Part shown: piece after piece, positions 1 to 46,842 of the stretch
Layout of the letters: each line of letters opens with the position of its first letter
How positions within the stretch are numbered: position 1 is the stretch's first letter
IMG/VR virus record: IMGVR_UViG_3300026510_000002
Location: 1-46,842 of that record
Reading direction: 5' to 3' (one strand)
Length of the DNA: 46,842 nt
Origin: a virus
Translations under genes and position numbers: made by a program
The notes under the pieces: model-generated
Told to the model about the DNA's origin: nothing
Databases searched by the model: none
Seen by the model: only the letters and a program-made list of their open reading frames with translations

Positions 1-150
1 AACAATGAATTCTTTTTGAAATTTGGATTGTATGAAACGAAATCACACCACTTTCTTCCGGTCACCATCATACCCATTTGCATTTGCCATTGAACACCAC
101 TTTCAACTGAACCACCTTGAAGCAATGCAAAGTGTTTTGCATCATTTCTG
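1..150. repeat. Terminal direct repeat, left copy
   Basis: Bases 1-150 match 46693-46842 except G127 versus T46819. The repeat lies inside a gene whose reading frame continues perfectly across the join. This fits a circular assembly with overlapping ends better than a true terminal repeat. The unique genome length would be about 46,692 bp. Confidence 0.95.
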
Positions 151-503
151 GCTTTAATTTCCATAAGGCCAGGACCTTCATTTTTGTAATCAACATCAAC
201 CAACCCATCTGGTGAATACCCAGAATTTGGACAATGTTCAATAAATCCAACTTCATAAACTGGAACACCTTTTTCAAATTCGTATTTTGTTCTGGCGATA
301 GGTTCCAATATGTTTCCGCGTTCAATATCTTTTGAAAATATTTCTGGCTCAGTGATGAATGTTCTTAAAATCAATTTCGTCACATAAGTTTTCAAACCAG
401 CACCATTATTTCCAATAGCAGTTGCATTTGATGCTGTCAACTTTAGTTTACGCAATTCGTGCCATTCATCAGTTCCTTGAATTAAGTCTTTATAAATTTT
501 CAT
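1..503 (-). CDS. YqaJ-type phage exonuclease, N-terminal part (continues at 46692)
   Basis: This is a YqaJ/lambda-exonuclease-family nuclease that would resect double-stranded DNA ends for the RecT annealing protein encoded two genes upstream. It starts with ATG at 501-503 and runs off the left edge. Because bases 1-150 recur at 46693-46842, it continues at 46692 and stops at 46569, giving about 208 residues, normal for the family. My translation shows the PD-(D/E)XK core: SPDG with Asp near residue 99, then MEIKAR with Glu and Lys near 115-117. The QWQMQMGM segment further on matches the conserved QxQ region of YqaJ proteins. It lies directly after the DnaQ-like gene. The two copies of the junction sequence disagree at one base, giving Ala or Glu near residue 126. 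The family call is firm; partnership with RecT is inferred from context. Confidence 0.9.
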   Translation of the reverse strand, partial: MKIYKDLIQGTDEWHELRKLKLTASNATAIGNNGAGLKTYVTKLILRTFITEPEIFSKDIERGNILEPIARTKYEFEKGVPVYEVGFIEHCPNSGYSPDGLVDVDYKNEGPGLMEIKARNDAKHFALLQGGSVESGVQWQMQMGMMVTGRKWCDFVSYNPNFKKNSL

Positions 504-504
504 A

Positions 505-1062
505 TTAGTCTAATTTAAAGATTTTACGTTTGTACAACTCATAAACAATTTGTGCCTCGTGCATCGCATCATCTGCACCACGATGTTTTTCAACGTAATC
601 ATTTTTTCCAAAAAAGAAATCATACGCTTCTTGAACTTTGGGCCACTTATAACCACCTCTTGAATTTGGTAATTTGCAAATGTTAGTTGATAATTTCATC
701 GGACACGGCAATTCTTTTGGAAAAGTAAATTTTCGGTCTTTCATAAATCCAAAATCGAAAACATTATTGAATGCAGTGGCACCAGTTGGGTACTTATCAA
801 TAATTTCTTGAATTTCTGGTTGCATCTTTTTCAAGTTTATTGATTGTCGAATTTCTTCAACGGTCATATCTGAATTTTCAATTATCCAAGCATCTTCAAC
901 TTCTTTTTTGGTAATTCCAGTTTCGTGACAAACCTCGTCAAAAAGTATTTGTGTTTTACCATCAGTCAAATCAAGTTCAACAATTCCAATTTCAACAATT
1001 TTACCACCTTTTTGCAAGAAACCAGTTGTTTCAATATCTATGATTAAAATTTTATTGTCCAT
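505..1062 (-). CDS. DnaQ-like 3'-5' exonuclease (DEDDh family)
   Basis: This is a probable 3'-5' exonuclease of the DnaQ/RNase T fold. The three exonuclease motifs are visible: DIETTG near the N terminus (ExoI), NNVFDFGFM in the middle (ExoII) and HRGADDAMHEA near residue 160 (ExoIII, with the DEDDh His and Asp). At about 185 residues it is a stand-alone exonuclease without a polymerase. I chose the ATG at 1060-1062 (MDNKIL), which overlaps the end of RecT by 11 bases. An in-frame ATG at 1072-1074 would add four residues. It sits between recT and the YqaJ exonuclease, so a role in recombination or end processing is likely, though proofreading is possible. Confidence 0.85.
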   Translation of the reverse strand: MDNKILIIDIETTGFLQKGGKIVEIGIVELDLTDGKTQILFDEVCHETGITKKEVEDAWIIENSDMTVEEIRQSINLKKMQPEIQEIIDKYPTGATAFNNVFDFGFMKDRKFTFPKELPCPMKLSTNICKLPNSRGGYKWPKVQEAYDFFFGKNDYVEKHRGADDAMHEAQIVYELYKRKIFKLD

Positions 1063-1858
1063 CTGTACCACCATTTAATTCAGTTTTACGTTCACCAAGT
1101 AACTTCATAAAAGTAACTTCATCTTCAACACTATTTTTGTGCTCATTGTAAAATTCTGTAAGTTCATTTAATGTTGAACATTTTTCAATTTCAACTTGTA
1201 AATCAAAAGGAACATTTACCAGTTCAAGGTCATAATTTTCATTGTCAAGTGCTTCGATATTTGCAAACTTATCTTTAAAGTGTCTTTTACAAGCACGTTT
1301 TATGACCGATTTTAAAACCATTTCACCATACCAAGTTTCCCAAATGTTTTTGGTCTTGGCCACGTTTTTCATTTTTTCAATTTCCGTTCTGTTAAGAATT
1401 TCAATAAATTCACCACGATTATTTTTGATGATGCAGTATGTACCCATTATTGTTTTCTGGTCACTGAATGGGTCCACAAGTTTATGTGTGTATGTAACAC
1501 GTCCACTGTCTTTTTTAAACTCAAATTTATCACCTTGATGAACCAGTTGCAAATCAAATTTTGTTTCTGGATAAATATTGTACATTTTGTTTTTGTACGC
1601 TTGATAATTGTAGTCAACAATCACTTTACCTTTATTATTCAATGTGATTGTATCACCATCAATGTACAGATTATCAAGTGCAACTTTCTTGTATAAATCA
1701 ATTGCTTGTTCAGCAGTGAAAAAATGAAACCACTTGTTTTTCGGTTGCTGTGTGGTTCTGTCTTTTGCATTCTGCAATTCAAGTAAATAGTTTGTAAAAA
1801 CTTTCACTTCAACATTGTTGTAATCTTTTAATCCTTGTGTTAATTGTTTGTAGTCCAT
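1052..1858 (-). CDS. recT: RecT-family single-strand annealing protein
   Basis: This is a RecT-type recombinase of 268 residues, which anneals complementary single strands. Family features include the central GTYCIIKNNRGEFIEIL strand region. They also include the KNIWETWYGEMVLKSVIKRA segment, which corresponds to the conserved W-x-x-x-x-x-EM-x-x-K-x-x-I-K-R signature. The acidic, variable C-terminal third is typical. It is co-transcribed with the HTH gene (1-base overlap of stop and start at 1858) and with the exonucleases downstream, a standard phage annealase-exonuclease pair. The symbol denotes the family, not a named orthologue. Confidence 0.88.
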   Translation of the reverse strand: MDYKQLTQGLKDYNNVEVKVFTNYLLELQNAKDRTTQQPKNKWFHFFTAEQAIDLYKKVALDNLYIDGDTITLNNKGKVIVDYNYQAYKNKMYNIYPETKFDLQLVHQGDKFEFKKDSGRVTYTHKLVDPFSDQKTIMGTYCIIKNNRGEFIEILNRTEIEKMKNVAKTKNIWETWYGEMVLKSVIKRACKRHFKDKFANIEALDNENYDLELVNVPFDLQVEIEKCSTLNELTEFYNEHKNSVEDEVTFMKLLGERKTELNGGTDGQ

Positions 1859-2100
1859 TATTTTTTCTTTTCTGTAACCAGTTCATCGAATGTGATACCA
1901 GTAAGGTTAATAATTTCTTTTAGTGCTCGTGCAAGGTCTGGAATTGCACCACCTTGATAATTCACAAGACTTTGATATGACAAGTCCAATTTCTTTGCCA
2001 ACACTTTTCTGTCAAGTTTCTTTTTTTGTGGATTTTGTTCATTGTACAATGCAATTGCTTTGTCAACGTCAATAATCACTTTCTTTTTTGTTTTTGCCAT
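1858..2100 (-). CDS. Small HTH (XRE-like) protein
   Basis: This 80-residue protein has a basic N terminus (MAKTKKK). A helix-turn-helix-like stretch follows, LDRKVLAKKLDLSYQSLVNYQ, resembling XRE/Cro domains, and then a short helical tail. It may be a DNA-binding regulator of the early operon or of the five related phage promoters; this is inference. It follows the small 51-residue gene and abuts recT. No C-terminal protease or dimerisation domain is present, so it is not a CI-type repressor. Confidence 0.65.
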   Translation of the reverse strand: MAKTKKKVIIDVDKAIALYNEQNPQKKKLDRKVLAKKLDLSYQSLVNYQGGAIPDLARALKEIINLTGITFDELVTEKKK

Positions 2101-2109
2101 CTTAAAAAT

Positions 2110-2265
2110 TTAGTTTAAATACATTATACTTTGCATCAAAAAATGTTTTCCATTAACAAATTCGACACCAAACGCCAGTGTATTATCAAACGTTTGAAAT
2201 AAATATTTTTTGTAAGGTTTCAAAATGAATTCATCTGAAACCAATTCTTTGTGCAGTTCTTTCAT
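2110..2265 (-). CDS. Hypothetical small protein (51 aa)
   Basis: The open frame starts with ATG at 2263-2265 and stops with TAA at 2110-2112. It begins MKELHKELVSDEFI and ends FLMQSIMYLN. Its start codon overlaps the stop of the upstream gene (TAATG), and its stop lies 10 bases before the HTH gene start, so it fits the operon tightly. I recognise no domain. The composition, charged at the start and then hydrophobic and aromatic, looks like a real globular small protein. Confidence 0.65.
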   Translation of the reverse strand: MKELHKELVSDEFILKPYKKYLFQTFDNTLAFGVEFVNGKHFLMQSIMYLN

Positions 2266-2489
2266 TAAAAATCAATATCGTTGTCAATAAGTGATTTTTC
2301 AATAAGTTTCTTTTCTTCTTGAAACAAAAACAAATCCATATCGTGCCAGTCAACCAAGTGTGCTGTCTGCTTTTCATCTTCTTTAGCATTATGCCATCCA
2401 AGACTTATTGATTTGTTAAGTTCAATTTTTTCATTAACACTTTCAAGTTTGGTAATAAGTGCTTCACGGTGTGATTTTTTGAGTTCCAT
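2265..2489 (-). CDS. Hypothetical small protein (74 aa), first gene of the early operon
   Basis: I start this gene at the ATG 2487-2489 (MELKKSH). The longer in-frame start would lie inside the promoter and leader. The protein is helical and charged, with no domain I recognise. It is the first gene behind the promoter at 2517-2547, and its mRNA leader carries the 14-nt element at 2497-2510, 7 bases from the ATG. That element is complementary to the predicted sRNA encoded just upstream at 2588-2664, so this gene is probably a regulated target. Confidence 0.7.
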   Translation of the reverse strand: MELKKSHREALITKLESVNEKIELNKSISLGWHNAKEDEKQTAHLVDWHDMDLFLFQEEKKLIEKSLIDNDIDF

Positions 2490-2496
2490 TGTAATT

Positions 2497-2510
2497 GTTT
2501 TATCGTTTGT
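2497..2510 (-). promoter_or_regulatory. Leader element, copy 1 (sRNA target site)
   Basis: On the minus strand this reads ACAAACGATAAAAC and ends 7 bases before the start codon at 2489. It is exactly complementary to the linker of the predicted sRNA at 2588-2664. Confidence 0.75.
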
Positions 2511-2516
2511 GTGATG

Positions 2517-2547
2517 CAAATGTAATAAAATATTTTTTTATGAACAA
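2517..2547 (-). promoter_or_regulatory. Bacteroidetes-type promoter of the early operon
   Basis: The minus strand carries TACATTTG (2517-2524), matching the Bacteroidetes -7 consensus TAnnTTTG. A TTG lies 20 bp upstream (2545-2547) inside an AT-rich palindrome AAAATATTTT. It is one of five closely similar promoters in this genome. Confidence 0.7.
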
Positions 2548-2587
2548 AATATTTTATTAATTATTTTAATAAAAACTTTTATTAAAT

Positions 2588-2664
2588 GGAAAAAGTCACA
2601 CCAAATGATGTGACTTTTATGCTTCTCTACAAACGATAAAACCAAGCCAAGAAGTGGGGCTTGA
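2588..2664 (-). ncRNA. Predicted antisense sRNA complementary to phage mRNA leaders
   Basis: This is an intergenic transcription unit on the minus strand. A TATCTTTG -7 element lies at 2670-2677 with a TTG 17 bp upstream. The transcript would start near 2664 and form a small 5' hairpin (AAGCC...GGCTT). It then runs through an open linker containing GTTTTATCGTTTGT and ends in a strong terminator hairpin (2591-2618). The linker is the exact reverse complement of the leader element in front of at least four phage genes (14 of 14), with 13-14 pairs at two more and 11 at another. Hairpin, open seed and intrinsic terminator is the classic trans-acting sRNA layout. No open frame is evident. The promoter and complementarity are seen; the regulatory role is inferred. 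Confidence 0.65.
2591..2618 (-). terminator. Intrinsic terminator of the sRNA unit
   Basis: Perfect 10-bp arms, AAAAGTCACA and TGTGACTTTT, flank an 8-nt loop. On the minus strand a run of U follows. The A-rich and T-rich arms could also stop transcripts from the other strand. Confidence 0.8.
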
Positions 2665-2669
2665 TGATG

Positions 2670-2697
2670 CAAAGATAGTATTTTAAAACAATTTCAA
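2670..2697 (-). promoter_or_regulatory. Promoter of the predicted sRNA
   Basis: The -7 element TATCTTTG is at 2670-2677 on the minus strand and a TTG lies 17 bp upstream at 2695-2697. It overlaps the last codons of the preceding gene and lacks the AT palindrome of the five related phage promoters, so it may be expressed at a different time. Confidence 0.55.
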
Positions 2698-3180
2698 GCC
2701 TATTCCGACTTTGAAAATTGGAAAATCAAGTGTAACCGGGTCGATTGAAAAGGAATAAATCGCTTTTGACCTGACAATATTGATACCTATATCAAGCGTG
2801 GTAAACGTTTCTTTTGTTCCACCAACTGCAACAAATGAATAAAGACCAAAGTTGTTTTTTTTCTTTTCAGTTTTCAAATCAAATTCATTCAGTTCAATTA
2901 TATCATCATACTGGTTTTTGACTACCATTGATAAACGTTCTATTGTTCCAAGTGCCTTATTGTATCTAACTGCTGCAACTTGCACTGAATCGTTTAATTT
3001 CATCAAATCACTTTCCAATTCCAGAACACGTTTCTGTAAAGCCTTTTCATTTTCAATGATACTTGCAACATCAATTGTCTTTTCTTTTGATAGTATCGCC
3101 GTTTCGCCCTTTATAATCACTTCTTGTGATAATATCAATTGCTGTGATAAAATCAATATCATAAATAGGATTTTTTTCAT
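2683..3180 (-). CDS. Secreted coiled-coil protein with beta-rich C terminus, candidate outer-membrane spanin component
   Basis: This 165-residue protein has a clear signal peptide (MKKILFMILILSQQLILSQ), a coiled coil at about residues 40-100 and a beta-strand-rich tail that ends in KVGIGLKLF. A terminal Phe is typical of outer-membrane beta-structured proteins. No lipobox Cys is present, so it is not a conventional Rz1-type lipoprotein. It follows the amidase, and its first 110 bases lie inside the preceding inner-membrane coiled-coil gene in another frame, as rz1 overlaps rz. I infer a role in disrupting the outer membrane at lysis. An adhesin-like outer-membrane protein is the alternative. 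Confidence 0.55.
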   Translation of the reverse strand: MKKILFMILILSQQLILSQEVIIKGETAILSKEKTIDVASIIENEKALQKRVLELESDLMKLNDSVQVAAVRYNKALGTIERLSMVVKNQYDDIIELNEFDLKTEKKKNNFGLYSFVAVGGTKETFTTLDIGINIVRSKAIYSFSIDPVTLDFPIFKVGIGLKLF

Positions 3181-3445
3181 ACTGTTTAATTTTACGAATT
3201 AATGAATTTGAATAATTTGATAAATTGTTTATTTCTAATTTAAGCGTTTTAACCTCATTTAAGGAACTAATTTGAACACTATCTATAATGTGGCGTTTTT
3301 CGTCTTTTAAGTCATCTGTGATTGTCTGGCGTGCTTCAATTTCAATTTCCAAGTCTTTTTGCATAGAACGATAACCAAAAAAACCCACAACCAAAATAAT
3401 GGCTATGAGTATTAAAAGAATCTTTGTTATTAATGGTGTTTTCAT
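3071..3445 (-). CDS. Inner-membrane coiled-coil protein, i-spanin-like
   Basis: This protein has 124 residues, with the ATG at 3443-3445 overlapping the amidase stop (ATGA). It has one N-terminal membrane helix (ITKILLILIAIILVVGFFGY) and then a long charged periplasmic helix, the topology of Rz-type inner-membrane spanins. Its 3' end overlaps the start of the secreted protein at 2683-3180 by 110 bases. Position after holin and amidase and the nested second gene support a spanin role. Sequence similarity to known Rz proteins cannot be judged by eye. Confidence 0.55.
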   Translation of the reverse strand: MKTPLITKILLILIAIILVVGFFGYRSMQKDLEIEIEARQTITDDLKDEKRHIIDSVQISSLNEVKTLKLEINNLSNYSNSLIRKIKQYEKNPIYDIDFITAIDIITRSDYKGRNGDTIKRKDN

Positions 3446-3924
3446 AATCCAATGTTTTTTTCTGAAATGCACGAATTACGCAACCAATCACCAACATTGA
3501 ATGATGGACAACCTTTGTTTGAAATCTCATTGTGACCAATCACTTTGATATTTGGGTGTCTTAAAATCATAAATTCAACATAAGTCATCAACGTTTCACA
3601 TTGTGCATCTGTACGTGTATCTTTCAGTGGATAGTACTTGGCCCAAGCTGGTTTGTTATCTTTAGCACCACCAACATACACAACGTGTCTTGATTTTGAA
3701 TTAAATCCACGTGCTCCATTTGAAATTTCCCAACTGTCAACATTTCCATCTTGGTCAAACTCAATAAGATTTTCAAGTGAACCGTCAAGATGTATCATAT
3801 CTGAATATCCAACACGTGACCAACCACGTTCTTTGATGTGCCATTGTTCAATGTCTTTTCGTGTAATTTCACGACCTTCTGGTGTTGCTGTGCAATGTAT
3901 CACCAAGTATTTTAATTTTGCCAT
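3442..3924 (-). CDS. N-acetylmuramoyl-L-alanine amidase (endolysin)
   Basis: This is an Amidase_2 (PGRP/T7 lysozyme-like) domain of 160 residues that cleaves the lactyl-peptide bond of peptidoglycan. Expected zinc ligands are visible: the His in LVIHCTATPEG near residue 10, the His in VIGHNEIS near 130 and the Cys in KGCPSF near 140. GYSDMIHLDG and ARGFNSKSRHVVYVGG match the usual core. There is no signal peptide, so export would depend on the adjacent holin. It is followed with ATGA overlap by the spanin-like gene. Confidence 0.92.
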   Translation of the reverse strand: MAKLKYLVIHCTATPEGREITRKDIEQWHIKERGWSRVGYSDMIHLDGSLENLIEFDQDGNVDSWEISNGARGFNSKSRHVVYVGGAKDNKPAWAKYYPLKDTRTDAQCETLMTYVEFMILRHPNIKVIGHNEISNKGCPSFNVGDWLRNSCISEKNIGL

Positions 3925-3925
3925 A

Positions 3926-4393
3926 CTAATCTTTTTTATCGTTCAAATCACCACCTTGCTCAATAGCATTCAAACCTTTACTAATTACATTTCTTATTCC
4001 AGTTCTTATTGACTTCAACAACATTGAAATAATATCAATGTTTTTAACTTCAACTTTGTTTTTTGCTGAATAAATATTTCCAAATATGCTGTAACATTCT
4101 GACAATACAAGTATTTTCATAACCATATCAACACCAAATGATAAATCATTACCCAATGCTTTTCCAAGTAATGCAACAACTAAAGGAATTATTAAAAACA
4201 AAAATTTAAGGCTTATGCCCCACATTAATAATTTAAACTTGAATTCCTTACCAAGTCTTATTGATTTTACAGAACCACAGACACTGTCAATCATCATAAA
4301 AATCATCAATATTGAAAACACTTCTAAATCTATTTCAAGCCAGACAAAAAAGGTGTATAGTACCAGTTTCAAGGCTTTTAAAATTTCACTCAT
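3926..4393 (-). CDS. Phage holin family membrane protein
   Basis: This is a 155-residue membrane protein starting MSEILKALK. It has several hydrophobic segments: FVWLEIDLEVFSILMIFMMI, LMWGISLKFLFLIIPLVVAL and MVMKILVLSECYSIFGNIYS. Size, topology and position just before the amidase match the phage_holin_4 (toxin secretion/lysis) family. The charged C terminus (KGLNAIEQGGDLNDKKD) is usual. The ATG at 4391-4393 is preferred; an upstream start would add nine residues. Confidence 0.75.
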   Translation of the reverse strand: MSEILKALKLVLYTFFVWLEIDLEVFSILMIFMMIDSVCGSVKSIRLGKEFKFKLLMWGISLKFLFLIIPLVVALLGKALGNDLSFGVDMVMKILVLSECYSIFGNIYSAKNKVEVKNIDIISMLLKSIRTGIRNVISKGLNAIEQGGDLNDKKD

Positions 4394-4421
4394 TATTATT
4401 TTGTTTAGTTTAAGTTTCACC

Positions 4422-5369
4422 TTAATAATTTCTTTTATTATTATTAACTATTTTATCATTGAAAAGTAAATTCACACGTACTTTTCGACTGGTTGTAATG
4501 TGTTCAGTACCTTCATTACTTTCAAGTTTTACTTTGAATTTTTGAAAAGCGTATGAATGATTGTTTAAATTATAATCGTTCATTCTTATGTCATCTGAAA
4601 AAAGCAAGAAGTCGAATATTTCATTACTTATGCAATCTGGTATCATATTCGTTTGAAACTTGAATTCATTCGTTTGTTTCATCGAAATTTGGGTTTTCAC
4701 ATAACGTCTATCAATTAAATTGTCCTCTTCCCATTTCGTTTCCCTACGTCCAAAGAACCCTGGCACTCTTAATGTTGTCTTGAAATTAGTACCAGTGAAA
4801 TCAACACCAATCTTTTCAAGCAAACCACTCATTGAAACATCAATTCTTGCAGTTCCATTTGCTTGACCAGTTGAAAATTCAAATAAATTGTAAACAAGAT
4901 ATTCAACATCAAATGCCAATCCAGCAAGATTGACACGTTTAAGAATTTTGTATGGTCCTGTACCTAAATCAACCAATACCTTTTTCCAATCCAAAACGAA
5001 TGTTGTCAAATCTGGTTGGTCTGTATAACTTCCAAAAGTTTTATAAGTGCCATAATCATCATTGTCAAGTTCAAATTCATCACCAGTTTCCATTTCAATC
5101 ATAATGAATTCACAAGTTTCAGATGGTAATTGTCTTTTATGAAAGAAACCAGTATAATCATTTTTGTAATCTTTGCCACTGGTTGATGATGCAAGTACCT
5201 TGTGAATATAGCAACATTCCTTAAACACCTCTTCTGGTGTCAATGGTTGTTCTGGAATATCAACATACAACGCATAAGATAGTGTGCGCTCTTTCATTCC
5301 ACAAACGTCACCCAGACACTCGAAATCTTCTGTTTTTATGTGAACTAAGTCTTGTATATTTTCAGCCAT
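4422..5369 (-). CDS. Structural protein, probable tail tip or fibre component
   Basis: This 315-residue protein has no signal peptide or membrane segment and is rich in beta-type sequence. The N-terminal part contains several cysteines (FECLGDVCGM, KECCYIH). I recognise no family. It is the last gene of the tail block, starts on the stop codon of the 711-residue fibre-like gene (TAATG), and precedes the lysis genes. It may be a distal tail protein or a fibre partner; this rests on position only. Confidence 0.55.
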   Translation of the reverse strand: MAENIQDLVHIKTEDFECLGDVCGMKERTLSYALYVDIPEQPLTPEEVFKECCYIHKVLASSTSGKDYKNDYTGFFHKRQLPSETCEFIMIEMETGDEFELDNDDYGTYKTFGSYTDQPDLTTFVLDWKKVLVDLGTGPYKILKRVNLAGLAFDVEYLVYNLFEFSTGQANGTARIDVSMSGLLEKIGVDFTGTNFKTTLRVPGFFGRRETKWEEDNLIDRRYVKTQISMKQTNEFKFQTNMIPDCISNEIFDFLLFSDDIRMNDYNLNNHSYAFQKFKVKLESNEGTEHITTSRKVRVNLLFNDKIVNNNKRNY

Positions 5370-7504
5370 TATAAAGTGATATTTGTTGAGTCCGATGCTG
5401 GAATTTGTACATTACTACTACGTCCTGTTATTCTAACAATGACAACCATACCATTTGCATTGTGGTCACTTATTTGATAATTTGAACTTGCATTTCCATT
5501 TGAGTCTAAAGAAACCGTTCCACTTCTAAAGAAATAAATATTGTCTAATGAACCAACTGAAACTGGTGAAGTGAAGTTTGCAGCCGTAAAATTACCACCA
5601 TTTGAGTCAAGCAATATGCTGAAACTCAAATTTAGTACCTCATTTGGTTCACCATTTAAAAAATCTAAAGTACCACCAAAACCGCCACCGTTTGAATTTG
5701 GTACTGAATTGTTTATTGTTAAGTTTCCACCGGGTGGGTTTATTATAATACTGCAACTGACTGAATTATTAATTAAGCCAACGGTATCAATTTTATAAAC
5801 AGAATTAAAAATAAGTCCATTTGTCAATTGAATACGCCAGAAGTTACCAAGTGGCCCACCACCATTGAATGGTATTGTTAAATTTATATCAGTATAAAGA
5901 ACACCACCATTTCCAATGTTCAGAACATTATCAATGTACGCATCTATCCATAAAGTAGAACCATCAAGTACTGCATTACATTTTCCTTTAGTTACTTGAA
6001 CCCTTACACCTGGCCCATTATTGCCACCACTTCCATCTGGACAAATACCAGTTACATTCCAACCAGTTCCACCAAGTGGTGCTAAAACAGAAATTATTGC
6101 AGTTGTTGGGTATGGTGTTGTTTTATTGAATGATAAAATACCAGCACCATTTGATGGACTTGCTGTATTTATATCTGCTGGATTGACACCAGCATTGATA
6201 AGTGCATTATCGTATGTATTACTTCCAACAAAACCACTATCACCGACAACATTACCATCCCATTCAATAATGAAACGGTCTGGTACTGAATAAGCATTGT
6301 AATTTATACCACAATTTCCGATGTTGTCACCAAAATCAATGATATACGAAAAGTTTCCGGTTGCACCAGTTGGGTTAAATGATTGGTCACACGCAACAAT
6401 TATTTCACTTATTACGGTACCAGTTAAACCAGTTAAAAATCCATTTACAATTTCATCAACTTCAATACCATCTTCAACATAATAAAATCGTTTTTCACAA
6501 GTTGCAGCATTCCACTCAATTGTGTATCTTCTTATGTAGTCTGGACGTACAAATAAATCAATTGTTTTCTTGTTTATAATCACATCAAAAACAACTTTTA
6601 TTGATTTACTGTAATCTATATCAATAAAAAAAGCACCCTTTTTTATAATCAAATCACCATTTAATATGGCTGGTTTTTCAAGTCCAAGTTCCATAATACC
6701 GGCACCATAATCATTTCCGTTGGTTGTTCCAGTCGGTTTTCCACCGTGAAATGAATTTGCAATGTCAAATTTAAGTTTGAATTCGTTTACAAAAGGATTG
6801 AATGAATTTGGTAATGTGTTTTCTGAAATACGATTTGAACCATCCAAATCAGCTTTTGCAAAGTTCCATTCTGCTAATGGTTCACCACCAACAATGTTTG
6901 TGTCTGCAAAGAAATCTATTGTAAGTGTTTCAACACCGTCAATTTTCCATTCCAACAATTGAACACCACCAGATTTGGCAATCAAACCATCTTCAAGAAG
7001 TTTGTCAATTATGAAGTATGTACGAACATTGTCTTGGCAAAATGTAAAATCTTCAACAACCAAGTCCGACAAATAAATTTTCTGCTGCCATCCATTAGGT
7101 ACCAAAATCATCAATGCTATTGGTGCAGTAATTGGTGTATCGTACACAAATGTTCTGTCAAGAAAATATGCAATATTAATACCATCATCAAGTCCATTAA
7201 ATTCTGCACAACTTTCATACAAAATTGTGCTTCCAGATACCAAACGAAAAAGGACTTCCATATTTGAAGGTCCTGTTGGGTCTGTCTTTTCGACTTCTAA
7301 ATTACATTTTAAACGTATTCTGTTGTTTGTACCACTTACATTGCCAATCTGTCTGAAAAATGTGGCTGTTGCACTGTCTGGGTCAATTACAAGTTGGTCA
7401 TCAATTGTTTCAACAATGTTTGTTATGGCGTGCAACCAATTACTTTCATCAGCCAATTGACTAAAATCCAAATCAAGTAATGTATTTTTATCTTCGTTGC
7501 ACAT
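5369..7504 (-). CDS. Large beta-rich tail fibre or adhesin-like protein
   Basis: This 711-residue protein is rich in Asn, Gly, Thr and Ser and poor in helix. The N-terminal 150 residues resemble a jelly-roll carbohydrate-binding module. The last roughly 110 residues (SFSILLDSNGGNFTAANF to the end) look like an Ig-like or big-domain fold. Such composition and location, between the tail structural genes and lysis, are typical of receptor-binding fibres. I cannot assign a family and see no catalytic motif. Confidence 0.6.
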   Translation of the reverse strand: MCNEDKNTLLDLDFSQLADESNWLHAITNIVETIDDQLVIDPDSATATFFRQIGNVSGTNNRIRLKCNLEVEKTDPTGPSNMEVLFRLVSGSTILYESCAEFNGLDDGINIAYFLDRTFVYDTPITAPIALMILVPNGWQQKIYLSDLVVEDFTFCQDNVRTYFIIDKLLEDGLIAKSGGVQLLEWKIDGVETLTIDFFADTNIVGGEPLAEWNFAKADLDGSNRISENTLPNSFNPFVNEFKLKFDIANSFHGGKPTGTTNGNDYGAGIMELGLEKPAILNGDLIIKKGAFFIDIDYSKSIKVVFDVIINKKTIDLFVRPDYIRRYTIEWNAATCEKRFYYVEDGIEVDEIVNGFLTGLTGTVISEIIVACDQSFNPTGATGNFSYIIDFGDNIGNCGINYNAYSVPDRFIIEWDGNVVGDSGFVGSNTYDNALINAGVNPADINTASPSNGAGILSFNKTTPYPTTAIISVLAPLGGTGWNVTGICPDGSGGNNGPGVRVQVTKGKCNAVLDGSTLWIDAYIDNVLNIGNGGVLYTDINLTIPFNGGGPLGNFWRIQLTNGLIFNSVYKIDTVGLINNSVSCSIIINPPGGNLTINNSVPNSNGGGFGGTLDFLNGEPNEVLNLSFSILLDSNGGNFTAANFTSPVSVGSLDNIYFFRSGTVSLDSNGNASSNYQISDHNANGMVVIVRITGRSSNVQIPASDSTNITL

Positions 7505-7512
7505 AATCAGTT

Positions 7513-7662
7513 TTAATGTTGTCTTATTGTTTCAACCAGTTGATATGGTCGCATTCTTTCGTGAAAAGGCTTTTTGAATTCTTTCAATGCCATTTCAGTG
7601 ACTAATTTCTTTTCTTTTGGTGATAAGAAAAACCCACACCATAAGTTTTTCACTTTATTCAT
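7513..7662 (-). CDS. Hypothetical small protein (49 aa)
   Basis: The open frame starts with ATG at 7660-7662 and stops with TAA at 7513-7515. It begins MNKVKNLWCGFFLSPKEKK and ends RPYQLVETIRQH. It overlaps the end of the lipoprotein gene by 8 bases and ends 9 bases before the 711-residue gene, so it fills the gap neatly. It is basic, and its function is unknown. Confidence 0.6.
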   Translation of the reverse strand: MNKVKNLWCGFFLSPKEKKLVTEMALKEFKKPFHERMRPYQLVETIRQH

Positions 7663-8059
7663 TTATTATTTTTATTGCTGTTATCTTGAAATAAAACATA
7701 TCAGTATCATTCATGTAATCAGCCATATTTGGAAAATGACAATACCAATCACCGTCTTGACGTAATTCTGCATAAGTCAATAAACCATTTATGGAAACGG
7801 CTGGTAAATCAATGTAAATTTCAGATGATATTCTTATTTCATTTTCAAGATAACCGTGACGAATTGCAATCACTGGGTTTAACCCTTCAAATGTGTCTAA
7901 ATTCCAAGACGTTTCCCAATCACCATCGTTTATTTTTACAAGATTATCTTGACTGTCATAACTCACATTTAAAACATCTATAACTTCAAATTCACAATCA
8001 TCATCATTGTGACAAGAAAATGTTAAAATCAAAACTAAAATTAAAAGTATTTTTTTCAT
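7655..8059 (-). CDS. Surface-type lipoprotein, possible superinfection-exclusion factor
   Basis: This 134-residue protein has a lipoprotein signal peptide: MKK, a hydrophobic core, then lipobox LTFSC with Cys near residue 16. The residues after Cys (HNDDDCE) are acidic, resembling the lipoprotein export signal that sends Bacteroidetes lipoproteins to the cell surface. The rest is beta-rich with no known domain. I use the ATG at 8057-8059. A lone lipoprotein among fibre genes suggests a moron that masks a receptor, by analogy with phage exclusion lipoproteins. The lipoprotein call is firm; the role is inferred. Confidence 0.7.
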   Translation of the reverse strand: MKKILLILVLILTFSCHNDDDCEFEVIDVLNVSYDSQDNLVKINDGDWETSWNLDTFEGLNPVIAIRHGYLENEIRISSEIYIDLPAVSINGLLTYAELRQDGDWYCHFPNMADYMNDTDMFYFKITAIKIINE

Positions 8060-8079
8060 AATTATTGTATTTAATTGTT

Positions 8080-8322
8080 TTTTAAAGTGGGTGGAACTAA
8101 GCATCTCCCTAACACCTTGCGGTGCGTGGTGGGTGATGCTAATAAGCTCCCAAACTCATTGCTGAGAAAGTGGGTACCTCTAATGTCCTCCCGGTGGAGT
8201 TACCCAGAAACCCCACGAACCGAAGTAAGTGAAGTTTCTGGGCGGTTAAAAACTTATAATTAATTCATTTTTACCGAAGTAAAAATAAATTTAAAAACTC
8301 GTTTTCAACACCCACCTTAAAA
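8080..8322 (-). ncRNA. Candidate structured RNA of about 243 nt
   Basis: This is the only gap of about 300 bases between genes (8060-8379). On the minus strand the ends pair in a 14-bp closing helix (8309-8322 with 8080-8093). The inside folds into a 12-bp hairpin with a UUCG loop (8263-8290), a 14-bp hairpin with an inner UUCG loop (8203-8242) and a short CUCC/GGAG hairpin (8188-8199). A hairpin with a GCAA loop follows (8149-8174), then a two-part arm with a GCAA loop (8100-8140). Both UUCG loops are closed by C-G. The one mismatch of the closing helix becomes G-U only on the minus strand, which fixes the orientation. I do not recognise the RNA class. Confidence 0.7.
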
Positions 8323-8379
8323 CCAATCCTGCCAGGCCTTAAACTCGACCAGTTTGAAATCTCGGTGGTACTCGTATTA

Positions 8380-9933
8380 TTAATGTTGTCGCATCACATA
8401 ACTTATGTGACGGTTCCAGCCGTCACCACTATTTGTAGATACTGCTTGCATTCTTACGAAACCTAAATATCTTGTTTCAAATTTTATTCCAGTACCAAAC
8501 GCTTCACAACGTATTCTAAAACCTAAATCAACAAATCCTGTACGTCTTACTATGGGGCCAATAAGACCAGTAAGACCGTAATTATTAACTTGCCTTTTAT
8601 TTGGTTGTACTCCTGTTGGTGATGGGAATTTATTTGTTTGGTTTACCGTTCCAAGTGGTTGAAAATAATGGTCTTGTTTAAAATCCAAAATCATTGTCGA
8701 ATTGTCAATTACAATTTCATTTATTCTATCGGTTGAATAACCACCTAAATCTGGAATAATTTCGTGTTTGTAACCCGCTTTTCTGTGACGTGTTGCTGAA
8801 CCACCTTTGTGTTCAAAACCTCGATAACGGTCAATTAACAAAGTGTACTTAACGCCTGACTGTTGTTTTTCTTTTAATACATCGAAATCTTGAAATTTAA
8901 CACTTAATAAAAAGTAATTTCCTTGAAATCTCGGTGAATAAACACTTCTATTTGTGACTGCTAAATCATCAGTATGTGATGACCAACTAAATAATAGTTG
9001 CATCAATTCAACACGACTTGCAAATGATTTGTGCATTGCAAGTAAATATTCAGAAGTATTTGTTGCTTTAAAAACTGGAAAATTCAATTTTAAATAATCA
9101 TCTGGTTGCAAAGAATTATCAATGCCAGTTGGTAAATTCGTTGCAAATTGACTTTTACTAATCAAAATAAAATCATCAGCAGTCACTGGTGTTGCAGCAG
9201 ACCCCCAAGTACCAGAACCTTTTGTGAAAAAATGTATTTGTTCATAATCATAAACATCTGCATCATTATTTTGACCTTTTGAAAAGAAAACACCTATTTC
9301 ATTATTTGATAATGTAAAAGAATTGTTTGTTCCAACTTCATAAAACATTCCCGGCCATTGTTCTTGCCAAGTAGAACCATTGTATAAATTGAAATACTTT
9401 ATTTGAACATTTGACAAAAATGATTGTGATGCTGGTGCATTCAGATTGTAGAATGAAATAATACACAATTCACTTTCATTTGGTTGATAAGCATAATTTG
9501 GATTGTCTGCAAAACCAGTAACTATGATATTGTAAACATCACCATCAACTGCATCAGTATCTGCAAGATGTGATTTGTATTGTAAATAAGTAGAACGTCC
9601 AACAAAATCTTTGAAATGAATTAGGGCACCTTCACCAAGTGTGTCAAGTATGCGACCAATATCATTTGTGTCAAGTGTCTTTTTTGCAACTGTTATGACA
9701 AAATCATTTGTGTTGTTGAATGCGTTATTATTCCAAACCAGTGTACCAGTCGGCACAATACCATTTATGGCTTCTTTTTTTGAAAGAAATGGGGCACCAG
9801 TGTATTTTCCAGATTTATTAATAAATTCAGTAAATACATTGTTGTGGTCTTGTGCCAAGATGGCACCAACTGCTGCTGCGGGGTCAATTGCTTGGTCTAA
9901 ATTAGACTTTAATTGTTTAAAATTATCTGCCAT
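8380..9933 (-). CDS. Tail-associated structural protein (517 aa)
   Basis: This protein starts MADNFKQLKSNLDQAID at the ATG 9931-9933. The first 30 residues are helical; the rest is beta-rich with many Asn and aromatic residues, ending RHISYVMRQH. It follows the 1035-residue tail protein, so it is probably a fibre, tip or side protein. I recognise no catalytic or binding motif. A diversity-generating target was considered because of the end region and the hairpins downstream, but no reverse transcriptase gene is present. Confidence 0.55.
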   Translation of the reverse strand: MADNFKQLKSNLDQAIDPAAAVGAILAQDHNNVFTEFINKSGKYTGAPFLSKKEAINGIVPTGTLVWNNNAFNNTNDFVITVAKKTLDTNDIGRILDTLGEGALIHFKDFVGRSTYLQYKSHLADTDAVDGDVYNIIVTGFADNPNYAYQPNESELCIISFYNLNAPASQSFLSNVQIKYFNLYNGSTWQEQWPGMFYEVGTNNSFTLSNNEIGVFFSKGQNNDADVYDYEQIHFFTKGSGTWGSAATPVTADDFILISKSQFATNLPTGIDNSLQPDDYLKLNFPVFKATNTSEYLLAMHKSFASRVELMQLLFSWSSHTDDLAVTNRSVYSPRFQGNYFLLSVKFQDFDVLKEKQQSGVKYTLLIDRYRGFEHKGGSATRHRKAGYKHEIIPDLGGYSTDRINEIVIDNSTMILDFKQDHYFQPLGTVNQTNKFPSPTGVQPNKRQVNNYGLTGLIGPIVRRTGFVDLGFRIRCEAFGTGIKFETRYLGFVRMQAVSTNSGDGWNRHISYVMRQH

Positions 9934-9944
9934 AATCAAATGTT

Positions 9945-12900
9945 TTATTCGTATTTAGCACTGTAACGTGCTTCATACTTGCCGTTTTGGGTTTGTCCGT
10001 TTCCATTCCCTTCTGGAAAACATCCTATTCTGCCAGATACTTTATATCTTAAAGCATCCAGTAAATTATTTGGGTCAACCAAACAAGTTGCTTTTACAAC
10101 TCTTGGTGCAATTTGCACAAAGTTAAGTTTTGTTTGACCAGCCAAAGGTATTAAAAAATTATCATTTTCAGACCCCCAGACACTTGACAATTGTCTATGT
10201 TCCATTTCACCGGCACCTTTGTCAACTTCCATAGTAGTAACGGCGTACATTTTAGCAATATTAAAATCTTCTGTCAAATTCGTATAAGTTATTTCAATAC
10301 GTGTTGGTTCATTTGATAACAAAACACCCAAAGGTGCGCCAGTATCTGGGTCCGTTCCAACGTTTAACAGTGTATTGTCTGAATTTCTGAAATATTTGTG
10401 TGTAGTTTCAATATTCAAATTTTCATCATAATCTGCAAATGTCAATTCAAAAGTATTCTTATGTCTTTTAAGTTCACCATCTTCAAAAACTTCGATGTAA
10501 ACGAATAAATTGAATTTATGCAATCCAACTGCACCACTTCTTAAATAGTCCAGCCAGTCATTATGGTACCCAGTATGTTGAAGTGCAGCATTAAAAAATT
10601 CTGTTGGTACATTATTTCTTTGAAGCCAATCTTCCCATCTTATTTTTGTTGCAAAATATGCGTGATAAAACTTATTACCACCATCATCAAAAGCATCTTC
10701 ACGAAATATCTTAACCCAATTTTTATTGTTTCCAGTTTCCATTTTAAAACCACGAATTTCATCAACACCAATCTGTTGAATACCATCTGCATCAACTGGG
10801 TAAATTGTCAAATTCACATTCTTTTGTTCAAGTATGTATGTGTCACCAGTATCAGTGTTTTCAACCTCATACCCAAATGTCATTGACCTCAATACTTTTT
10901 CATCATCAACATTCACACGAAATCCAATACGTGCAAGAACATCATCTTCAATAAAACCTTTGTACAAATCTACACCGGCCACATCTTCATTTTGTGGGTG
11001 TTCAATAAATTTGTTGGTCATACCCGGATATGGCCCTGCTGGTGGTATCGTTTTAATCATATCACGATAATCAAGCAATAAACTTACACGGTCACTGAAA
11101 TTGATTTGTAAATTATGGTCGGCCACTGAAATCCAAAGAATGTATTTACGGTCATTTTCACTTTTACCATCAAATAAATCAGTAAAAAAAGCATTCGGTA
11201 TAAACCTTGTTTTCATCTTTACTTTATCAGTTCCATCAACATTGAACATCACACCATTTGTGGCTTGAATATCCATTTTTGCATCACCATTTGTGTTTCC
11301 ATCAAATATTTGTGATGCTGTAGGTTCACCAAGATTAAAAGAGTCGTTTGAACCATTCGTGTATTTTCGACCAGTATTTACAAAAAGATTTTGGTGGAAA
11401 GGTGTCATTTTATCGTGGTAATCTTCATCATTTTGTGGAATCCAAGCAAATCCAAGACCAAATTCAGAACTTGGTGAAAGATTATTTATACCAGACACAA
11501 CAACTTCAACATTTACGGGCACTGCATAATCAAGTGAGTCAATAGGATTGCCAGCATCATCAAAATATTTAACTGACTCAATTGTAAATTCGTTATCCAG
11601 ACCGTTGAAATTCTCATTGAACCAACCAGTATTTCCAAGTCGTTCAGTATGGTCAAGATTATTGCTAATTGATGTATTTGGATTGTTCCATTCTGGAAAT
11701 ACTTGAAGTTTAAAATTATCAGTTAATGAACCAGCATTGAACAAAATTGATGGCATCACCATATCTTCCAAATTTGATGGTTGTTCAAGAAAACTTGCAA
11801 GCATAAAATCAACTGTGACACGATAATTTTTACTTGCTGAACCACCAGCCTCACCAATAGTTCCATTGTCAACTACAACATGAATAAATCGTTCTGTTGT
11901 CTGTGCTGGGTGATAATATTCCACTGCTAAACAATAACTATCACCAGCATCAATTGGCAAAGCCATAGTTTCAATATAATGTAAAGAAATACCAGTTAAT
12001 GAATTTGCATTATTCCAAGTTTTAAGAACAATTTTTTGGTCAAAGTTGTATGCACCATTATTTTTGTATCTCATTGCCACAATCCTAACTTGGTCACTTC
12101 CAGAATTATCATTTGTACTTAATATTCTGAAATTCACATTTGCATTAAAATATCGAATACCACCACTTTGTGACTGGTTTATGAACATAAACGCACTGTT
12201 TGAATTTGTATAAACACCTTGTGAATTCATAGGTACTAAACCAGTTCCACAACTTTGAAGTTCATTACCGGGTGTGTTCAATGTCATCGCAATTCCTTGT
12301 GCTTGGTTGTGCCACTGAATTGAACTAAGAAATTGCCATCTGTAAGTTGTTAATCTGAAAACTTGATTTGTCCACAATGTTAATTCTTGAAGATTTTGTG
12401 CATTATCTGACAATCTCATTATTTGTACACGGTCAATTGCCATACCAGACTGAATGCCGTCCGGGTTCATATCTTGATTGACGTTTGGTGTTAAATTTTG
12501 AAGTCCAGCAAATGAAAATTCTGTGGTACTTCCATCAATAAATGAATTCAAATTGTCACTGTCGTGATTTTCATTTGTTAAATGTGTGTATCTGAATTTC
12601 AGACCTTCCGGGTCTTTCAAAGTGATAAAACGAACATCTTTTATTTTTACATTACCCCTATCTGTTGGAAAAATGTCATAAATACCAAAATCAAGGTCAA
12701 TATCAACTTCCATTGTGTCACCATAAAGATTGACAATATTGAAATTCATTACAACCGGTATTTCGTTAAGTGTTCCATCATCATTGACAACTGTGAATGT
12801 GTATGAAAAAACAACATTATCACCAATATCAAAACCGTAATCTGACCAACCTTTTCCGTTGTTAAGTTTAAACGTGTCTTGAAGTGCATCCACTGTGACT

Positions 12901-13052
12901 GACTCCTGTTGTGTTGCATAGAAATCAATTGTTACTTCAAAATCTATTTCTAAACGTTGAAAGTCACCTACATTTCCAAGCAACCAATCCGTTTCTTGTG
13001 ATGAAGTATGAAACTGGTTCTTGTATGCTCTATTTACTACTTTTACGCCCAT
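9945..13052 (-). CDS. Large tail or baseplate protein (1035 aa)
   Basis: This is a very large, beta-rich protein starting MGVKVVNRAYKNQF. Its N-terminal 100 residues, with alternating strands (EIDFEVTIDFYATQQ), look like a repeated beta-sandwich. Similar strand patterns recur through the chain. Between the hub-like gene and the fibre-like genes it most likely forms the tail tip or central fibre. No enzyme motif is visible. The assignment rests on size, composition and gene order. Confidence 0.6.
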   Translation of the reverse strand: MGVKVVNRAYKNQFHTSSQETDWLLGNVGDFQRLEIDFEVTIDFYATQQESVTVDALQDTFKLNNGKGWSDYGFDIGDNVVFSYTFTVVNDDGTLNEIPVVMNFNIVNLYGDTMEVDIDLDFGIYDIFPTDRGNVKIKDVRFITLKDPEGLKFRYTHLTNENHDSDNLNSFIDGSTTEFSFAGLQNLTPNVNQDMNPDGIQSGMAIDRVQIMRLSDNAQNLQELTLWTNQVFRLTTYRWQFLSSIQWHNQAQGIAMTLNTPGNELQSCGTGLVPMNSQGVYTNSNSAFMFINQSQSGGIRYFNANVNFRILSTNDNSGSDQVRIVAMRYKNNGAYNFDQKIVLKTWNNANSLTGISLHYIETMALPIDAGDSYCLAVEYYHPAQTTERFIHVVVDNGTIGEAGGSASKNYRVTVDFMLASFLEQPSNLEDMVMPSILFNAGSLTDNFKLQVFPEWNNPNTSISNNLDHTERLGNTGWFNENFNGLDNEFTIESVKYFDDAGNPIDSLDYAVPVNVEVVVSGINNLSPSSEFGLGFAWIPQNDEDYHDKMTPFHQNLFVNTGRKYTNGSNDSFNLGEPTASQIFDGNTNGDAKMDIQATNGVMFNVDGTDKVKMKTRFIPNAFFTDLFDGKSENDRKYILWISVADHNLQINFSDRVSLLLDYRDMIKTIPPAGPYPGMTNKFIEHPQNEDVAGVDLYKGFIEDDVLARIGFRVNVDDEKVLRSMTFGYEVENTDTGDTYILEQKNVNLTIYPVDADGIQQIGVDEIRGFKMETGNNKNWVKIFREDAFDDGGNKFYHAYFATKIRWEDWLQRNNVPTEFFNAALQHTGYHNDWLDYLRSGAVGLHKFNLFVYIEVFEDGELKRHKNTFELTFADYDENLNIETTHKYFRNSDNTLLNVGTDPDTGAPLGVLLSNEPTRIEITYTNLTEDFNIAKMYAVTTMEVDKGAGEMEHRQLSSVWGSENDNFLIPLAGQTKLNFVQIAPRVVKATCLVDPNNLLDALRYKVSGRIGCFPEGNGNGQTQNGKYEARYSAKYE

Positions 13053-13290
13053 AATTGTAATTTTTTATAAGTTCACTGGCTTCATCCGATTTTCCTTTTT
13101 TTGCCAAATTTATTACTTTATTTGATAATGCTTGCAATCTTTCAATGTCACCTTTCTCTTCATCGGTAACTTTTTCTTTCACTTCTTGAAGTGATTTTTC
13201 AAAAATAGCCATCTGAATATTCATTTGTTCAGTACATTTTGAAGCCATCTTTTGCAACTGGTCAATACTATTATTACGAAACATATTCAA
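13030..13290 (-). CDS. Small helical protein in tail operon (86 aa)
   Basis: This protein is almost wholly helical and charged (KSLQEVKEKVTDEEKGDIERL), with a basic end (GRKSSK). It overlaps the hub-like gene by 17 bases at its start and the 1035-residue gene by 23 bases at its end, so translation is probably coupled. It may be a tail assembly factor or minor component. I recognise no family. Confidence 0.6.
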   Translation of the reverse strand: MNMFRNNSIDQLQKMASKCTEQMNIQMAIFEKSLQEVKEKVTDEEKGDIERLQALSNKVINLAKKGKSDEASELIKNYNYGRKSSK

Positions 13291-15040
13291 CTTTTAAATT
13301 GTTAGTATATTTTTTCTTTACTCTAAAATCAATTATTGCTGAACCAGATTGTGGTTCATATTCAATCTTTTCAATTTCAACTTCATTACCATCACTGTCT
13401 GTCACTTTATTAGTTTCAATCAACTCACTGCACTCTTCAAGTGTCATCGGCACTGGAACACCAAGAAAACGCCAATATTGATTGTGAACACCATTAACCT
13501 CAGCAAATGAATTGATGAAGTGGTACTTTTCCCAAAGTAACGATGCAGCCAAATCAGTTCGTTGGTCTTGGGCCAACTTACCACCACTCATTTTGACCAT
13601 TTTGCCGACTGTAAGAAAATGGCTGGACAACAATAATGAACCTATTCTGTTTTTTATTTGTGACGCGAAATTTGTACCACCACCAAATATTCCAGTAATC
13701 TTGTCAACAAATTTACCTAAATCTTTTGCAACCTCTTCAACACGTGTCAATTCTGTTTTACATTTTCCGATTGAAAAAGGTAAATCAATTTCTGCTAAGT
13801 TCTTAATGTTCACCATCTTTTGGTCAATTACTGACACTGGTGTTGTGATTGCTTGAAAAATTCGACCACGTTGGTCATCAAGTGTATTTTGGTCTTGTGT
13901 ATCATAAGCCCAATGTATGTTGTAATTCGCCACCATTTCATCTGTATTGAACTTTATATTGTCAAGCATACGTTCTTGGTTTCCAAAGAAATTTGGTACT
14001 TGATAGTTTGAAATAATATCAAAACTATCTCTACGATTGAAGTGAAGCACACCGTTGATAATTCGATAATCTGCATTAAATGCTTTTTTATAAACACGTA
14101 TTAAATCACCAAATGTTCCTATAGGTCCAGTACTCAATGGGTGTCCACTTTCACCACTTTCACCACCTTTTCTGTCTTTACTTGGAATATGAACCCAATC
14201 CAGTTCTTGAATATTACTGGTGAAACCAAGACCAAGATGTTGACAACCTCGTTGAAATAAAACACGTAATGTCATACCAATATGGTACCGTTTTTTCGGC
14301 AAAAGTTGTTCAAATATTTGTTCAATTAGTTTAACAATAGCAATGACTATTGCAATGATGTAAATAATTCGTGCAACTATTTTTAAAATAGCAAATACAA
14401 AGTTTCCTAAATCCCAGGCAGTCACTACACCGGCACCAAATCCAATTGATACACCAATCACTGGTGTTGAAGCATCCGTTGCAATTCCGATTGCTTCGGC
14501 AAGTGCAGCAGCATTTTCAATTAATTCTTTAGTCATCATAAACAATGACAATGACAACATTATTAATTGCATACCATCTGGAATATAATTGATAACATAA
14601 GGCACTTTTACATAATCGCCACCAGTGATAAGGTTCTGGTCTGCTAAATATGCAAAACTAAATCCATCAGCCACTTCATTTAACCAGTCTGAACCTTCAC
14701 GTTTTTTTAATGAACAAACAAACTCTTCACCACCAATCACTGTGGCACCATCTGTAAAATCAAGATAACCATTGAATGAATATACTGGACTTGATGGGTC
14801 ACCAATCTCAATTGTATAAGGTTCACCCTCGAAAATGCCGACACCCCCAGTGAGTCCGTTGAGAACTCTTTGCTGGAGGTATTTATTTGCTTTCAGAACA
14901 AATTCAAGGTCTGTGACGTTGATTGTAACATTTTCTTTTTTGTTCAACCAGTCTTTTACAATCTTCAATTCTTGCCAATTTCGTGGCTCACCAAAGTCTT
15001 GACCATTTATGTAATGTCTTACTTTCATTCCTACAATCAT
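13274..15040 (-). CDS. Tail hub or distal tail protein with hydrophobic insertion
   Basis: This 588-residue protein immediately follows the tape measure with ATGA overlap, the usual place for distal-tail or hub proteins. The first 130 residues form a beta domain (IEIGDPSSPVYSFNGYLDF). Residues of roughly 157-170 and 195-247 are strongly hydrophobic, with segments such as IIYIIAIVIAIVKLIEQIF, like two or three membrane helices. The remainder is again soluble, with a GGESGESGHP loop. Membrane segments in a hub protein suggest insertion into the host envelope during DNA entry; this is inference. Confidence 0.6.
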   Translation of the reverse strand: MIVGMKVRHYINGQDFGEPRNWQELKIVKDWLNKKENVTINVTDLEFVLKANKYLQQRVLNGLTGGVGIFEGEPYTIEIGDPSSPVYSFNGYLDFTDGATVIGGEEFVCSLKKREGSDWLNEVADGFSFAYLADQNLITGGDYVKVPYVINYIPDGMQLIMLSLSLFMMTKELIENAAALAEAIGIATDASTPVIGVSIGFGAGVVTAWDLGNFVFAILKIVARIIYIIAIVIAIVKLIEQIFEQLLPKKRYHIGMTLRVLFQRGCQHLGLGFTSNIQELDWVHIPSKDRKGGESGESGHPLSTGPIGTFGDLIRVYKKAFNADYRIINGVLHFNRRDSFDIISNYQVPNFFGNQERMLDNIKFNTDEMVANYNIHWAYDTQDQNTLDDQRGRIFQAITTPVSVIDQKMVNIKNLAEIDLPFSIGKCKTELTRVEEVAKDLGKFVDKITGIFGGGTNFASQIKNRIGSLLLSSHFLTVGKMVKMSGGKLAQDQRTDLAASLLWEKYHFINSFAEVNGVHNQYWRFLGVPVPMTLEECSELIETNKVTDSDGNEVEIEKIEYEPQSGSAIIDFRVKKKYTNNLKVEYVS

Positions 15041-18000
15041 AATCTTGGTTTTTTTACAACGTAATGATTACGTTTTGTTAAATTTCCTTTTGAAATTGTT
15101 TCTGTAAATCTCAATATTCCATCAACAACTTCTGGAACATTAAGTGATTGTGATGGTCTTGACAAAATTGCATCTTTCACATCAACCATTCCTTTCACAA
15201 GTCTTGGGTCTGTAAATACAACATCTTTAAGTGATGCAGAAAATGATTGACCTTGACCACTGAAAAAATTCTGGTCAAGTGGGCCAGTTGCTGCCATCTG
15301 TTTGAACTTATAAAAGTTTTCCATTCCAATATTGTCAATTTCGTTTCTACTCAAAAAACCTTCACCACCCTCGTGAAAAGCAAGTACACCACCACCTTTG
15401 TTGTGTGAACGTCCACGTGTTATTCCAAACGAATTTGTTTTTACACCATCCACACCAACAATTCCACCATCACCGAAACTTGACAAACTTGCTGTAAGTG
15501 CCTCAATGATTGCAATATCACGCAAAGTTTTGGTGATTGCTCTTGAACTATCTTCACCCTCTTTTAATGAACTTAAATTTGCATTGTAAGTGTTCCAGTA
15601 ACTTTTCAACTTTTGAATTCTGTCCAATCGTTTTTGTCTTTTAATCAATTCAGCTTCACGCTTGGCTTGTTCTTTTTGCTCAAATGCAAGTGTATTTGTA
15701 AGTCCTTTTTCTGCACGTGCTCTTTGTGTATCAACGGCTTTCTGTTGTTCACTTAATGCTTTTTGTGATTTTTCAACTGACTTTTGAAGTGCCTTTTCAA
15801 TCTCAATACTAACTTGTGTTAATACTGCTTTCATTTCATCAGCGAACTTTTTCCATTTATCAATTTCTGGTGGGTCCACGTCAAGATTTGCAAGTTGTGC
15901 TTTCAATTGTTCAATCTCAACTTTGTAATCATCACCACCAAACGACTGAATTAATGCAAGTCTTTCAGTTAAGTATTTACGTTGAATTTTAATGAATTCA
16001 GCATTCTTGAAAACCTCATATTCTTTTTGTGTTTTAAATTCACCACGTCTTTGTTCAATTTTAGCTTCGGCAATCAATTTGGCATTCTCTAAATCACGTA
16101 AATCACTTCGATGTGCAATATCATCTTTAAACTTTTGAAGTGATAATTCAGCCTTTAAAATCAACTCTTTTCTTTTTGCAAGTACCAGTTCAGTATTCTT
16201 GGTAATTTCTGCAATCAACTTTTTAGTTTTTGCAGTTTCAATTGAAATTGCTTTGTCATCTTTATCAGTAATCAAAAAACGTTCAATTTCTTGACCACGT
16301 TTTAAAAGTGCAAGACGTTCTTTGGTGAACTTACCACGTATTTTGACAATTTGCCTTTGTTTTTCACGTTCCAATTCTTTTCGCAATTCAATTTCAATTT
16401 TTGAATTTCCTTTAATTGCTTTAATCTCACGGTCAAACTTTCTTTTGTTTTGTTGAAGTTCTCGGTTTTCATCATTCTTGATTGAACCATCTTGTAAATC
16501 TTCCAATCTACGTCTTAAAAGTGCAAGTTCTTTTATACGTGCTTGTATTACTTTTTTTCGTTTTTTACCATTTTCAGCAATCTGAACTGTTAGTTTTTTA
16601 TCAATTGCATCAAGGTCTTTCGCTAAAGATGCAATTTCTTTATTTCGTGCCTGAATAATTCCAACAATTCCAGCCTTTTGTGCTTCGGTTTCCTTAATGA
16701 CTCTATCATTTGCATTAATCTGTTTTATTACTGGGCCAGTAACATTTCGACCAAATGCTTTTGGTTGTGTGCCATAACTTTCATCAATGGCACGTTGTTT
16801 TAAATCATCCTGCACCTTCTTACTATTTGCAAGTCTTTCTTCAACAATTCTGTTGTTATTGTCAAGAACCTCATTCTGTGAGTCAATTATTTTTTGATTT
16901 ACTGCAATCTCTTCTGTTAAAATTTTCTTTTTTCGTTCAATAAGTTCTTTGTCTAATTTTGCAGACTTTTCACCATTCGCACGTCTTACATTAATTTCGT
17001 GTTCAAGTTCTTGTACTCGTTTATTCTGAACCTTTTTTTCTTCACTTATTTTTTCAGTTTCAACCTCAAAACTTTCTTGTTTCGTTTCATTGAAAAGTTT
17101 TTGTGCTTTTTCTGCTGCACTTACACTGTCACGAAATGCGTAATATGCAGTAACTGCTGCAGCCAGTAATGCAACAATCAAACCCAATGGATTTGCTTTT
17201 AATGTAGTGTTGAATGCTTTTTGTGCTGCAGTTGCAGCCGTAGTTGCAGCAGTTTTTATATTTGTTGCAATTGAGGCCCCACGTGTCCAAACAATACCAA
17301 GTTTGGTGGCAAGATTTGCAGCCTTAACTGCAATAACATAAGCTAAGTAAGAAGTGGTTGCAATACCAATAACTTTAAATATTGTCTGTAAATTTTCAGC
17401 AAGAAAACGAATTGTATTTGATAATACATTACCACCATCAGTTGCATCATTCAATTGAAGTATTAAACCTTCCCACGCACTGGTCAATAATTTAATCGAA
17501 CCATCAAGTGTGTCAAGTTCTTTGTCGGCCATAGATTGTGCAGTACCCGCTGCATCTTGTAATGCTTCATCAAGTTCACCAACGGCTTCTGTGTTATTTG
17601 CAATAACCAATGCAGAAACTGCTGCACGTTTACCAAATAATTTATTTGCAGTACTTAATTTATCTGTACTTTTTGATATTTGTTTAAGTGCATCTTTATA
17701 ATTCAAACCACGTTTTGCAGCCTCAATAAATATATTTCTTAATGAAGTTGCACCAGTACTTGTTTCAATACCAGCATCTGCAAGTTTTCCAAGTGTTGCA
17801 GTAACTTCTGTCAATGGAACATTTAATGCGTTTGCAGCACCCAAAACGATTGGTAAACCAACATTTAACTTTTCAAAATTCAAAGCACTCTTTGCAGTTG
17901 CAAGTGCCATTGTATCAATAATTGCTGGCGCATCTGACGCACTCAAATCATCGTATGAATTAACCACTGCACCAACCAATTGTGCAGTTGCAGACAATTC

Positions 18001-18897
18001 AGAATTCATTGCAATGGAACCTTGAATTGTTGGTTCTGTTAATTTAAGAATTTGCGCTTGTGAAAACCCTAAACGTGCATATTCTGTTTGAAGTCCTGCC
18101 ACTTGGCCCGCCGTCTTTACAGTGATTGCACCAAGTCTTTTGCTATCTTCAACCAATTCTGAAATATTACCTTTAGTCTTTTGAAGTACACCGGCCAGGG
18201 TTGCATTTTGTTTTTCAAAATCACGTACAATCGAAATTGATGACTTAATCAATCTAAATGCACCAAATATTCCAAGTGTCAAACCTGCTGCTTGGGCCAG
18301 TCTAATAAAACCACCACGTAAACGTCCAAGACCTTTTTCGTATGCACCAACTTGTCTGCGACTGTCACCAGTTGCTTTTTCAAGTTTTAAAAGTTGTGCA
18401 GTAAGTTGTTTTTTTGACTCGGTTAATCTTCGGCCACGTTTGGTGTTGGTAGTTTCTGCACCAGTCAATTTTGTCCAAGCAATTGTGACCAATGAAAGTT
18501 TTGCCCGCATATTCTCAATTGAACCAGTTGTGGTGTTTTGAATAGTTGCTGCAAGTCGGCGTTCTTTATTTTGTTTTTTTATTGCTTCGGTTTCAGCAGT
18601 GATTGCCTTTTTAGTCTTACCACGTTGAGCGTTCAACTTCTTATTCAGTGCATCAATTTTTCGTAAAGTAGCATTGTATTTTCGGCGCACTTCTGTCAAC
18701 TGACTCGTTTTGGTAATCAGTTCATCAATACCTTTATTGTCTTTAAGTGAAACAATTCGTGTTTCTTTTCGGACCTCTTTGGCTTTGGCAATTAAATCAT
18801 CTGACAATCGAAAGAAATCTTCTTTCGTTTTTTTCATTCCACCATCATCCTGAAAAAAGTCTGAATACTTTACAATTACATTATTACTATCTGGCAT
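15037..18897 (-). CDS. Tail tape measure protein (1286 aa)
   Basis: This is the longest gene in the genome. The N terminus is coiled coil. A TP901-type tape-measure core follows at about residues 210-480 (LQTEYARLGFSQAQILKLTE; ATSLRNIFIEAAKRG). A hydrophobic stretch near 490-580 and long Lys/Glu-rich coiled coils come next. The C-terminal Gly-rich part (GGIVGVDGVKTNSFG; GGGVLAFHEGGEGFLSRNEI) is typical of tape measures of Bacteroidetes siphophages. It follows the chaperone frameshift pair, as expected. By the usual 1.5 angstrom per residue, the tail would be roughly 190 nm. Confidence 0.92.
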   Translation of the reverse strand: MPDSNNVIVKYSDFFQDDGGMKKTKEDFFRLSDDLIAKAKEVRKETRIVSLKDNKGIDELITKTSQLTEVRRKYNATLRKIDALNKKLNAQRGKTKKAITAETEAIKKQNKERRLAATIQNTTTGSIENMRAKLSLVTIAWTKLTGAETTNTKRGRRLTESKKQLTAQLLKLEKATGDSRRQVGAYEKGLGRLRGGFIRLAQAAGLTLGIFGAFRLIKSSISIVRDFEKQNATLAGVLQKTKGNISELVEDSKRLGAITVKTAGQVAGLQTEYARLGFSQAQILKLTEPTIQGSIAMNSELSATAQLVGAVVNSYDDLSASDAPAIIDTMALATAKSALNFEKLNVGLPIVLGAANALNVPLTEVTATLGKLADAGIETSTGATSLRNIFIEAAKRGLNYKDALKQISKSTDKLSTANKLFGKRAAVSALVIANNTEAVGELDEALQDAAGTAQSMADKELDTLDGSIKLLTSAWEGLILQLNDATDGGNVLSNTIRFLAENLQTIFKVIGIATTSYLAYVIAVKAANLATKLGIVWTRGASIATNIKTAATTAATAAQKAFNTTLKANPLGLIVALLAAAVTAYYAFRDSVSAAEKAQKLFNETKQESFEVETEKISEEKKVQNKRVQELEHEINVRRANGEKSAKLDKELIERKKKILTEEIAVNQKIIDSQNEVLDNNNRIVEERLANSKKVQDDLKQRAIDESYGTQPKAFGRNVTGPVIKQINANDRVIKETEAQKAGIVGIIQARNKEIASLAKDLDAIDKKLTVQIAENGKKRKKVIQARIKELALLRRRLEDLQDGSIKNDENRELQQNKRKFDREIKAIKGNSKIEIELRKELEREKQRQIVKIRGKFTKERLALLKRGQEIERFLITDKDDKAISIETAKTKKLIAEITKNTELVLAKRKELILKAELSLQKFKDDIAHRSDLRDLENAKLIAEAKIEQRRGEFKTQKEYEVFKNAEFIKIQRKYLTERLALIQSFGGDDYKVEIEQLKAQLANLDVDPPEIDKWKKFADEMKAVLTQVSIEIEKALQKSVEKSQKALSEQQKAVDTQRARAEKGLTNTLAFEQKEQAKREAELIKRQKRLDRIQKLKSYWNTYNANLSSLKEGEDSSRAITKTLRDIAIIEALTASLSSFGDGGIVGVDGVKTNSFGITRGRSHNKGGGVLAFHEGGEGFLSRNEIDNIGMENFYKFKQMAATGPLDQNFFSGQGQSFSASLKDVVFTDPRLVKGMVDVKDAILSRPSQSLNVPEVVDGILRFTETISKGNLTKRNHYVVKKPRL

Positions 18898-18899
18898 AA

Positions 18900-19247
18900 C
18901 TACGTCTTTTTAAATTTGTCTTTCAAATATCTGACACTTGCATAAAAGTCAAATACTGAAATTGTTTCTAAATTTGCACCCAGATAGTCCACAACTGAAA
19001 TGGAATAAAGACGAAAATCAACTTCAATCTTTTGTTCCATATTACCCTCAACGTGAACATTCCAAATGTTGGGTTTAACAGTTTGCAATATCTCTTTTTC
19101 CAGACCGTAAATAATTTTATCATACTTATCAATATCATCATCAATGATACTGTCACACATCGCATTCACTAACTGAATTTTGATTGCGTTTTGTGATTGT
19201 TGTTCTAAATTTTGAAAATCTTCTGGAAAATATATTTCCAGTTCCAT
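18900..19247 (-). CDS. Tail assembly chaperone, T-like downstream frame
   Basis: This frame starts MELEIYFPEDF, overlaps the upstream gene by 43 bases in the -1 frame, and ends just before the tape measure. A run of ten A on the minus strand (19253-19262) lies just upstream in both frames. A -1 slip there fuses this frame to the upstream protein. It is therefore likely to be made mainly as the C-terminal part of the fusion at 18900-19657, as in lambda gpG/gpGT. Independent initiation at 19247 is possible. Confidence 0.7.
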   Translation of the reverse strand: MELEIYFPEDFQNLEQQSQNAIKIQLVNAMCDSIIDDDIDKYDKIIYGLEKEILQTVKPNIWNVHVEGNMEQKIEVDFRLYSISVVDYLGANLETISVFDFYASVRYLKDKFKKT

Positions 19248-19657
19248 TTCGATTTTTTTTTTACTTGGGTCAACGTTTCCATTGACTTAATGTGACCCAA
19301 TCCAATTCGTTCCAGATGCACCAGAACTTCATCGAGGTCATCCGGGTTAATACCTTTGTAATACTTGTCATCAATCCGTTTCACCATCACTGCAAATGCT
19401 CGACCTTTCGGCATATTCTCATTATAAGCATTGAAAACAGTTAAACGTCTGTTGCTAATTTCTTGAATTGCTTCTGAAACCATACCTTTTTCAAGAAATG
19501 AAAGTGCTTTTGTCGTTCTTGCATCATAATCATCAAAAGTGTGGCCCACCTCATTTGCCATCATCTGGTATTTATTGAACTTCTGAAATCTCAATATTCC
19601 CATATCTTGGATATTGTCAAAAACTTCAATTTTATGACATCTTATTTCTACAATCAT
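18900..19657 (-). CDS. Predicted -1 frameshift fusion of the tail chaperone pair (GT-like)
   Basis: In the G-like frame the A10 run reads GTA AAA AAA AAA TCG. A -1 slip gives GTA AAA AAA AAA ATC GAA ATG, which enters the downstream frame two codons before MELEIYF. The product would have about 252 residues: 135 from the first frame, then 117. Long A runs are efficient slippery sites and the gene order is that of known G/GT pairs. The run and frames are seen; the slip is inferred. Confidence 0.7.
19205..19657 (-). CDS. Tail assembly chaperone, G-like
   Basis: This 150-residue protein begins MIVEIRCHKIEVFDN and contains an N-terminal helical domain (NKYQMMANEVGHTFDDYDAR). Its position two genes upstream of the tape measure, its size, and a slippery A10 run (19253-19262) near its 3' end all match the G component of siphophage tail chaperones. 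Such proteins coat the tape measure before tail tube assembly. It starts with ATGA overlap on the small membrane protein gene. Confidence 0.72.
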   Translation of the reverse strand: MIVEIRCHKIEVFDNIQDMGILRFQKFNKYQMMANEVGHTFDDYDARTTKALSFLEKGMVSEAIQEISNRRLTVFNAYNENMPKGRAFAVMVKRIDDKYYKGINPDDLDEVLVHLERIGLGHIKSMETLTQVKKKSKWNWKYIFQKIFKI

Positions 19658-19920
19658 TTTTTAATCAATTTAAGACACCCAGACACACAAAAAGGTATCA
19701 AGATGTATATTGTGTCTAAATATTCACAAAACATCACCAGAACGAACAAAATCCACCCCAAATGAAAGTTTATACAGAATTCACATTTCGATAATCTGTG
19801 AATGAATTTGAACTTGGTTTTCATACCATAATCTTCAAACTTTTTGTAAACGTCAAATTTCGTCAATAAAGCATTGACGAAATAGACCATTAAAACTGTT
19901 ATAATAATTAATTCAATCAT
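19654..19920 (-). CDS. Small membrane protein with CxxC motif in tail operon (88 aa)
   Basis: An N-terminal membrane helix (MIELIIITVLMVYFVNALL) is followed by a basic loop (KTKFKFIHRLSKCEFC). Two more hydrophobic segments then follow. The KCEFCINFHLGW motif recalls the CxxCxxFWxG pattern of DUF1360-type membrane proteins, so a distant relationship is possible. A membrane protein between connector and chaperone genes is odd for a virion part. Its stop overlaps the chaperone start (ATGA). Confidence 0.6.
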   Translation of the reverse strand: MIELIIITVLMVYFVNALLTKFDVYKKFEDYGMKTKFKFIHRLSKCEFCINFHLGWILFVLVMFCEYLDTIYILIPFCVSGCLKLIKK

Positions 19921-19925
19921 AATTT

Positions 19926-20552
19926 TTATTTTACACCCGCTGGTTCTGTTATTATTGGAAAACTGTCACAATCTTCTTGAAGTGTAATTTGTAAATCGAC
20001 TCTAAAACATTGAAGTGGTGCTTTGTTGTATTGTTCTAAATCATCAAGAACGAATTCACGATACACTTCTTTCAAGTCACGTGTAATTGTCTTGATTTTA
20101 TACTGAAAATCGAACATTATCATACCATCGGTAAGTTTTCGCCTTACACTTCTTATCAGTTTTTGAGTAAACAAACCATCTTTCAATGCTTCTTTATTTA
20201 TCAATTTAAGATTTGCAGAAAATATAATACCAACATTGTATGTCAAAAAGTTGTGTTGATTTGCTGCAAAATCATTTTCTTCATTCCCAACGATAAAAAA
20301 GAACATTCCAGAATAATCATTGTCTGGTGTTAATCTGTGATATTTATATTTCACACTGTCTTTGCTACCAACATACGTTTCTGGATAGTAAAATTGTTTA
20401 CCATTTGCATCTTTTCTGTAAAAACGTTGTGCAGTATGATATGGGTGTGAAATCCAATCAAGTTCTGACAACATCAAACGTATTTCATTCGTGGCTTGCT
20501 CAATCTCAATTGGATTGTTTACTGCAACTTCTTTATCTTGTAAATTTACCAT
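19926..20552 (-). CDS. Head-tail or tail completion protein candidate (208 aa)
   Basis: This protein starts MVNLQDKEVAVNNPIEIEQA and is mixed alpha/beta with no membrane segment. The middle (YNVGIIFSANLKLIN) and a later beta part (LQCFRVDLQITLQEDCDS) resemble small tail terminator folds, though I cannot assign a family. It overlaps the start of the chaperone block closely and follows the 144-residue connector-like gene with a 20-base overlap. Placement suggests tail terminator or tube-related function. Confidence 0.5.
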   Translation of the reverse strand: MVNLQDKEVAVNNPIEIEQATNEIRLMLSELDWISHPYHTAQRFYRKDANGKQFYYPETYVGSKDSVKYKYHRLTPDNDYSGMFFFIVGNEENDFAANQHNFLTYNVGIIFSANLKLINKEALKDGLFTQKLIRSVRRKLTDGMIMFDFQYKIKTITRDLKEVYREFVLDDLEQYNKAPLQCFRVDLQITLQEDCDSFPIITEPAGVK

Positions 20553-20967
20553 ACTTATTTTTTAATGATGGAATAAAATGAACTCGCATAAACTCATTCA
20601 TATTTTCCACTGTTGGTTTCAAAATTTCTTGACCGTATCGTTTAATCAAATACTTTGTGTGTGATACATTGCTTGATAATTCAAATCTGTCAAAATATGC
20701 GTCAATCGTAATTGATGCGTAAAAATCACCTTTGTCTTTCAACGTTGTTCTGTCCGATGGTTGACCTTTCGATATTTTGTATCTTATCGTGGTTCTGGTG
20801 TAACCTTTTAATCTTTTTGTGTTCCCATCAATACCTTTATCGTACAATTGTTTTTTGATAACATAATTTTTGATGATGAAACTGTTTTTTTCAATAGTTT
20901 CTTTAAAATGCAACAAAAATTTACGTTCAAAATCTTCAACAAACCGTATTTGACTTTTAAACAACAT
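20533..20967 (-). CDS. Neck or head-tail connector-like protein (144 aa)
   Basis: This is a basic protein with an N-terminal helix (FERKFLLHFKETIEKN) and a middle containing SKGQPSDRTTLKDKGDFYASI. Such a helix followed by a G-rich turn and beta strands is reminiscent of HK97 gp10-like tail completion proteins. The gene lies between the 379-residue structural gene and the tail genes, which fits that role. Similarity is weak, so the call is mainly positional. Confidence 0.5.
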   Translation of the reverse strand: MLFKSQIRFVEDFERKFLLHFKETIEKNSFIIKNYVIKKQLYDKGIDGNTKRLKGYTRTTIRYKISKGQPSDRTTLKDKGDFYASITIDAYFDRFELSSNVSHTKYLIKRYGQEILKPTVENMNEFMRVHFIPSLKNKYGKFTR

Positions 20968-20969
20968 TA

Positions 20970-22109
20970 TTAATTCATTCCGTATTCAGGTTCATAAGCA
21001 ACCCCCTCACAAGGCAAACACTTTTCATTTATGCCAGAAATATTAAATGATACTGCTTTTAGTTCGTTTCTGTATTTTCTGGTAATATTATTCATCTTGG
21101 TTTCAGTGTCGCCTTCCATATCTCGAATGACCATCATTTTAACACTTTCTTCAATAAAATTTATTTCCGGTGTAAACTTCATATCATTCAAAATCATTTC
21201 AGTCACTTTCAGGGCCAATAAGTTTTTGAACACAAACTTGTTTTCAATAAAGAAGTTCGTTAAATCACATCTGGTGGTCAATCTTAGGTTCATACCATAA
21301 CTTTCATTGTTGATGTAAAACGCATTGTTTAAATCGAACATTTCACCCTTTATAAAAGAACCTTGTGGCACATACAATGGATAAACAAGAAAGTATTCAG
21401 ATATGTTTCGCCATTCAGTATAATTTGAAGCATTACAACCACCACACGCCCCTTTATCCCAATTGAAATCAGTGTTATTTATTGCATTACCAACCAAATC
21501 TTCTTGGTAATATCCAAGAACAAAAACACCTTCATTGTATTGTTCATCTTCAAATGCAGTAAGTGAAACATTTGCTTTTGTCCAATCCCATTGTGCAGTT
21601 CCTGTTGTGGTCACATCAAATTCTTGAATTGGTTCTTTTTTTGAACTGTGGAATAAGTAAAGTTTGAATTCTTCAACCTCAGCAAATTGCAGTCCAATAT
21701 GATTAATTACGGCTTGAATTCCAGATGCAGTTCGCAATCTAATTTGGAAACCAACAAATCTGTTTTCATTAACAATCTTGTCATTTAACCAACCGTATTT
21801 GTTTAATAGTTGTGATGTTTTCAGTAACGTTTTACCGTACTGGTTAATCTGTCTGTATTGCAGTAAGTCGTTCAACATTTCAACTGAACTGTCACCAACT
21901 TTTTGTGCAAGGTAATCATCAATGTCTTGGTTATCTGGCAAAGTTGCTGTGATAATATCCAAACGCAATGCTGGGTGTTTCTGTTGGTAGAACTCACCAC
22001 TGTCCGTTTCTGTAAGTGCAACGTCAATTTCAATTTCATCTGTATCGTGATGTTGACGCCATCCAAGAAGTGATTTGTATGCTGGTATTACTTTATCTGC
22101 TGTGAACAT
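20970..22109 (-). CDS. Structural protein downstream of capsid, connector or minor head protein (379 aa)
   Basis: This protein starts MFTADKVIPAYKSLLGW just 15 bases after a strong terminator that follows the capsid gene, so it is expressed by readthrough or by an unseen promoter. The sequence is alpha/beta with Cys-rich spots (KGACGGCNASN; NEKCLPCEG) that could bind metal or form a clip. I recognise no family. Between the capsid and connector-like genes, it may be a head-tail adaptor. Confidence 0.5.
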   Translation of the reverse strand: MFTADKVIPAYKSLLGWRQHHDTDEIEIDVALTETDSGEFYQQKHPALRLDIITATLPDNQDIDDYLAQKVGDSSVEMLNDLLQYRQINQYGKTLLKTSQLLNKYGWLNDKIVNENRFVGFQIRLRTASGIQAVINHIGLQFAEVEEFKLYLFHSSKKEPIQEFDVTTTGTAQWDWTKANVSLTAFEDEQYNEGVFVLGYYQEDLVGNAINNTDFNWDKGACGGCNASNYTEWRNISEYFLVYPLYVPQGSFIKGEMFDLNNAFYINNESYGMNLRLTTRCDLTNFFIENKFVFKNLLALKVTEMILNDMKFTPEINFIEESVKMMVIRDMEGDTETKMNNITRKYRNELKAVSFNISGINEKCLPCEGVAYEPEYGMN

Positions 22110-22124
22110 TTTTTTAAGTATTAA

Positions 22125-22162
22125 AAAAGGCCTTACACCTCAATGTGAGTGTAAGGCCTTTT
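22125..22162 (-). terminator. Terminator or attenuator between capsid and tail genes
   Basis: Perfect 14-bp arms AAAAGGCCTTACAC (22125-22138) and GTGTAAGGCCTTTT (22149-22162) are followed by a T run on the minus strand. It lies between the major capsid stop and the next start and would make capsid mRNA more abundant than tail mRNA. The long A/T-tailed stem could act in both directions. Confidence 0.85.
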
Positions 22163-22181
22163 GATTGCTATTTACTTGGTT

Positions 22182-23237
22182 TTATACCGTTGGTAAAAAC
22201 TCGAATTTTCTAATTGCACCAGACTCAACCGCCATATCAGCGTTGTAAGGTGTGATTATTGCATAGTCAAATGAAATTTGCCAGTGCTCAACTTTGGTTG
22301 CAGTCAAATGACCTAAACCATCAGCTTCCATTGCACTTTTATCATCACATTTCGATTTGTATTGAATACCCACCGTAAATGGTAAATTTGGCAAAGTATC
22401 TTCAAACCATTCAGTTCCATCAGATGCGATTGCACGCATTCTTGCATCAACGTCAACACGTGTCAACAATCCAACTGAACCATTTGGCATAAAGTAACCA
22501 GTACTTGACACACCAGCGTCATTTGTCAAACGATTTGAGAATGTGAAATTCTTACCGTTAAACTGGAACGCAAGGTTTTCATCGTTACCAGTACCTTGAT
22601 TGATGTATTTACGAACATCAGCCATCATTGATGGTGATGCGATGATGTAAACATCTTCATTGTAAAAATCATCTTCAAAATTAATTGGGTCAATGTCATT
22701 AAAGAAAAATTCACGGTCTGCAAATGCAACTTGAAGTGCATTACCAGCAGGCGTGTATTTGTCTGTCACCAAACTTGAACCATAAACTTGATTTTTAGCA
22801 GTATCAATTGCACTGTCTAAATCAACTTCAATTGCACTTTTGAATGCTTCAACACGTTCTTTAATCTTTTTTGCCAAATCAGTTGTGTAACCAATTTCAT
22901 TCTTTTCGTATTGGCCTGGCACCATACAAATGTCAACACTTGCAGTTTTCCAGACAACACGAATTAAATCGCTTTCAGATTGTCCGCACGCAATTGTACA
23001 ACTACGTGTGTTCTTAATTGTAACCGTTCCTTTCTTCATTATCGGAATATCCAAGTTACGTCCTTGTGATGCAACCGCCTTTGTCTTAAGGTCTGAACTC
23101 ACAATTGAGTCCTGTGCATCTGTCATTTGCATTACTGCTGTCAATAGTCCGTGTCTTGTTTCACGTAAATGGTCACGGTCAAGATTTGAAGGGTATTGCG
23201 CTCTAATGTCTTGTAAATAAGTTGCTGCTAAGCTCAT
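22182..23237 (-). CDS. Major capsid protein
   Basis: This 351-residue protein starts MSLAATYLQDIRAQYPSN. Position after the scaffold-like gene and before a strong terminator, size, and lack of membrane segments all fit an HK97-fold major capsid. An N-terminal helix, the PNGSVGLLTRVDVDARMR region and a C-terminal NLPFTVGIQYKSKCD segment resemble capsid proteins of Bacteroidetes siphophages. I see no obvious protease cleavage signal, so processing is uncertain. Two Cys near residues 83-87 and others might form bonds. Confidence 0.82.
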   Translation of the reverse strand: MSLAATYLQDIRAQYPSNLDRDHLRETRHGLLTAVMQMTDAQDSIVSSDLKTKAVASQGRNLDIPIMKKGTVTIKNTRSCTIACGQSESDLIRVVWKTASVDICMVPGQYEKNEIGYTTDLAKKIKERVEAFKSAIEVDLDSAIDTAKNQVYGSSLVTDKYTPAGNALQVAFADREFFFNDIDPINFEDDFYNEDVYIIASPSMMADVRKYINQGTGNDENLAFQFNGKNFTFSNRLTNDAGVSSTGYFMPNGSVGLLTRVDVDARMRAIASDGTEWFEDTLPNLPFTVGIQYKSKCDDKSAMEADGLGHLTATKVEHWQISFDYAIITPYNADMAVESGAIRKFEFLPTV

Positions 23238-23270
23238 AATTTTCTTATTTTAATAATTAAACAAATTTTT

Positions 23271-24230
23271 CTATCGTGGTAATTTCACAACACCGTAACG
23301 ATTGTAAGCCTCGTTTTTCAACTTATCCCAGTTGTCATCGCCACGTGTTACACCAGAACTTAAAAGTGCTTCTTCTGCTACTTTTAAGAATTCTGACTTC
23401 GTTTTAAATGAGCCTTCTGGTAATTTAAGCGTCTTAACGTCCTTCCCTTCAACGTTTTTTGTTTCAATCGACCCGGTTACTGTTGTAGGAGCACCACCAC
23501 CCCCATCACTATTTTCTGTAAAAAGAACATCTTTCAATGCTAATTTCAATATATTTTCTGCACTTTCTGGCTTGTACTCACTGTTTGAAATCTGGGCACC
23601 TTTATCATCAAGATAAACAACCACACCTTCAACCACTTTTGAGTTTTTAACCAAACTATTAACTGTCATATTCACCAACGCTTTTCTTGCAACGTCTGGA
23701 ATATCTTCATTGAATTTTAACCCACGCAATCCAGTTTCAATGTCTGAACGCTTTCTGAAATCAACATTACCAGTTTCAGCATCATTTGCACGTTTAATAA
23801 GTCCTTCACGTTCAACTTTCCACTTTTCAGTTTCAGTGTTAAATGTTTTTTCCCAATGAGCACCACCACCGTCTTTTTTCAAAGTTTCGATTTGTGCCTT
23901 TAAGTCAATAACCGCTTGGTCTTTGTTTAAAGTTACTTTTTGTTTACGCAAACCAGCCAGTTCATCATAAAGACTGTTGATTTTGTCATAAGTCTTTTGC
24001 TTACCACCACCATCAACGGTTCCCGGACGTTCACCAAGTTTGTTAAACATATCTTCATCATACTTTGAATGAATTCCAGAAACTTCATCTGAAATACGTG
24101 CATCAAATAAAACATTGGCTTTATTCGTAATCACTTCTTTTCCCTTGTCACTATCAAGTATGTGTGATGTTACTCCTGTTAATAATTCTGCATTTTTACT
24201 TAATGCTGCTGTAATTTCTGCTAAATCCAT
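23271..24230 (-). CDS. Capsid scaffold-like protein (319 aa)
   Basis: This acidic and Lys-rich helical protein has a coiled coil at about residues 85-160 (LRKQKVTLNKDQAVIDLK). A Gly-rich linker (NSDGGGGAPTTV) precedes a basic C-terminal helix region. Coiled-coil scaffold proteins of this size directly precede the capsid gene in many phages. No protease motif is visible, so it is probably a pure scaffold without a fused protease. Confidence 0.75.
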   Translation of the reverse strand: MDLAEITAALSKNAELLTGVTSHILDSDKGKEVITNKANVLFDARISDEVSGIHSKYDEDMFNKLGERPGTVDGGGKQKTYDKINSLYDELAGLRKQKVTLNKDQAVIDLKAQIETLKKDGGGAHWEKTFNTETEKWKVEREGLIKRANDAETGNVDFRKRSDIETGLRGLKFNEDIPDVARKALVNMTVNSLVKNSKVVEGVVVYLDDKGAQISNSEYKPESAENILKLALKDVLFTENSDGGGGAPTTVTGSIETKNVEGKDVKTLKLPEGSFKTKSEFLKVAEEALLSSGVTRGDDNWDKLKNEAYNRYGVVKLPR

Positions 24231-24266
24231 TTTTTTCTCTTTTTAATGGGTTAAATAATCAAATTT

Positions 24267-24917
24267 TTATTTGGTTGCTTGTTTAGCAATCCAGTCTTTT
24301 ACTACAATACGAATGGCATCAGTACTTTTTGCAGTACCTAATTCAATTTTGTTGTCTGCTGCAAATTCATTTAAACCTTTAAAGTCTGCAACTGAAACGT
24401 CAAAATCAACATCACCTTTCACTGTTGGTTCTGGTGGTGGTGAAACACTTCCATTGTCCACTGGTGGAACAACTGGTGCAACTTCTTTTTTCGGTTTTGC
24501 AGCAAGTTTTGCTTTCAAATCTGCAATTTCTTGTGCTTGTGATGAAATAGTTTCATCTTTCTTTGTGTCCACTGGTGGAACAACTGGTGCAACTGCTACT
24601 TTTTCACCTTTCTTTGGTTTCGCCAACTCTTCAGCACTCAAAGTTGATGGGTCGTGTAATAAGATTGCATTTGCAAATCCTTGAAACACAAAATTTTTCT
24701 TGATTTTCTCAAATCCAAGTTTGCTGTAAGTTTGAGTTGTTACAGATACATCATTTTTGGTTTGACCCGGACGGTCTTTTACTCTAACCAAAATAACGTG
24801 ATAGTGCCTTTTATCTGCATCTTTCACGTTTTTTTCTATTTTTGAAACAAGTGTTTCGTCAATCTTTTTCAGTGCCTTCACCGCTTGGGTCAAGTTGCTG
24901 GCTTGTAATGTTTTCAT
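24267..24917 (-). CDS. Head-associated protein with duplicated proline-rich linker (216 aa)
   Basis: The N-terminal domain (about residues 1-110) begins MKTLQASNLTQAVKAL. Two copies of a VAPVVPPVD linker flank a coiled coil (ISSQAQEIADLKAKLAA). The C-terminal 45 residues (DFKGLNEFAADNKIELG...VKDWIAKQ) look like a small helical HeH or Rho-N-like domain. It overlaps the portal end by 59 bases. The location between portal and scaffold suggests a minor head or assembly protein. Function unknown. Confidence 0.6.
   Translation of the reverse strand: MKTLQASNLTQAVKALKKIDETLVSKIEKNVKDADKRHYHVILVRVKDRPGQTKNDVSVTTQTYSKLGFEKIKKNFVFQGFANAILLHDPSTLSAEELAKPKKGEKVAVAPVVPPVDTKKDETISSQAQEIADLKAKLAAKPKKEVAPVVPPVDNGSVSPPPEPTVKGDVDFDVSVADFKGLNEFAADNKIELGTAKSTDAIRIVVKDWIAKQATK
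24455..24594. repeat. Direct repeat of 29 bp inside the head-associated gene
   Basis: Two identical 29-bp copies (24455-24483 and 24566-24594) encode the duplicated proline-rich linker. They are in the same reading frame and probably reflect a recent duplication of a flexible segment. Confidence 0.8.
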
Positions 24918-26616
24918 CGTTGTAATTTTTTAGTGATGTTAGAATTATATCTATTTGTTTACTGTATTCGAGGTTTGAACCAAATTCTGTGATAACAGTG
25001 TTTTCATCCTCAAATCTGGTTACAAATTTATAAAAATTTATTTTAAAGTTGAGTAATACGTTATCAATTGCACGTTTCTCAAACATTTCAATGGCTTCAA
25101 GTTCACTGTACAATGGTAGTGGGTCCAAACGTAACAACATCTTCTGTCTTAAAATCTTGTCTGAATTACCTTTGTACTTGGTGTCAATAAGTTGTTCATA
25201 AATCAATATTTGTTCAGATTTTGGCAATCCAGCCTTTTTTGCATTCTCAAATCTCAACTGCAATTGCTCTTCTGAAATCAAATAAAATTCAGTACCAAAG
25301 TTCGCTTCAACATTTACTTCTAAATTCTTGTATAATAGTTTGGCCACACTTGACACAATCCATTTATACAAATCATCAAGTTGTTGTTTGTTACGCATAA
25401 GTACGCTTTCCATTGATGCAAATGAACCTTTAATTTGTGTTTCGTTCACGGCTTCTTTTGTAAGAATAGAACTGACACCAACGGTCTTGTATCGAATTTC
25501 AAGTTCCAGTGCATCCAACTTTTCTGGCACATACTTCATTTTGTCCGTTTCTGGAAAGTGCATTTTAAACTTACCACTTCCATCTTCAAGGTTCTTTTCA
25601 CCACGTAGTTTGATACCTATGTGCGAACCCGGACCCATAAATGAACCCAAATCTTTTCCCAAACAAACTGGACACGTTGACCACTTGGTGCGTGTAGTTC
25701 CTTTTGCTCGGTCAATAATCTCCTCTTCGGCAATCTTACCACCTTTACAAACTGAATTTACACATTTTTTAATGGCACTTTCAGTGACTGGAAAAGGCAC
25801 GTAATGGTCAACATAATTACGGAAAATATCAAAGATTGTCCAATCTTCAAGTTTTGAAATTGACGGTCCGAATGCAACACGTCTTTTAAATGGGTTTCTG
25901 GAATTACTTGGTGTATTCACAAACATTCTGGCCGGACAATGACCAATTTGATGTTTGTTTTGTGAAATCAGTGTATAACTGTCACTTTTAGAACCTTTCT
26001 GAAACACATAATATGTTTCATCATCGTACACTGAATACTTCACCAGTTGTTCACTGGTATCATCTGGGTTGACACTTATCGTGTGTACAAATACAATGTA
26101 ACCACAATTACCATCTTTGTCAATAACATCTGCATCAATAAGCCTTGAATGGTCAATATTTATCAGATATGGTTTACCATCTTCACCCCTGTCAATTACA
26201 GTGAATGAGCACGGTTTGTTTTTTAATACTTCACGGGCCTGGCTTTCAATCCAATCCTGTGGTTTAACTTCGGACAACCAAACTTGCAATGCTTGTATAT
26301 CTCTACTTGCAGATACATTGAAAAATCGGTTTTTGCCCTCAAATACTTTGAAATAATCGTTTAAAATACTATCGGTTATTTGCACAATAGGTAAAGGAAA
26401 ACGCATAAATTGTAACACACGTTTAAGTTTGCCATCAATTCTGGTTTTCATTTTATTGGTCAATTCAGTCCAGTAAATTTCTTTTGTCAATTCATCTTCA
26501 TCCAACTCTTCTGTGAACACACGTAAAGCAGACTCGTATAATTTAACTGACTTTAGTAATTCACTATTTTTTGGCTGAATTATCAGTTCCCTTGCTTGTA
26601 ACTCGGTTAATATCAT
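24859..26616 (-). CDS. Portal protein with zinc-finger-like insertion
   Basis: This protein has about 585 residues, starting MILTELQAREL at the ATG 26614-26616. An upstream start would add 14 residues. Gene order (terminase, small genes, portal, scaffold, capsid), size and the long helical C-terminal half (LKNKPCSFTVIDRGEDGKPY; RNKQQLDDLYKWIVSSVAK) fit phage portals that form the dodecameric DNA channel. In the middle, KKCVNSVCKGGK followed later by STCPVC gives a four-Cys zinc-ribbon-like insertion. The 3' end overlaps the next gene by 59 bases. Confidence 0.8.
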   Translation of the reverse strand: MILTELQARELIIQPKNSELLKSVKLYESALRVFTEELDEDELTKEIYWTELTNKMKTRIDGKLKRVLQFMRFPLPIVQITDSILNDYFKVFEGKNRFFNVSASRDIQALQVWLSEVKPQDWIESQAREVLKNKPCSFTVIDRGEDGKPYLINIDHSRLIDADVIDKDGNCGYIVFVHTISVNPDDTSEQLVKYSVYDDETYYVFQKGSKSDSYTLISQNKHQIGHCPARMFVNTPSNSRNPFKRRVAFGPSISKLEDWTIFDIFRNYVDHYVPFPVTESAIKKCVNSVCKGGKIAEEEIIDRAKGTTRTKWSTCPVCLGKDLGSFMGPGSHIGIKLRGEKNLEDGSGKFKMHFPETDKMKYVPEKLDALELEIRYKTVGVSSILTKEAVNETQIKGSFASMESVLMRNKQQLDDLYKWIVSSVAKLLYKNLEVNVEANFGTEFYLISEEQLQLRFENAKKAGLPKSEQILIYEQLIDTKYKGNSDKILRQKMLLRLDPLPLYSELEAIEMFEKRAIDNVLLNFKINFYKFVTRFEDENTVITEFGSNLEYSKQIDIILTSLKNYNDENITSQQLDPSGEGTEKD

Positions 26617-26782
26617 TTTTTTCAAAGGTATAACGTTCATCATTAAGTTCCCAAGCACTGTTGGACAATCTTAATAATCTCAACGCGTGTTGCAGTTTAA
26701 ATTCTTGGTTTCTGTTATCCTTGCCTTTGGCCCTCAAAGTAATGAAGGCCTTTTTTGGCAAGTTTTTTTTCTTGACTCCCAC
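26564..26782 (-). CDS. Small basic protein before portal (72 aa)
   Basis: This protein starts with a GTG at 26780-26782 (MGVKKKNLPKKAF) and has a very basic N terminus followed by a helix (EFKLQHALRLLRLSN). It starts 3 bases after the 205-residue gene and overlaps the portal start by 53 bases. I recognise no family. It may bind DNA or assist head assembly. Confidence 0.6.
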   Translation of the reverse strand: MGVKKKNLPKKAFITLRAKGKDNRNQEFKLQHALRLLRLSNSAWELNDERYTFEKNDINRVTSKGTDNSAKK

Positions 26783-26785
26783 TTT

Positions 26786-27403
26786 TTAAATTTCAGTTAA
26801 TGGGTTGAAAGTTGGTTTTAAGATTATTAAATCTTCTGACCATCCTGCTTTCATACTGAAACTCATTGTGTGTGTATCTTTAGTCGCGAAACCTTGATTA
26901 CCTCTATCTGAAATAAATGGTGATTGAATTTCAAACCCTTTGTGATTGTCTGCATCAATCTTGACAACTGCGATTTTACCACCTTGTAAGATTAAATAAA
27001 CAACCAGACCTTTTTCACACATAATCGTTTTCATTGCTTTTTCAATTTCACTTGAAAGTTCTTTGAATTCACACGAAAATGCAGATGGATTAACACCTTC
27101 AACCTCTTCAACACCGTTAAGTGTAGAGTTGTCACCACCACCGTTGGTGATTGCATCACCGGGTGCGATTGTTGGATTTGCACCAATCAATGGAGTTATC
27201 ACAATTTTTGTTGAGTCGTTTGCTGCAATTAATGCTTGCCAGTCGGCAAGTGTAAGAATACTGTTTGCATCCGGCTGTGCGCCAGTACCAAATTGACTAC
27301 CTATACGTTGAAAGGCAACCCTTTGGATTTGTTTCAAATTCACGCCACAATCTTGTGCTGGTATATCAGTCAATGCTGTTGGTGAAGGACAATTACAATC
27401 CAT
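26786..27403 (-). CDS. Structural protein, first gene of the head operon (205 aa)
   Basis: This protein starts MDCNCPSPTALTDIP. The chain is beta-rich with a motif THTMSFSMKAGWSEDLIILK near the end, reminiscent of tail-tube or decoration folds, but I cannot name a family. It is the first gene after a good promoter (27469-27497) and a terminator (27508-27537), so it is probably highly expressed. Abundant virion protein (decoration or tube) is the best guess. Confidence 0.55.
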   Translation of the reverse strand: MDCNCPSPTALTDIPAQDCGVNLKQIQRVAFQRIGSQFGTGAQPDANSILTLADWQALIAANDSTKIVITPLIGANPTIAPGDAITNGGGDNSTLNGVEEVEGVNPSAFSCEFKELSSEIEKAMKTIMCEKGLVVYLILQGGKIAVVKIDADNHKGFEIQSPFISDRGNQGFATKDTHTMSFSMKAGWSEDLIILKPTFNPLTEI

Positions 27404-27468
27404 AATGCTTGTTTTTTTTTAATTAATAAAAGTTTTTAAGAAGCATTCCCTTAGCACCTATCTGTCGA

Positions 27469-27497
27469 CAAATGTACAAATATTTTTCAAATACCAA
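27469..27497 (-). promoter_or_regulatory. Promoter of the head operon
   Basis: On the minus strand TACATTTG (27469-27476) lies 18 bp from a TTG (27495-27497). It matches the Bacteroidetes consensus and sits between a terminator and the first head gene. It lacks the leader element found at the five related promoters, so it is likely controlled differently (late class). Confidence 0.65.
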
Positions 27498-27507
27498 CAC
27501 TAAACAA

Positions 27508-27537
27508 AAAACCCACAATATGAAAATTGTGGGTTTT
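27508..27537 (-). terminator. Intrinsic terminator before the head operon
   Basis: The 12-bp perfect arms AAAACCCACAAT and ATTGTGGGTTTT flank a 6-nt loop (ATGAAA). A T-rich tail follows on the minus strand. It ends transcripts from the secreted-protein gene at 27614-27994. Confidence 0.85.
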
Positions 27538-27613
27538 GAGTGTAGAAATATATCTTAACATCTTACGGAATATGGCAAACCACCAGACGAAAACAAATAT
27601 TTATTTTTTGGTT

Positions 27614-27994
27614 TTAAGTAGATCGGTATTTTATTTGCATCGTTGTCGTTATCTCATAGTCTGTCCTGCGTATGGGTACATCATAAGAAATCTTTTTGTC
27701 TGCACGTGTGGCAATGTATAAATACTCACAATCTTCAAGTCTTGTTTTTATTCCAACTTTTCCATCGTAGTTGAATATTACAACACTTACATTGGCTTTC
27801 AAATTAGTGCCATAGGCATTTTTGACTTCCAAAGTGTTTAAATCAACTGTCGCAATCTCAATTGAAATTACTTGAATGTTGTCTTGCACAAGTACTTTCA
27901 CATAATCTGGGCCAACATCATATTCTGGTTGTGAACTTCCGAACATAAATGATACTATAAAAAGCATCGTGGCCATTAAGAATAATTTTTTCAT
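27614..27994 (-). CDS. Secreted protein of unknown function (126 aa)
   Basis: A signal peptide (MKKLFLMATMLFIVSFMFGSS) is followed by a beta-rich domain with no Cys lipobox. The region from 27995 to 28108 contains a minus-strand terminator, so this gene may be a single unit between two terminators. No promoter matching the consensus is obvious. A host-envelope function such as exclusion is possible, but unsupported. Confidence 0.6.
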   Translation of the reverse strand: MKKLFLMATMLFIVSFMFGSSQPEYDVGPDYVKVLVQDNIQVISIEIATVDLNTLEVKNAYGTNLKANVSVVIFNYDGKVGIKTRLEDCEYLYIATRADKKISYDVPIRRTDYEITTTMQIKYRST

Positions 27995-28033
27995 CTAAAA
28001 AGAATTTAATGGTTTATAAAAATCAAAAGTAAA

Positions 28034-28071
28034 CAAAAAAAATGGACTTGCAGATTTTACACCACAAGCCC
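28034..28071 (-). terminator. Terminator after the 102-residue gene
   Basis: On the minus strand GGGCTTG (28065-28071) pairs with CAAGTCC (28044-28050) with one G-U, and a run of eight T follows. It ends the transcript of the gene at 28109-28417. Confidence 0.65.
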
Positions 28072-28108
28072 AATCCTACACCGACCCCACGCCGATGTGT
28101 TTCAAATA

Positions 28109-28417
28109 TTATTTTTTACTATTATCTTTCAGTCGTTCAAGCAATACATCTTCATTTTCATCCCATCGCCAGACCTGAAAGTTTTCCACATCTGAATGAT
28201 GCACTTGTTTCAATCTTTGTTCAAGGTTTTCATCACCAAATTCTGGGTGTGATGCAAACAATTTACGTCTTACATCTGAAAGTAAGTATTGACCGAAATA
28301 CACCATATTGTCACGTTCACCTTGTTTCAATTCTGCCTGAATTGGTGGTTGTGCAATTGAAAGATATGCAACGAATAAACCACTGTCACCAATAGTTTTA
28401 TTAAACTGCTGACACAA
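28109..28417 (-). CDS. Hypothetical protein with TTG start (102 aa)
   Basis: The frame from the TTG at 28415-28417 reads MCQQFNKTIGDSGLFVAYLS. No ATG is in frame upstream after a stop. It encodes a mixed protein with YFGQYLLSDVRRKLFASHPEF and an acidic end. It lies alone between a promoter with a strong inverted repeat and a terminator, so it is a separately regulated unit. I recognise no family. The start codon is uncertain. Confidence 0.55.
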   Translation of the reverse strand: MCQQFNKTIGDSGLFVAYLSIAQPPIQAELKQGERDNMVYFGQYLLSDVRRKLFASHPEFGDENLEQRLKQVHHSDVENFQVWRWDENEDVLLERLKDNSKK

Positions 28418-28421
28418 GTGT

Positions 28422-28448
28422 GTGCAATTGCAGCAGTATCAATTGCAC
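28422..28448. repeat. Perfect 9-bp inverted repeat in a promoter leader
   Basis: GTGCAATTG (28422-28430) and CAATTGCAC (28440-28448) are perfect inverted copies with a 9-nt spacer. The repeat starts 2 bases after a TAATTTTG -7 element and ends 4 bases before the start of the gene at 28109. It could be an operator for a dimeric repressor, or an mRNA hairpin that blocks translation. Confidence 0.7.
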
Positions 28449-28450
28449 GA

Positions 28451-28478
28451 CAAAATTACATAAAAAAAACCAACCCAA
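28451..28478 (-). promoter_or_regulatory. Probable promoter of the 102-residue gene
   Basis: TAATTTTG (28451-28458 on the minus strand) matches TAnnTTTG, with a TTG 17 bp upstream (28476-28478) inside the preceding terminator. It is the only promoter in sight for the gene at 28109-28417. Confidence 0.5.
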
Positions 28479-28501
28479 ATCAATTGCTTGAAATGGGTTG
28501 G
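28470..28501 (-). terminator. Intrinsic terminator after the small membrane-protein genes
   Basis: CCAACCCA (28494-28501 read in minus) pairs with TGGGTTGG (28470-28477) around a 16-nt loop, then a run of T follows on the minus strand. It ends the transcripts of the genes at 28549-30533. Confidence 0.8.
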
Positions 28502-28548
28502 CTAATCTTAATCTAAAACGTTACTTTTTACCTTGTCAAATATAACAT

Positions 28549-29001
28549 TTATTTCTTGTTATCCACATACTTTTTCAATAATGCCAGTTTTTCATAATGT
28601 TCACCACTCAATGCGTGCTTACGAATGTAGTGAAGTTTCTTTTCTGAAACGGTTGGAATATACTTTTCAAACTCATTATTGCTAAGTGTAAAAATATCAT
28701 CATAGTCCAGTTTATCAATTTGGTTATTTCGTGGAAACTTCAATTCAATTATCTCAACATCTTGACCACCAGAAATGGTTTGAATAAAGTCTTTTATTGC
28801 ATCTGGAATTGTTAAGTGTTCTGGCTGTTCTGGTTTCTTGTATTTATCCATCACATCATCAACCACACGGTCAACAACCTCTTCAATACGTTCATTCGTC
28901 TTGATGTTCAATTTGTCTGCTTTTCGGTAAATATAGGTTGCAATTACAAGATTGATTGCACTTGCAAAATATATTAATATTGGTGTGTACGTGTCCATCA
29001 T
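28549..29001 (-). CDS. Membrane-anchored protein (150 aa)
   Basis: An N-terminal membrane helix (ILIYFASAINLVIATYIY) is followed by a long charged cytoplasmic part with helical segments. Start ATG at 28999-29001 overlaps the stop of the previous gene. It lies in a run of small genes between the terminase and head operon. Unknown function; an envelope-associated early or late helper is possible. Confidence 0.6.
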   Translation of the reverse strand: MMDTYTPILIYFASAINLVIATYIYRKADKLNIKTNERIEEVVDRVVDDVMDKYKKPEQPEHLTIPDAIKDFIQTISGGQDVEIIELKFPRNNQIDKLDYDDIFTLSNNEFEKYIPTVSEKKLHYIRKHALSGEHYEKLALLKKYVDNKK

Positions 29002-29333
29002 AAGTGTTTTCTTAATAATCTGTTATAATTCTTAATAATATAATCTTTTTGATAACCCATTAAGTGAAACTTCATCACTGCTGGTATGTTAATGCCAGGC
29101 CTATCAAGGTAGTCAATTGCATCTTCTGTTGTAATCGGTGAAGTAATCACCATATCAGTCAATAAATCGAAATACTTCTTATCAGTCATACACTTTTCCA
29201 GTGCAGTGTCATATCGTACATTTCGACTGTACAACAATTTGAAGTATTGACGTTTGTGGTACCTATTCAGAACCAAAAGTGTGATGATGCAAATTAACAT
29301 CATCGAAATAATCATTACGTTTAAGTTTTCCAT
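28998..29333 (-). CDS. Membrane-anchored protein (111 aa)
   Basis: It starts with ATG at 29331-29333 and has one N-terminal membrane segment (MIISMMLICIITLLVLNRY). A soluble helical region follows (KQYFKLLYSRN...KYFDLLTDMV). Its stop overlaps the next gene (ATGA-type). No family recognised. It is one of three adjacent small, uncharacterised genes (28549-29556). Confidence 0.6.
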   Translation of the reverse strand: MENLNVMIISMMLICIITLLVLNRYHKRQYFKLLYSRNVRYDTALEKCMTDKKYFDLLTDMVITSPITTEDAIDYLDRPGINIPAVMKFHLMGYQKDYIIKNYNRLLRKHL

Positions 29334-29337
29334 ATTA

Positions 29338-29556
29338 TTATTTTAAAATTAGTTTGTAATTAGTACCATCAATCACATCTTCAATGTTAGTCTGGAAATA
29401 TCCATTCGGTCCTTCAAATCCAACTGCAATGATGTAATCATCAACACCAATCACATTGGTTGCACGTATGTCTTTCACTTTGTATTCAAGCCATCCATCG
29501 GCGTCCATATTTACGTTGTACACTTGGTCAACGGTCACTTCATTCAAGTATGCCAT
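29338..29556 (-). CDS. Hypothetical small protein (72 aa)
   Basis: It starts MAYLNEVTVDQVYNVNMDA and has a beta-rich composition resembling a small SH3- or OB-type domain. It is closely packed between its neighbours (4 bases on each side). I cannot name a family. Confidence 0.55.
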   Translation of the reverse strand: MAYLNEVTVDQVYNVNMDADGWLEYKVKDIRATNVIGVDDYIIAVGFEGPNGYFQTNIEDVIDGTNYKLILK

Positions 29557-29560
29557 ATTT

Positions 29561-29788
29561 CTAAATTAAAGAGTTATTGCATAATACAATCATACAACCT
29601 TGAACACGCAACTGAATGTTGTATGCTGCACGTAGTTCATCGGCACGTGTACCTGCAAACTCTTCTTTTGCCATTCGTATGAAACATAATTGTTCAAGTT
29701 CCTTTTTACAGTTGGCAATTGCATTTCTTTTGATTTGTGCGTGGTTTAATTGTGGGCCATTAGACCCACTATTTTTTTTATTGTTCAT
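29561..29788 (-). CDS. Hypothetical small protein (75 aa)
   Basis: A basic, Asn-rich start (MNNKKNSGSNG) is followed by an amphipathic helical region (KRNAIANCKKELEQLCFIRM). A Cys-containing end follows (VQGCMIVLCNNSLI). It lies 12 bases downstream of the 68-residue gene of the same operon. Function unknown. Confidence 0.5.
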   Translation of the reverse strand: MNNKKNSGSNGPQLNHAQIKRNAIANCKKELEQLCFIRMAKEEFAGTRADELRAAYNIQLRVQGCMIVLCNNSLI

Positions 29789-29800
29789 AGTGGGTTGTTT

Positions 29801-30007
29801 TTATACTGTAAATAATTCAGTAATATTATTGAAGTAACGATTGTCAACTGGTGCAAAAGTACCATTCTTTGACTTTCTTTGCATAGTAACATTGTTATGG
29901 TTCATAGTTCCAAACACTGCACTTTCACTGCAAATGTTTATTACTTCATTCGTTCCAGAAATATTGATTGTTCCGTAAGCAATTAATGTTGGTAATGTAG
30001 TTTTCAT
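29801..30007 (-). CDS. Hypothetical small protein, promoter-proximal (68 aa)
   Basis: It starts with ATG at 30005-30007, 7 bases after the leader element at 30015-30028 and behind promoter 30033-30061. A longer frame would begin inside the leader. The sequence is Asn/Thr-rich with NICSESAVFGTMNHNN. I recognise no domain. It heads the operon that runs to 28549, and by its leader belongs to the regulon of the predicted sRNA. Confidence 0.6.
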   Translation of the reverse strand: MKTTLPTLIAYGTINISGTNEVINICSESAVFGTMNHNNVTMQRKSKNGTFAPVDNRYFNNITELFTV

Positions 30008-30014
30008 AAGATTT

Positions 30015-30028
30015 GTTTTATCGTTTGT
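30015..30028 (-). promoter_or_regulatory. Leader element, copy 2 (sRNA target site)
   Basis: ACAAACGATAAAAC on the minus strand, 14 of 14 complementary to the sRNA linker, 7 bases before the start codon at 30007. Confidence 0.75.
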
Positions 30029-30032
30029 TCGA

Positions 30033-30061
30033 CAAATATAAAACAATTCTGCTAATAACAA
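30033..30061 (-). promoter_or_regulatory. Promoter of the operon starting at 30007
   Basis: TATATTTG (30033-30040, minus) with TTG 18 bp upstream (30059-30061). The AAAATATTTT palindrome lies just upstream. This is one of five similar promoters. Confidence 0.72.
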
Positions 30062-30073
30062 TAAAATATTTTA

Positions 30074-30340
30074 TTATTTTTTGAATAAACTTTTGAAAAA
30101 CCTTTTAATACGTGACCAAATTGATGCACGTCTTTTATAAATCTTGATGTGTTTTGCAATCTTTGACACTTGGGTTTCGTAGATGGCCCAGTATGCCGGT
30201 GTGAATGTTTTATTCACATTATCGTGGTAAGTCACCACAACTTTCTTCATTGTGCGTTCGTACTCTTCTGCTTTCGTTTCTGAACTCATAAGATGTTTTT
30301 TTGAAAACTGTTTGTTCAATGGTGCCAGGTCTAAACTCAT
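30074..30340 (-). CDS. Hypothetical small protein (88 aa)
   Basis: It starts MSLDLAPLNKQFSKKHLMS, with a helical middle and a very basic end (KRRASIWSRIKRFFKSLFKK). The final TAA lies inside the AT-rich upstream element of the next promoter. It may bind nucleic acid or membrane by its amphipathic basic helix. No family recognised. Confidence 0.55.
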   Translation of the reverse strand: MSLDLAPLNKQFSKKHLMSSETKAEEYERTMKKVVVTYHDNVNKTFTPAYWAIYETQVSKIAKHIKIYKRRASIWSRIKRFFKSLFKK

Positions 30341-30344
30341 AATG

Positions 30345-30533
30345 TTATTTTCTACTTGTTAAATGGTACGGTCTATTTTTACAACTCTTTTTATTGCAAA
30401 GGTATGGTTTTAATCGACTTCTTTTAATCAATAGACCTTTTATGTACAAACCACAAGAACCAAGTTGTTTCAGTAGTCGTGCAGCCTTCTTTGCATCTTT
30501 CTTGGTCAAGTAACCTTGTTTATTACACGCCAT
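30345..30533 (-). CDS. Small basic protein (62 aa)
   Basis: I start at the ATG 30531-30533 (MACNKQGYLTKKDAKK), which overlaps the terminase stop. A longer frame exists but would overlap the terminase end more. The protein is rich in Lys and Arg, with Cys pairs (GSCGLYIKG; YLCNKKSCKN) that could bind metal. Function unknown. Confidence 0.5.
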   Translation of the reverse strand: MACNKQGYLTKKDAKKAARLLKQLGSCGLYIKGLLIKRSRLKPYLCNKKSCKNRPYHLTSRK

Positions 30534-30537
30534 ATCA

Positions 30538-32028
30538 TCAATGTGAGTATTCAATTTCTGGTGCATCTGGTACAAGGTCAAGAAACTCGCACATCATAAA
30601 CGTGTCCATTAAATCTGGACTCTTACCATCAAGGAACACTTTCATTTCGTGCTTCGGTAATACTGCCATCTTACCATCATAATCTGGTTTAGCACGTTTG
30701 ATTGCTTTACGTTCTTTCAGTAATTGCGCTTTAAGTGTGACACCATCAGCGTATGGTCTATTTGCCAAATGCGGTGGAATATAATATTCACCACGTGTCA
30801 CTGCATCACCAGACTTGTAAAAGCATTGTGATTTTAGATTTTTGTAATTTTCATCATTCAATGCACGACCACCATTGTTGAATTCTCTGGCATCTTCAAT
30901 AAATCCATCAACGAATTGGCCCACACCATCATTGTCAAATACTATCCTTGAAAATGGTACCCGGTGTCGATATGCCAAGTTTTTGATGGTAGATATAACA
31001 ACATCACCTTTGGACTTATCCACCACCTCGAAATCAACCATCATCTTGCCTTTCCACACGAACACAACCAACTTATCTGAACCTTTCAGTGCAATATCAG
31101 TGGTAATACTCATTTCTGAATTCTTATACAGATGTTCGCAATATGAATTGGTGAATACATCTTTGAATTTCAGATAATCATAAATATCATTGTCGGTGAA
31201 CTTCACATTCCAATTTCCATCAAGTAATCTGCTTTTCTCTTCTTTTCCTTGTGAATTAAGATTTGCCAAGTAACCTGGGTCAACTTCAAGAAGTGCTTTA
31301 TTGTCGAATATAGAACCACCAATGAATGTGAGTGACTTTACAAAATTGTGTGATGGTATTCCAGATTGCTTCACCAGTGGTTCAATAACGTGCCAAGCCT
31401 TTACAGTAACCTCATCAATCGTGTCACCCCAAATATACTGGTCATTGTCAACTATGAAATAACGCAATACACCACATCGTTCTGGTATTGGATAACCGTC
31501 ATCGCCAATCCACCAGTCGATGAATTCACGTACCCAACTGTCTGGGTCCGGGTTGCACGTTGCACGTACATAAGGTTTAATTCCACACGTTGAACGGTTT
31601 CTTGATAGTAGATAAAAGAACATCTTCTTGGTGAAGTGTGTTAATTCATCAAATCCAATAAATGGTATTTCTGAACCTTGCCAGTCATAAACGTTCTTTT
31701 CATATTCAAGATGTGAAAACTTTAAACGTACACCACTTATAAATTGCCATTCCAACAATGAACGTCTTGGCACTACACCATCAATCACACTGTACATCTT
31801 TGTGCTTGCATCCCACAAACCACCTTCTGCACGTATCATTGGCGATGTACGTCTGAATATCACACCACCAAATCCTTTGACCGATGAATGTTTGATTGGT
31901 TCAGCCAGAAGTGTCCACGTTTTACCAACACCAGCCGAACCACCACCGATGACAATATCGGCTTGTGATGATAGGGCCATTTCTTGGTACCCACTTTGTG
32001 GTCTTATTTTGTTGATTTTACTGGCCAT
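30538..32028 (-). CDS. Terminase large subunit
   Basis: This 496-residue ATPase-nuclease packages DNA. The ATPase has a Walker A motif GGGSAGVGKT (about residues 28-37) and Walker B FIGFDE (about 124-129). A C-terminal RNase-H-like nuclease has DIALKG near residue 305 and DNDGVGQF further on. It follows the small subunit and precedes the head operon. Overall layout matches TerL of siphophages. The stop is TGATGA, and a small gene begins inside it. Confidence 0.93.
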   Translation of the reverse strand: MASKINKIRPQSGYQEMALSSQADIVIGGGSAGVGKTWTLLAEPIKHSSVKGFGGVIFRRTSPMIRAEGGLWDASTKMYSVIDGVVPRRSLLEWQFISGVRLKFSHLEYEKNVYDWQGSEIPFIGFDELTHFTKKMFFYLLSRNRSTCGIKPYVRATCNPDPDSWVREFIDWWIGDDGYPIPERCGVLRYFIVDNDQYIWGDTIDEVTVKAWHVIEPLVKQSGIPSHNFVKSLTFIGGSIFDNKALLEVDPGYLANLNSQGKEEKSRLLDGNWNVKFTDNDIYDYLKFKDVFTNSYCEHLYKNSEMSITTDIALKGSDKLVVFVWKGKMMVDFEVVDKSKGDVVISTIKNLAYRHRVPFSRIVFDNDGVGQFVDGFIEDAREFNNGGRALNDENYKNLKSQCFYKSGDAVTRGEYYIPPHLANRPYADGVTLKAQLLKERKAIKRAKPDYDGKMAVLPKHEMKVFLDGKSPDLMDTFMMCEFLDLVPDAPEIEYSH

Positions 32029-32031
32029 AGT

Positions 32032-32151
32032 TTAAGAAAATAGATAAATAACCACTATAACCAACAAAACCCAATACATAGTGTTATTGGGTGGTTTTGG
32101 GTAATTACCAACGTTTCGTTGATGTTCTGAAATTTGTCTGTCAATGTTCAT
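32032..32151 (-). CDS. Small single-membrane-helix protein (39 aa)
   Basis: The ATG at 32149-32151 (MNIDRQISEHQRN) precedes one C-terminal hydrophobic segment (MYWVLLVIVVIYLF). A longer start at 32241 is possible. It lies just before the terminase large subunit. Position and size are typical of phage accessory peptides; the exact start is uncertain. Confidence 0.45.
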   Translation of the reverse strand: MNIDRQISEHQRNVGNYPKPPNNTMYWVLLVIVVIYLFS

Positions 32152-32269
32152 TTTATGTATTCTTTGTAAATATCTGAAATCATACGAATGCACCAGACTG
32201 TTGATAAGTAATTGATGTATAAACCCATCAAAACAAACCATAATATCAATATGTACTTCAATATAATCA

Positions 32270-32398
32270 TTATCTGTGGTATTTGCTTGTGTGAACAAAG
32301 TTACGTGAATTCATTCGTTTCAACACTTCTGCAAGTTCGTTTATACTCTTTGAACACGCTTCACACGCCTCTTTTAATTTTTTACCAAAGTTTTCCAT
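32270..32398 (-). CDS. Small helical protein (42 aa)
   Basis: This frame starts with ATG at 32396-32398 (MENFGKKLKEACEACS) and ends with TAA at 32270-32272. It is a charged amphipathic helix of the kind often found beside terminase genes in Bacteroidetes phages. The gap to the terminase small subunit holds a GC-rich segment. Function unknown. Confidence 0.55.
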   Translation of the reverse strand: MENFGKKLKEACEACSKSINELAEVLKRMNSRNFVHTSKYHR

Positions 32399-32456
32399 TT
32401 TTCAAGTTTGTAGTGTTTATAGTAGTTTAGGCAACATCACGCACCGGGTGGGTACC

Positions 32457-32960
32457 TCATTTTTCACCATCTTTCTTTTCATCTTCATAAATTGGTTTTC
32501 CATCTTCACCAACACCGATGATGCTACGTACAACCGTTGAATTATTATCACGGTTATTATTAGGTAATTCGTAAATAGTCACTTGCTGGGTCAATTCCTT
32601 TCCGCCAGTAGTCAAATCGAGTCTGTCACCGTACTTCTTTGGTTTCTTACGTGCAGCAATCCATTTTAAACCATCCATCATTGCACGACCTTGTGCTGGG
32701 TCAACGGTTTTATCTTCAATCAAATCCACCACACGTTCAATCTTATCTGCATCAACATCTGCACTGTCCTCACGTGCCTGCGCGTAGTTGTTTGAAAAGT
32801 TGGCATCAAATTCATCCTTATTTGGGTTTAACCACAAGTAAATAGTGGAACGTACTGGCATATCATCATCATCATCCAATATCTTTTTCAGACTCCTACC
32901 AGATGCGAGGTGTTCGATTATGTGTGATTGTATTGTTTCAATTTCTTCTGGTGTGTACAT
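32457..32960 (-). CDS. Terminase small subunit
   Basis: This 167-residue protein has an N-terminal helix-turn-helix (ASGRSLKKILDDDDDMPVRST) that would bind the packaging site. An acidic helical middle follows, then a WIAARKKPKKYGDRLDLTTG segment found in many TerS proteins. Immediately upstream of the large subunit it should recognise viral DNA and regulate TerL. A GC-rich motif follows its stop. Confidence 0.85.
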   Translation of the reverse strand: MYTPEEIETIQSHIIEHLASGRSLKKILDDDDDMPVRSTIYLWLNPNKDEFDANFSNNYAQAREDSADVDADKIERVVDLIEDKTVDPAQGRAMMDGLKWIAARKKPKKYGDRLDLTTGGKELTQQVTIYELPNNNRDNNSTVVRSIIGVGEDGKPIYEDEKKDGEK

Positions 32961-32975
32961 CGTTATTTGTTTATG

Positions 32976-33347
32976 TTAAAAATCATCATTCCAGTGTCCA
33001 AACTCACAACTGTAACTTTCTGTTGTTGCTTTTGAGTCACCACCTGGGTGTGGCACCATTTCAAACGTTTTGAACTCACAATTGTCACATACGTTTTCGA
33101 TGTATTCCTTTTTACAGTTTTCTGGTTCGCCGAAGTTAATACGTGAAAATGCAGTTTTGTGTATTTCTTCACTTACCTTTTCACTTTCAAATCCTTTTTC
33201 AACTCTTTTGAACTTCATACCGTTCAACTGGTGTGAGTTGTTAATCATTGTGTATGTTTCATCTGGTTTTGCATTCTCAGCAATGTATTTGTGAAACAAG
33301 TCGTGTGTTGGTGTTATAATTCCAACAATGTTGCTTTGTTCATTCAT
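32976..33347 (-). CDS. Hypothetical protein with zinc-ribbon-like Cys motif (123 aa)
   Basis: It starts MNEQSNIVGIITPTHDLFH and contains CKKEYIENVCDNCEFK and a later SCEFGHWN, giving several Cys and His that could bind zinc. No family recognised. It starts with an ATGA overlap on the frame-disrupted gene before it. Confidence 0.55.
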   Translation of the reverse strand: MNEQSNIVGIITPTHDLFHKYIAENAKPDETYTMINNSHQLNGMKFKRVEKGFESEKVSEEIHKTAFSRINFGEPENCKKEYIENVCDNCEFKTFEMVPHPGGDSKATTESYSCEFGHWNDDF

Positions 33348-33515
33348 CTTTTTTTGTTTTTTCTTGGTATTAGTTCAATATCGGTTTTTCCGGTTAATAT
33401 TTTATCTGAATTGTAACCAGACCAGAAAAGTATGTATTTAGATACAAAATTACCTTTTTTTTTTGAAATGGTAACCAGATAGGTTCACGTGAAAATAGAA
33501 ATAAGGGCTGTTCAT
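33344..33515 (-). pseudogene. Small gene split by an A10 run (about 56 aa if restored)
   Basis: From ATG 33513-33515 the frame reads MNSPYFYFHVNLSGYHF and stops just after a run of ten A (33455-33464 as T on the plus strand). If one A is absent, or if the ribosome slips forward there, the frame continues as KKKGNFVSKYILFWSGYNS. It then ends TELIPRKNKKR-like at a TGA overlapping the next start (ATGA). The restored protein looks natural. This is either a recent indel, an assembly error or a programmed shift. Confidence 0.5.
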
Positions 33516-33520
33516 AATTA

Positions 33521-33730
33521 TTATTTTTTTTGTTGTTTTTCAAATTCATCCATTTTTTCCCTTTTTTCCCTTAACTTATCATTGAATGACTTGGTGATTT
33601 TATTCTTTGAGTCAACTTAAAAATGATTTGTCCATACCGTTATGATAACACGCTGAACAAATCCAATTATCGACAATCCCATAAAAATACCTAAAAAGAA
33701 AACGACAATAAACTGTGTTGATAATTCCAT
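33521..33730 (-). pseudogene. Small membrane protein with an in-frame TAA
   Basis: The frame starts with ATG at 33728-33730 (MELSTQFIVVFFLGIF) with one membrane helix and reaches an in-frame TAA at 33617-33619 after 37 residues. It then stays open for another 31 codons with a highly charged helical tail (SFNDKLREKREKMDEFEKQ). The second part looks like the natural cytoplasmic tail. It may be a truncated gene; alternatively the 37-residue peptide alone is functional. Confidence 0.5.
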
Positions 33731-33747
33731 AATATTTGTTTTTAAGG

Positions 33748-33999
33748 TTAATATAATATTTTTGCATTACTGTCAATCGCTGGTTTTAAATCAGCAAGTA
33801 AATCAGCAAAATACGTGCTATCTTCAAGTGATGAAACCACATTTGCAGCATCTGTGTTGTTGCTTTCTAATTCATCAACACAACTTATGATATTGTCAAC
33901 TTGTGTGTCAATATCTTTCATATCAACGTCTGAATTATCATCACGTATGTACTCAATTTCACTTTGTAATGCTTCAATTAATTTTCTTATTGTTGTCAT
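33748..33999 (-). CDS. Acidic helical protein (83 aa)
   Basis: It starts MTTIRKLIEALQSEIEYIR and is strongly acidic and helical (DDNSDVDMKDIDTQVDN), with a hydrophobic heptad pattern. No domain I recognise. Highly acidic small phage proteins sometimes act as DNA mimics, but this is not shown here. Confidence 0.55.
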   Translation of the reverse strand: MTTIRKLIEALQSEIEYIRDDNSDVDMKDIDTQVDNIISCVDELESNNTDAANVVSSLEDSTYFADLLADLKPAIDSNAKILY

Positions 34000-34010
34000 A
34001 ATACTTGATT

Positions 34011-34328
34011 TTATGCGTTAAAAAATGACTCAAAAACATTGTCTTGAATGATGTGGCCGGTTCTGTCTTTTACGTGCTCAATGAAGTCACTTATCACTTC
34101 TGAATTGTGTTCAGTTAGTTTTTCCATTTGTTCATCTTCATCATCTTTTTGACTGTGGTAAATTTCAGATGATGCAAGACCACAACGGTCACACCATTGA
34201 TGTTTTTTTTCATCATTCATCTTGTGGCCAAATGTTCTACAAAACCACACTTTAATGTTCTTTAGTAAACCAAATCTGTAATGGTGTTGCATCAATCCTT
34301 TTCTGTAAATAAATTTATTTTTGTTCAT
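34011..34328 (-). CDS. Zinc-ribbon phage protein (105 aa)
   Basis: I start at the ATG 34326-34328 (MNKNKFIYRKGLMQH). The middle has CRTFGHK and CDRCGLASSEIYH, giving a Cys/His set as in small phage zinc-ribbon proteins. The C-terminal part is acidic and helical. It overlaps neighbouring genes only slightly. Function unknown. Confidence 0.6.
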   Translation of the reverse strand: MNKNKFIYRKGLMQHHYRFGLLKNIKVWFCRTFGHKMNDEKKHQWCDRCGLASSEIYHSQKDDEDEQMEKLTEHNSEVISDFIEHVKDRTGHIIQDNVFESFFNA

Positions 34329-34329
34329 A

Positions 34330-34689
34330 TTACGATTTTTTAATTGTTTCAATCATTATTGCCAGTGCAGTATCTTCATCTTCAAACGATGCACCAACAT
34401 TTATAAGTAAATTCATCATTGTCAATGCAATATCTTTGCAATCTTTTTGATACTCAAAATTTAAGTCTTTCAAACATTGCAATGTTTGTGTCCAGTGACT
34501 AAAAATATCCTCATTTGAGTCCACCGGGTCCATAGAAAGAACCTTAATGATGTTAATTACTGCTTTAATTGCATTCTGTCTTGCGACCTCTTTCCGTATT
34601 GGTTTTCTCATTACTGAATAAACCAAGTTTTTGACGTTGTAAAACTCTTTTATCAACGTACTGGCTTGCTCTTTTGGTGATAAGTTCAT
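34330..34689 (-). CDS. Hypothetical helical protein (119 aa)
   Basis: The ATG at 34687-34689 (MNLSPKEQASTLIKEFYN) overlaps the stop of the previous gene as ATGA. The protein is helical throughout, with a short Cys-containing segment (WTQTLQCLKDLNFEYQKDCK). Family not recognised. It lies in a tight array of small accessory genes (33.7-36.6 kb). Confidence 0.6.
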   Translation of the reverse strand: MNLSPKEQASTLIKEFYNVKNLVYSVMRKPIRKEVARQNAIKAVINIIKVLSMDPVDSNEDIFSHWTQTLQCLKDLNFEYQKDCKDIALTMMNLLINVGASFEDEDTALAIMIETIKKS

Positions 34690-34964
34690 AATATTCTTGT
34701 GTATATTTTCCACTTGAATTTTGTTTGTGGAATTTCTGGGTTAAAATATGTGATTATTAAAGGCATTTCACGCACTATTCTTTCATCTTGAAAGTCTGGT
34801 GCATCTTGACTTATTGAATAAATTTGGTACTGTTTTAACAGTAATTTCATCATTTTTCGGTCATTACCAGTCAATTGAATTCGTATTGTTTGGGCCACAT
34901 CTTCGATTGGTGGGCCACATTCTGACAATAAAGGTGCCATTGAGTGATTGCAGCAGTTCATCAT
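34686..34964 (-). CDS. Hypothetical small protein (92 aa)
   Basis: It starts MMNCCNHSMAPLLSECGPP, with a Cys/His-rich N terminus that could bind metal. A helical part follows (LTGNDRKMMKLLLKQYQIY). A related ACAAACGA sequence sits before its ATG, but matches the leader element only over 8 bases, so I do not treat it as a target. Function unknown. Confidence 0.55.
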   Translation of the reverse strand: MMNCCNHSMAPLLSECGPPIEDVAQTIRIQLTGNDRKMMKLLLKQYQIYSISQDAPDFQDERIVREMPLIITYFNPEIPQTKFKWKIYTRIL

Positions 34965-35317
34965 TTTCGTTTGTTTATTTTATTAACAATACCTTCAATA
35001 CTTTTTGGGTCTTTCTTGTATGCCTTGACCATTTCCAAGATATTTCCAAAGTGGATAAGTCCAGCACTGGCAATTTCTTTGACCATTTCAGTCTGAATTT
35101 CACAAAGTTCATCAGTTGGTGTTTCAACTTCATTAAAAAACTTGTCAAATTCTTTCTTTTCTGCTTTCAACAATTCTTTATCCAATGCGTTCAATTTCAT
35201 CTTCAATTCGTGCTTATAATAACCAGTAAAACGTATTTCGTGGTTAAGGTGATAAGCAACTTGATTTGCAATTACACTTTGCGATATTTTCGTTAATGTG
35301 TCCAGTTTTTCAATCAT
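34961..35317 (-). CDS. Hypothetical helical protein (118 aa)
   Basis: A mostly helical protein (MIEKLDTLTKISQSVIANQ; ELKMKLNALDKELLKAEKKEF). Start and end overlap neighbours by 4 bases each, typical of translational coupling. I recognise no domain. Confidence 0.6.
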   Translation of the reverse strand: MIEKLDTLTKISQSVIANQVAYHLNHEIRFTGYYKHELKMKLNALDKELLKAEKKEFDKFFNEVETPTDELCEIQTEMVKEIASAGLIHFGNILEMVKAYKKDPKSIEGIVNKINKRK

Positions 35318-35511
35318 AACATTTTTATTTTGATTTTTTCCTTTTGCAACATTCTTACAACTTGGTCAACAACCCAACCAGTAAGATAACATTGTACAGA
35401 CCGATTAAATTTATTTGTTATTGCAATTATTAGCAATACATCTTGAAGTTTGAACGGTACAAAGTTCTTTTTCAATATTGCTTCAATCTGTTTTTGAATT
35501 TTATTACTCAT
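35314..35511 (-). CDS. Hypothetical small protein (65 aa)
   Basis: It starts MSNKIQKQIEAILKKNFVP and contains a hydrophobic middle (LQDVLLIIAITNKFN) and a basic end (LQKEKIKIKML). It overlaps both neighbours by 4 bases. Function unknown. Confidence 0.55.
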   Translation of the reverse strand: MSNKIQKQIEAILKKNFVPFKLQDVLLIIAITNKFNRSVQCYLTGWVVDQVVRMLQKEKIKIKML

Positions 35512-36029
35512 TTTTTTAGTGGTTTAAAGTTTATTTTATCTATTTCGTTAATGAAGTACCTCCATTTGAAGTTTCGCCCTGTATAGTCTTGTTTTCGTAG
35601 AAATTGCCATTCAAATTGTCCAAAGTCATACCACGCAACCGTGTGTTCATCCAGACAAGGAAAATATACCAAAACATCAACTGAAAAACCATTTTGCGCT
35701 TCACTCAATTCATCTGGAAAATCTTTGTTGTCATTCCATCCAAGAAGTTTCAAACTCTTAATAGTGGTCAACATTGCTTGTCTTGTCAAAATATCACGTA
35801 ACATTTCACCAGCCGTTGATGCTGCAACACCTCTTGAACTCATTTCACCAATCATCTTCAAGTGAGTGATTAAACAGTGTTTTTTATCTTGATTGAATTC
35901 TGTTATTGCTAAGCATCCAGATATTAATGAAGCCATCGTGACTGGATATGAAATTGTTGCTTTTTCCAGTAATTCAAAACACTGCTTTTCAGTTTGAATG
36001 TATCGTTTTGATAATTCTTTTAACTTCAT
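35508..36029 (-). CDS. Hypothetical protein (173 aa)
   Basis: The N-terminal part is helical (MKLKELSKRYIQTEKQCFEL) and the C-terminal half is beta-rich with several Trp and Phe (AWYDFGQFEWQFLRKQDYTG). No known motif. It lies in the accessory array of tightly packed genes. Function unknown. Confidence 0.6.
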   Translation of the reverse strand: MKLKELSKRYIQTEKQCFELLEKATISYPVTMASLISGCLAITEFNQDKKHCLITHLKMIGEMSSRGVAASTAGEMLRDILTRQAMLTTIKSLKLLGWNDNKDFPDELSEAQNGFSVDVLVYFPCLDEHTVAWYDFGQFEWQFLRKQDYTGRNFKWRYFINEIDKINFKPLKK

Positions 36030-36262
36030 ACTTCATCATTTTCAAGTTCAACAAAACCATTTGGGAAAAATCGCATACTGGACTGGTCAAATTCAGTGTC
36101 GTGGTACTCAAAACAAAACTTGACACCAAAGTATTCAAATGCTTTTTCACGTCCTTTGGTGGCGTTTTCTGCATCAAATACTGCAACACAATCTTTGTCC
36201 AGTAATTTATCATTCACTTTGTGTTTGTGGTCGAACCCAAACGTTACATAATGCTTTGCCAT
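36026..36262 (-). CDS. Conserved-looking small phage protein (78 aa)
   Basis: I start at ATG 36260-36262 (MAKHYVTFGFDHKHKVND). The sequence has a compact beta/alpha pattern with DKDCVAVFDAENATKGREKAF followed by FGVKFCFEYHD. This resembles small proteins common in phages and plasmids that I know only as uncharacterised. It overlaps the next gene by 4 bases. Confidence 0.6.
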   Translation of the reverse strand: MAKHYVTFGFDHKHKVNDKLLDKDCVAVFDAENATKGREKAFEYFGVKFCFEYHDTEFDQSSMRFFPNGFVELENDEV

Positions 36263-36263
36263 A

Positions 36264-36602
36264 TTATTTTTCTTTTTTTTCAAATTCAACACCGGCTTTC
36301 AATAATGCTTTCTTCACAACTTTCATTGCAATTGAATTTTCACTTTTGTTGTTACTCAAATAATCGTGAAACATTTCTACACATTGCCGAAGTTCTGGTG
36401 CAGCAGATATAAGTTTTGCGTTTGCCATCATCTTATTGTGACTGTAATAAGTGTGCATTTTTTCACCATCCTTTTCAGTGTTATCATAACAATTTGGATT
36501 GTGTTCAAAAATCACTTGTCCAAACTCGTTTTTTACATTTGGGTTTCTAAAGTTTGGTGTTACAACCCATTCACCTTGTGTATGTTTATTTGTAAATGCC
36601 AT
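36264..36602 (-). CDS. Phage protein with ANAKLISAAPEL motif (112 aa)
   Basis: It starts MAFTNKHTQGEWVVTPNF and contains MMANAKLISAAPELRQCVEM, a signature of a widespread but uncharacterised phage family (HTPGPW...ANARLI.AAPE.L). The C-terminal part is helical and basic. Function unknown; the family resemblance is reasonably clear. Confidence 0.65.
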   Translation of the reverse strand: MAFTNKHTQGEWVVTPNFRNPNVKNEFGQVIFEHNPNCYDNTEKDGEKMHTYYSHNKMMANAKLISAAPELRQCVEMFHDYLSNNKSENSIAMKVVKKALLKAGVEFEKKEK

Positions 36603-36604
36603 AA

Positions 36605-37123
36605 TTATAAAAGTTCAAATTCTTGAATACACGAACTTCCAATTGTGAATTCTTTACCATCCAAAAATTCTGGGTCCGATAAGTTGAAACAAGGCTTCCA
36701 TTTGTCGTGTATTTTCTTGATGACTCTAATGTGTGACCGTAAAATATCACCACCATTTGGACCCACCTGAACAACCACACGAACCATACCTTCATCCATA
36801 GCATTTGAATACAATTCACGTATTGCTTGCCAAAGTGTCCAGTGGTGGCCAATTTCAGATGTAATTGATGTTTCTTTGTCATTGATGCAAATGACATTAA
36901 ATGTTTCTTCGCCAAGTTTGCGTTGAACTGTTGTAAATACAATTTCCTTTTTTCCAGTGAAAATTCTAAAATCATACTGTTTTCTTGTTAAGTAAGAAAT
37001 TGAATACTTGTTTCCAGAACCGAACATTCCGATTTTAGAATTATTACCTCTTTTCGTTGATGCTCCAACTAAACTGAATGCTTCTGGTACAACGTTACCT
37101 TTGTTTGTGATTTTTAAATACAT
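36605..37123 (-). CDS. GHKL-type ATP-binding-like protein, possibly truncated (172 aa)
   Basis: It starts MYLKITNKGNVVPEAFSLVG, with IGMFGSGNKYSISYL and a later WQAIRELYSNAMDEG. These resemble the N-box (E-x-x-x-N-A-x-D) and glycine motifs of GHKL ATPases. Proteins with this start seem to be longer in related phages, so this may lack its C-terminal half (inference). It is first behind a leader-type promoter (37133-37180). Confidence 0.6.
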   Translation of the reverse strand: MYLKITNKGNVVPEAFSLVGASTKRGNNSKIGMFGSGNKYSISYLTRKQYDFRIFTGKKEIVFTTVQRKLGEETFNVICINDKETSITSEIGHHWTLWQAIRELYSNAMDEGMVRVVVQVGPNGGDILRSHIRVIKKIHDKWKPCFNLSDPEFLDGKEFTIGSSCIQEFELL

Positions 37124-37132
37124 TTTAAATTT

Positions 37133-37146
37133 GTTTTATCGTTTGT
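37133..37146 (-). promoter_or_regulatory. Leader element, copy 3 (sRNA target site)
   Basis: ACAAACGATAAAAC on the minus strand, 14 of 14 complementary to the sRNA linker and 9 bases before the start codon at 37123. Confidence 0.75.
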
Positions 37147-37150
37147 GTTG

Positions 37151-37180
37151 CAAATATAGAAAAGTTGCTAAGAATAACAA
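37151..37180 (-). promoter_or_regulatory. Promoter of the GHKL-like gene operon
   Basis: TATATTTG (37151-37158, minus) lies 19 bp from TTG (37178-37180) with the AAAATATTTT palindrome upstream. This is one of five similar promoters. Confidence 0.72.
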
Positions 37181-37281
37181 AATATTTTATTAATTATTTT
37201 TAGCAACTTTACTTTTAAAGGTTAAAATGGTAGGTCATCATTACCACTTTCTGGTTCTGTTTTACCATCTGGTGCAGTAGG

Positions 37282-37644
37282 TCAAGCAGATGCAGATGAT
37301 GAATTTGCATCAGTTGGTTTTGCATCCAAAAATTCAAATTCGTTCACGTGAATTTCAGTACCGTACATTTTCACACCATCTTTTTCCCAACTGGTGTACT
37401 TCAAACGTCCTTCAACATAAAGTTTTGAACCTTTTTTTGTGTACTTTTCAATCACCTCAGCACCTTTGTTTCTAAAAACGAGGTTATGCCATTCAGTGTT
37501 TGAAACGACTTCACCAGCCTTGTTTTTGTACTTTTCAGTTGTGGCCATAGATACACGACCAAGACAACCACCGCCGTCAAAATGGTGCATTTGTATTGCA
37601 TCACCGAAATTTCCAATTAAAATCACTTTGTTTGTTTTTCCCAT
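37282..37644 (-). CDS. ssb: Single-stranded DNA-binding protein, ends at TGA before its acidic tail
   Basis: This OB-fold SSB of 120 residues starts MGKTNKVILIGNFGDAIQ with core motifs TEWHNLVF and LYVEGRLKYTSWEKDGVK. Translation would stop at TGA (37279-37281) after NSSSASA. The next 19 codons in the same frame read PTAPDGKTEPESGNDDLPF and then TAA (37222-37224). DDLPF is the signature SSB tip that recruits partner proteins, so the natural gene should extend to 37222. Either readthrough, mutation or a sequence error is involved. The SSB call is firm. Confidence 0.85.
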   Translation of the reverse strand: MGKTNKVILIGNFGDAIQMHHFDGGGCLGRVSMATTEKYKNKAGEVVSNTEWHNLVFRNKGAEVIEKYTKKGSKLYVEGRLKYTSWEKDGVKMYGTEIHVNEFEFLDAKPTDANSSSASA

Positions 37645-37648
37645 AACT

Positions 37649-37819
37649 CTAATCTCTTATAAATTCATCAGTTACAATACTTGCTGAACCTTCCAGTATT
37701 TCAGCACGACCACATTCAACAATTGCAGTCACGTGTGGGTGATGGTTTTCTGCCAAATACTTCATAAGTGGCTTAACTACTTTTTCAAAATCACTTTTTT
37801 GTTCTTTAGTTAAAATCAT
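37649..37819 (-). CDS. Hypothetical small protein (56 aa)
   Basis: The open frame starts with ATG at 37817-37819 (MILTKEQKSDFEKVVKPLMK) and stops with TAG at 37649-37651, four bases before ssb. It ends CGRAEILEGSASIVTDEFIRD. It fills the gap precisely and is likely translated with ssb. No family recognised. Confidence 0.6.
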   Translation of the reverse strand: MILTKEQKSDFEKVVKPLMKYLAENHHPHVTAIVECGRAEILEGSASIVTDEFIRD

Positions 37820-37949
37820 TTTATTTCAATTAAATTAAATCATCGCTTTTATTAAACCCACGATGAATAAGGTCTTAAAACTTATTATTACGTTGAAATT
37901 GCATTTGATTTGCAATTTTCATTATACTTTCAGACCGTTGTATTAAACT

Positions 37950-38240
37950 TTAAATATAACTGTCCATTTCATTCTTATCGTTGGTAATATAGTACCCTTT
38001 TGATGTTGCAATCAAACATTCAATCAACACGGTTATACGAATGTGATGAATTAATTTACGAACTCAGGCACCATTTACTTTGTAACCCATATTTTTAAGT
38101 CCAGAAATCATTTGACCATTTGTGATGGCCTGGCTTTTACCAATCTTGTTTTTTAGACCTTTCACCATCAATGGAATAATTGTGAATTCTTCATAATTAT
38201 TCAATTCGTGTGTCTGGTCATCAAATCCATTAATTGCCAT
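37950..38240 (-). pseudogene. Small DNA-associated-type protein with an in-frame TGA and TAA
   Basis: The frame begins with ATG at 38238-38240 (MAINGFDDQTHELNNYEEF). It reaches TGA at 38064-38066 after NMGYKVNGA, and continues with VRKLIHHIRITVLIECLIAT and SKGYYITNDKNEMDSYI to a TAA at 37950-37952. A further in-frame run (SLIQRSESIMKIANQMQFQ) follows before a third stop. The whole resembles one conserved phage protein of the type with GYKVSGARVRKIIHHIR, so two nonsense codons interrupt it. It may be decaying or suppressed. Confidence 0.6.
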
Positions 38241-38242
38241 AA

Positions 38243-38623
38243 TTATTGTTTTGACCGTTTAACTTTTTCTTCTGCATCGTATCGTAAATGATGAAGTTGA
38301 CAAAATGCTAAAAGGCGTTCATCATCAACATCAAAATTATTTTCATCGTGGTCAAGATGTGCAATTGTTAAAACAACTTTAACTTCTTTCATACTCACAT
38401 TAAAACCATCTTCATCAAATTTCAGTTGCTGAACCATTTGTTTTGCAGCATCATAATCACGACACCAACACACCACTTTTTTCTTAACCTTAATACTCCA
38501 AACGTATTCCAAATGTTTGAAATCACAATCTTTGTGTTCACATTTATTGTCTGCACGTTTCAATATTCTTGGTCGAATTTCAGTGAGCCAGTTAGGCGGA
38601 TATTTGTCGTAATTGATTGGCAT
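38243..38623 (-). CDS. HNH endonuclease-like protein (126 aa)
   Basis: This protein starts MPINYDKYPPNWLTEIRPRIL and has DNKCEHKDCDF near residue 30. AHLDHDENN and FCQLHHLRYD lie near the end, a typical HNH arrangement. HNH nucleases often sit next to terminase or replication genes and can be homing or nicking enzymes. Catalytic His and metal ligands seem present. It overlaps the next gene by a few bases. The specific role is unknown. Confidence 0.75.
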   Translation of the reverse strand: MPINYDKYPPNWLTEIRPRILKRADNKCEHKDCDFKHLEYVWSIKVKKKVVCWCRDYDAAKQMVQQLKFDEDGFNVSMKEVKVVLTIAHLDHDENNFDVDDERLLAFCQLHHLRYDAEEKVKRSKQ

Positions 38624-38624
38624 A

Positions 38625-38921
38625 TTAAATGAATTTTACACTGGTAATTCTTTTAAATGTTGTTTTACCAGTTGAGGTTTTAATAATTAAATAATGATTA
38701 TTGTCACGTTTATAATGATGTGTAGATTGAACAACACCAGTACCAGTTTCTGTTGAACGATAAATTTGAAATTCAACCTTTTTACCAATAACATCTTTTT
38801 TCAATCTTTCTTCAAGAACTCGCAATGCAACATTCTTTTCATCACCTTTTTTGAGTGAATTCCATTTTTTTCTTAGGTTTTCAGTACCCATTTTTTTAAA
38901 CTTTTTTTCGTTTGCGTCCAT
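38625..38921 (-). CDS. Hypothetical protein (98 aa)
   Basis: It starts MDANEKKFKKMGTENLRKKW, a basic helical N terminus. A beta-rich domain (VIGKKVEFQIYRSTETGTGV; DNNHYLIIKTSTGKTT) follows. No known family. It lies between the HNH and methyltransferase genes, in the same operon. Confidence 0.55.
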   Translation of the reverse strand: MDANEKKFKKMGTENLRKKWNSLKKGDEKNVALRVLEERLKKDVIGKKVEFQIYRSTETGTGVVQSTHHYKRDNNHYLIIKTSTGKTTFKRITSVKFI

Positions 38922-38944
38922 CGTATTTGTATTAAAATTAATAA

Positions 38945-40027
38945 TTATTTAAGCTTTGACAACCATTGGTTGTAAATTCGTGTTGCTATCTGGGCCACCA
39001 TTACTGGTGGTACCGACATACCAATTATGTATGTTGGTAAATTCTTGCCAAAATCATAATCACTTGGCCACGTTCCAGCCCTGAACAATTCATTCAAAGA
39101 CAATCCACGTTTTTCATCAAAGAGTATGTTTTTTTCTGCACCAGTAATGGTGTTGACCACTTTATGCTTGTAAATGTAGTTTACACTAAAAAAGGAATTT
39201 GGACGGTTAAAAACACGCCCCATTGTGCAACTTAAATCATTGTCACCGGCTTTTCTGTGTTCCCAAGCTTTTCCGTATGCTGGTGGTATTTTATAGACAC
39301 CAGTTTTTTGATTTGGTTCGTAAATTTCACCAAATGGTATTTCTTTCTGGTTGAAGTTCATACCAAGTTTCGGCATTGGATTGAACATATCAGTAAAATC
39401 ATCAAACTGACCAGCAAAATCCTTTCGTATTGCAACAAAAAAGACACGTTCACGTTTCTGTGGCACACCCATATCTTTTGCATTTAAAAGCCACTTTTCA
39501 ACATAATAACCAGCATCATCAAACGCCTTGCCAATTGCACCAACATATTTCTTTGCTGAGCCCATCAATAAACCTTTTACATTTTCTGCAACAACAACTT
39601 TTGGTTGTAATTCCTTTGCTAAATCAATGAAGTTAAAAAATAGTGTGTCCAGAACTTGTTTGGCTTGACCCTCTTTAAACACCTTTTCTTTGCCCCAATC
39701 ATCTTCACGATTGCCACACATAGAAAAAGAACTGCAAGGTGGTGAACCGTCAAGTATATCCAAATCATACAACTCTTCTGGTAAATCTTTTCGGTCCTTG
39801 AATGTTTCAATACTTTCAAGAAATGAATATTTTGGTTTGTGATTTGTCAAGTATGCAGACATCATTCGTTTGTCAATCTCGTTGCATCCAATTACATCAC
39901 CACCAGCCAGTTTATAACCAAATGATGAACCACCACCACAAGCAAAACACGTGAATACTTTGAATTTGTCTTTTGTGAATTCTGTATTGGCCATTGACCA
40001 AGTGTAAGGAAATTTATTTTCAATCAT
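38945..40027 (-). CDS. DNA (cytosine-5) methyltransferase
   Basis: This 360-residue C5-methyltransferase transfers a methyl group to cytosine, probably to protect phage DNA from host restriction. Motifs are in order: FTCFACGGGSSFG (I, residues 24-36), GSPPCSSFS with catalytic Cys 98 (IV), AENVKGLL (VI, about 147-154), QKRERVFFVAIRK (VIII) and IIGMSVPPVMV near the end (X). No restriction partner is nearby. The gene is first behind a leader-type promoter, with ATG one base from the leader element. Confidence 0.93.
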   Translation of the reverse strand: MIENKFPYTWSMANTEFTKDKFKVFTCFACGGGSSFGYKLAGGDVIGCNEIDKRMMSAYLTNHKPKYSFLESIETFKDRKDLPEELYDLDILDGSPPCSSFSMCGNREDDWGKEKVFKEGQAKQVLDTLFFNFIDLAKELQPKVVVAENVKGLLMGSAKKYVGAIGKAFDDAGYYVEKWLLNAKDMGVPQKRERVFFVAIRKDFAGQFDDFTDMFNPMPKLGMNFNQKEIPFGEIYEPNQKTGVYKIPPAYGKAWEHRKAGDNDLSCTMGRVFNRPNSFFSVNYIYKHKVVNTITGAEKNILFDEKRGLSLNELFRAGTWPSDYDFGKNLPTYIIGMSVPPVMVAQIATRIYNQWLSKLK

Positions 40028-40028
40028 A

Positions 40029-40041
40029 TTTTATCGTTTGT
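40029..40041 (-). promoter_or_regulatory. Leader element, copy 4 (sRNA target site)
   Basis: ACAAACGATAAAA on the minus strand, 13 of 13 complementary to the sRNA linker and separated from the ATG at 40025-40027 by a single T. Confidence 0.72.
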
Positions 40042-40045
40042 TTAG

Positions 40046-40076
40046 CAAATGTAAAACAACTGCTAATATTATACAA
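40046..40076 (-). promoter_or_regulatory. Promoter of the methyltransferase operon
   Basis: TACATTTG (40046-40053, minus) is 20 bp from TTG (40074-40076), with an AT palindrome that is less perfect here. This is one of five similar promoters. Confidence 0.68.
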
Positions 40077-40081
40077 ATATT

Positions 40082-40531
40082 TTATTGTTTCTTTTTTCCA
40101 GTGAGTTTTGAAAGTTGATATGCTTTTGATAATTCTGGGTTTGTTTCCAGTTCACCATTGTGATGAAAACAACACGGTTTCCAAAATCTTTTGTCAAGAT
40201 ATAACGTAATACCAGAGTCACGTGCTTCATCATCCGCATAACCTTTTCGACCACGTGTGTGTTCAATTGTATTAGCCCTTACATTGCATCCATCAATGAA
40301 ACAAATTTGATTTTCTGGTTTTGATAAAAATTCAATACGGTTTTTTTTGTACTTCGGCATTTCTGCCAATCGTTTCTTTGAAAATGGGTTTATTTTAGAA
40401 CGTTTATTTTTTGGTTTACTCTTTACACTTGCAGTATGGCATTTATAAGAACAATGCACCTCTGTGGTTCTGTATCTTGGTGTGAACTCATTGCCACACT
40501 CTTTGCACTTTTTTGGTTTGTTTTTTATCAT
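40082..40531 (-). CDS. HNH-like nuclease with NinG-type zinc motif (149 aa)
   Basis: I start at ATG 40529-40531 (MIKNKPKKCKECGNEF). The N-terminal CKECGNEFTPRYRTTEVHC resembles the zinc motif of NinG/Rap recombination nucleases. Further on, CFIDGCNV, IEHTRGRKGYADDEARDS and CCFHHNGELETN give an HNH-like metal-binding site. It follows the SSB-associated-type gene after a terminator. Nuclease function is likely; its substrate is unknown. Confidence 0.7.
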   Translation of the reverse strand: MIKNKPKKCKECGNEFTPRYRTTEVHCSYKCHTASVKSKPKNKRSKINPFSKKRLAEMPKYKKNRIEFLSKPENQICFIDGCNVRANTIEHTRGRKGYADDEARDSGITLYLDKRFWKPCCFHHNGELETNPELSKAYQLSKLTGKKKQ

Positions 40532-40538
40532 AATAAAA

Positions 40539-40560
40539 AAGGTCACAATTAAGTGACCTT
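40539..40560 (-). terminator. Intrinsic terminator before the HNH-like gene
   Basis: The 8-bp arms AAGGTCAC (40539-40546) and GTGACCTT (40553-40560) flank a 6-nt loop, followed by a T run on the minus strand. It lies between the 219-residue gene and the HNH-like gene, 8 bases from the latter's ATG. Confidence 0.75.
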
Positions 40561-40578
40561 GATTTTAAAGTTAGTAAT

Positions 40579-41238
40579 TTACTGTAAACCATCACCACCA
40601 GATGCAGCAACTTTTTCTGCACCAACAACTTCAATTGTTTCTGCTGCTGGTATATTTCCAGCATCATCAGATTTTGATTTGTTTGATTTTTTTTCATCAC
40701 CATCAAACAAGTCCTGTTGTGCTTTTTTACCCTCGAAAAGATACTTGTAAACCTCACGTTCAATAAGTTCAATTTGACCTTCAACGTCCAATTCATAACC
40801 AAGTTTTTCAGATGAAAAAACAATTCTTGGTGTATTCATTGCGCATTTGGATTTGTTGAAACTTAAAATCTTACCAGATATTACGACACCTCGTAATTGT
40901 TCATCACCACCGATTGAAATACCAGTAATTTCAACCTTGTCATAAAGGTCAATCATACCATCTTCTGCAATCTTTTTTTGCTCACCTTTCAAATACTTAA
41001 TTGCAACTTCATAACCACTTCCAAGATGGTATGCTTTTACTAAATATTCACGCAAAGTGTCACGTAATCTTATTAAATCTGGGTGTGGAATGTAAGAACA
41101 CGAAATTGTATGAGCAATCAAATGTGCTTTTCCATCAATAACACGATTTTCTTCAAATTCGCATTGAACTGACGTTTCGCCAATTTTGGCTTTTTTTAAA
41201 GTGAACTGGTCAAAGTCCACTGCTTTCAATTTTGACAT
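40579..41238 (-). CDS. Hypothetical DNA-metabolism protein with acidic tail (219 aa)
   Basis: It starts MSKLKAVDFDQFTLKKAKIG. The first 180 residues are mixed alpha/beta with a repeated strand pattern (GISIGGDEQLRGVVISGKIL). The last 40 are low-complexity and acidic (DLFDGDEKKSNKSKSDDAGN). Acidic tails are common in SSB-like proteins, but I cannot assign a family. It is co-directional with the replication genes and precedes a terminator. Confidence 0.55.
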   Translation of the reverse strand: MSKLKAVDFDQFTLKKAKIGETSVQCEFEENRVIDGKAHLIAHTISCSYIPHPDLIRLRDTLREYLVKAYHLGSGYEVAIKYLKGEQKKIAEDGMIDLYDKVEITGISIGGDEQLRGVVISGKILSFNKSKCAMNTPRIVFSSEKLGYELDVEGQIELIEREVYKYLFEGKKAQQDLFDGDEKKSNKSKSDDAGNIPAAETIEVVGAEKVAASGGDGLQ

Positions 41239-41264
41239 AATTAAATTTTTAAGTTAAACTTCAT

Positions 41265-41774
41265 TTAAAAAGTGGAGTTGTCAACTTCACTTATGTTGTG
41301 TGACCTCTTTTGTGTGTCGGTCATATCTTCTCTTGTAAACTCTTCACTTGGGTATGCGATGGCCCAGTTGAGGTTTTGGACACACCAGATAATACATTTT
41401 TCACAATAGTCACGCATCATCTTCTTTGACACTTGTGTATCACCTTTTTTCAACGTGTGTGGATATTTTTCAAACAGTCCAGTATCTTCATTCAACTCTT
41501 CAAAATAAAGGTACTTATCACGCATTTCTGCATCAACACTTGCAAGTGATTTTATGACACCAGAAGTCAACCAAGCCTTCTGAATTTCTTTCACAATTAC
41601 TGCAAAATAATAACCTCTTTGTTTATCTGAAAACTGGTAAAATCTTTCACCAAAAACCAACTGAACCGAAGTGTTTTTGTAGTAATCTTTTATATTACCA
41701 ACAAAAACACTTCGGTTGTAAATTGAAAGAACACCATCGTTGTCAACGTGTCCGTATGTAGTAAAATCATTCAT
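41265..41774 (-). CDS. Hypothetical recombination-associated protein (169 aa)
   Basis: It starts MNDFTTYGHVDNDGVLSIYN. The segment FSDKQRGYYFAVIVKEIQKAW and the later KMMRDYCEKCIIWCVQNLNW recall the NinB/recombination family layout, a resemblance I regard as weak. It overlaps no neighbour. It is in the early operon between the SSB-associated gene and the zinc-ribbon gene. Confidence 0.5.
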   Translation of the reverse strand: MNDFTTYGHVDNDGVLSIYNRSVFVGNIKDYYKNTSVQLVFGERFYQFSDKQRGYYFAVIVKEIQKAWLTSGVIKSLASVDAEMRDKYLYFEELNEDTGLFEKYPHTLKKGDTQVSKKMMRDYCEKCIIWCVQNLNWAIAYPSEEFTREDMTDTQKRSHNISEVDNSTF

Positions 41775-41777
41775 ATC

Positions 41778-42206
41778 TTATCTGTCAAGTGCAATATCAC
41801 GTTTCAAATCCCAATCTGGTTCACCACTTTCAGACCAATCACAATTTGAATTTAAACACTTTTTTTCTTCCCATTCTTGACCCCAACAACCATCAGTTTC
41901 AGTTTCAGTTTCGCATCCACATTGCGGACAATCTTCACTTGTGTTTTTGTAAAATAAGTTTCCGAAAAGTTCATTAATCTGAACTTCTGAACGTCCAATG
42001 ACCATCAATGTAACTGCAAACATTTCAAATCCGTAATCACTTACAATTTGACTAAATAATACACCAGCATCATCAGTTTCTTCAAGTTCAATATTTAATT
42101 TTTTAAAACCTTTTGAAATTCTTTCTTTCACTTCATCTTGTGAAATGTTAAGTATGTTAGAAATTTGAGTTAATTCGACTGAATTTGGTAAAAATAGATT
42201 GTTCAT
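41778..42206 (-). CDS. Zinc-ribbon protein (142 aa), promoter-proximal
   Basis: I start at ATG 42204-42206 (MNNLFLPNSVELTQIS) because the longer frame runs through the leader and promoter. The N-terminal two thirds are helical; the end contains CPQCGCETETETDGCWG and KKCLNSNCDWSESGEP, a four-Cys zinc ribbon. It is first behind promoter 42235-42263 with the leader element 8 bases before ATG, so it is probably a target of the predicted sRNA. Function unknown. Confidence 0.65.
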   Translation of the reverse strand: MNNLFLPNSVELTQISNILNISQDEVKERISKGFKKLNIELEETDDAGVLFSQIVSDYGFEMFAVTLMVIGRSEVQINELFGNLFYKNTSEDCPQCGCETETETDGCWGQEWEEKKCLNSNCDWSESGEPDWDLKRDIALDR

Positions 42207-42214
42207 TTGTAATT

Positions 42215-42228
42215 GTTTTATCGTTTGT
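42215..42228 (-). promoter_or_regulatory. Leader element, copy 5 (sRNA target site)
   Basis: ACAAACGATAAAAC on the minus strand, 14 of 14 complementary to the sRNA linker and 8 bases before the ATG at 42204-42206. Confidence 0.75.
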
Positions 42229-42234
42229 GTGATG

Positions 42235-42263
42235 CAAATATAATATATTTCTGCTAATAACAA
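42235..42263 (-). promoter_or_regulatory. Promoter of the zinc-ribbon gene operon
   Basis: TATATTTG (42235-42242, minus) is 18 bp from TTG (42261-42263) with the AAAATATTTT palindrome upstream. This is one of five similar promoters, and the best match to the shared pattern. Confidence 0.75.
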
Positions 42264-42282
42264 TAAAATATTTTATTAATTT

Positions 42283-42789
42283 TTAAAATAAAGTCAATTC
42301 ATCTTTCTTTAATACACCATAAATATTGATGACCATACGGTGTGGGCCACGTTCATACGACATACGAATATCATCAATATAACGTACTGTATCGTCTTTT
42401 AAAACATTCAAGGTCTTAATCTCTTTACCTTTAAAATTGGCGTTCTTAATTTGTCGATTTGATGGTGTCTTGAACAAATCCAATATCATCTTTATCCAGA
42501 AATAACCTTTGTTGTCCAAATCAAATGTGTCTTGTGGTTTATAATAAATCAAGTGTATGCGCATTTTTTCAAGTTTTGGAACGCCAACCAGTTTAGGCAT
42601 CAAGTATGCTTTAATTTCATTCACAATCTTGTAACGCATAAAATATGACAAAACACTGTAAAATAAATTTGCAGTCAAGTAATAAACATCTTCTTTAAGT
42701 TTCCCGGTCTTTGGGTCAATCTTGGTTTTTTTTCTGTCGATGTACTTTGTCGGTGGGTCCAGTATAATTATTTCTTTGATTAAATCCAT
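42283..42789 (-). CDS. RusA-like Holliday junction resolvase (168 aa)
   Basis: It starts MDLIKEIIILDPPTKYIDRK. Conserved acidic residues of RusA are present in QDTFDLDNKGYFWIKMILD and further in DDTVRYIDDIRMSYE. The latter corresponds to the DxDN and DD motifs that bind metal. Phages use such nucleases to resolve recombination or packaging branches. It overlaps its upstream neighbour by one base. Confidence 0.85.
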   Translation of the reverse strand: MDLIKEIIILDPPTKYIDRKKTKIDPKTGKLKEDVYYLTANLFYSVLSYFMRYKIVNEIKAYLMPKLVGVPKLEKMRIHLIYYKPQDTFDLDNKGYFWIKMILDLFKTPSNRQIKNANFKGKEIKTLNVLKDDTVRYIDDIRMSYERGPHRMVINIYGVLKKDELTLF

Positions 42790-43082
42790 TATTTTGTTTT
42801 GTTTATTAATTCATTCCAGTGGTCATAAATTTTGTCAATTATTCCACCCCATTCATTGACTTTTCCACCACTACTTTTTGTTCTTTTTGTGTGACTTCTT
42901 AAAATATTACCAACACCAATTGAATTGCTGTATGTTTTTAGTTTTCCATTGTTACTGACTTGAATGTACCAGTTGTTTTTTTTATAGGTTGTTTTTTCAA
43001 TTTTTTCATCTTTAAGAAAATGAACTGGATATATTTTTATTCCAACTTTTAAACAATTCGACATTGCACTATTCTTGGCCAT
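42789..43082 (-). CDS. Hypothetical protein (97 aa)
   Basis: I start at ATG 43080-43082 (MAKNSAMSNCLKVGIKIY). The central part (NNWYIQVSNNGKLKTYSNS) is beta-rich and the end is basic. No family recognised. It overlaps the upstream coiled-coil gene by 14 bases and ends one base into the resolvase start. Confidence 0.55.
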   Translation of the reverse strand: MAKNSAMSNCLKVGIKIYPVHFLKDEKIEKTTYKKNNWYIQVSNNGKLKTYSNSIGVGNILRSHTKRTKSSGGKVNEWGGIIDKIYDHWNELINKTK

Positions 43083-43479
43083 AATATTCAATTTCTTTTT
43101 TTAGTGTTTCAATCTGCTTTTTCAAATCTGCTGCATCGTGGGCCATTCGTGTTGTCATTCGTCTTTCATCATTCAAATCTAACATTGTACGTTTTGATAT
43201 TGTTTGCAATGTGTCACAATAAGACTGCATTCGCATAAGTGCTTGAATTGATGTATTGATTGTCTTTTTTTGGTCATCGTTTTTCGCACCTTTCAACCAC
43301 TTCAAAAACAATTCAAAAAGCATTGTATAATCAGTTTGATATTGAAAATCAAGCAATCGTTCAGTTGCTTGCATTCTGTCAAACTGAATGCTTTTTTCTT
43401 TTTGGTGTCGAATGAAAAAACCCATTTGAGCACGTTCCATAAGTCCGTGTTCTTTTCGTTGTTCATTCAAATCTTTCAT
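43069..43479 (-). CDS. Coiled-coil protein (136 aa)
   Basis: I start at ATG 43477-43479 (MKDLNEQRKEHGLMERAQM), directly preceded by the 13-nt leader element. A start seven codons upstream would encode that element. The chain is helical, with a coiled coil in the last 40 residues (DAADLKKQIETLKKEIEYY). No family recognised. It follows the DnaB-like helicase and may assist replication. Confidence 0.6.
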   Translation of the reverse strand: MKDLNEQRKEHGLMERAQMGFFIRHQKEKSIQFDRMQATERLLDFQYQTDYTMLFELFLKWLKGAKNDDQKKTINTSIQALMRMQSYCDTLQTISKRTMLDLNDERRMTTRMAHDAADLKKQIETLKKEIEYYGQE

Positions 43480-43492
43480 TTTATCGTTTGTA
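43479..43492 (-). promoter_or_regulatory. Leader element, copy 6 (no promoter nearby)
   Basis: The sequence TACAAACGATAAAA on the minus strand pairs with 14 bases of the sRNA linker and runs directly into the ATG at 43479. I see no TAnnTTTG promoter upstream, so this copy acts in an operon transcript if it is functional. Confidence 0.6.
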
Positions 43493-43510
43493 TCGCTCAT
43501 TGATTAGATT

Positions 43511-44488
43511 TTAAAATGGTAATTCATCACCATCATCATCTGTGATGGATTGAACTTTTTCTTTTTCAATCTCTTTTTCTGGTTTTTTATATTCTGCACT
43601 TGCAAATACTTTTGAACCATTTTCATCATTGTAATATCTGAACTTTTCCATATCAAAGTACAATTCAGAAATTCCAACTTTTCCTATTGAACGAGGTTTG
43701 ATTTTATTCCAGTGAAGTTCAACTTTGTTTGCTTCACCAGATGGTCGGTGAACTGTGACCATATTACGACCATTATTGAACCATTCTGTACCACCTTTCA
43801 AATCGTATGGTGTTGGTGGTTTACGATTACCAGCACTGTCCTTGTCGGTTCTGGTTGGGTGAATTATGGTGTGAAAGTGCATCTTGTGCTTGTCTGCAAT
43901 TGCATTTCTGTAACTCAATACATCTTCAAGGTATTTGTCATCACGACCAAATCCTGTAATATCGTGCTTCATATCTTTCCACGCATCAATACTTGCTGTT
44001 TGAATTCCCATTTCATCCTTCATCTTAACGGCCAGGTCCCAGAATTGATAAGGTGTGATTTTCTGCTTTAAATCTTTTTTTGTAAGTATTTTAAAGTGTT
44101 CACAAATCCAAGTTAATTCAATGGCAATTTCCATTTCTGTGATATGGTTCTTGTATCGTTTATCGAAAGTTTTACCAGTTCTTTTGTGTATTAAATCGGC
44201 AAGTATTTCAGTTGCATTTCCAACATCTGGAAAATATACTAAATGTTTCCATCCATAAAATTCAGATGTATTAAGCAAAAATTCCATCAAAACCTGCGTT
44301 TTTCCAGAAGTTGGGAAACCAGTCCAATCAGTGACACCGGGTAATGACATTGTATAATTCTGTTGAATAGTTGGAAAACCCAAGAACTTTCCTTTCAATG
44401 CACCTTGTCTGGCGTAAGTGTTCACACTATCAAGCATATTAACTGCTTTAACTATCTGAAAACCTTTTAAAATATTGTTTAAATCCAT
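43511..44488 (-). CDS. DnaB-like replicative helicase with SSB-like C-terminal tip
   Basis: This 325-residue RecA-fold ATPase resembles the C-terminal domain of DnaB, without the N-terminal domain. Walker A is GFPTSGKT (about residues 57-64). DIEAWKD-type strands and PTRTDKDSAGNRKPPTPYDL followed by GGTEWFNNGRNMVTVHRP match DnaB-like helicases. Unusually the protein ends TDDDGDELPF, an SSB-type tip (compare DDLPF in this phage's SSB). It lies immediately after the replication initiator gene. Confidence 0.85.
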   Translation of the reverse strand: MDLNNILKGFQIVKAVNMLDSVNTYARQGALKGKFLGFPTIQQNYTMSLPGVTDWTGFPTSGKTQVLMEFLLNTSEFYGWKHLVYFPDVGNATEILADLIHKRTGKTFDKRYKNHITEMEIAIELTWICEHFKILTKKDLKQKITPYQFWDLAVKMKDEMGIQTASIDAWKDMKHDITGFGRDDKYLEDVLSYRNAIADKHKMHFHTIIHPTRTDKDSAGNRKPPTPYDLKGGTEWFNNGRNMVTVHRPSGEANKVELHWNKIKPRSIGKVGISELYFDMEKFRYYNDENGSKVFASAEYKKPEKEIEKEKVQSITDDDGDELPF

Positions 44489-44490
44489 AT

Positions 44491-45201
44491 TTAAAAGTTA
44501 AAATGTGTATCACCTTTTCGTGCGTCCTTGAACTCAACCTTATCTTCTTTTTCTTTTTTGGTTGCAGCAGTTTCAAATCCGTATTTATCAAGTGTGCTGG
44601 ACCTACTGAAAAACTCTGGTGTCAAATATTGACAACCATTTTCTTTGTGACTTGTTATTTGTACTGCATTTATAATTGAGTTTATAATATCTTCTTTTTT
44701 ATATCCATCTTTCAAACGTGCAGCATACTTTCCTTTTACAGTTTTGTTTATAACTCTAAAATCACGACCAGTTTGTGTGTTCAAAAATTTAAGAAAGTTG
44801 GTATAATTAATAGTATTATTATTATTATTATTATTGGGTGTACTTTCTTCACCACTTACTGGTGTACTTTCTTCACTACTGTGGTGTACTTTCTTCACCA
44901 GTGTACTTTCTTCACCACTTAAAATTTGATTAACAACAAAATAATTGTATTTGAATGAGTTACCAGTTGAATGTTCAATTTTAATAATAAGGTCTTTTTC
45001 TATTAATTTTTTAAGCAAACTTATCACACTTCGTCTGGATAATTTAAGACCTTTTGAAATGTATGACAAACTTCCTTTGTATTCAGAAGTGAGGTTTTGA
45101 CTAAATCCATAAATGACTGCAAATAAAATCAATTCGTTTCCTTTTAATTCCAAGTTTTCAATCATCCAACCTTGAATTGTTATGTATGTTTTATTTGTCA
45201 T
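44491..45201 (-). CDS. Replication initiation protein with winged-helix domain
   Basis: This 236-residue protein has an N-terminal winged helix (LSRRSVISLLKKLIEKDLII) as in phage replisome organisers. A repeat-rich linker (GEEST repeats, poly-Asn) and a C-terminal DnaD-like helical part follow. The linker is coded by iterons at 44838-44915 (see below), suggesting that origin DNA lies in the gene, as in lambda O. Between two helicase genes it would bind origin and recruit the DnaB-like helicase. Confidence 0.8.
   Translation of the reverse strand: MTNKTYITIQGWMIENLELKGNELILFAVIYGFSQNLTSEYKGSLSYISKGLKLSRRSVISLLKKLIEKDLIIKIEHSTGNSFKYNYFVVNQILSGEESTLVKKVHHSSEESTPVSGEESTPNNNNNNNTINYTNFLKFLNTQTGRDFRVINKTVKGKYAARLKDGYKKEDIINSIINAVQITSHKENGCQYLTPEFFSRSSTLDKYGFETAATKKEKEDKVEFKDARKGDTHFNF
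44780..44915. other. Candidate replication origin inside the initiator gene
   Basis: Four copies of GTGTACTTTCTTCAC (plus strand) lie at 44838-44852, 44862-44876, 44884-44898 and 44901-44915. They are followed (toward 44780) by an AT-rich tract with an (ATT)n run. Three copies encode GEEST or SEEST in the same frame, but the copy at 44884 is read as VKKVHH in another frame. DNA conservation that ignores reading frame suggests iterons for initiator binding. Confidence 0.65.
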
Positions 45202-45203
45202 AA

Positions 45204-46385
45204 TTATTTTATTTTAATTTTTAAACCTTTTGGAGTTTTTACACGTGAAAGTGCAGTGTATAATTGACCTTTTGCAAAACACTTTCTGGACAAATCAACT
45301 GTAATTTCATCAAACGTCAAACCCTGGAACTTGTGAATTGTTAGTGCATAAGCCAACTTAACTGGCAATTGTGTCATACTTCCAATTTCTTGCATTTCAA
45401 TTTCTTTGGTGAAATCGTTATACACGTATGCTTTTTTATCCATTATAGAGTGCTCAATAAGCCATTGTGTTTTTTCAATCTCAATGTATGGCAAACCTTT
45501 TTTCATTCTAAATACACCAAGTGAACCATTGTACAATGGATTTTCTTTTGAGTTCACCAGATACATTATTTTACAACCATCTTTTAAATTCAAATTTTCT
45601 TCAAGTGTGAAGTCATAAGCCTTTGCGTTACCAGTCAATTTTGCTTTGAAGTTGTAATTCTTTGACTTAATTGCTGCAAGACCTTCAATGTTGTATTTTG
45701 CAACTGTGGCGTTGTGTGGTGCCAAGACAATACCACTTGCATCTTCTGAAACGAATTGTTTGAAATAATCACTTTTACCACCATCACGTACAACATTCAA
45801 TGCTTCAATAAAATCTGGGTCCGATTGTCTATGAATAAAATCCAATTCAATCTTTTCAACTTGCAAATCATTATACATTTGACAATCGTGAAATTTGAAA
45901 CCATCGTATTTGGTAAGCAAAACACTCATTGTATTGTCATCAATTGGTGCTGGTAATTGTTTAAGGTCACCAACAAAAATCAATTGTTTATTAGTTAGTT
46001 TTCCAAGTCCATTTTTGACCAAAGTCCAGTGAAGTGCGTCCAACATATCTGGTCGCAACATTGAAACTTCATCAATAAAAATCACGTCCACTTTTTTCAA
46101 AATCTTTCTTTTAGCAGATTTTAGAAATGAACATTCTTTGTATTCCATCACACCATTTATTGGCAAACCGAACATTGAATGAAGTGTTTGACCACCTATG
46201 TTGTAGGATGCAATACCAGTTGGTGCAAGTGCAATAATTCTTTGACCTTGTTTTTTAAGTATTTTAATTGCTTCTTTCACGATAAACGACTTACCAGTAC
46301 CAGCCTTTCCAGTTAAGAAAATGTTACGTCCTTTCATCAATTCATCAAGAAAAAAACTTTGTTTTTCTGAATGTGTTATTTTCAT
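45204..46385 (-). CDS. Pif1/Dda-like superfamily 1 helicase
   Basis: I start at ATG 46383-46385 (MKITHSEKQSFFLDELMKG), preceded by a variant leader element. Motifs in order: LTGKAGTGKSFIVKEA (I), LAPTGIASYNIGGQTLHSM (Ia), VIFIDEVSMLRPDML (II), QLIFVGDLKQLPAP (III), YALTIHKFQGLTFDEI (V) and LYTALSRVKTPKGL (VI). Such helicases assist phage replication or recombination. A structured intergenic region separates it from the exonuclease. An upstream in-frame start at 46463 would lie in that region and is less likely. Confidence 0.9.
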   Translation of the reverse strand: MKITHSEKQSFFLDELMKGRNIFLTGKAGTGKSFIVKEAIKILKKQGQRIIALAPTGIASYNIGGQTLHSMFGLPINGVMEYKECSFLKSAKRKILKKVDVIFIDEVSMLRPDMLDALHWTLVKNGLGKLTNKQLIFVGDLKQLPAPIDDNTMSVLLTKYDGFKFHDCQMYNDLQVEKIELDFIHRQSDPDFIEALNVVRDGGKSDYFKQFVSEDASGIVLAPHNATVAKYNIEGLAAIKSKNYNFKAKLTGNAKAYDFTLEENLNLKDGCKIMYLVNSKENPLYNGSLGVFRMKKGLPYIEIEKTQWLIEHSIMDKKAYVYNDFTKEIEMQEIGSMTQLPVKLAYALTIHKFQGLTFDEITVDLSRKCFAKGQLYTALSRVKTPKGLKIKIK

Positions 46386-46390
46386 TTTTT

Positions 46391-46401
46391 TCGTTTGTAG
46401 A
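46391..46401 (-). promoter_or_regulatory. Variant leader element before the helicase
   Basis: TCTACAAACGA on the minus strand matches the complement of the sRNA linker and following bases over 11 positions, immediately before the A run and ATG at 46383-46385. It lacks the T of the standard element. Confidence 0.5.
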
Positions 46402-46407
46402 TTAAAA

Positions 46408-46493
46408 AAATCCGATAAAACTTGTCGGTATGCTTTGGTGGAGCAACGAACTTGGAATGACACAAATTCTTACCGACAAACTTCAACGGATTT
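46408..46493. other. Structured intergenic element with nested inverted repeats
   Basis: AAATCCG (46408-46414) pairs with CGGATTT (46487-46493), and inside it TTGTCGGTA (46422-46430) pairs with TACCGACAA (46471-46479). Smaller stems lie within. On the minus strand the 3' arm is followed by a T run, so it may work as terminator or attenuator before the helicase, or be origin-like DNA. A riboswitch cannot be ruled out. Confidence 0.65.
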
Positions 46494-46538
46494 GTCTTGT
46501 TTCATTCTATTTAATACATTGGGTTACCAAATCCAACG

Positions 46539-46560
46539 GTGTAAAATTACACTTTTTTTT
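46539..46560 (+). terminator. Plus-strand terminator-like hairpin
   Basis: GTGTA (46539-46543) and TACAC (46548-46552) enclose a 4-nt loop and are followed by eight T on the plus strand. It is oriented to stop rightward transcripts, although no plus-strand gene is known here. Confidence 0.5.
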
Positions 46561-46568
46561 ATTTATGC

Positions 46569-46842
46569 TTATGCTGCAAGTTCAGAAATTACAATTGGTG
46601 TTTTCATTTGTTCTCTCAACATCTTGATACCATTTGCAAGACCCAGTTTAAGTTTCTGTTGTTTTGTGTCATCTATGTAAAAACGTTTCACAAACAATGA
46701 ATTCTTTTTGAAATTTGGATTGTATGAAACGAAATCACACCACTTTCTTCCGGTCACCATCATACCCATTTGCATTTGCCATTGAACACCACTTTCAACT
46801 GAACCACCTTGAAGCAATTCAAAGTGTTTTGCATCATTTCTG
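46569..46842 (-). CDS. YqaJ-type phage exonuclease, C-terminal part (same gene as 1-503)
   Basis: This is the second piece of the exonuclease gene that crosses the contig ends. On the circle only 46569-46692 adds new sequence; 46693-46842 duplicates bases 1-150. It encodes the segment after VSYNPNF, ends ...VISELAA and stops with TAA at 46569-46571. The single difference from the left copy is T at 46819 instead of G at 127. This changes GCA (Ala) to GAA (Glu) in the minus-strand codon. A 183-bp intergenic region with strong inverted repeats separates it from the next gene, a helicase. Confidence 0.88.
   Translation of the reverse strand, partial: RNDAKHFELLQGGSVESGVQWQMQMGMMVTGRKWCDFVSYNPNFKKNSLFVKRFYIDDTKQQKLKLGLANGIKMLREQMKTPIVISELAA
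46693..46842. repeat. Terminal direct repeat, right copy
   Basis: This is the second copy of bases 1-150, 149 of 150 identical. It marks the circular overlap of the contig. Confidence 0.95.

Follow-up and report, generated by a model that had tools for sequence, protein, structure and literature searches.

A putative phage-encoded small RNA that may act on the early genes of a virus of Bacteroidota bacteria

The window analysed here, a stretch of 46,842 nucleotides that makes up the whole of IMG/VR virus record IMGVR_UViG_3300026510_000002, contains a short intergenic segment on the minus strand, at 2588-2677, that has the layout of a small RNA gene and includes the exact reverse complement of a sequence repeated just ahead of several of the virus's own genes. 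This raises the question of whether the segment encodes a trans-acting RNA directed at those messages, as proposed in a sequence-only reading, or whether the repeated motif is simply a DNA operator.

From 2677 to 2588 the minus strand reads TATCTTTG-CATC-ATCAAGCCCCACTTCTTGGCTTG-GTTTTATCGTTTGT-AGAGAAGCATAAA-AGTCACATCATTTGGTGTGACT-TTTTTCC, where the dashes mark the parts and one linker-flank base is shared with the hairpin foot. The -7 element TATCTTTG, of the Bacteroidota TAnnTTTG type, lies at 2677-2670. The inferred sRNA of about 75-78 nt (2588-2665, predicted minimum free energy -24.9 kcal/mol) consists of a 5' hairpin at 2641-2665 with core CAAGCC/GGCTTG and loop CCACTTCTT, the antisense linker or seed GTTTTATCGTTTGT at 2629-2642, and an intrinsic terminator with its stem-loop at 2594-2615 and its T-tract running to about 2588. 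The unit contains no ORF. The linker had been described in the sequence-only reading as open, but in the predicted fold its first two or three bases belong to the foot of the 5' hairpin, and the mean unpaired probability of its 14 bases is 0.53, so that it is only partly open.

The complementary 14-mer, ACAAACGATAAAAC, is present exactly on the minus strand at 2497-2510, 30015-30028, 37133-37146 and 42215-42228 and, antisense, in the linker; a first-order Markov model of the window predicts 0.0026 exact copies of the 14-mer, where 5 are seen, and 0.014 of the 13-mer, where 7 are seen. The first four lie in the leaders of a 74 aa protein of unknown function (gene 2265-2489, the first gene downstream of the sRNA), a 68 aa protein of unknown function (29801-30007), a phrog_8203 protein, also of unknown function (36605-37123), and a protein with a weak, sub-threshold Sigma70_r4 match (41778-42206). 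Two further minus-strand copies, ACAAACGATAAAAT at 40028-40041 and 43478-43491, differ only in the last base, C to T, which still pairs with the same G of the linker as G-U. The former ends at the base before the start codon of a C5 cytosine DNA methyltransferase (38945-40027). The latter, which has no promoter, had been placed at the start codon at 43479; it overlaps that ATG, but may instead lie in codons 4-8 of the longer ORF 43069-43500 (phrog_6235). Every copy of the 13-mer is in a translation initiation region or in the sRNA unit. The additional site proposed before the Dda/PIF1-like helicase gene (45204-46385), at 46385-46398 on the minus strand, has two mismatches and is not convincing alone, since about 19 sites with up to three mismatches are expected by chance; it has not been counted as an independent target.

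With the genes running leftward, the unit lies after the tail and late genes and before the first gene of the replication region, which includes RecT (1052-1858) and an exonuclease subunit (505-1074) and would wrap, if the genome is circular or permuted, to the helicase, RusA (42283-42789) and SSB (37282-37644). The targets include the methyltransferase and unknown genes that start transcription units with good promoters. The target promoters, with -7 elements at 2524, 30040, 37158, 40053 and 42242 on the minus strand, share an upstream AT-rich near-palindrome of the AATAAAATATTTTATT type, and four of the five also have TTAGCA closer to the -7 element. The AATAAAATATTTTATT box, a candidate activator or operator site, is absent upstream of the sRNA promoter.

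A megablast of the first 24 kb of the window against phage records gave no match, and a tail-protein scan of viral contigs gave nothing. Portal and terminase searches, however, identified relatives in IMG/VR, among cultured phages (Fpv5-11 of F. psychrophilum, tant8-1, phage 1/32, Croceibacter phages P2559S and P2559Y, and Bacteroides and Parabacteroides phages) and in Bacteroidota genomes; some are designated here by G, L or F numbers. The exact motif of the window phage is missing from them, with only two single-mismatch copies found, but many repeat a leader sequence of their own at several promoters. A search for intergenic units with TAnnTTTG plus a terminator then detected sRNA-like units whose linkers are antisense to those leaders. 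Against GTTTTATCGTTTGT/ACAAACGATAAAAC in the window phage (six leaders, including the two with G-U), the linker/leader pairs are GTTTTGTGATA/TATCACAAAAC in G007 (4 leaders), TTTAATTGGTT/AACCAATTAAA in G005 (4), TTGTTTGTTC/GAACAAACAA in G023 (3), GCTCTCGGT/ACCGAGAGC in Croceibacter phage P2559S (6), and TTTGAAGTTC/GAACTTTAAA, with one G-U, in G015 (8). In Bacteroides phage BF486P1 the pair is GTTACTACT/AGTAGTAAC, also given as TTGTTACTACT/AGTAGTAACA (4-6), with the same core in B40-8 and B124-14; tant8-1 and G027 have AAATGTTTGTTT/AAACAAACATTT, and L269 has AAAAATGTTTGT/ACAAACATTTTT, ending at the start codon. Thus the opposite was found of what the sequence-only reading had named as evidence against itself, a leader that changes in related phages while the linker does not: in several related phages both have changed and still match.

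In most of the portal-identified relatives checked, the unit lies just upstream of the first early gene. A unit lies directly upstream of a gene with the target leader in the window phage, G002, G003, G007, G023, G024, G026, G027 and L269, while in tant8-1 it lies at the record end, before gene 1. Most share the hairpin-linker-terminator anatomy, and several share a TTTTCCAC hairpin loop, though the hairpin arm lengths differ. Not all relatives gave so clear a picture. In G002, G003, G024, G026, tant8-1 and Fpv5 the seed is of low complexity (GTTTG or A/T runs) and weak alone. The partial contigs G013 (L021), G018 (L028) and G014 (L022) have repeated early leaders (of the TAATCTGCGTTTAACA, TGTATAAGAAATAACAAA and ACATCGAACTTTAAAA types), but no antisense unit was detected in them. 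Elizabethkingia phage TCUEAP2 (L261) has a promoter-terminator unit at 24894-24800, minus strand, with GCTCTCGGTTA, the same core as the P2559S sRNA, but with only one weak leader match in its own genome, so it cannot be taken as proven. No convincing antisense units were seen in wider terminase relatives or in Bacteroidota prophages within 10 kb of the terminase, where the early regions were mostly not covered.

Covariation was tested across 18 phages without choosing units or leaders by complementarity. Every promoter-plus-terminator unit and every intergenic start region, found with simple purpose-written scanners, was used; duplex energies (best unit, mean of the best four leaders) were scored within and between genomes, and the own-genome total was compared with permuted matching. 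The summed own-genome score is 289, against 244 +- 7.5 when units and leaders are matched at random, and was reached in 0 of 200,000 permutations; an earlier version with hand-chosen units gave 0 of 100,000. The signal is carried by the window phage, G023, P2559S, G026, G028, BF486P1 and G007, while Fpv5, F132 and G003 contribute nothing. Only two very close pairs of phages were dereplicated, and remaining relatedness is not modelled beyond that. It should also be noted that unconstrained duplex energies over the whole sRNA body do not rank the motif targets on top in the window phage; long non-specific pairings score as well, and a reversed-sRNA control gives similar best energies. The signal lies in the uninterrupted matches and in the cross-phage comparison.

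These comparisons also bear on the alternatives. That the leaders were shared through duplication of promoter-leader cassettes, leaving the antisense unit as an inverted relic without function, has some support in that the target promoters in each phage share sequence beyond the leader motif. It is very unlikely, however, as it would need the repeated, independent creation of the relic inside a promoter-hairpin-terminator unit in each phage lineage, always with the new leader sequence. The possibility of a DNA operator for a phage transcription factor next to early promoters, with the copy at 2629-2642 as one more operator in the other orientation, draws on the observation that five of the six leader copies lie directly downstream of TAnnTTTG promoters that share further upstream sequence. 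But the motif is not palindromic and always has the sense orientation in leaders, the two variant copies keep RNA pairing through G-U, and in the sRNA unit it has the opposite orientation and lies about 35 nt inside an inferred terminated transcript. In P2559S it is 1-4 nt before the start codon in all six genes, and in G005 three of four copies have no promoter upstream but sit 10-11 nt from the ATG; promoterless copies at the usual distance also exist in the window phage, G015, G023 and BF486P1. In the window phage, G007, G023 and P2559S every copy of the core motif is in a start region except the single antisense copy, which lies in the sRNA unit. This pattern fits an mRNA element read by an antisense RNA and argues against an operator, which is considered unlikely; the AATAAAATATTTTATT palindrome is a better operator candidate.

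The reading preferred here, with reasonable though not full confidence in the absence of transcript data, is that the unit is the gene of a phage-encoded, terminator-ended sRNA whose linker base-pairs with a shared 12-14 nt element in the short 5' leaders, of about 20-30 nt, of at least five, probably six, mRNAs of its own phage. The element overlaps the ribosome landing site. In Flavobacterium johnsoniae, initiation lacks Shine-Dalgarno sequences and is tuned by bases just upstream of the start and by mRNA structure (PMC6847099), so a duplex there should block 30S binding, and coordinated repression of translation of the replication and takeover genes is the most likely effect, possibly as negative feedback or as an early-to-late shut-off. 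The sRNA might instead activate or stabilise the early mRNAs, for example by shielding their 5' ends or preventing inhibitory leader structure, since the pairing begins within a few bases of the inferred 5' ends and end-protecting sRNAs are known in general. This appears improbable, as in several targets the site abuts or overlaps the start codon (the copies ending at 40041 and 43491 in the window phage; +1 to +4 in P2559S), which would hinder initiation, and the A-rich leaders show no obvious inhibitory structure. A more speculative possibility, rather unlikely on present evidence, is that sRNA and leaders form an RNA-based immunity system, with seed and leader defining a specificity group much as repressor and operator do in lambdoid phages, so that a cell already carrying the phage would silence the early genes of an incoming phage with the same leader, and the seed would diversify between phages by selection to escape. 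No tyrosine integrase (PF00589) or HTH_3 (PF01381) match was detected in the record, so there is no sign of a classical lysogeny module, and RNA may stand in for a protein repressor.

Small phage RNAs that act on phage messages are already known, but no Rfam 15 family reached its gathering cut-off here. P22 sar and P1/P7 c4 RNAs also pair with phage mRNA and block expression (PMC12197685), but control one target each (ant), while here one RNA matches several (three to eight) separate leaders, and seed and leaders change together between phages. The lambda OOP RNA is likewise short and terminator-ended, but is cis-encoded with long, full complementarity to cII; the present unit is trans-encoded, with a 9-14 nt seed, lying upstream of and on the same strand as the target gene at 2489, with its other targets kilobases away. 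VpdS of phage VP882 and PreS of lambda are trans-acting phage-encoded sRNAs (PMC12197685), but are Hfq-dependent and described mainly through host targets, with no shared-leader regulon. GibS and FopS of Bacteroides are trans-acting sRNAs from the same bacterial phylum (PMC11697453) but are host-encoded, and gave no match in the Rfam scan. A 2025 review of phage-derived sRNAs (PMC12197685) lists sar, c4, OOP, aQ, sas, VpdS, PreS, 24B_1 and others, none of which is described there as pairing with a shared leader of many phage mRNAs, and no description of this design was found in the literature searched, which did not extend to subscription journals or preprints. Phage gene timing is usually explained by proteins -- repressors, sigma factors, antiterminators -- while here one small RNA seems to address a whole set of early genes through a shared leader in phages of Flavobacterium-type, Croceibacter and Bacteroides hosts. 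This reading also explains why such phages repeat one leader before many early genes.

Other possible RNA elements were noticed in the window. The leader of the major head protein gene (26786-27403), at 27404-27476 on the minus strand, has a conserved GGGA (mostly AAGGGA) flanked by short inverted arms, for example GC-TAAGGGAAT-GC, and recurs before the same gene (start ATGGATTGTAAT) in ten relatives. Consensus folding of the alignment gave no pairs, because the stems shift in the alignment, but the arms, while different, seem by eye to stay complementary. From 28544 to about 28490, on the minus strand, lies a second promoter (TATATTTG) plus terminator-like unit with no ORF, a possible further small RNA; extra units of this kind are also found in other relatives (G023, G024 and G005).

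What the first reader, a model, noticed from the sequence alone, without database searches (positions are those of the whole stretch)
8080..8322. Unassigned multi-hairpin RNA of about 243 nt between fibre and lipoprotein genes
The only long intergenic gap folds on the minus strand into a structure closed by a 14-bp helix, with five further hairpins. Two UUCG tetraloops closed by C-G and two GCAA tetraloops are present. Tetraloop identity and a G-U pair in the closing helix fix the orientation. The density of stable motifs far exceeds what a terminator needs. It matches no RNA class I recognise; a function in packaging, regulation or as a host-directed RNA is open.
Basis: partly seen in the sequence, partly recalled or inferred. 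Interest (0 to 1): 0.82.

Follow-up and report, generated by a model that had tools for sequence, protein, structure and literature searches.

The report
Orphan multi-hairpin RNA in flavophage operon
Between a tail-fibre gene and a small lipoprotein gene, a Flavobacterium-type phage carries a 243-base stretch that folds far more stably than chance and contains two duplicated hairpins whose paired bases changed together, so it is very likely a genuine structured RNA, but it has no known relatives and its job is unproven.

Summary
Window 8080-8322, read on the minus strand (the strand of the flanking late genes), folds at -97.7 kcal/mol (z -9.1; 0 of 200 shuffles as good). The opposite strand scores z -3.75. 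A 14-bp helix closes five hairpins, including two C(UUCG)G and two GCAA tetraloops. 'Only long gap' is overstated.

New here: hairpins P4 and P5 are tandem duplicates (25 of 34 positions, offset 42 nt; 0 of 2000 shuffles). Four pairs changed on both sides and kept pairing, two changed on one side; sliding the partners destroys the signal. This is the only covariation evidence available, and it points to selection on RNA structure.

No homologue was found in Rfam, phages, plasmids, 62 related loci or 399 Flavobacteriales genomes. All four relatives with a gap at the same place hold different multi-hairpin sequences; three of these end in a terminator-like hairpin and a flavobacterial -7-like box.

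Best reading: an intercistronic, cis-acting hairpin module of the late mRNA that guards the fibre message's 3' end and separates it from the lipoprotein gene, perhaps processed at the long closing helix. A free trans-acting RNA is not excluded. It belongs to no family tested.

The parts
8080..8322 (-). whole structured RNA element, closed by helix P1
   Evidence: z -9.08 on the minus strand, z -3.75 on the plus strand
8309..8322 (-). P1, 5' strand UUUUAAGGUGGGUG
   Evidence: inverted repeat I2; fold
8080..8093 (-). P1, 3' strand CACCCACUUUAAAA; not followed by a U-run
   Evidence: inverted repeat I2; no terminator called here
8246..8308 (-). P2, long A/U-rich hairpin with C(UUCG)G tetraloop
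8202..8245 (-). P3, hairpin with C(UUCG)G tetraloop; shares UUACUUCGGU with P2
   Evidence: direct repeat D4
8188..8199 (-). short hairpin CUCC-ACCG-GGAG
8139..8183 (-). P4, hairpin with A.A mismatch, CCC/GGG stem and GCAA loop
   Evidence: paralogue of P5
8097..8142 (-). P5, hairpin with A.A mismatch, CCC/GGG stem and GCAA loop
   Evidence: paralogue of P4
8380..9939 (-). upstream gene, tail-fibre-like (PHROG 12000 over residues 4-192; C-terminal part not conserved)
7655..8059 (-). downstream gene, 134-aa predicted lipoprotein (signal MKKILLILVLILTFSC), no known family
   Evidence: lipobox read by eye

Best explanation
A cis-acting, intercistronic structured RNA of the phage late transcript. 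Transcription runs on the minus strand through the fibre gene, this element and the lipoprotein gene. The element folds into a long closed stem carrying UUCG- and GCAA-capped hairpins, which would block 3'-to-5' exonucleases at the end of the fibre message, insulate it from the next cistron and leave a short unstructured A/U-rich leader before the lipoprotein start codon. The long closing helix is a plausible double-strand-RNase processing site, so a trimmed stable RNA may also accumulate. Shown here: the fold, its strand bias, the hairpin duplication with compensatory changes, and hairpin arrays in the same slot of relatives. Inferred: co-transcription, protection, processing.
For: Fold z -9.08 on the coding strand against -3.75 on the other. 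P4 and P5 are tandem duplicates: 25/34 identical at offset 42, 0/2000 shuffles as good; 4 pairs changed on both sides and 2 on one side with pairing kept, and this vanishes when partners are slid. Neighbours lie on the same strand and no flavobacterial promoter TAnnTTTG was found between the fibre gene and the lipoprotein start. The four relatives with a gap in this slot hold different multi-hairpin sequences: L004 z -3.9, L007 -5.3, L009 -5.0, L079 -4.8. The three L009 hairpins share loop and linkers and covary in the stem. About 20 nt between P1 and the ATG are A/U-rich with A at -3 and -6; low structure near the start and A at -3 favour initiation in Flavobacterium (PMC6847099).
Against: No expression data. 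No true homologue, so the whole fold has no phylogenetic covariation test; P4/P5 is one pair of paralogues, and 20 of 500 two-sequence shuffles reach its score. Structured gaps also occur elsewhere in these phages, so the slot is not unique. The other phages with this fibre-like gene have no gap there, so the element is dispensable for the group. A bare 3' protector would not need 243 nt or duplicated GCAA hairpins.
Confidence: 0.5

Rival explanations
1. A stable trans-acting phage noncoding RNA, excised from the late transcript or made from its own promoter, that binds a protein (perhaps through the paired GCAA hairpins) or another RNA.
For: Elaborate closed fold with a long terminal helix, paired UUCG and GCAA hairpins and very high stability; no terminator-like tail; duplicated hairpins with a preserved A.A mismatch, internal loop and GCAA loop look like duplicated binding sites.
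Against: No homologue anywhere searched; no recognisable flavobacterial promoter; no partner protein candidate; relatives carry unrelated sequences in the slot.
Confidence: 0.25
2. A DNA-level element: remnant of a small mobile element with terminal inverted repeats, or a recombination junction that helps exchange cassettes after the fibre gene.
For: 14-bp terminal inverted repeats; the slot between the fibre gene and the next virion gene is variable, with extra genes in some relatives; the phage encodes a RecT-like annealing protein and a RusA-like resolvase.
Against: Strong strand bias and 11 G-U pairs in the folded strand point to RNA; single copy in the genome; no copies in 299 host-order genomes beyond A/T-rich chance matches; no target-site duplication seen by eye.
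Confidence: 0.12
3. A transcription attenuator, terminator or riboswitch-like leader controlling the downstream lipoprotein gene.
For: It lies directly upstream of the gene; relatives have terminator-like hairpins plus a -7-like box in this slot; MFE and P4-form folds are nearly isoenergetic, so two states are possible.
Against: No U-run after any hairpin in the window and no terminator called there; 20 nt of open sequence before the ATG; no Rfam riboswitch match even at E of 10.
Confidence: 0.1

Closest known systems
Hairpin arrays in the same slot of related Flavobacterium phages (phage 1/32 = L004 7252-7446; L007 11604-11859; L009 10341-10483; L079 3526-3625)
   Same: Same place, just after the PHROG 12000-like gene; multi-hairpin; repeated hairpins; UUCG or CUACGG loops in L004 and L007
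   Different: No sequence similarity to the window element; three of them end in a terminator-like hairpin and a -7-like box, which the window lacks
Intercistronic stabilising or RNase III-processed hairpins of phage mRNAs (general knowledge, T7 type)
   Same: Position between late cistrons and a long double-stranded stem
   Different: Much larger, multi-branched and with duplicated hairpins; processing is untested
Ornate phage RNAs GOLLD and ROOL (PMC12286853)
   Same: Phage-encoded, elaborate fold, unknown function
   Different: No Rfam match; 243 nt against more than 800 nt for many GOLLD members; not near tRNAs; found in a single genome
Retron msr-msd RNA
   Same: Long closing helix and several short stable hairpins
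   Different: No reverse transcriptase in the genome; no adjacent RT gene
Type III toxin-antitoxin RNA (ToxI type)
   Same: Tandem repeats of about 40 nt upstream of a small gene
   Different: The downstream gene encodes a predicted lipoprotein with no toxin match; repeats form hairpins rather than a known ToxI pseudoknot; no terminator between

Membership tests
Any Rfam 15 family | score above the curated gathering threshold | tested here: not met
   0 matches in the whole window; only chance-level matches with E of 2.8 or more in the region
Retron ncRNA | encoded with a reverse transcriptase | tested here: not met
   RVT_1 (PF00078) absent from the genome record, while controls ring; the record may be incomplete
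Retron ncRNA | long a1/a2 closing helix | tested here: met
   14-bp P1
Type III toxin-antitoxin RNA | adjacent ToxN/CptN/TenpN-type toxin gene | tested here: not met
   downstream 134-aa protein has no Pfam match (with a 15-residue N-terminal extension) and no PADLOC match
Type III toxin-antitoxin RNA | tandem repeats of about 35-40 nt | tested here: met
   34-nt repeat at 42-nt spacing, two copies; a third, partial copy seen by eye
GOLLD / ROOL ornate RNAs | covariance-model match | tested here: not met
Intrinsic terminator | G+C-rich stem followed by a U-run on the transcribed strand | tested here: not met
   no minus-strand terminator between 8080 and 8380
Intercistronic mRNA stability or processing element | co-transcription and altered decay or processing | not testable with these tools
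   needs RNA-seq or northern blot; same-strand neighbours and no intervening promoter motif are consistent
Mobile element with terminal inverted repeats (MITE-like) | multiple copies in phage or host genomes | tested here: not met
   single copy in the record; no copies in 299 Flavobacteriales genomes

The most novel reading that the evidence does not exclude
A new class of phage noncoding RNA, released from the late transcript as a stable multi-branched particle, whose duplicated GCAA hairpins bind a protein or dock onto another RNA. Flavobacterium phages would keep a rapidly diverging slot for such RNAs after the fibre gene.
Probability: 0.2. Interest if true: 0.75.

Novelty: new variant of a known kind. 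Interest (0 to 1): 0.42.

Why it matters
Flavobacterium phages are poorly studied at the RNA level. If the element is real in cells, it shows that the slot after the fibre-like gene collects unrelated but equally structured RNA modules that evolve by hairpin duplication with compensatory change. That could be tested directly in cultured relatives such as phage 1/32.

Tried and rejected
Sequence homologues: blastn in phages, plasmids and E. coli genomes; nhmmer and blastn on fetched loci; three 14-mer scans of viral contigs, whose matches did not extend beyond chance; 299 Flavobacteriales genomes by BLAST (43: only short matches, nearly all in the A/T-rich hairpin). Covariance model of the whole RNA on the window, 62 related loci and 100 others and on 399 genomes: nothing beyond the window. 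Model of hairpins P4/P5 on the same loci and on 399 genomes: only weak, chance-level matches. A hint that L004 might share the motif GGUUGAAAGCG with the window was dropped, because nhmmer found no alignment. Apparent matches in L066 and L069 lie in what read as coding sequence. Retron, type III toxin-antitoxin, riboswitch, tRNA and terminator readings were tested and not met. The protein-based searches for more relatives with the fibre and the 711-aa protein alone found none; alignments did.

Full report
What is there. The window is a virus record of 46842 bases that reads as a tailed phage of the Flavobacterium FpV / 1/32 / tant8-1 kind: portal, major head protein, terminase, tape measure, amidase and holin all match phage families, and its tail genes match Flavobacterium phages only. 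Nearly all genes, including those on both sides of the finding, lie on the minus strand. The gene upstream (8380-9939) resembles PHROG 12000 in its first 190 residues, and the rest is not conserved. This fits a tail-fibre or receptor-binding protein, though no curated function is attached. The gene downstream (7655-8059) encodes a 134-residue predicted lipoprotein without family matches.

Observation. The stretch 8080-8322 folds on the minus strand at -97.7 kcal/mol, z -9.08, with 0 of 200 shuffles as good; the plus strand has z -3.75. It contains the most stable 243-nt window of the genome in a scan at 60-nt steps. Eleven of 89 predicted pairs are G-U. The fold was chosen on that strand, which favours G-U there, so this count alone is not independent evidence. 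The statement that this is the only long gap depends on the ORF cut-off.

Internal duplication. The repeat finder shows two 34-nt copies 42 nt apart, 74% identical. The best ungapped self-match is 25 of 34, against a maximum of 22 in 2000 shuffles. On the RNA the shared text is GGGAG-N4-UUAG-N4-ACCCAC; a third, partial copy can be seen by eye just upstream (GGGAGGACAUUAGAGGUACCCAC). The copies make two hairpins of one architecture: outer stem, A.A mismatch, CCC/GGG, internal loop, apical stem, GCAA loop. Aligned, they show four pairs changed on both sides with pairing kept and two changed on one side; 92.9% of cells pair, against 32-46% when partners are slid by 1-3 columns. With two sequences the shuffle control is coarse (20 of 500 reach the score), and since the structure was taken from P5 the slid controls are somewhat biased. 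Still, this is the pattern expected when an RNA hairpin is duplicated and then evolves under selection for pairing. The MFE shows P4 differently, but the P5-like form is only 0.2 kcal/mol worse.

Relatives. No homologue of the sequence or fold was found. Alignments of the neighbouring tail proteins did bring in relatives. In most of these the fibre-like gene is followed at once by another gene. In the four with a gap there (phage 1/32 = L004, L007, L009, L079), the gap is filled by a different multi-hairpin sequence with z of -3.9 to -5.3 on the coding strand. L009 has three tandem hairpins with the same loop and linkers and covarying stems; L079 and L007 have two similar hairpins each. By eye, L004, L007 and L009 end in a terminator-like hairpin with a T-run, followed by a flavobacterial -7-like box (TATCTTTG or TAATTTTG; consensus in PMC6847099). 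Thus in relatives the slot looks like a transcript boundary. As a control, other gaps in the same phages were scored: several are also strongly structured and many are not. The slot is therefore consistently structured but not unique.

How it most likely works. The window lacks a U-run and lacks a TAnnTTTG box between the fibre gene and the lipoprotein gene, so the three are probably one transcript (inferred). The element would then be a cis-acting intercistronic module: it protects the 3' end of the fibre message and insulates the next cistron, whose start is preceded by about 20 unstructured A/U-rich bases with A at -3 and -6, the kind of leader that Flavobacterium ribosomes favour (PMC6847099). 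Processing within the long closing helix is plausible but untested. A trans-acting RNA remains the main rival, because 243 nt and paired, duplicated tetraloop hairpins are more than a protector needs.

Verdict. A real, strand-specific structured RNA, an orphan by every search available here, with partial covariation support. It is best seen as an unusually elaborate variant of intercistronic phage RNA structures. No family membership is claimed.

Noticed in passing
window 37645-38242, next to 38243-38623 (-): A gap of 598 nt at the 60-aa cut-off (244 nt at 35 aa) lies between a single-strand-binding protein gene and an HNH endonuclease gene; possibly a homing-endonuclease insertion.
   Followed up: no
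window 28418-28548: A 131-nt gap folding at -40.2 kcal/mol (z about -4.8 and -4.5 on the two strands) between convergent ORFs, probably a two-way terminator.
   Followed up: no
window 38945-40027 (-): DNA methyltransferase gene in the early region.
   Followed up: no
L009 10343-10413: Three tandem hairpins with identical loop (GATTTTATC) and linkers and covarying stems, just after the fibre-like gene; the last is followed by a T-run.
   Followed up: partly
L004 7252-7446 (Flavobacterium phage 1/32): Multi-branched hairpin region in the same slot of a cultured phage, ending in a strong terminator and a TATCTTTG box; a convenient laboratory model.
   Followed up: partly
slot between the fibre-like gene and the PHROG 13374-like gene in L004, L005, L007, L009, L015, L065, L079 and the window: The slot is variable: some phages carry extra genes there (L005, L015), the window carries RNA plus lipoprotein, others only hairpins; it looks like a cassette site.
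   Followed up: partly
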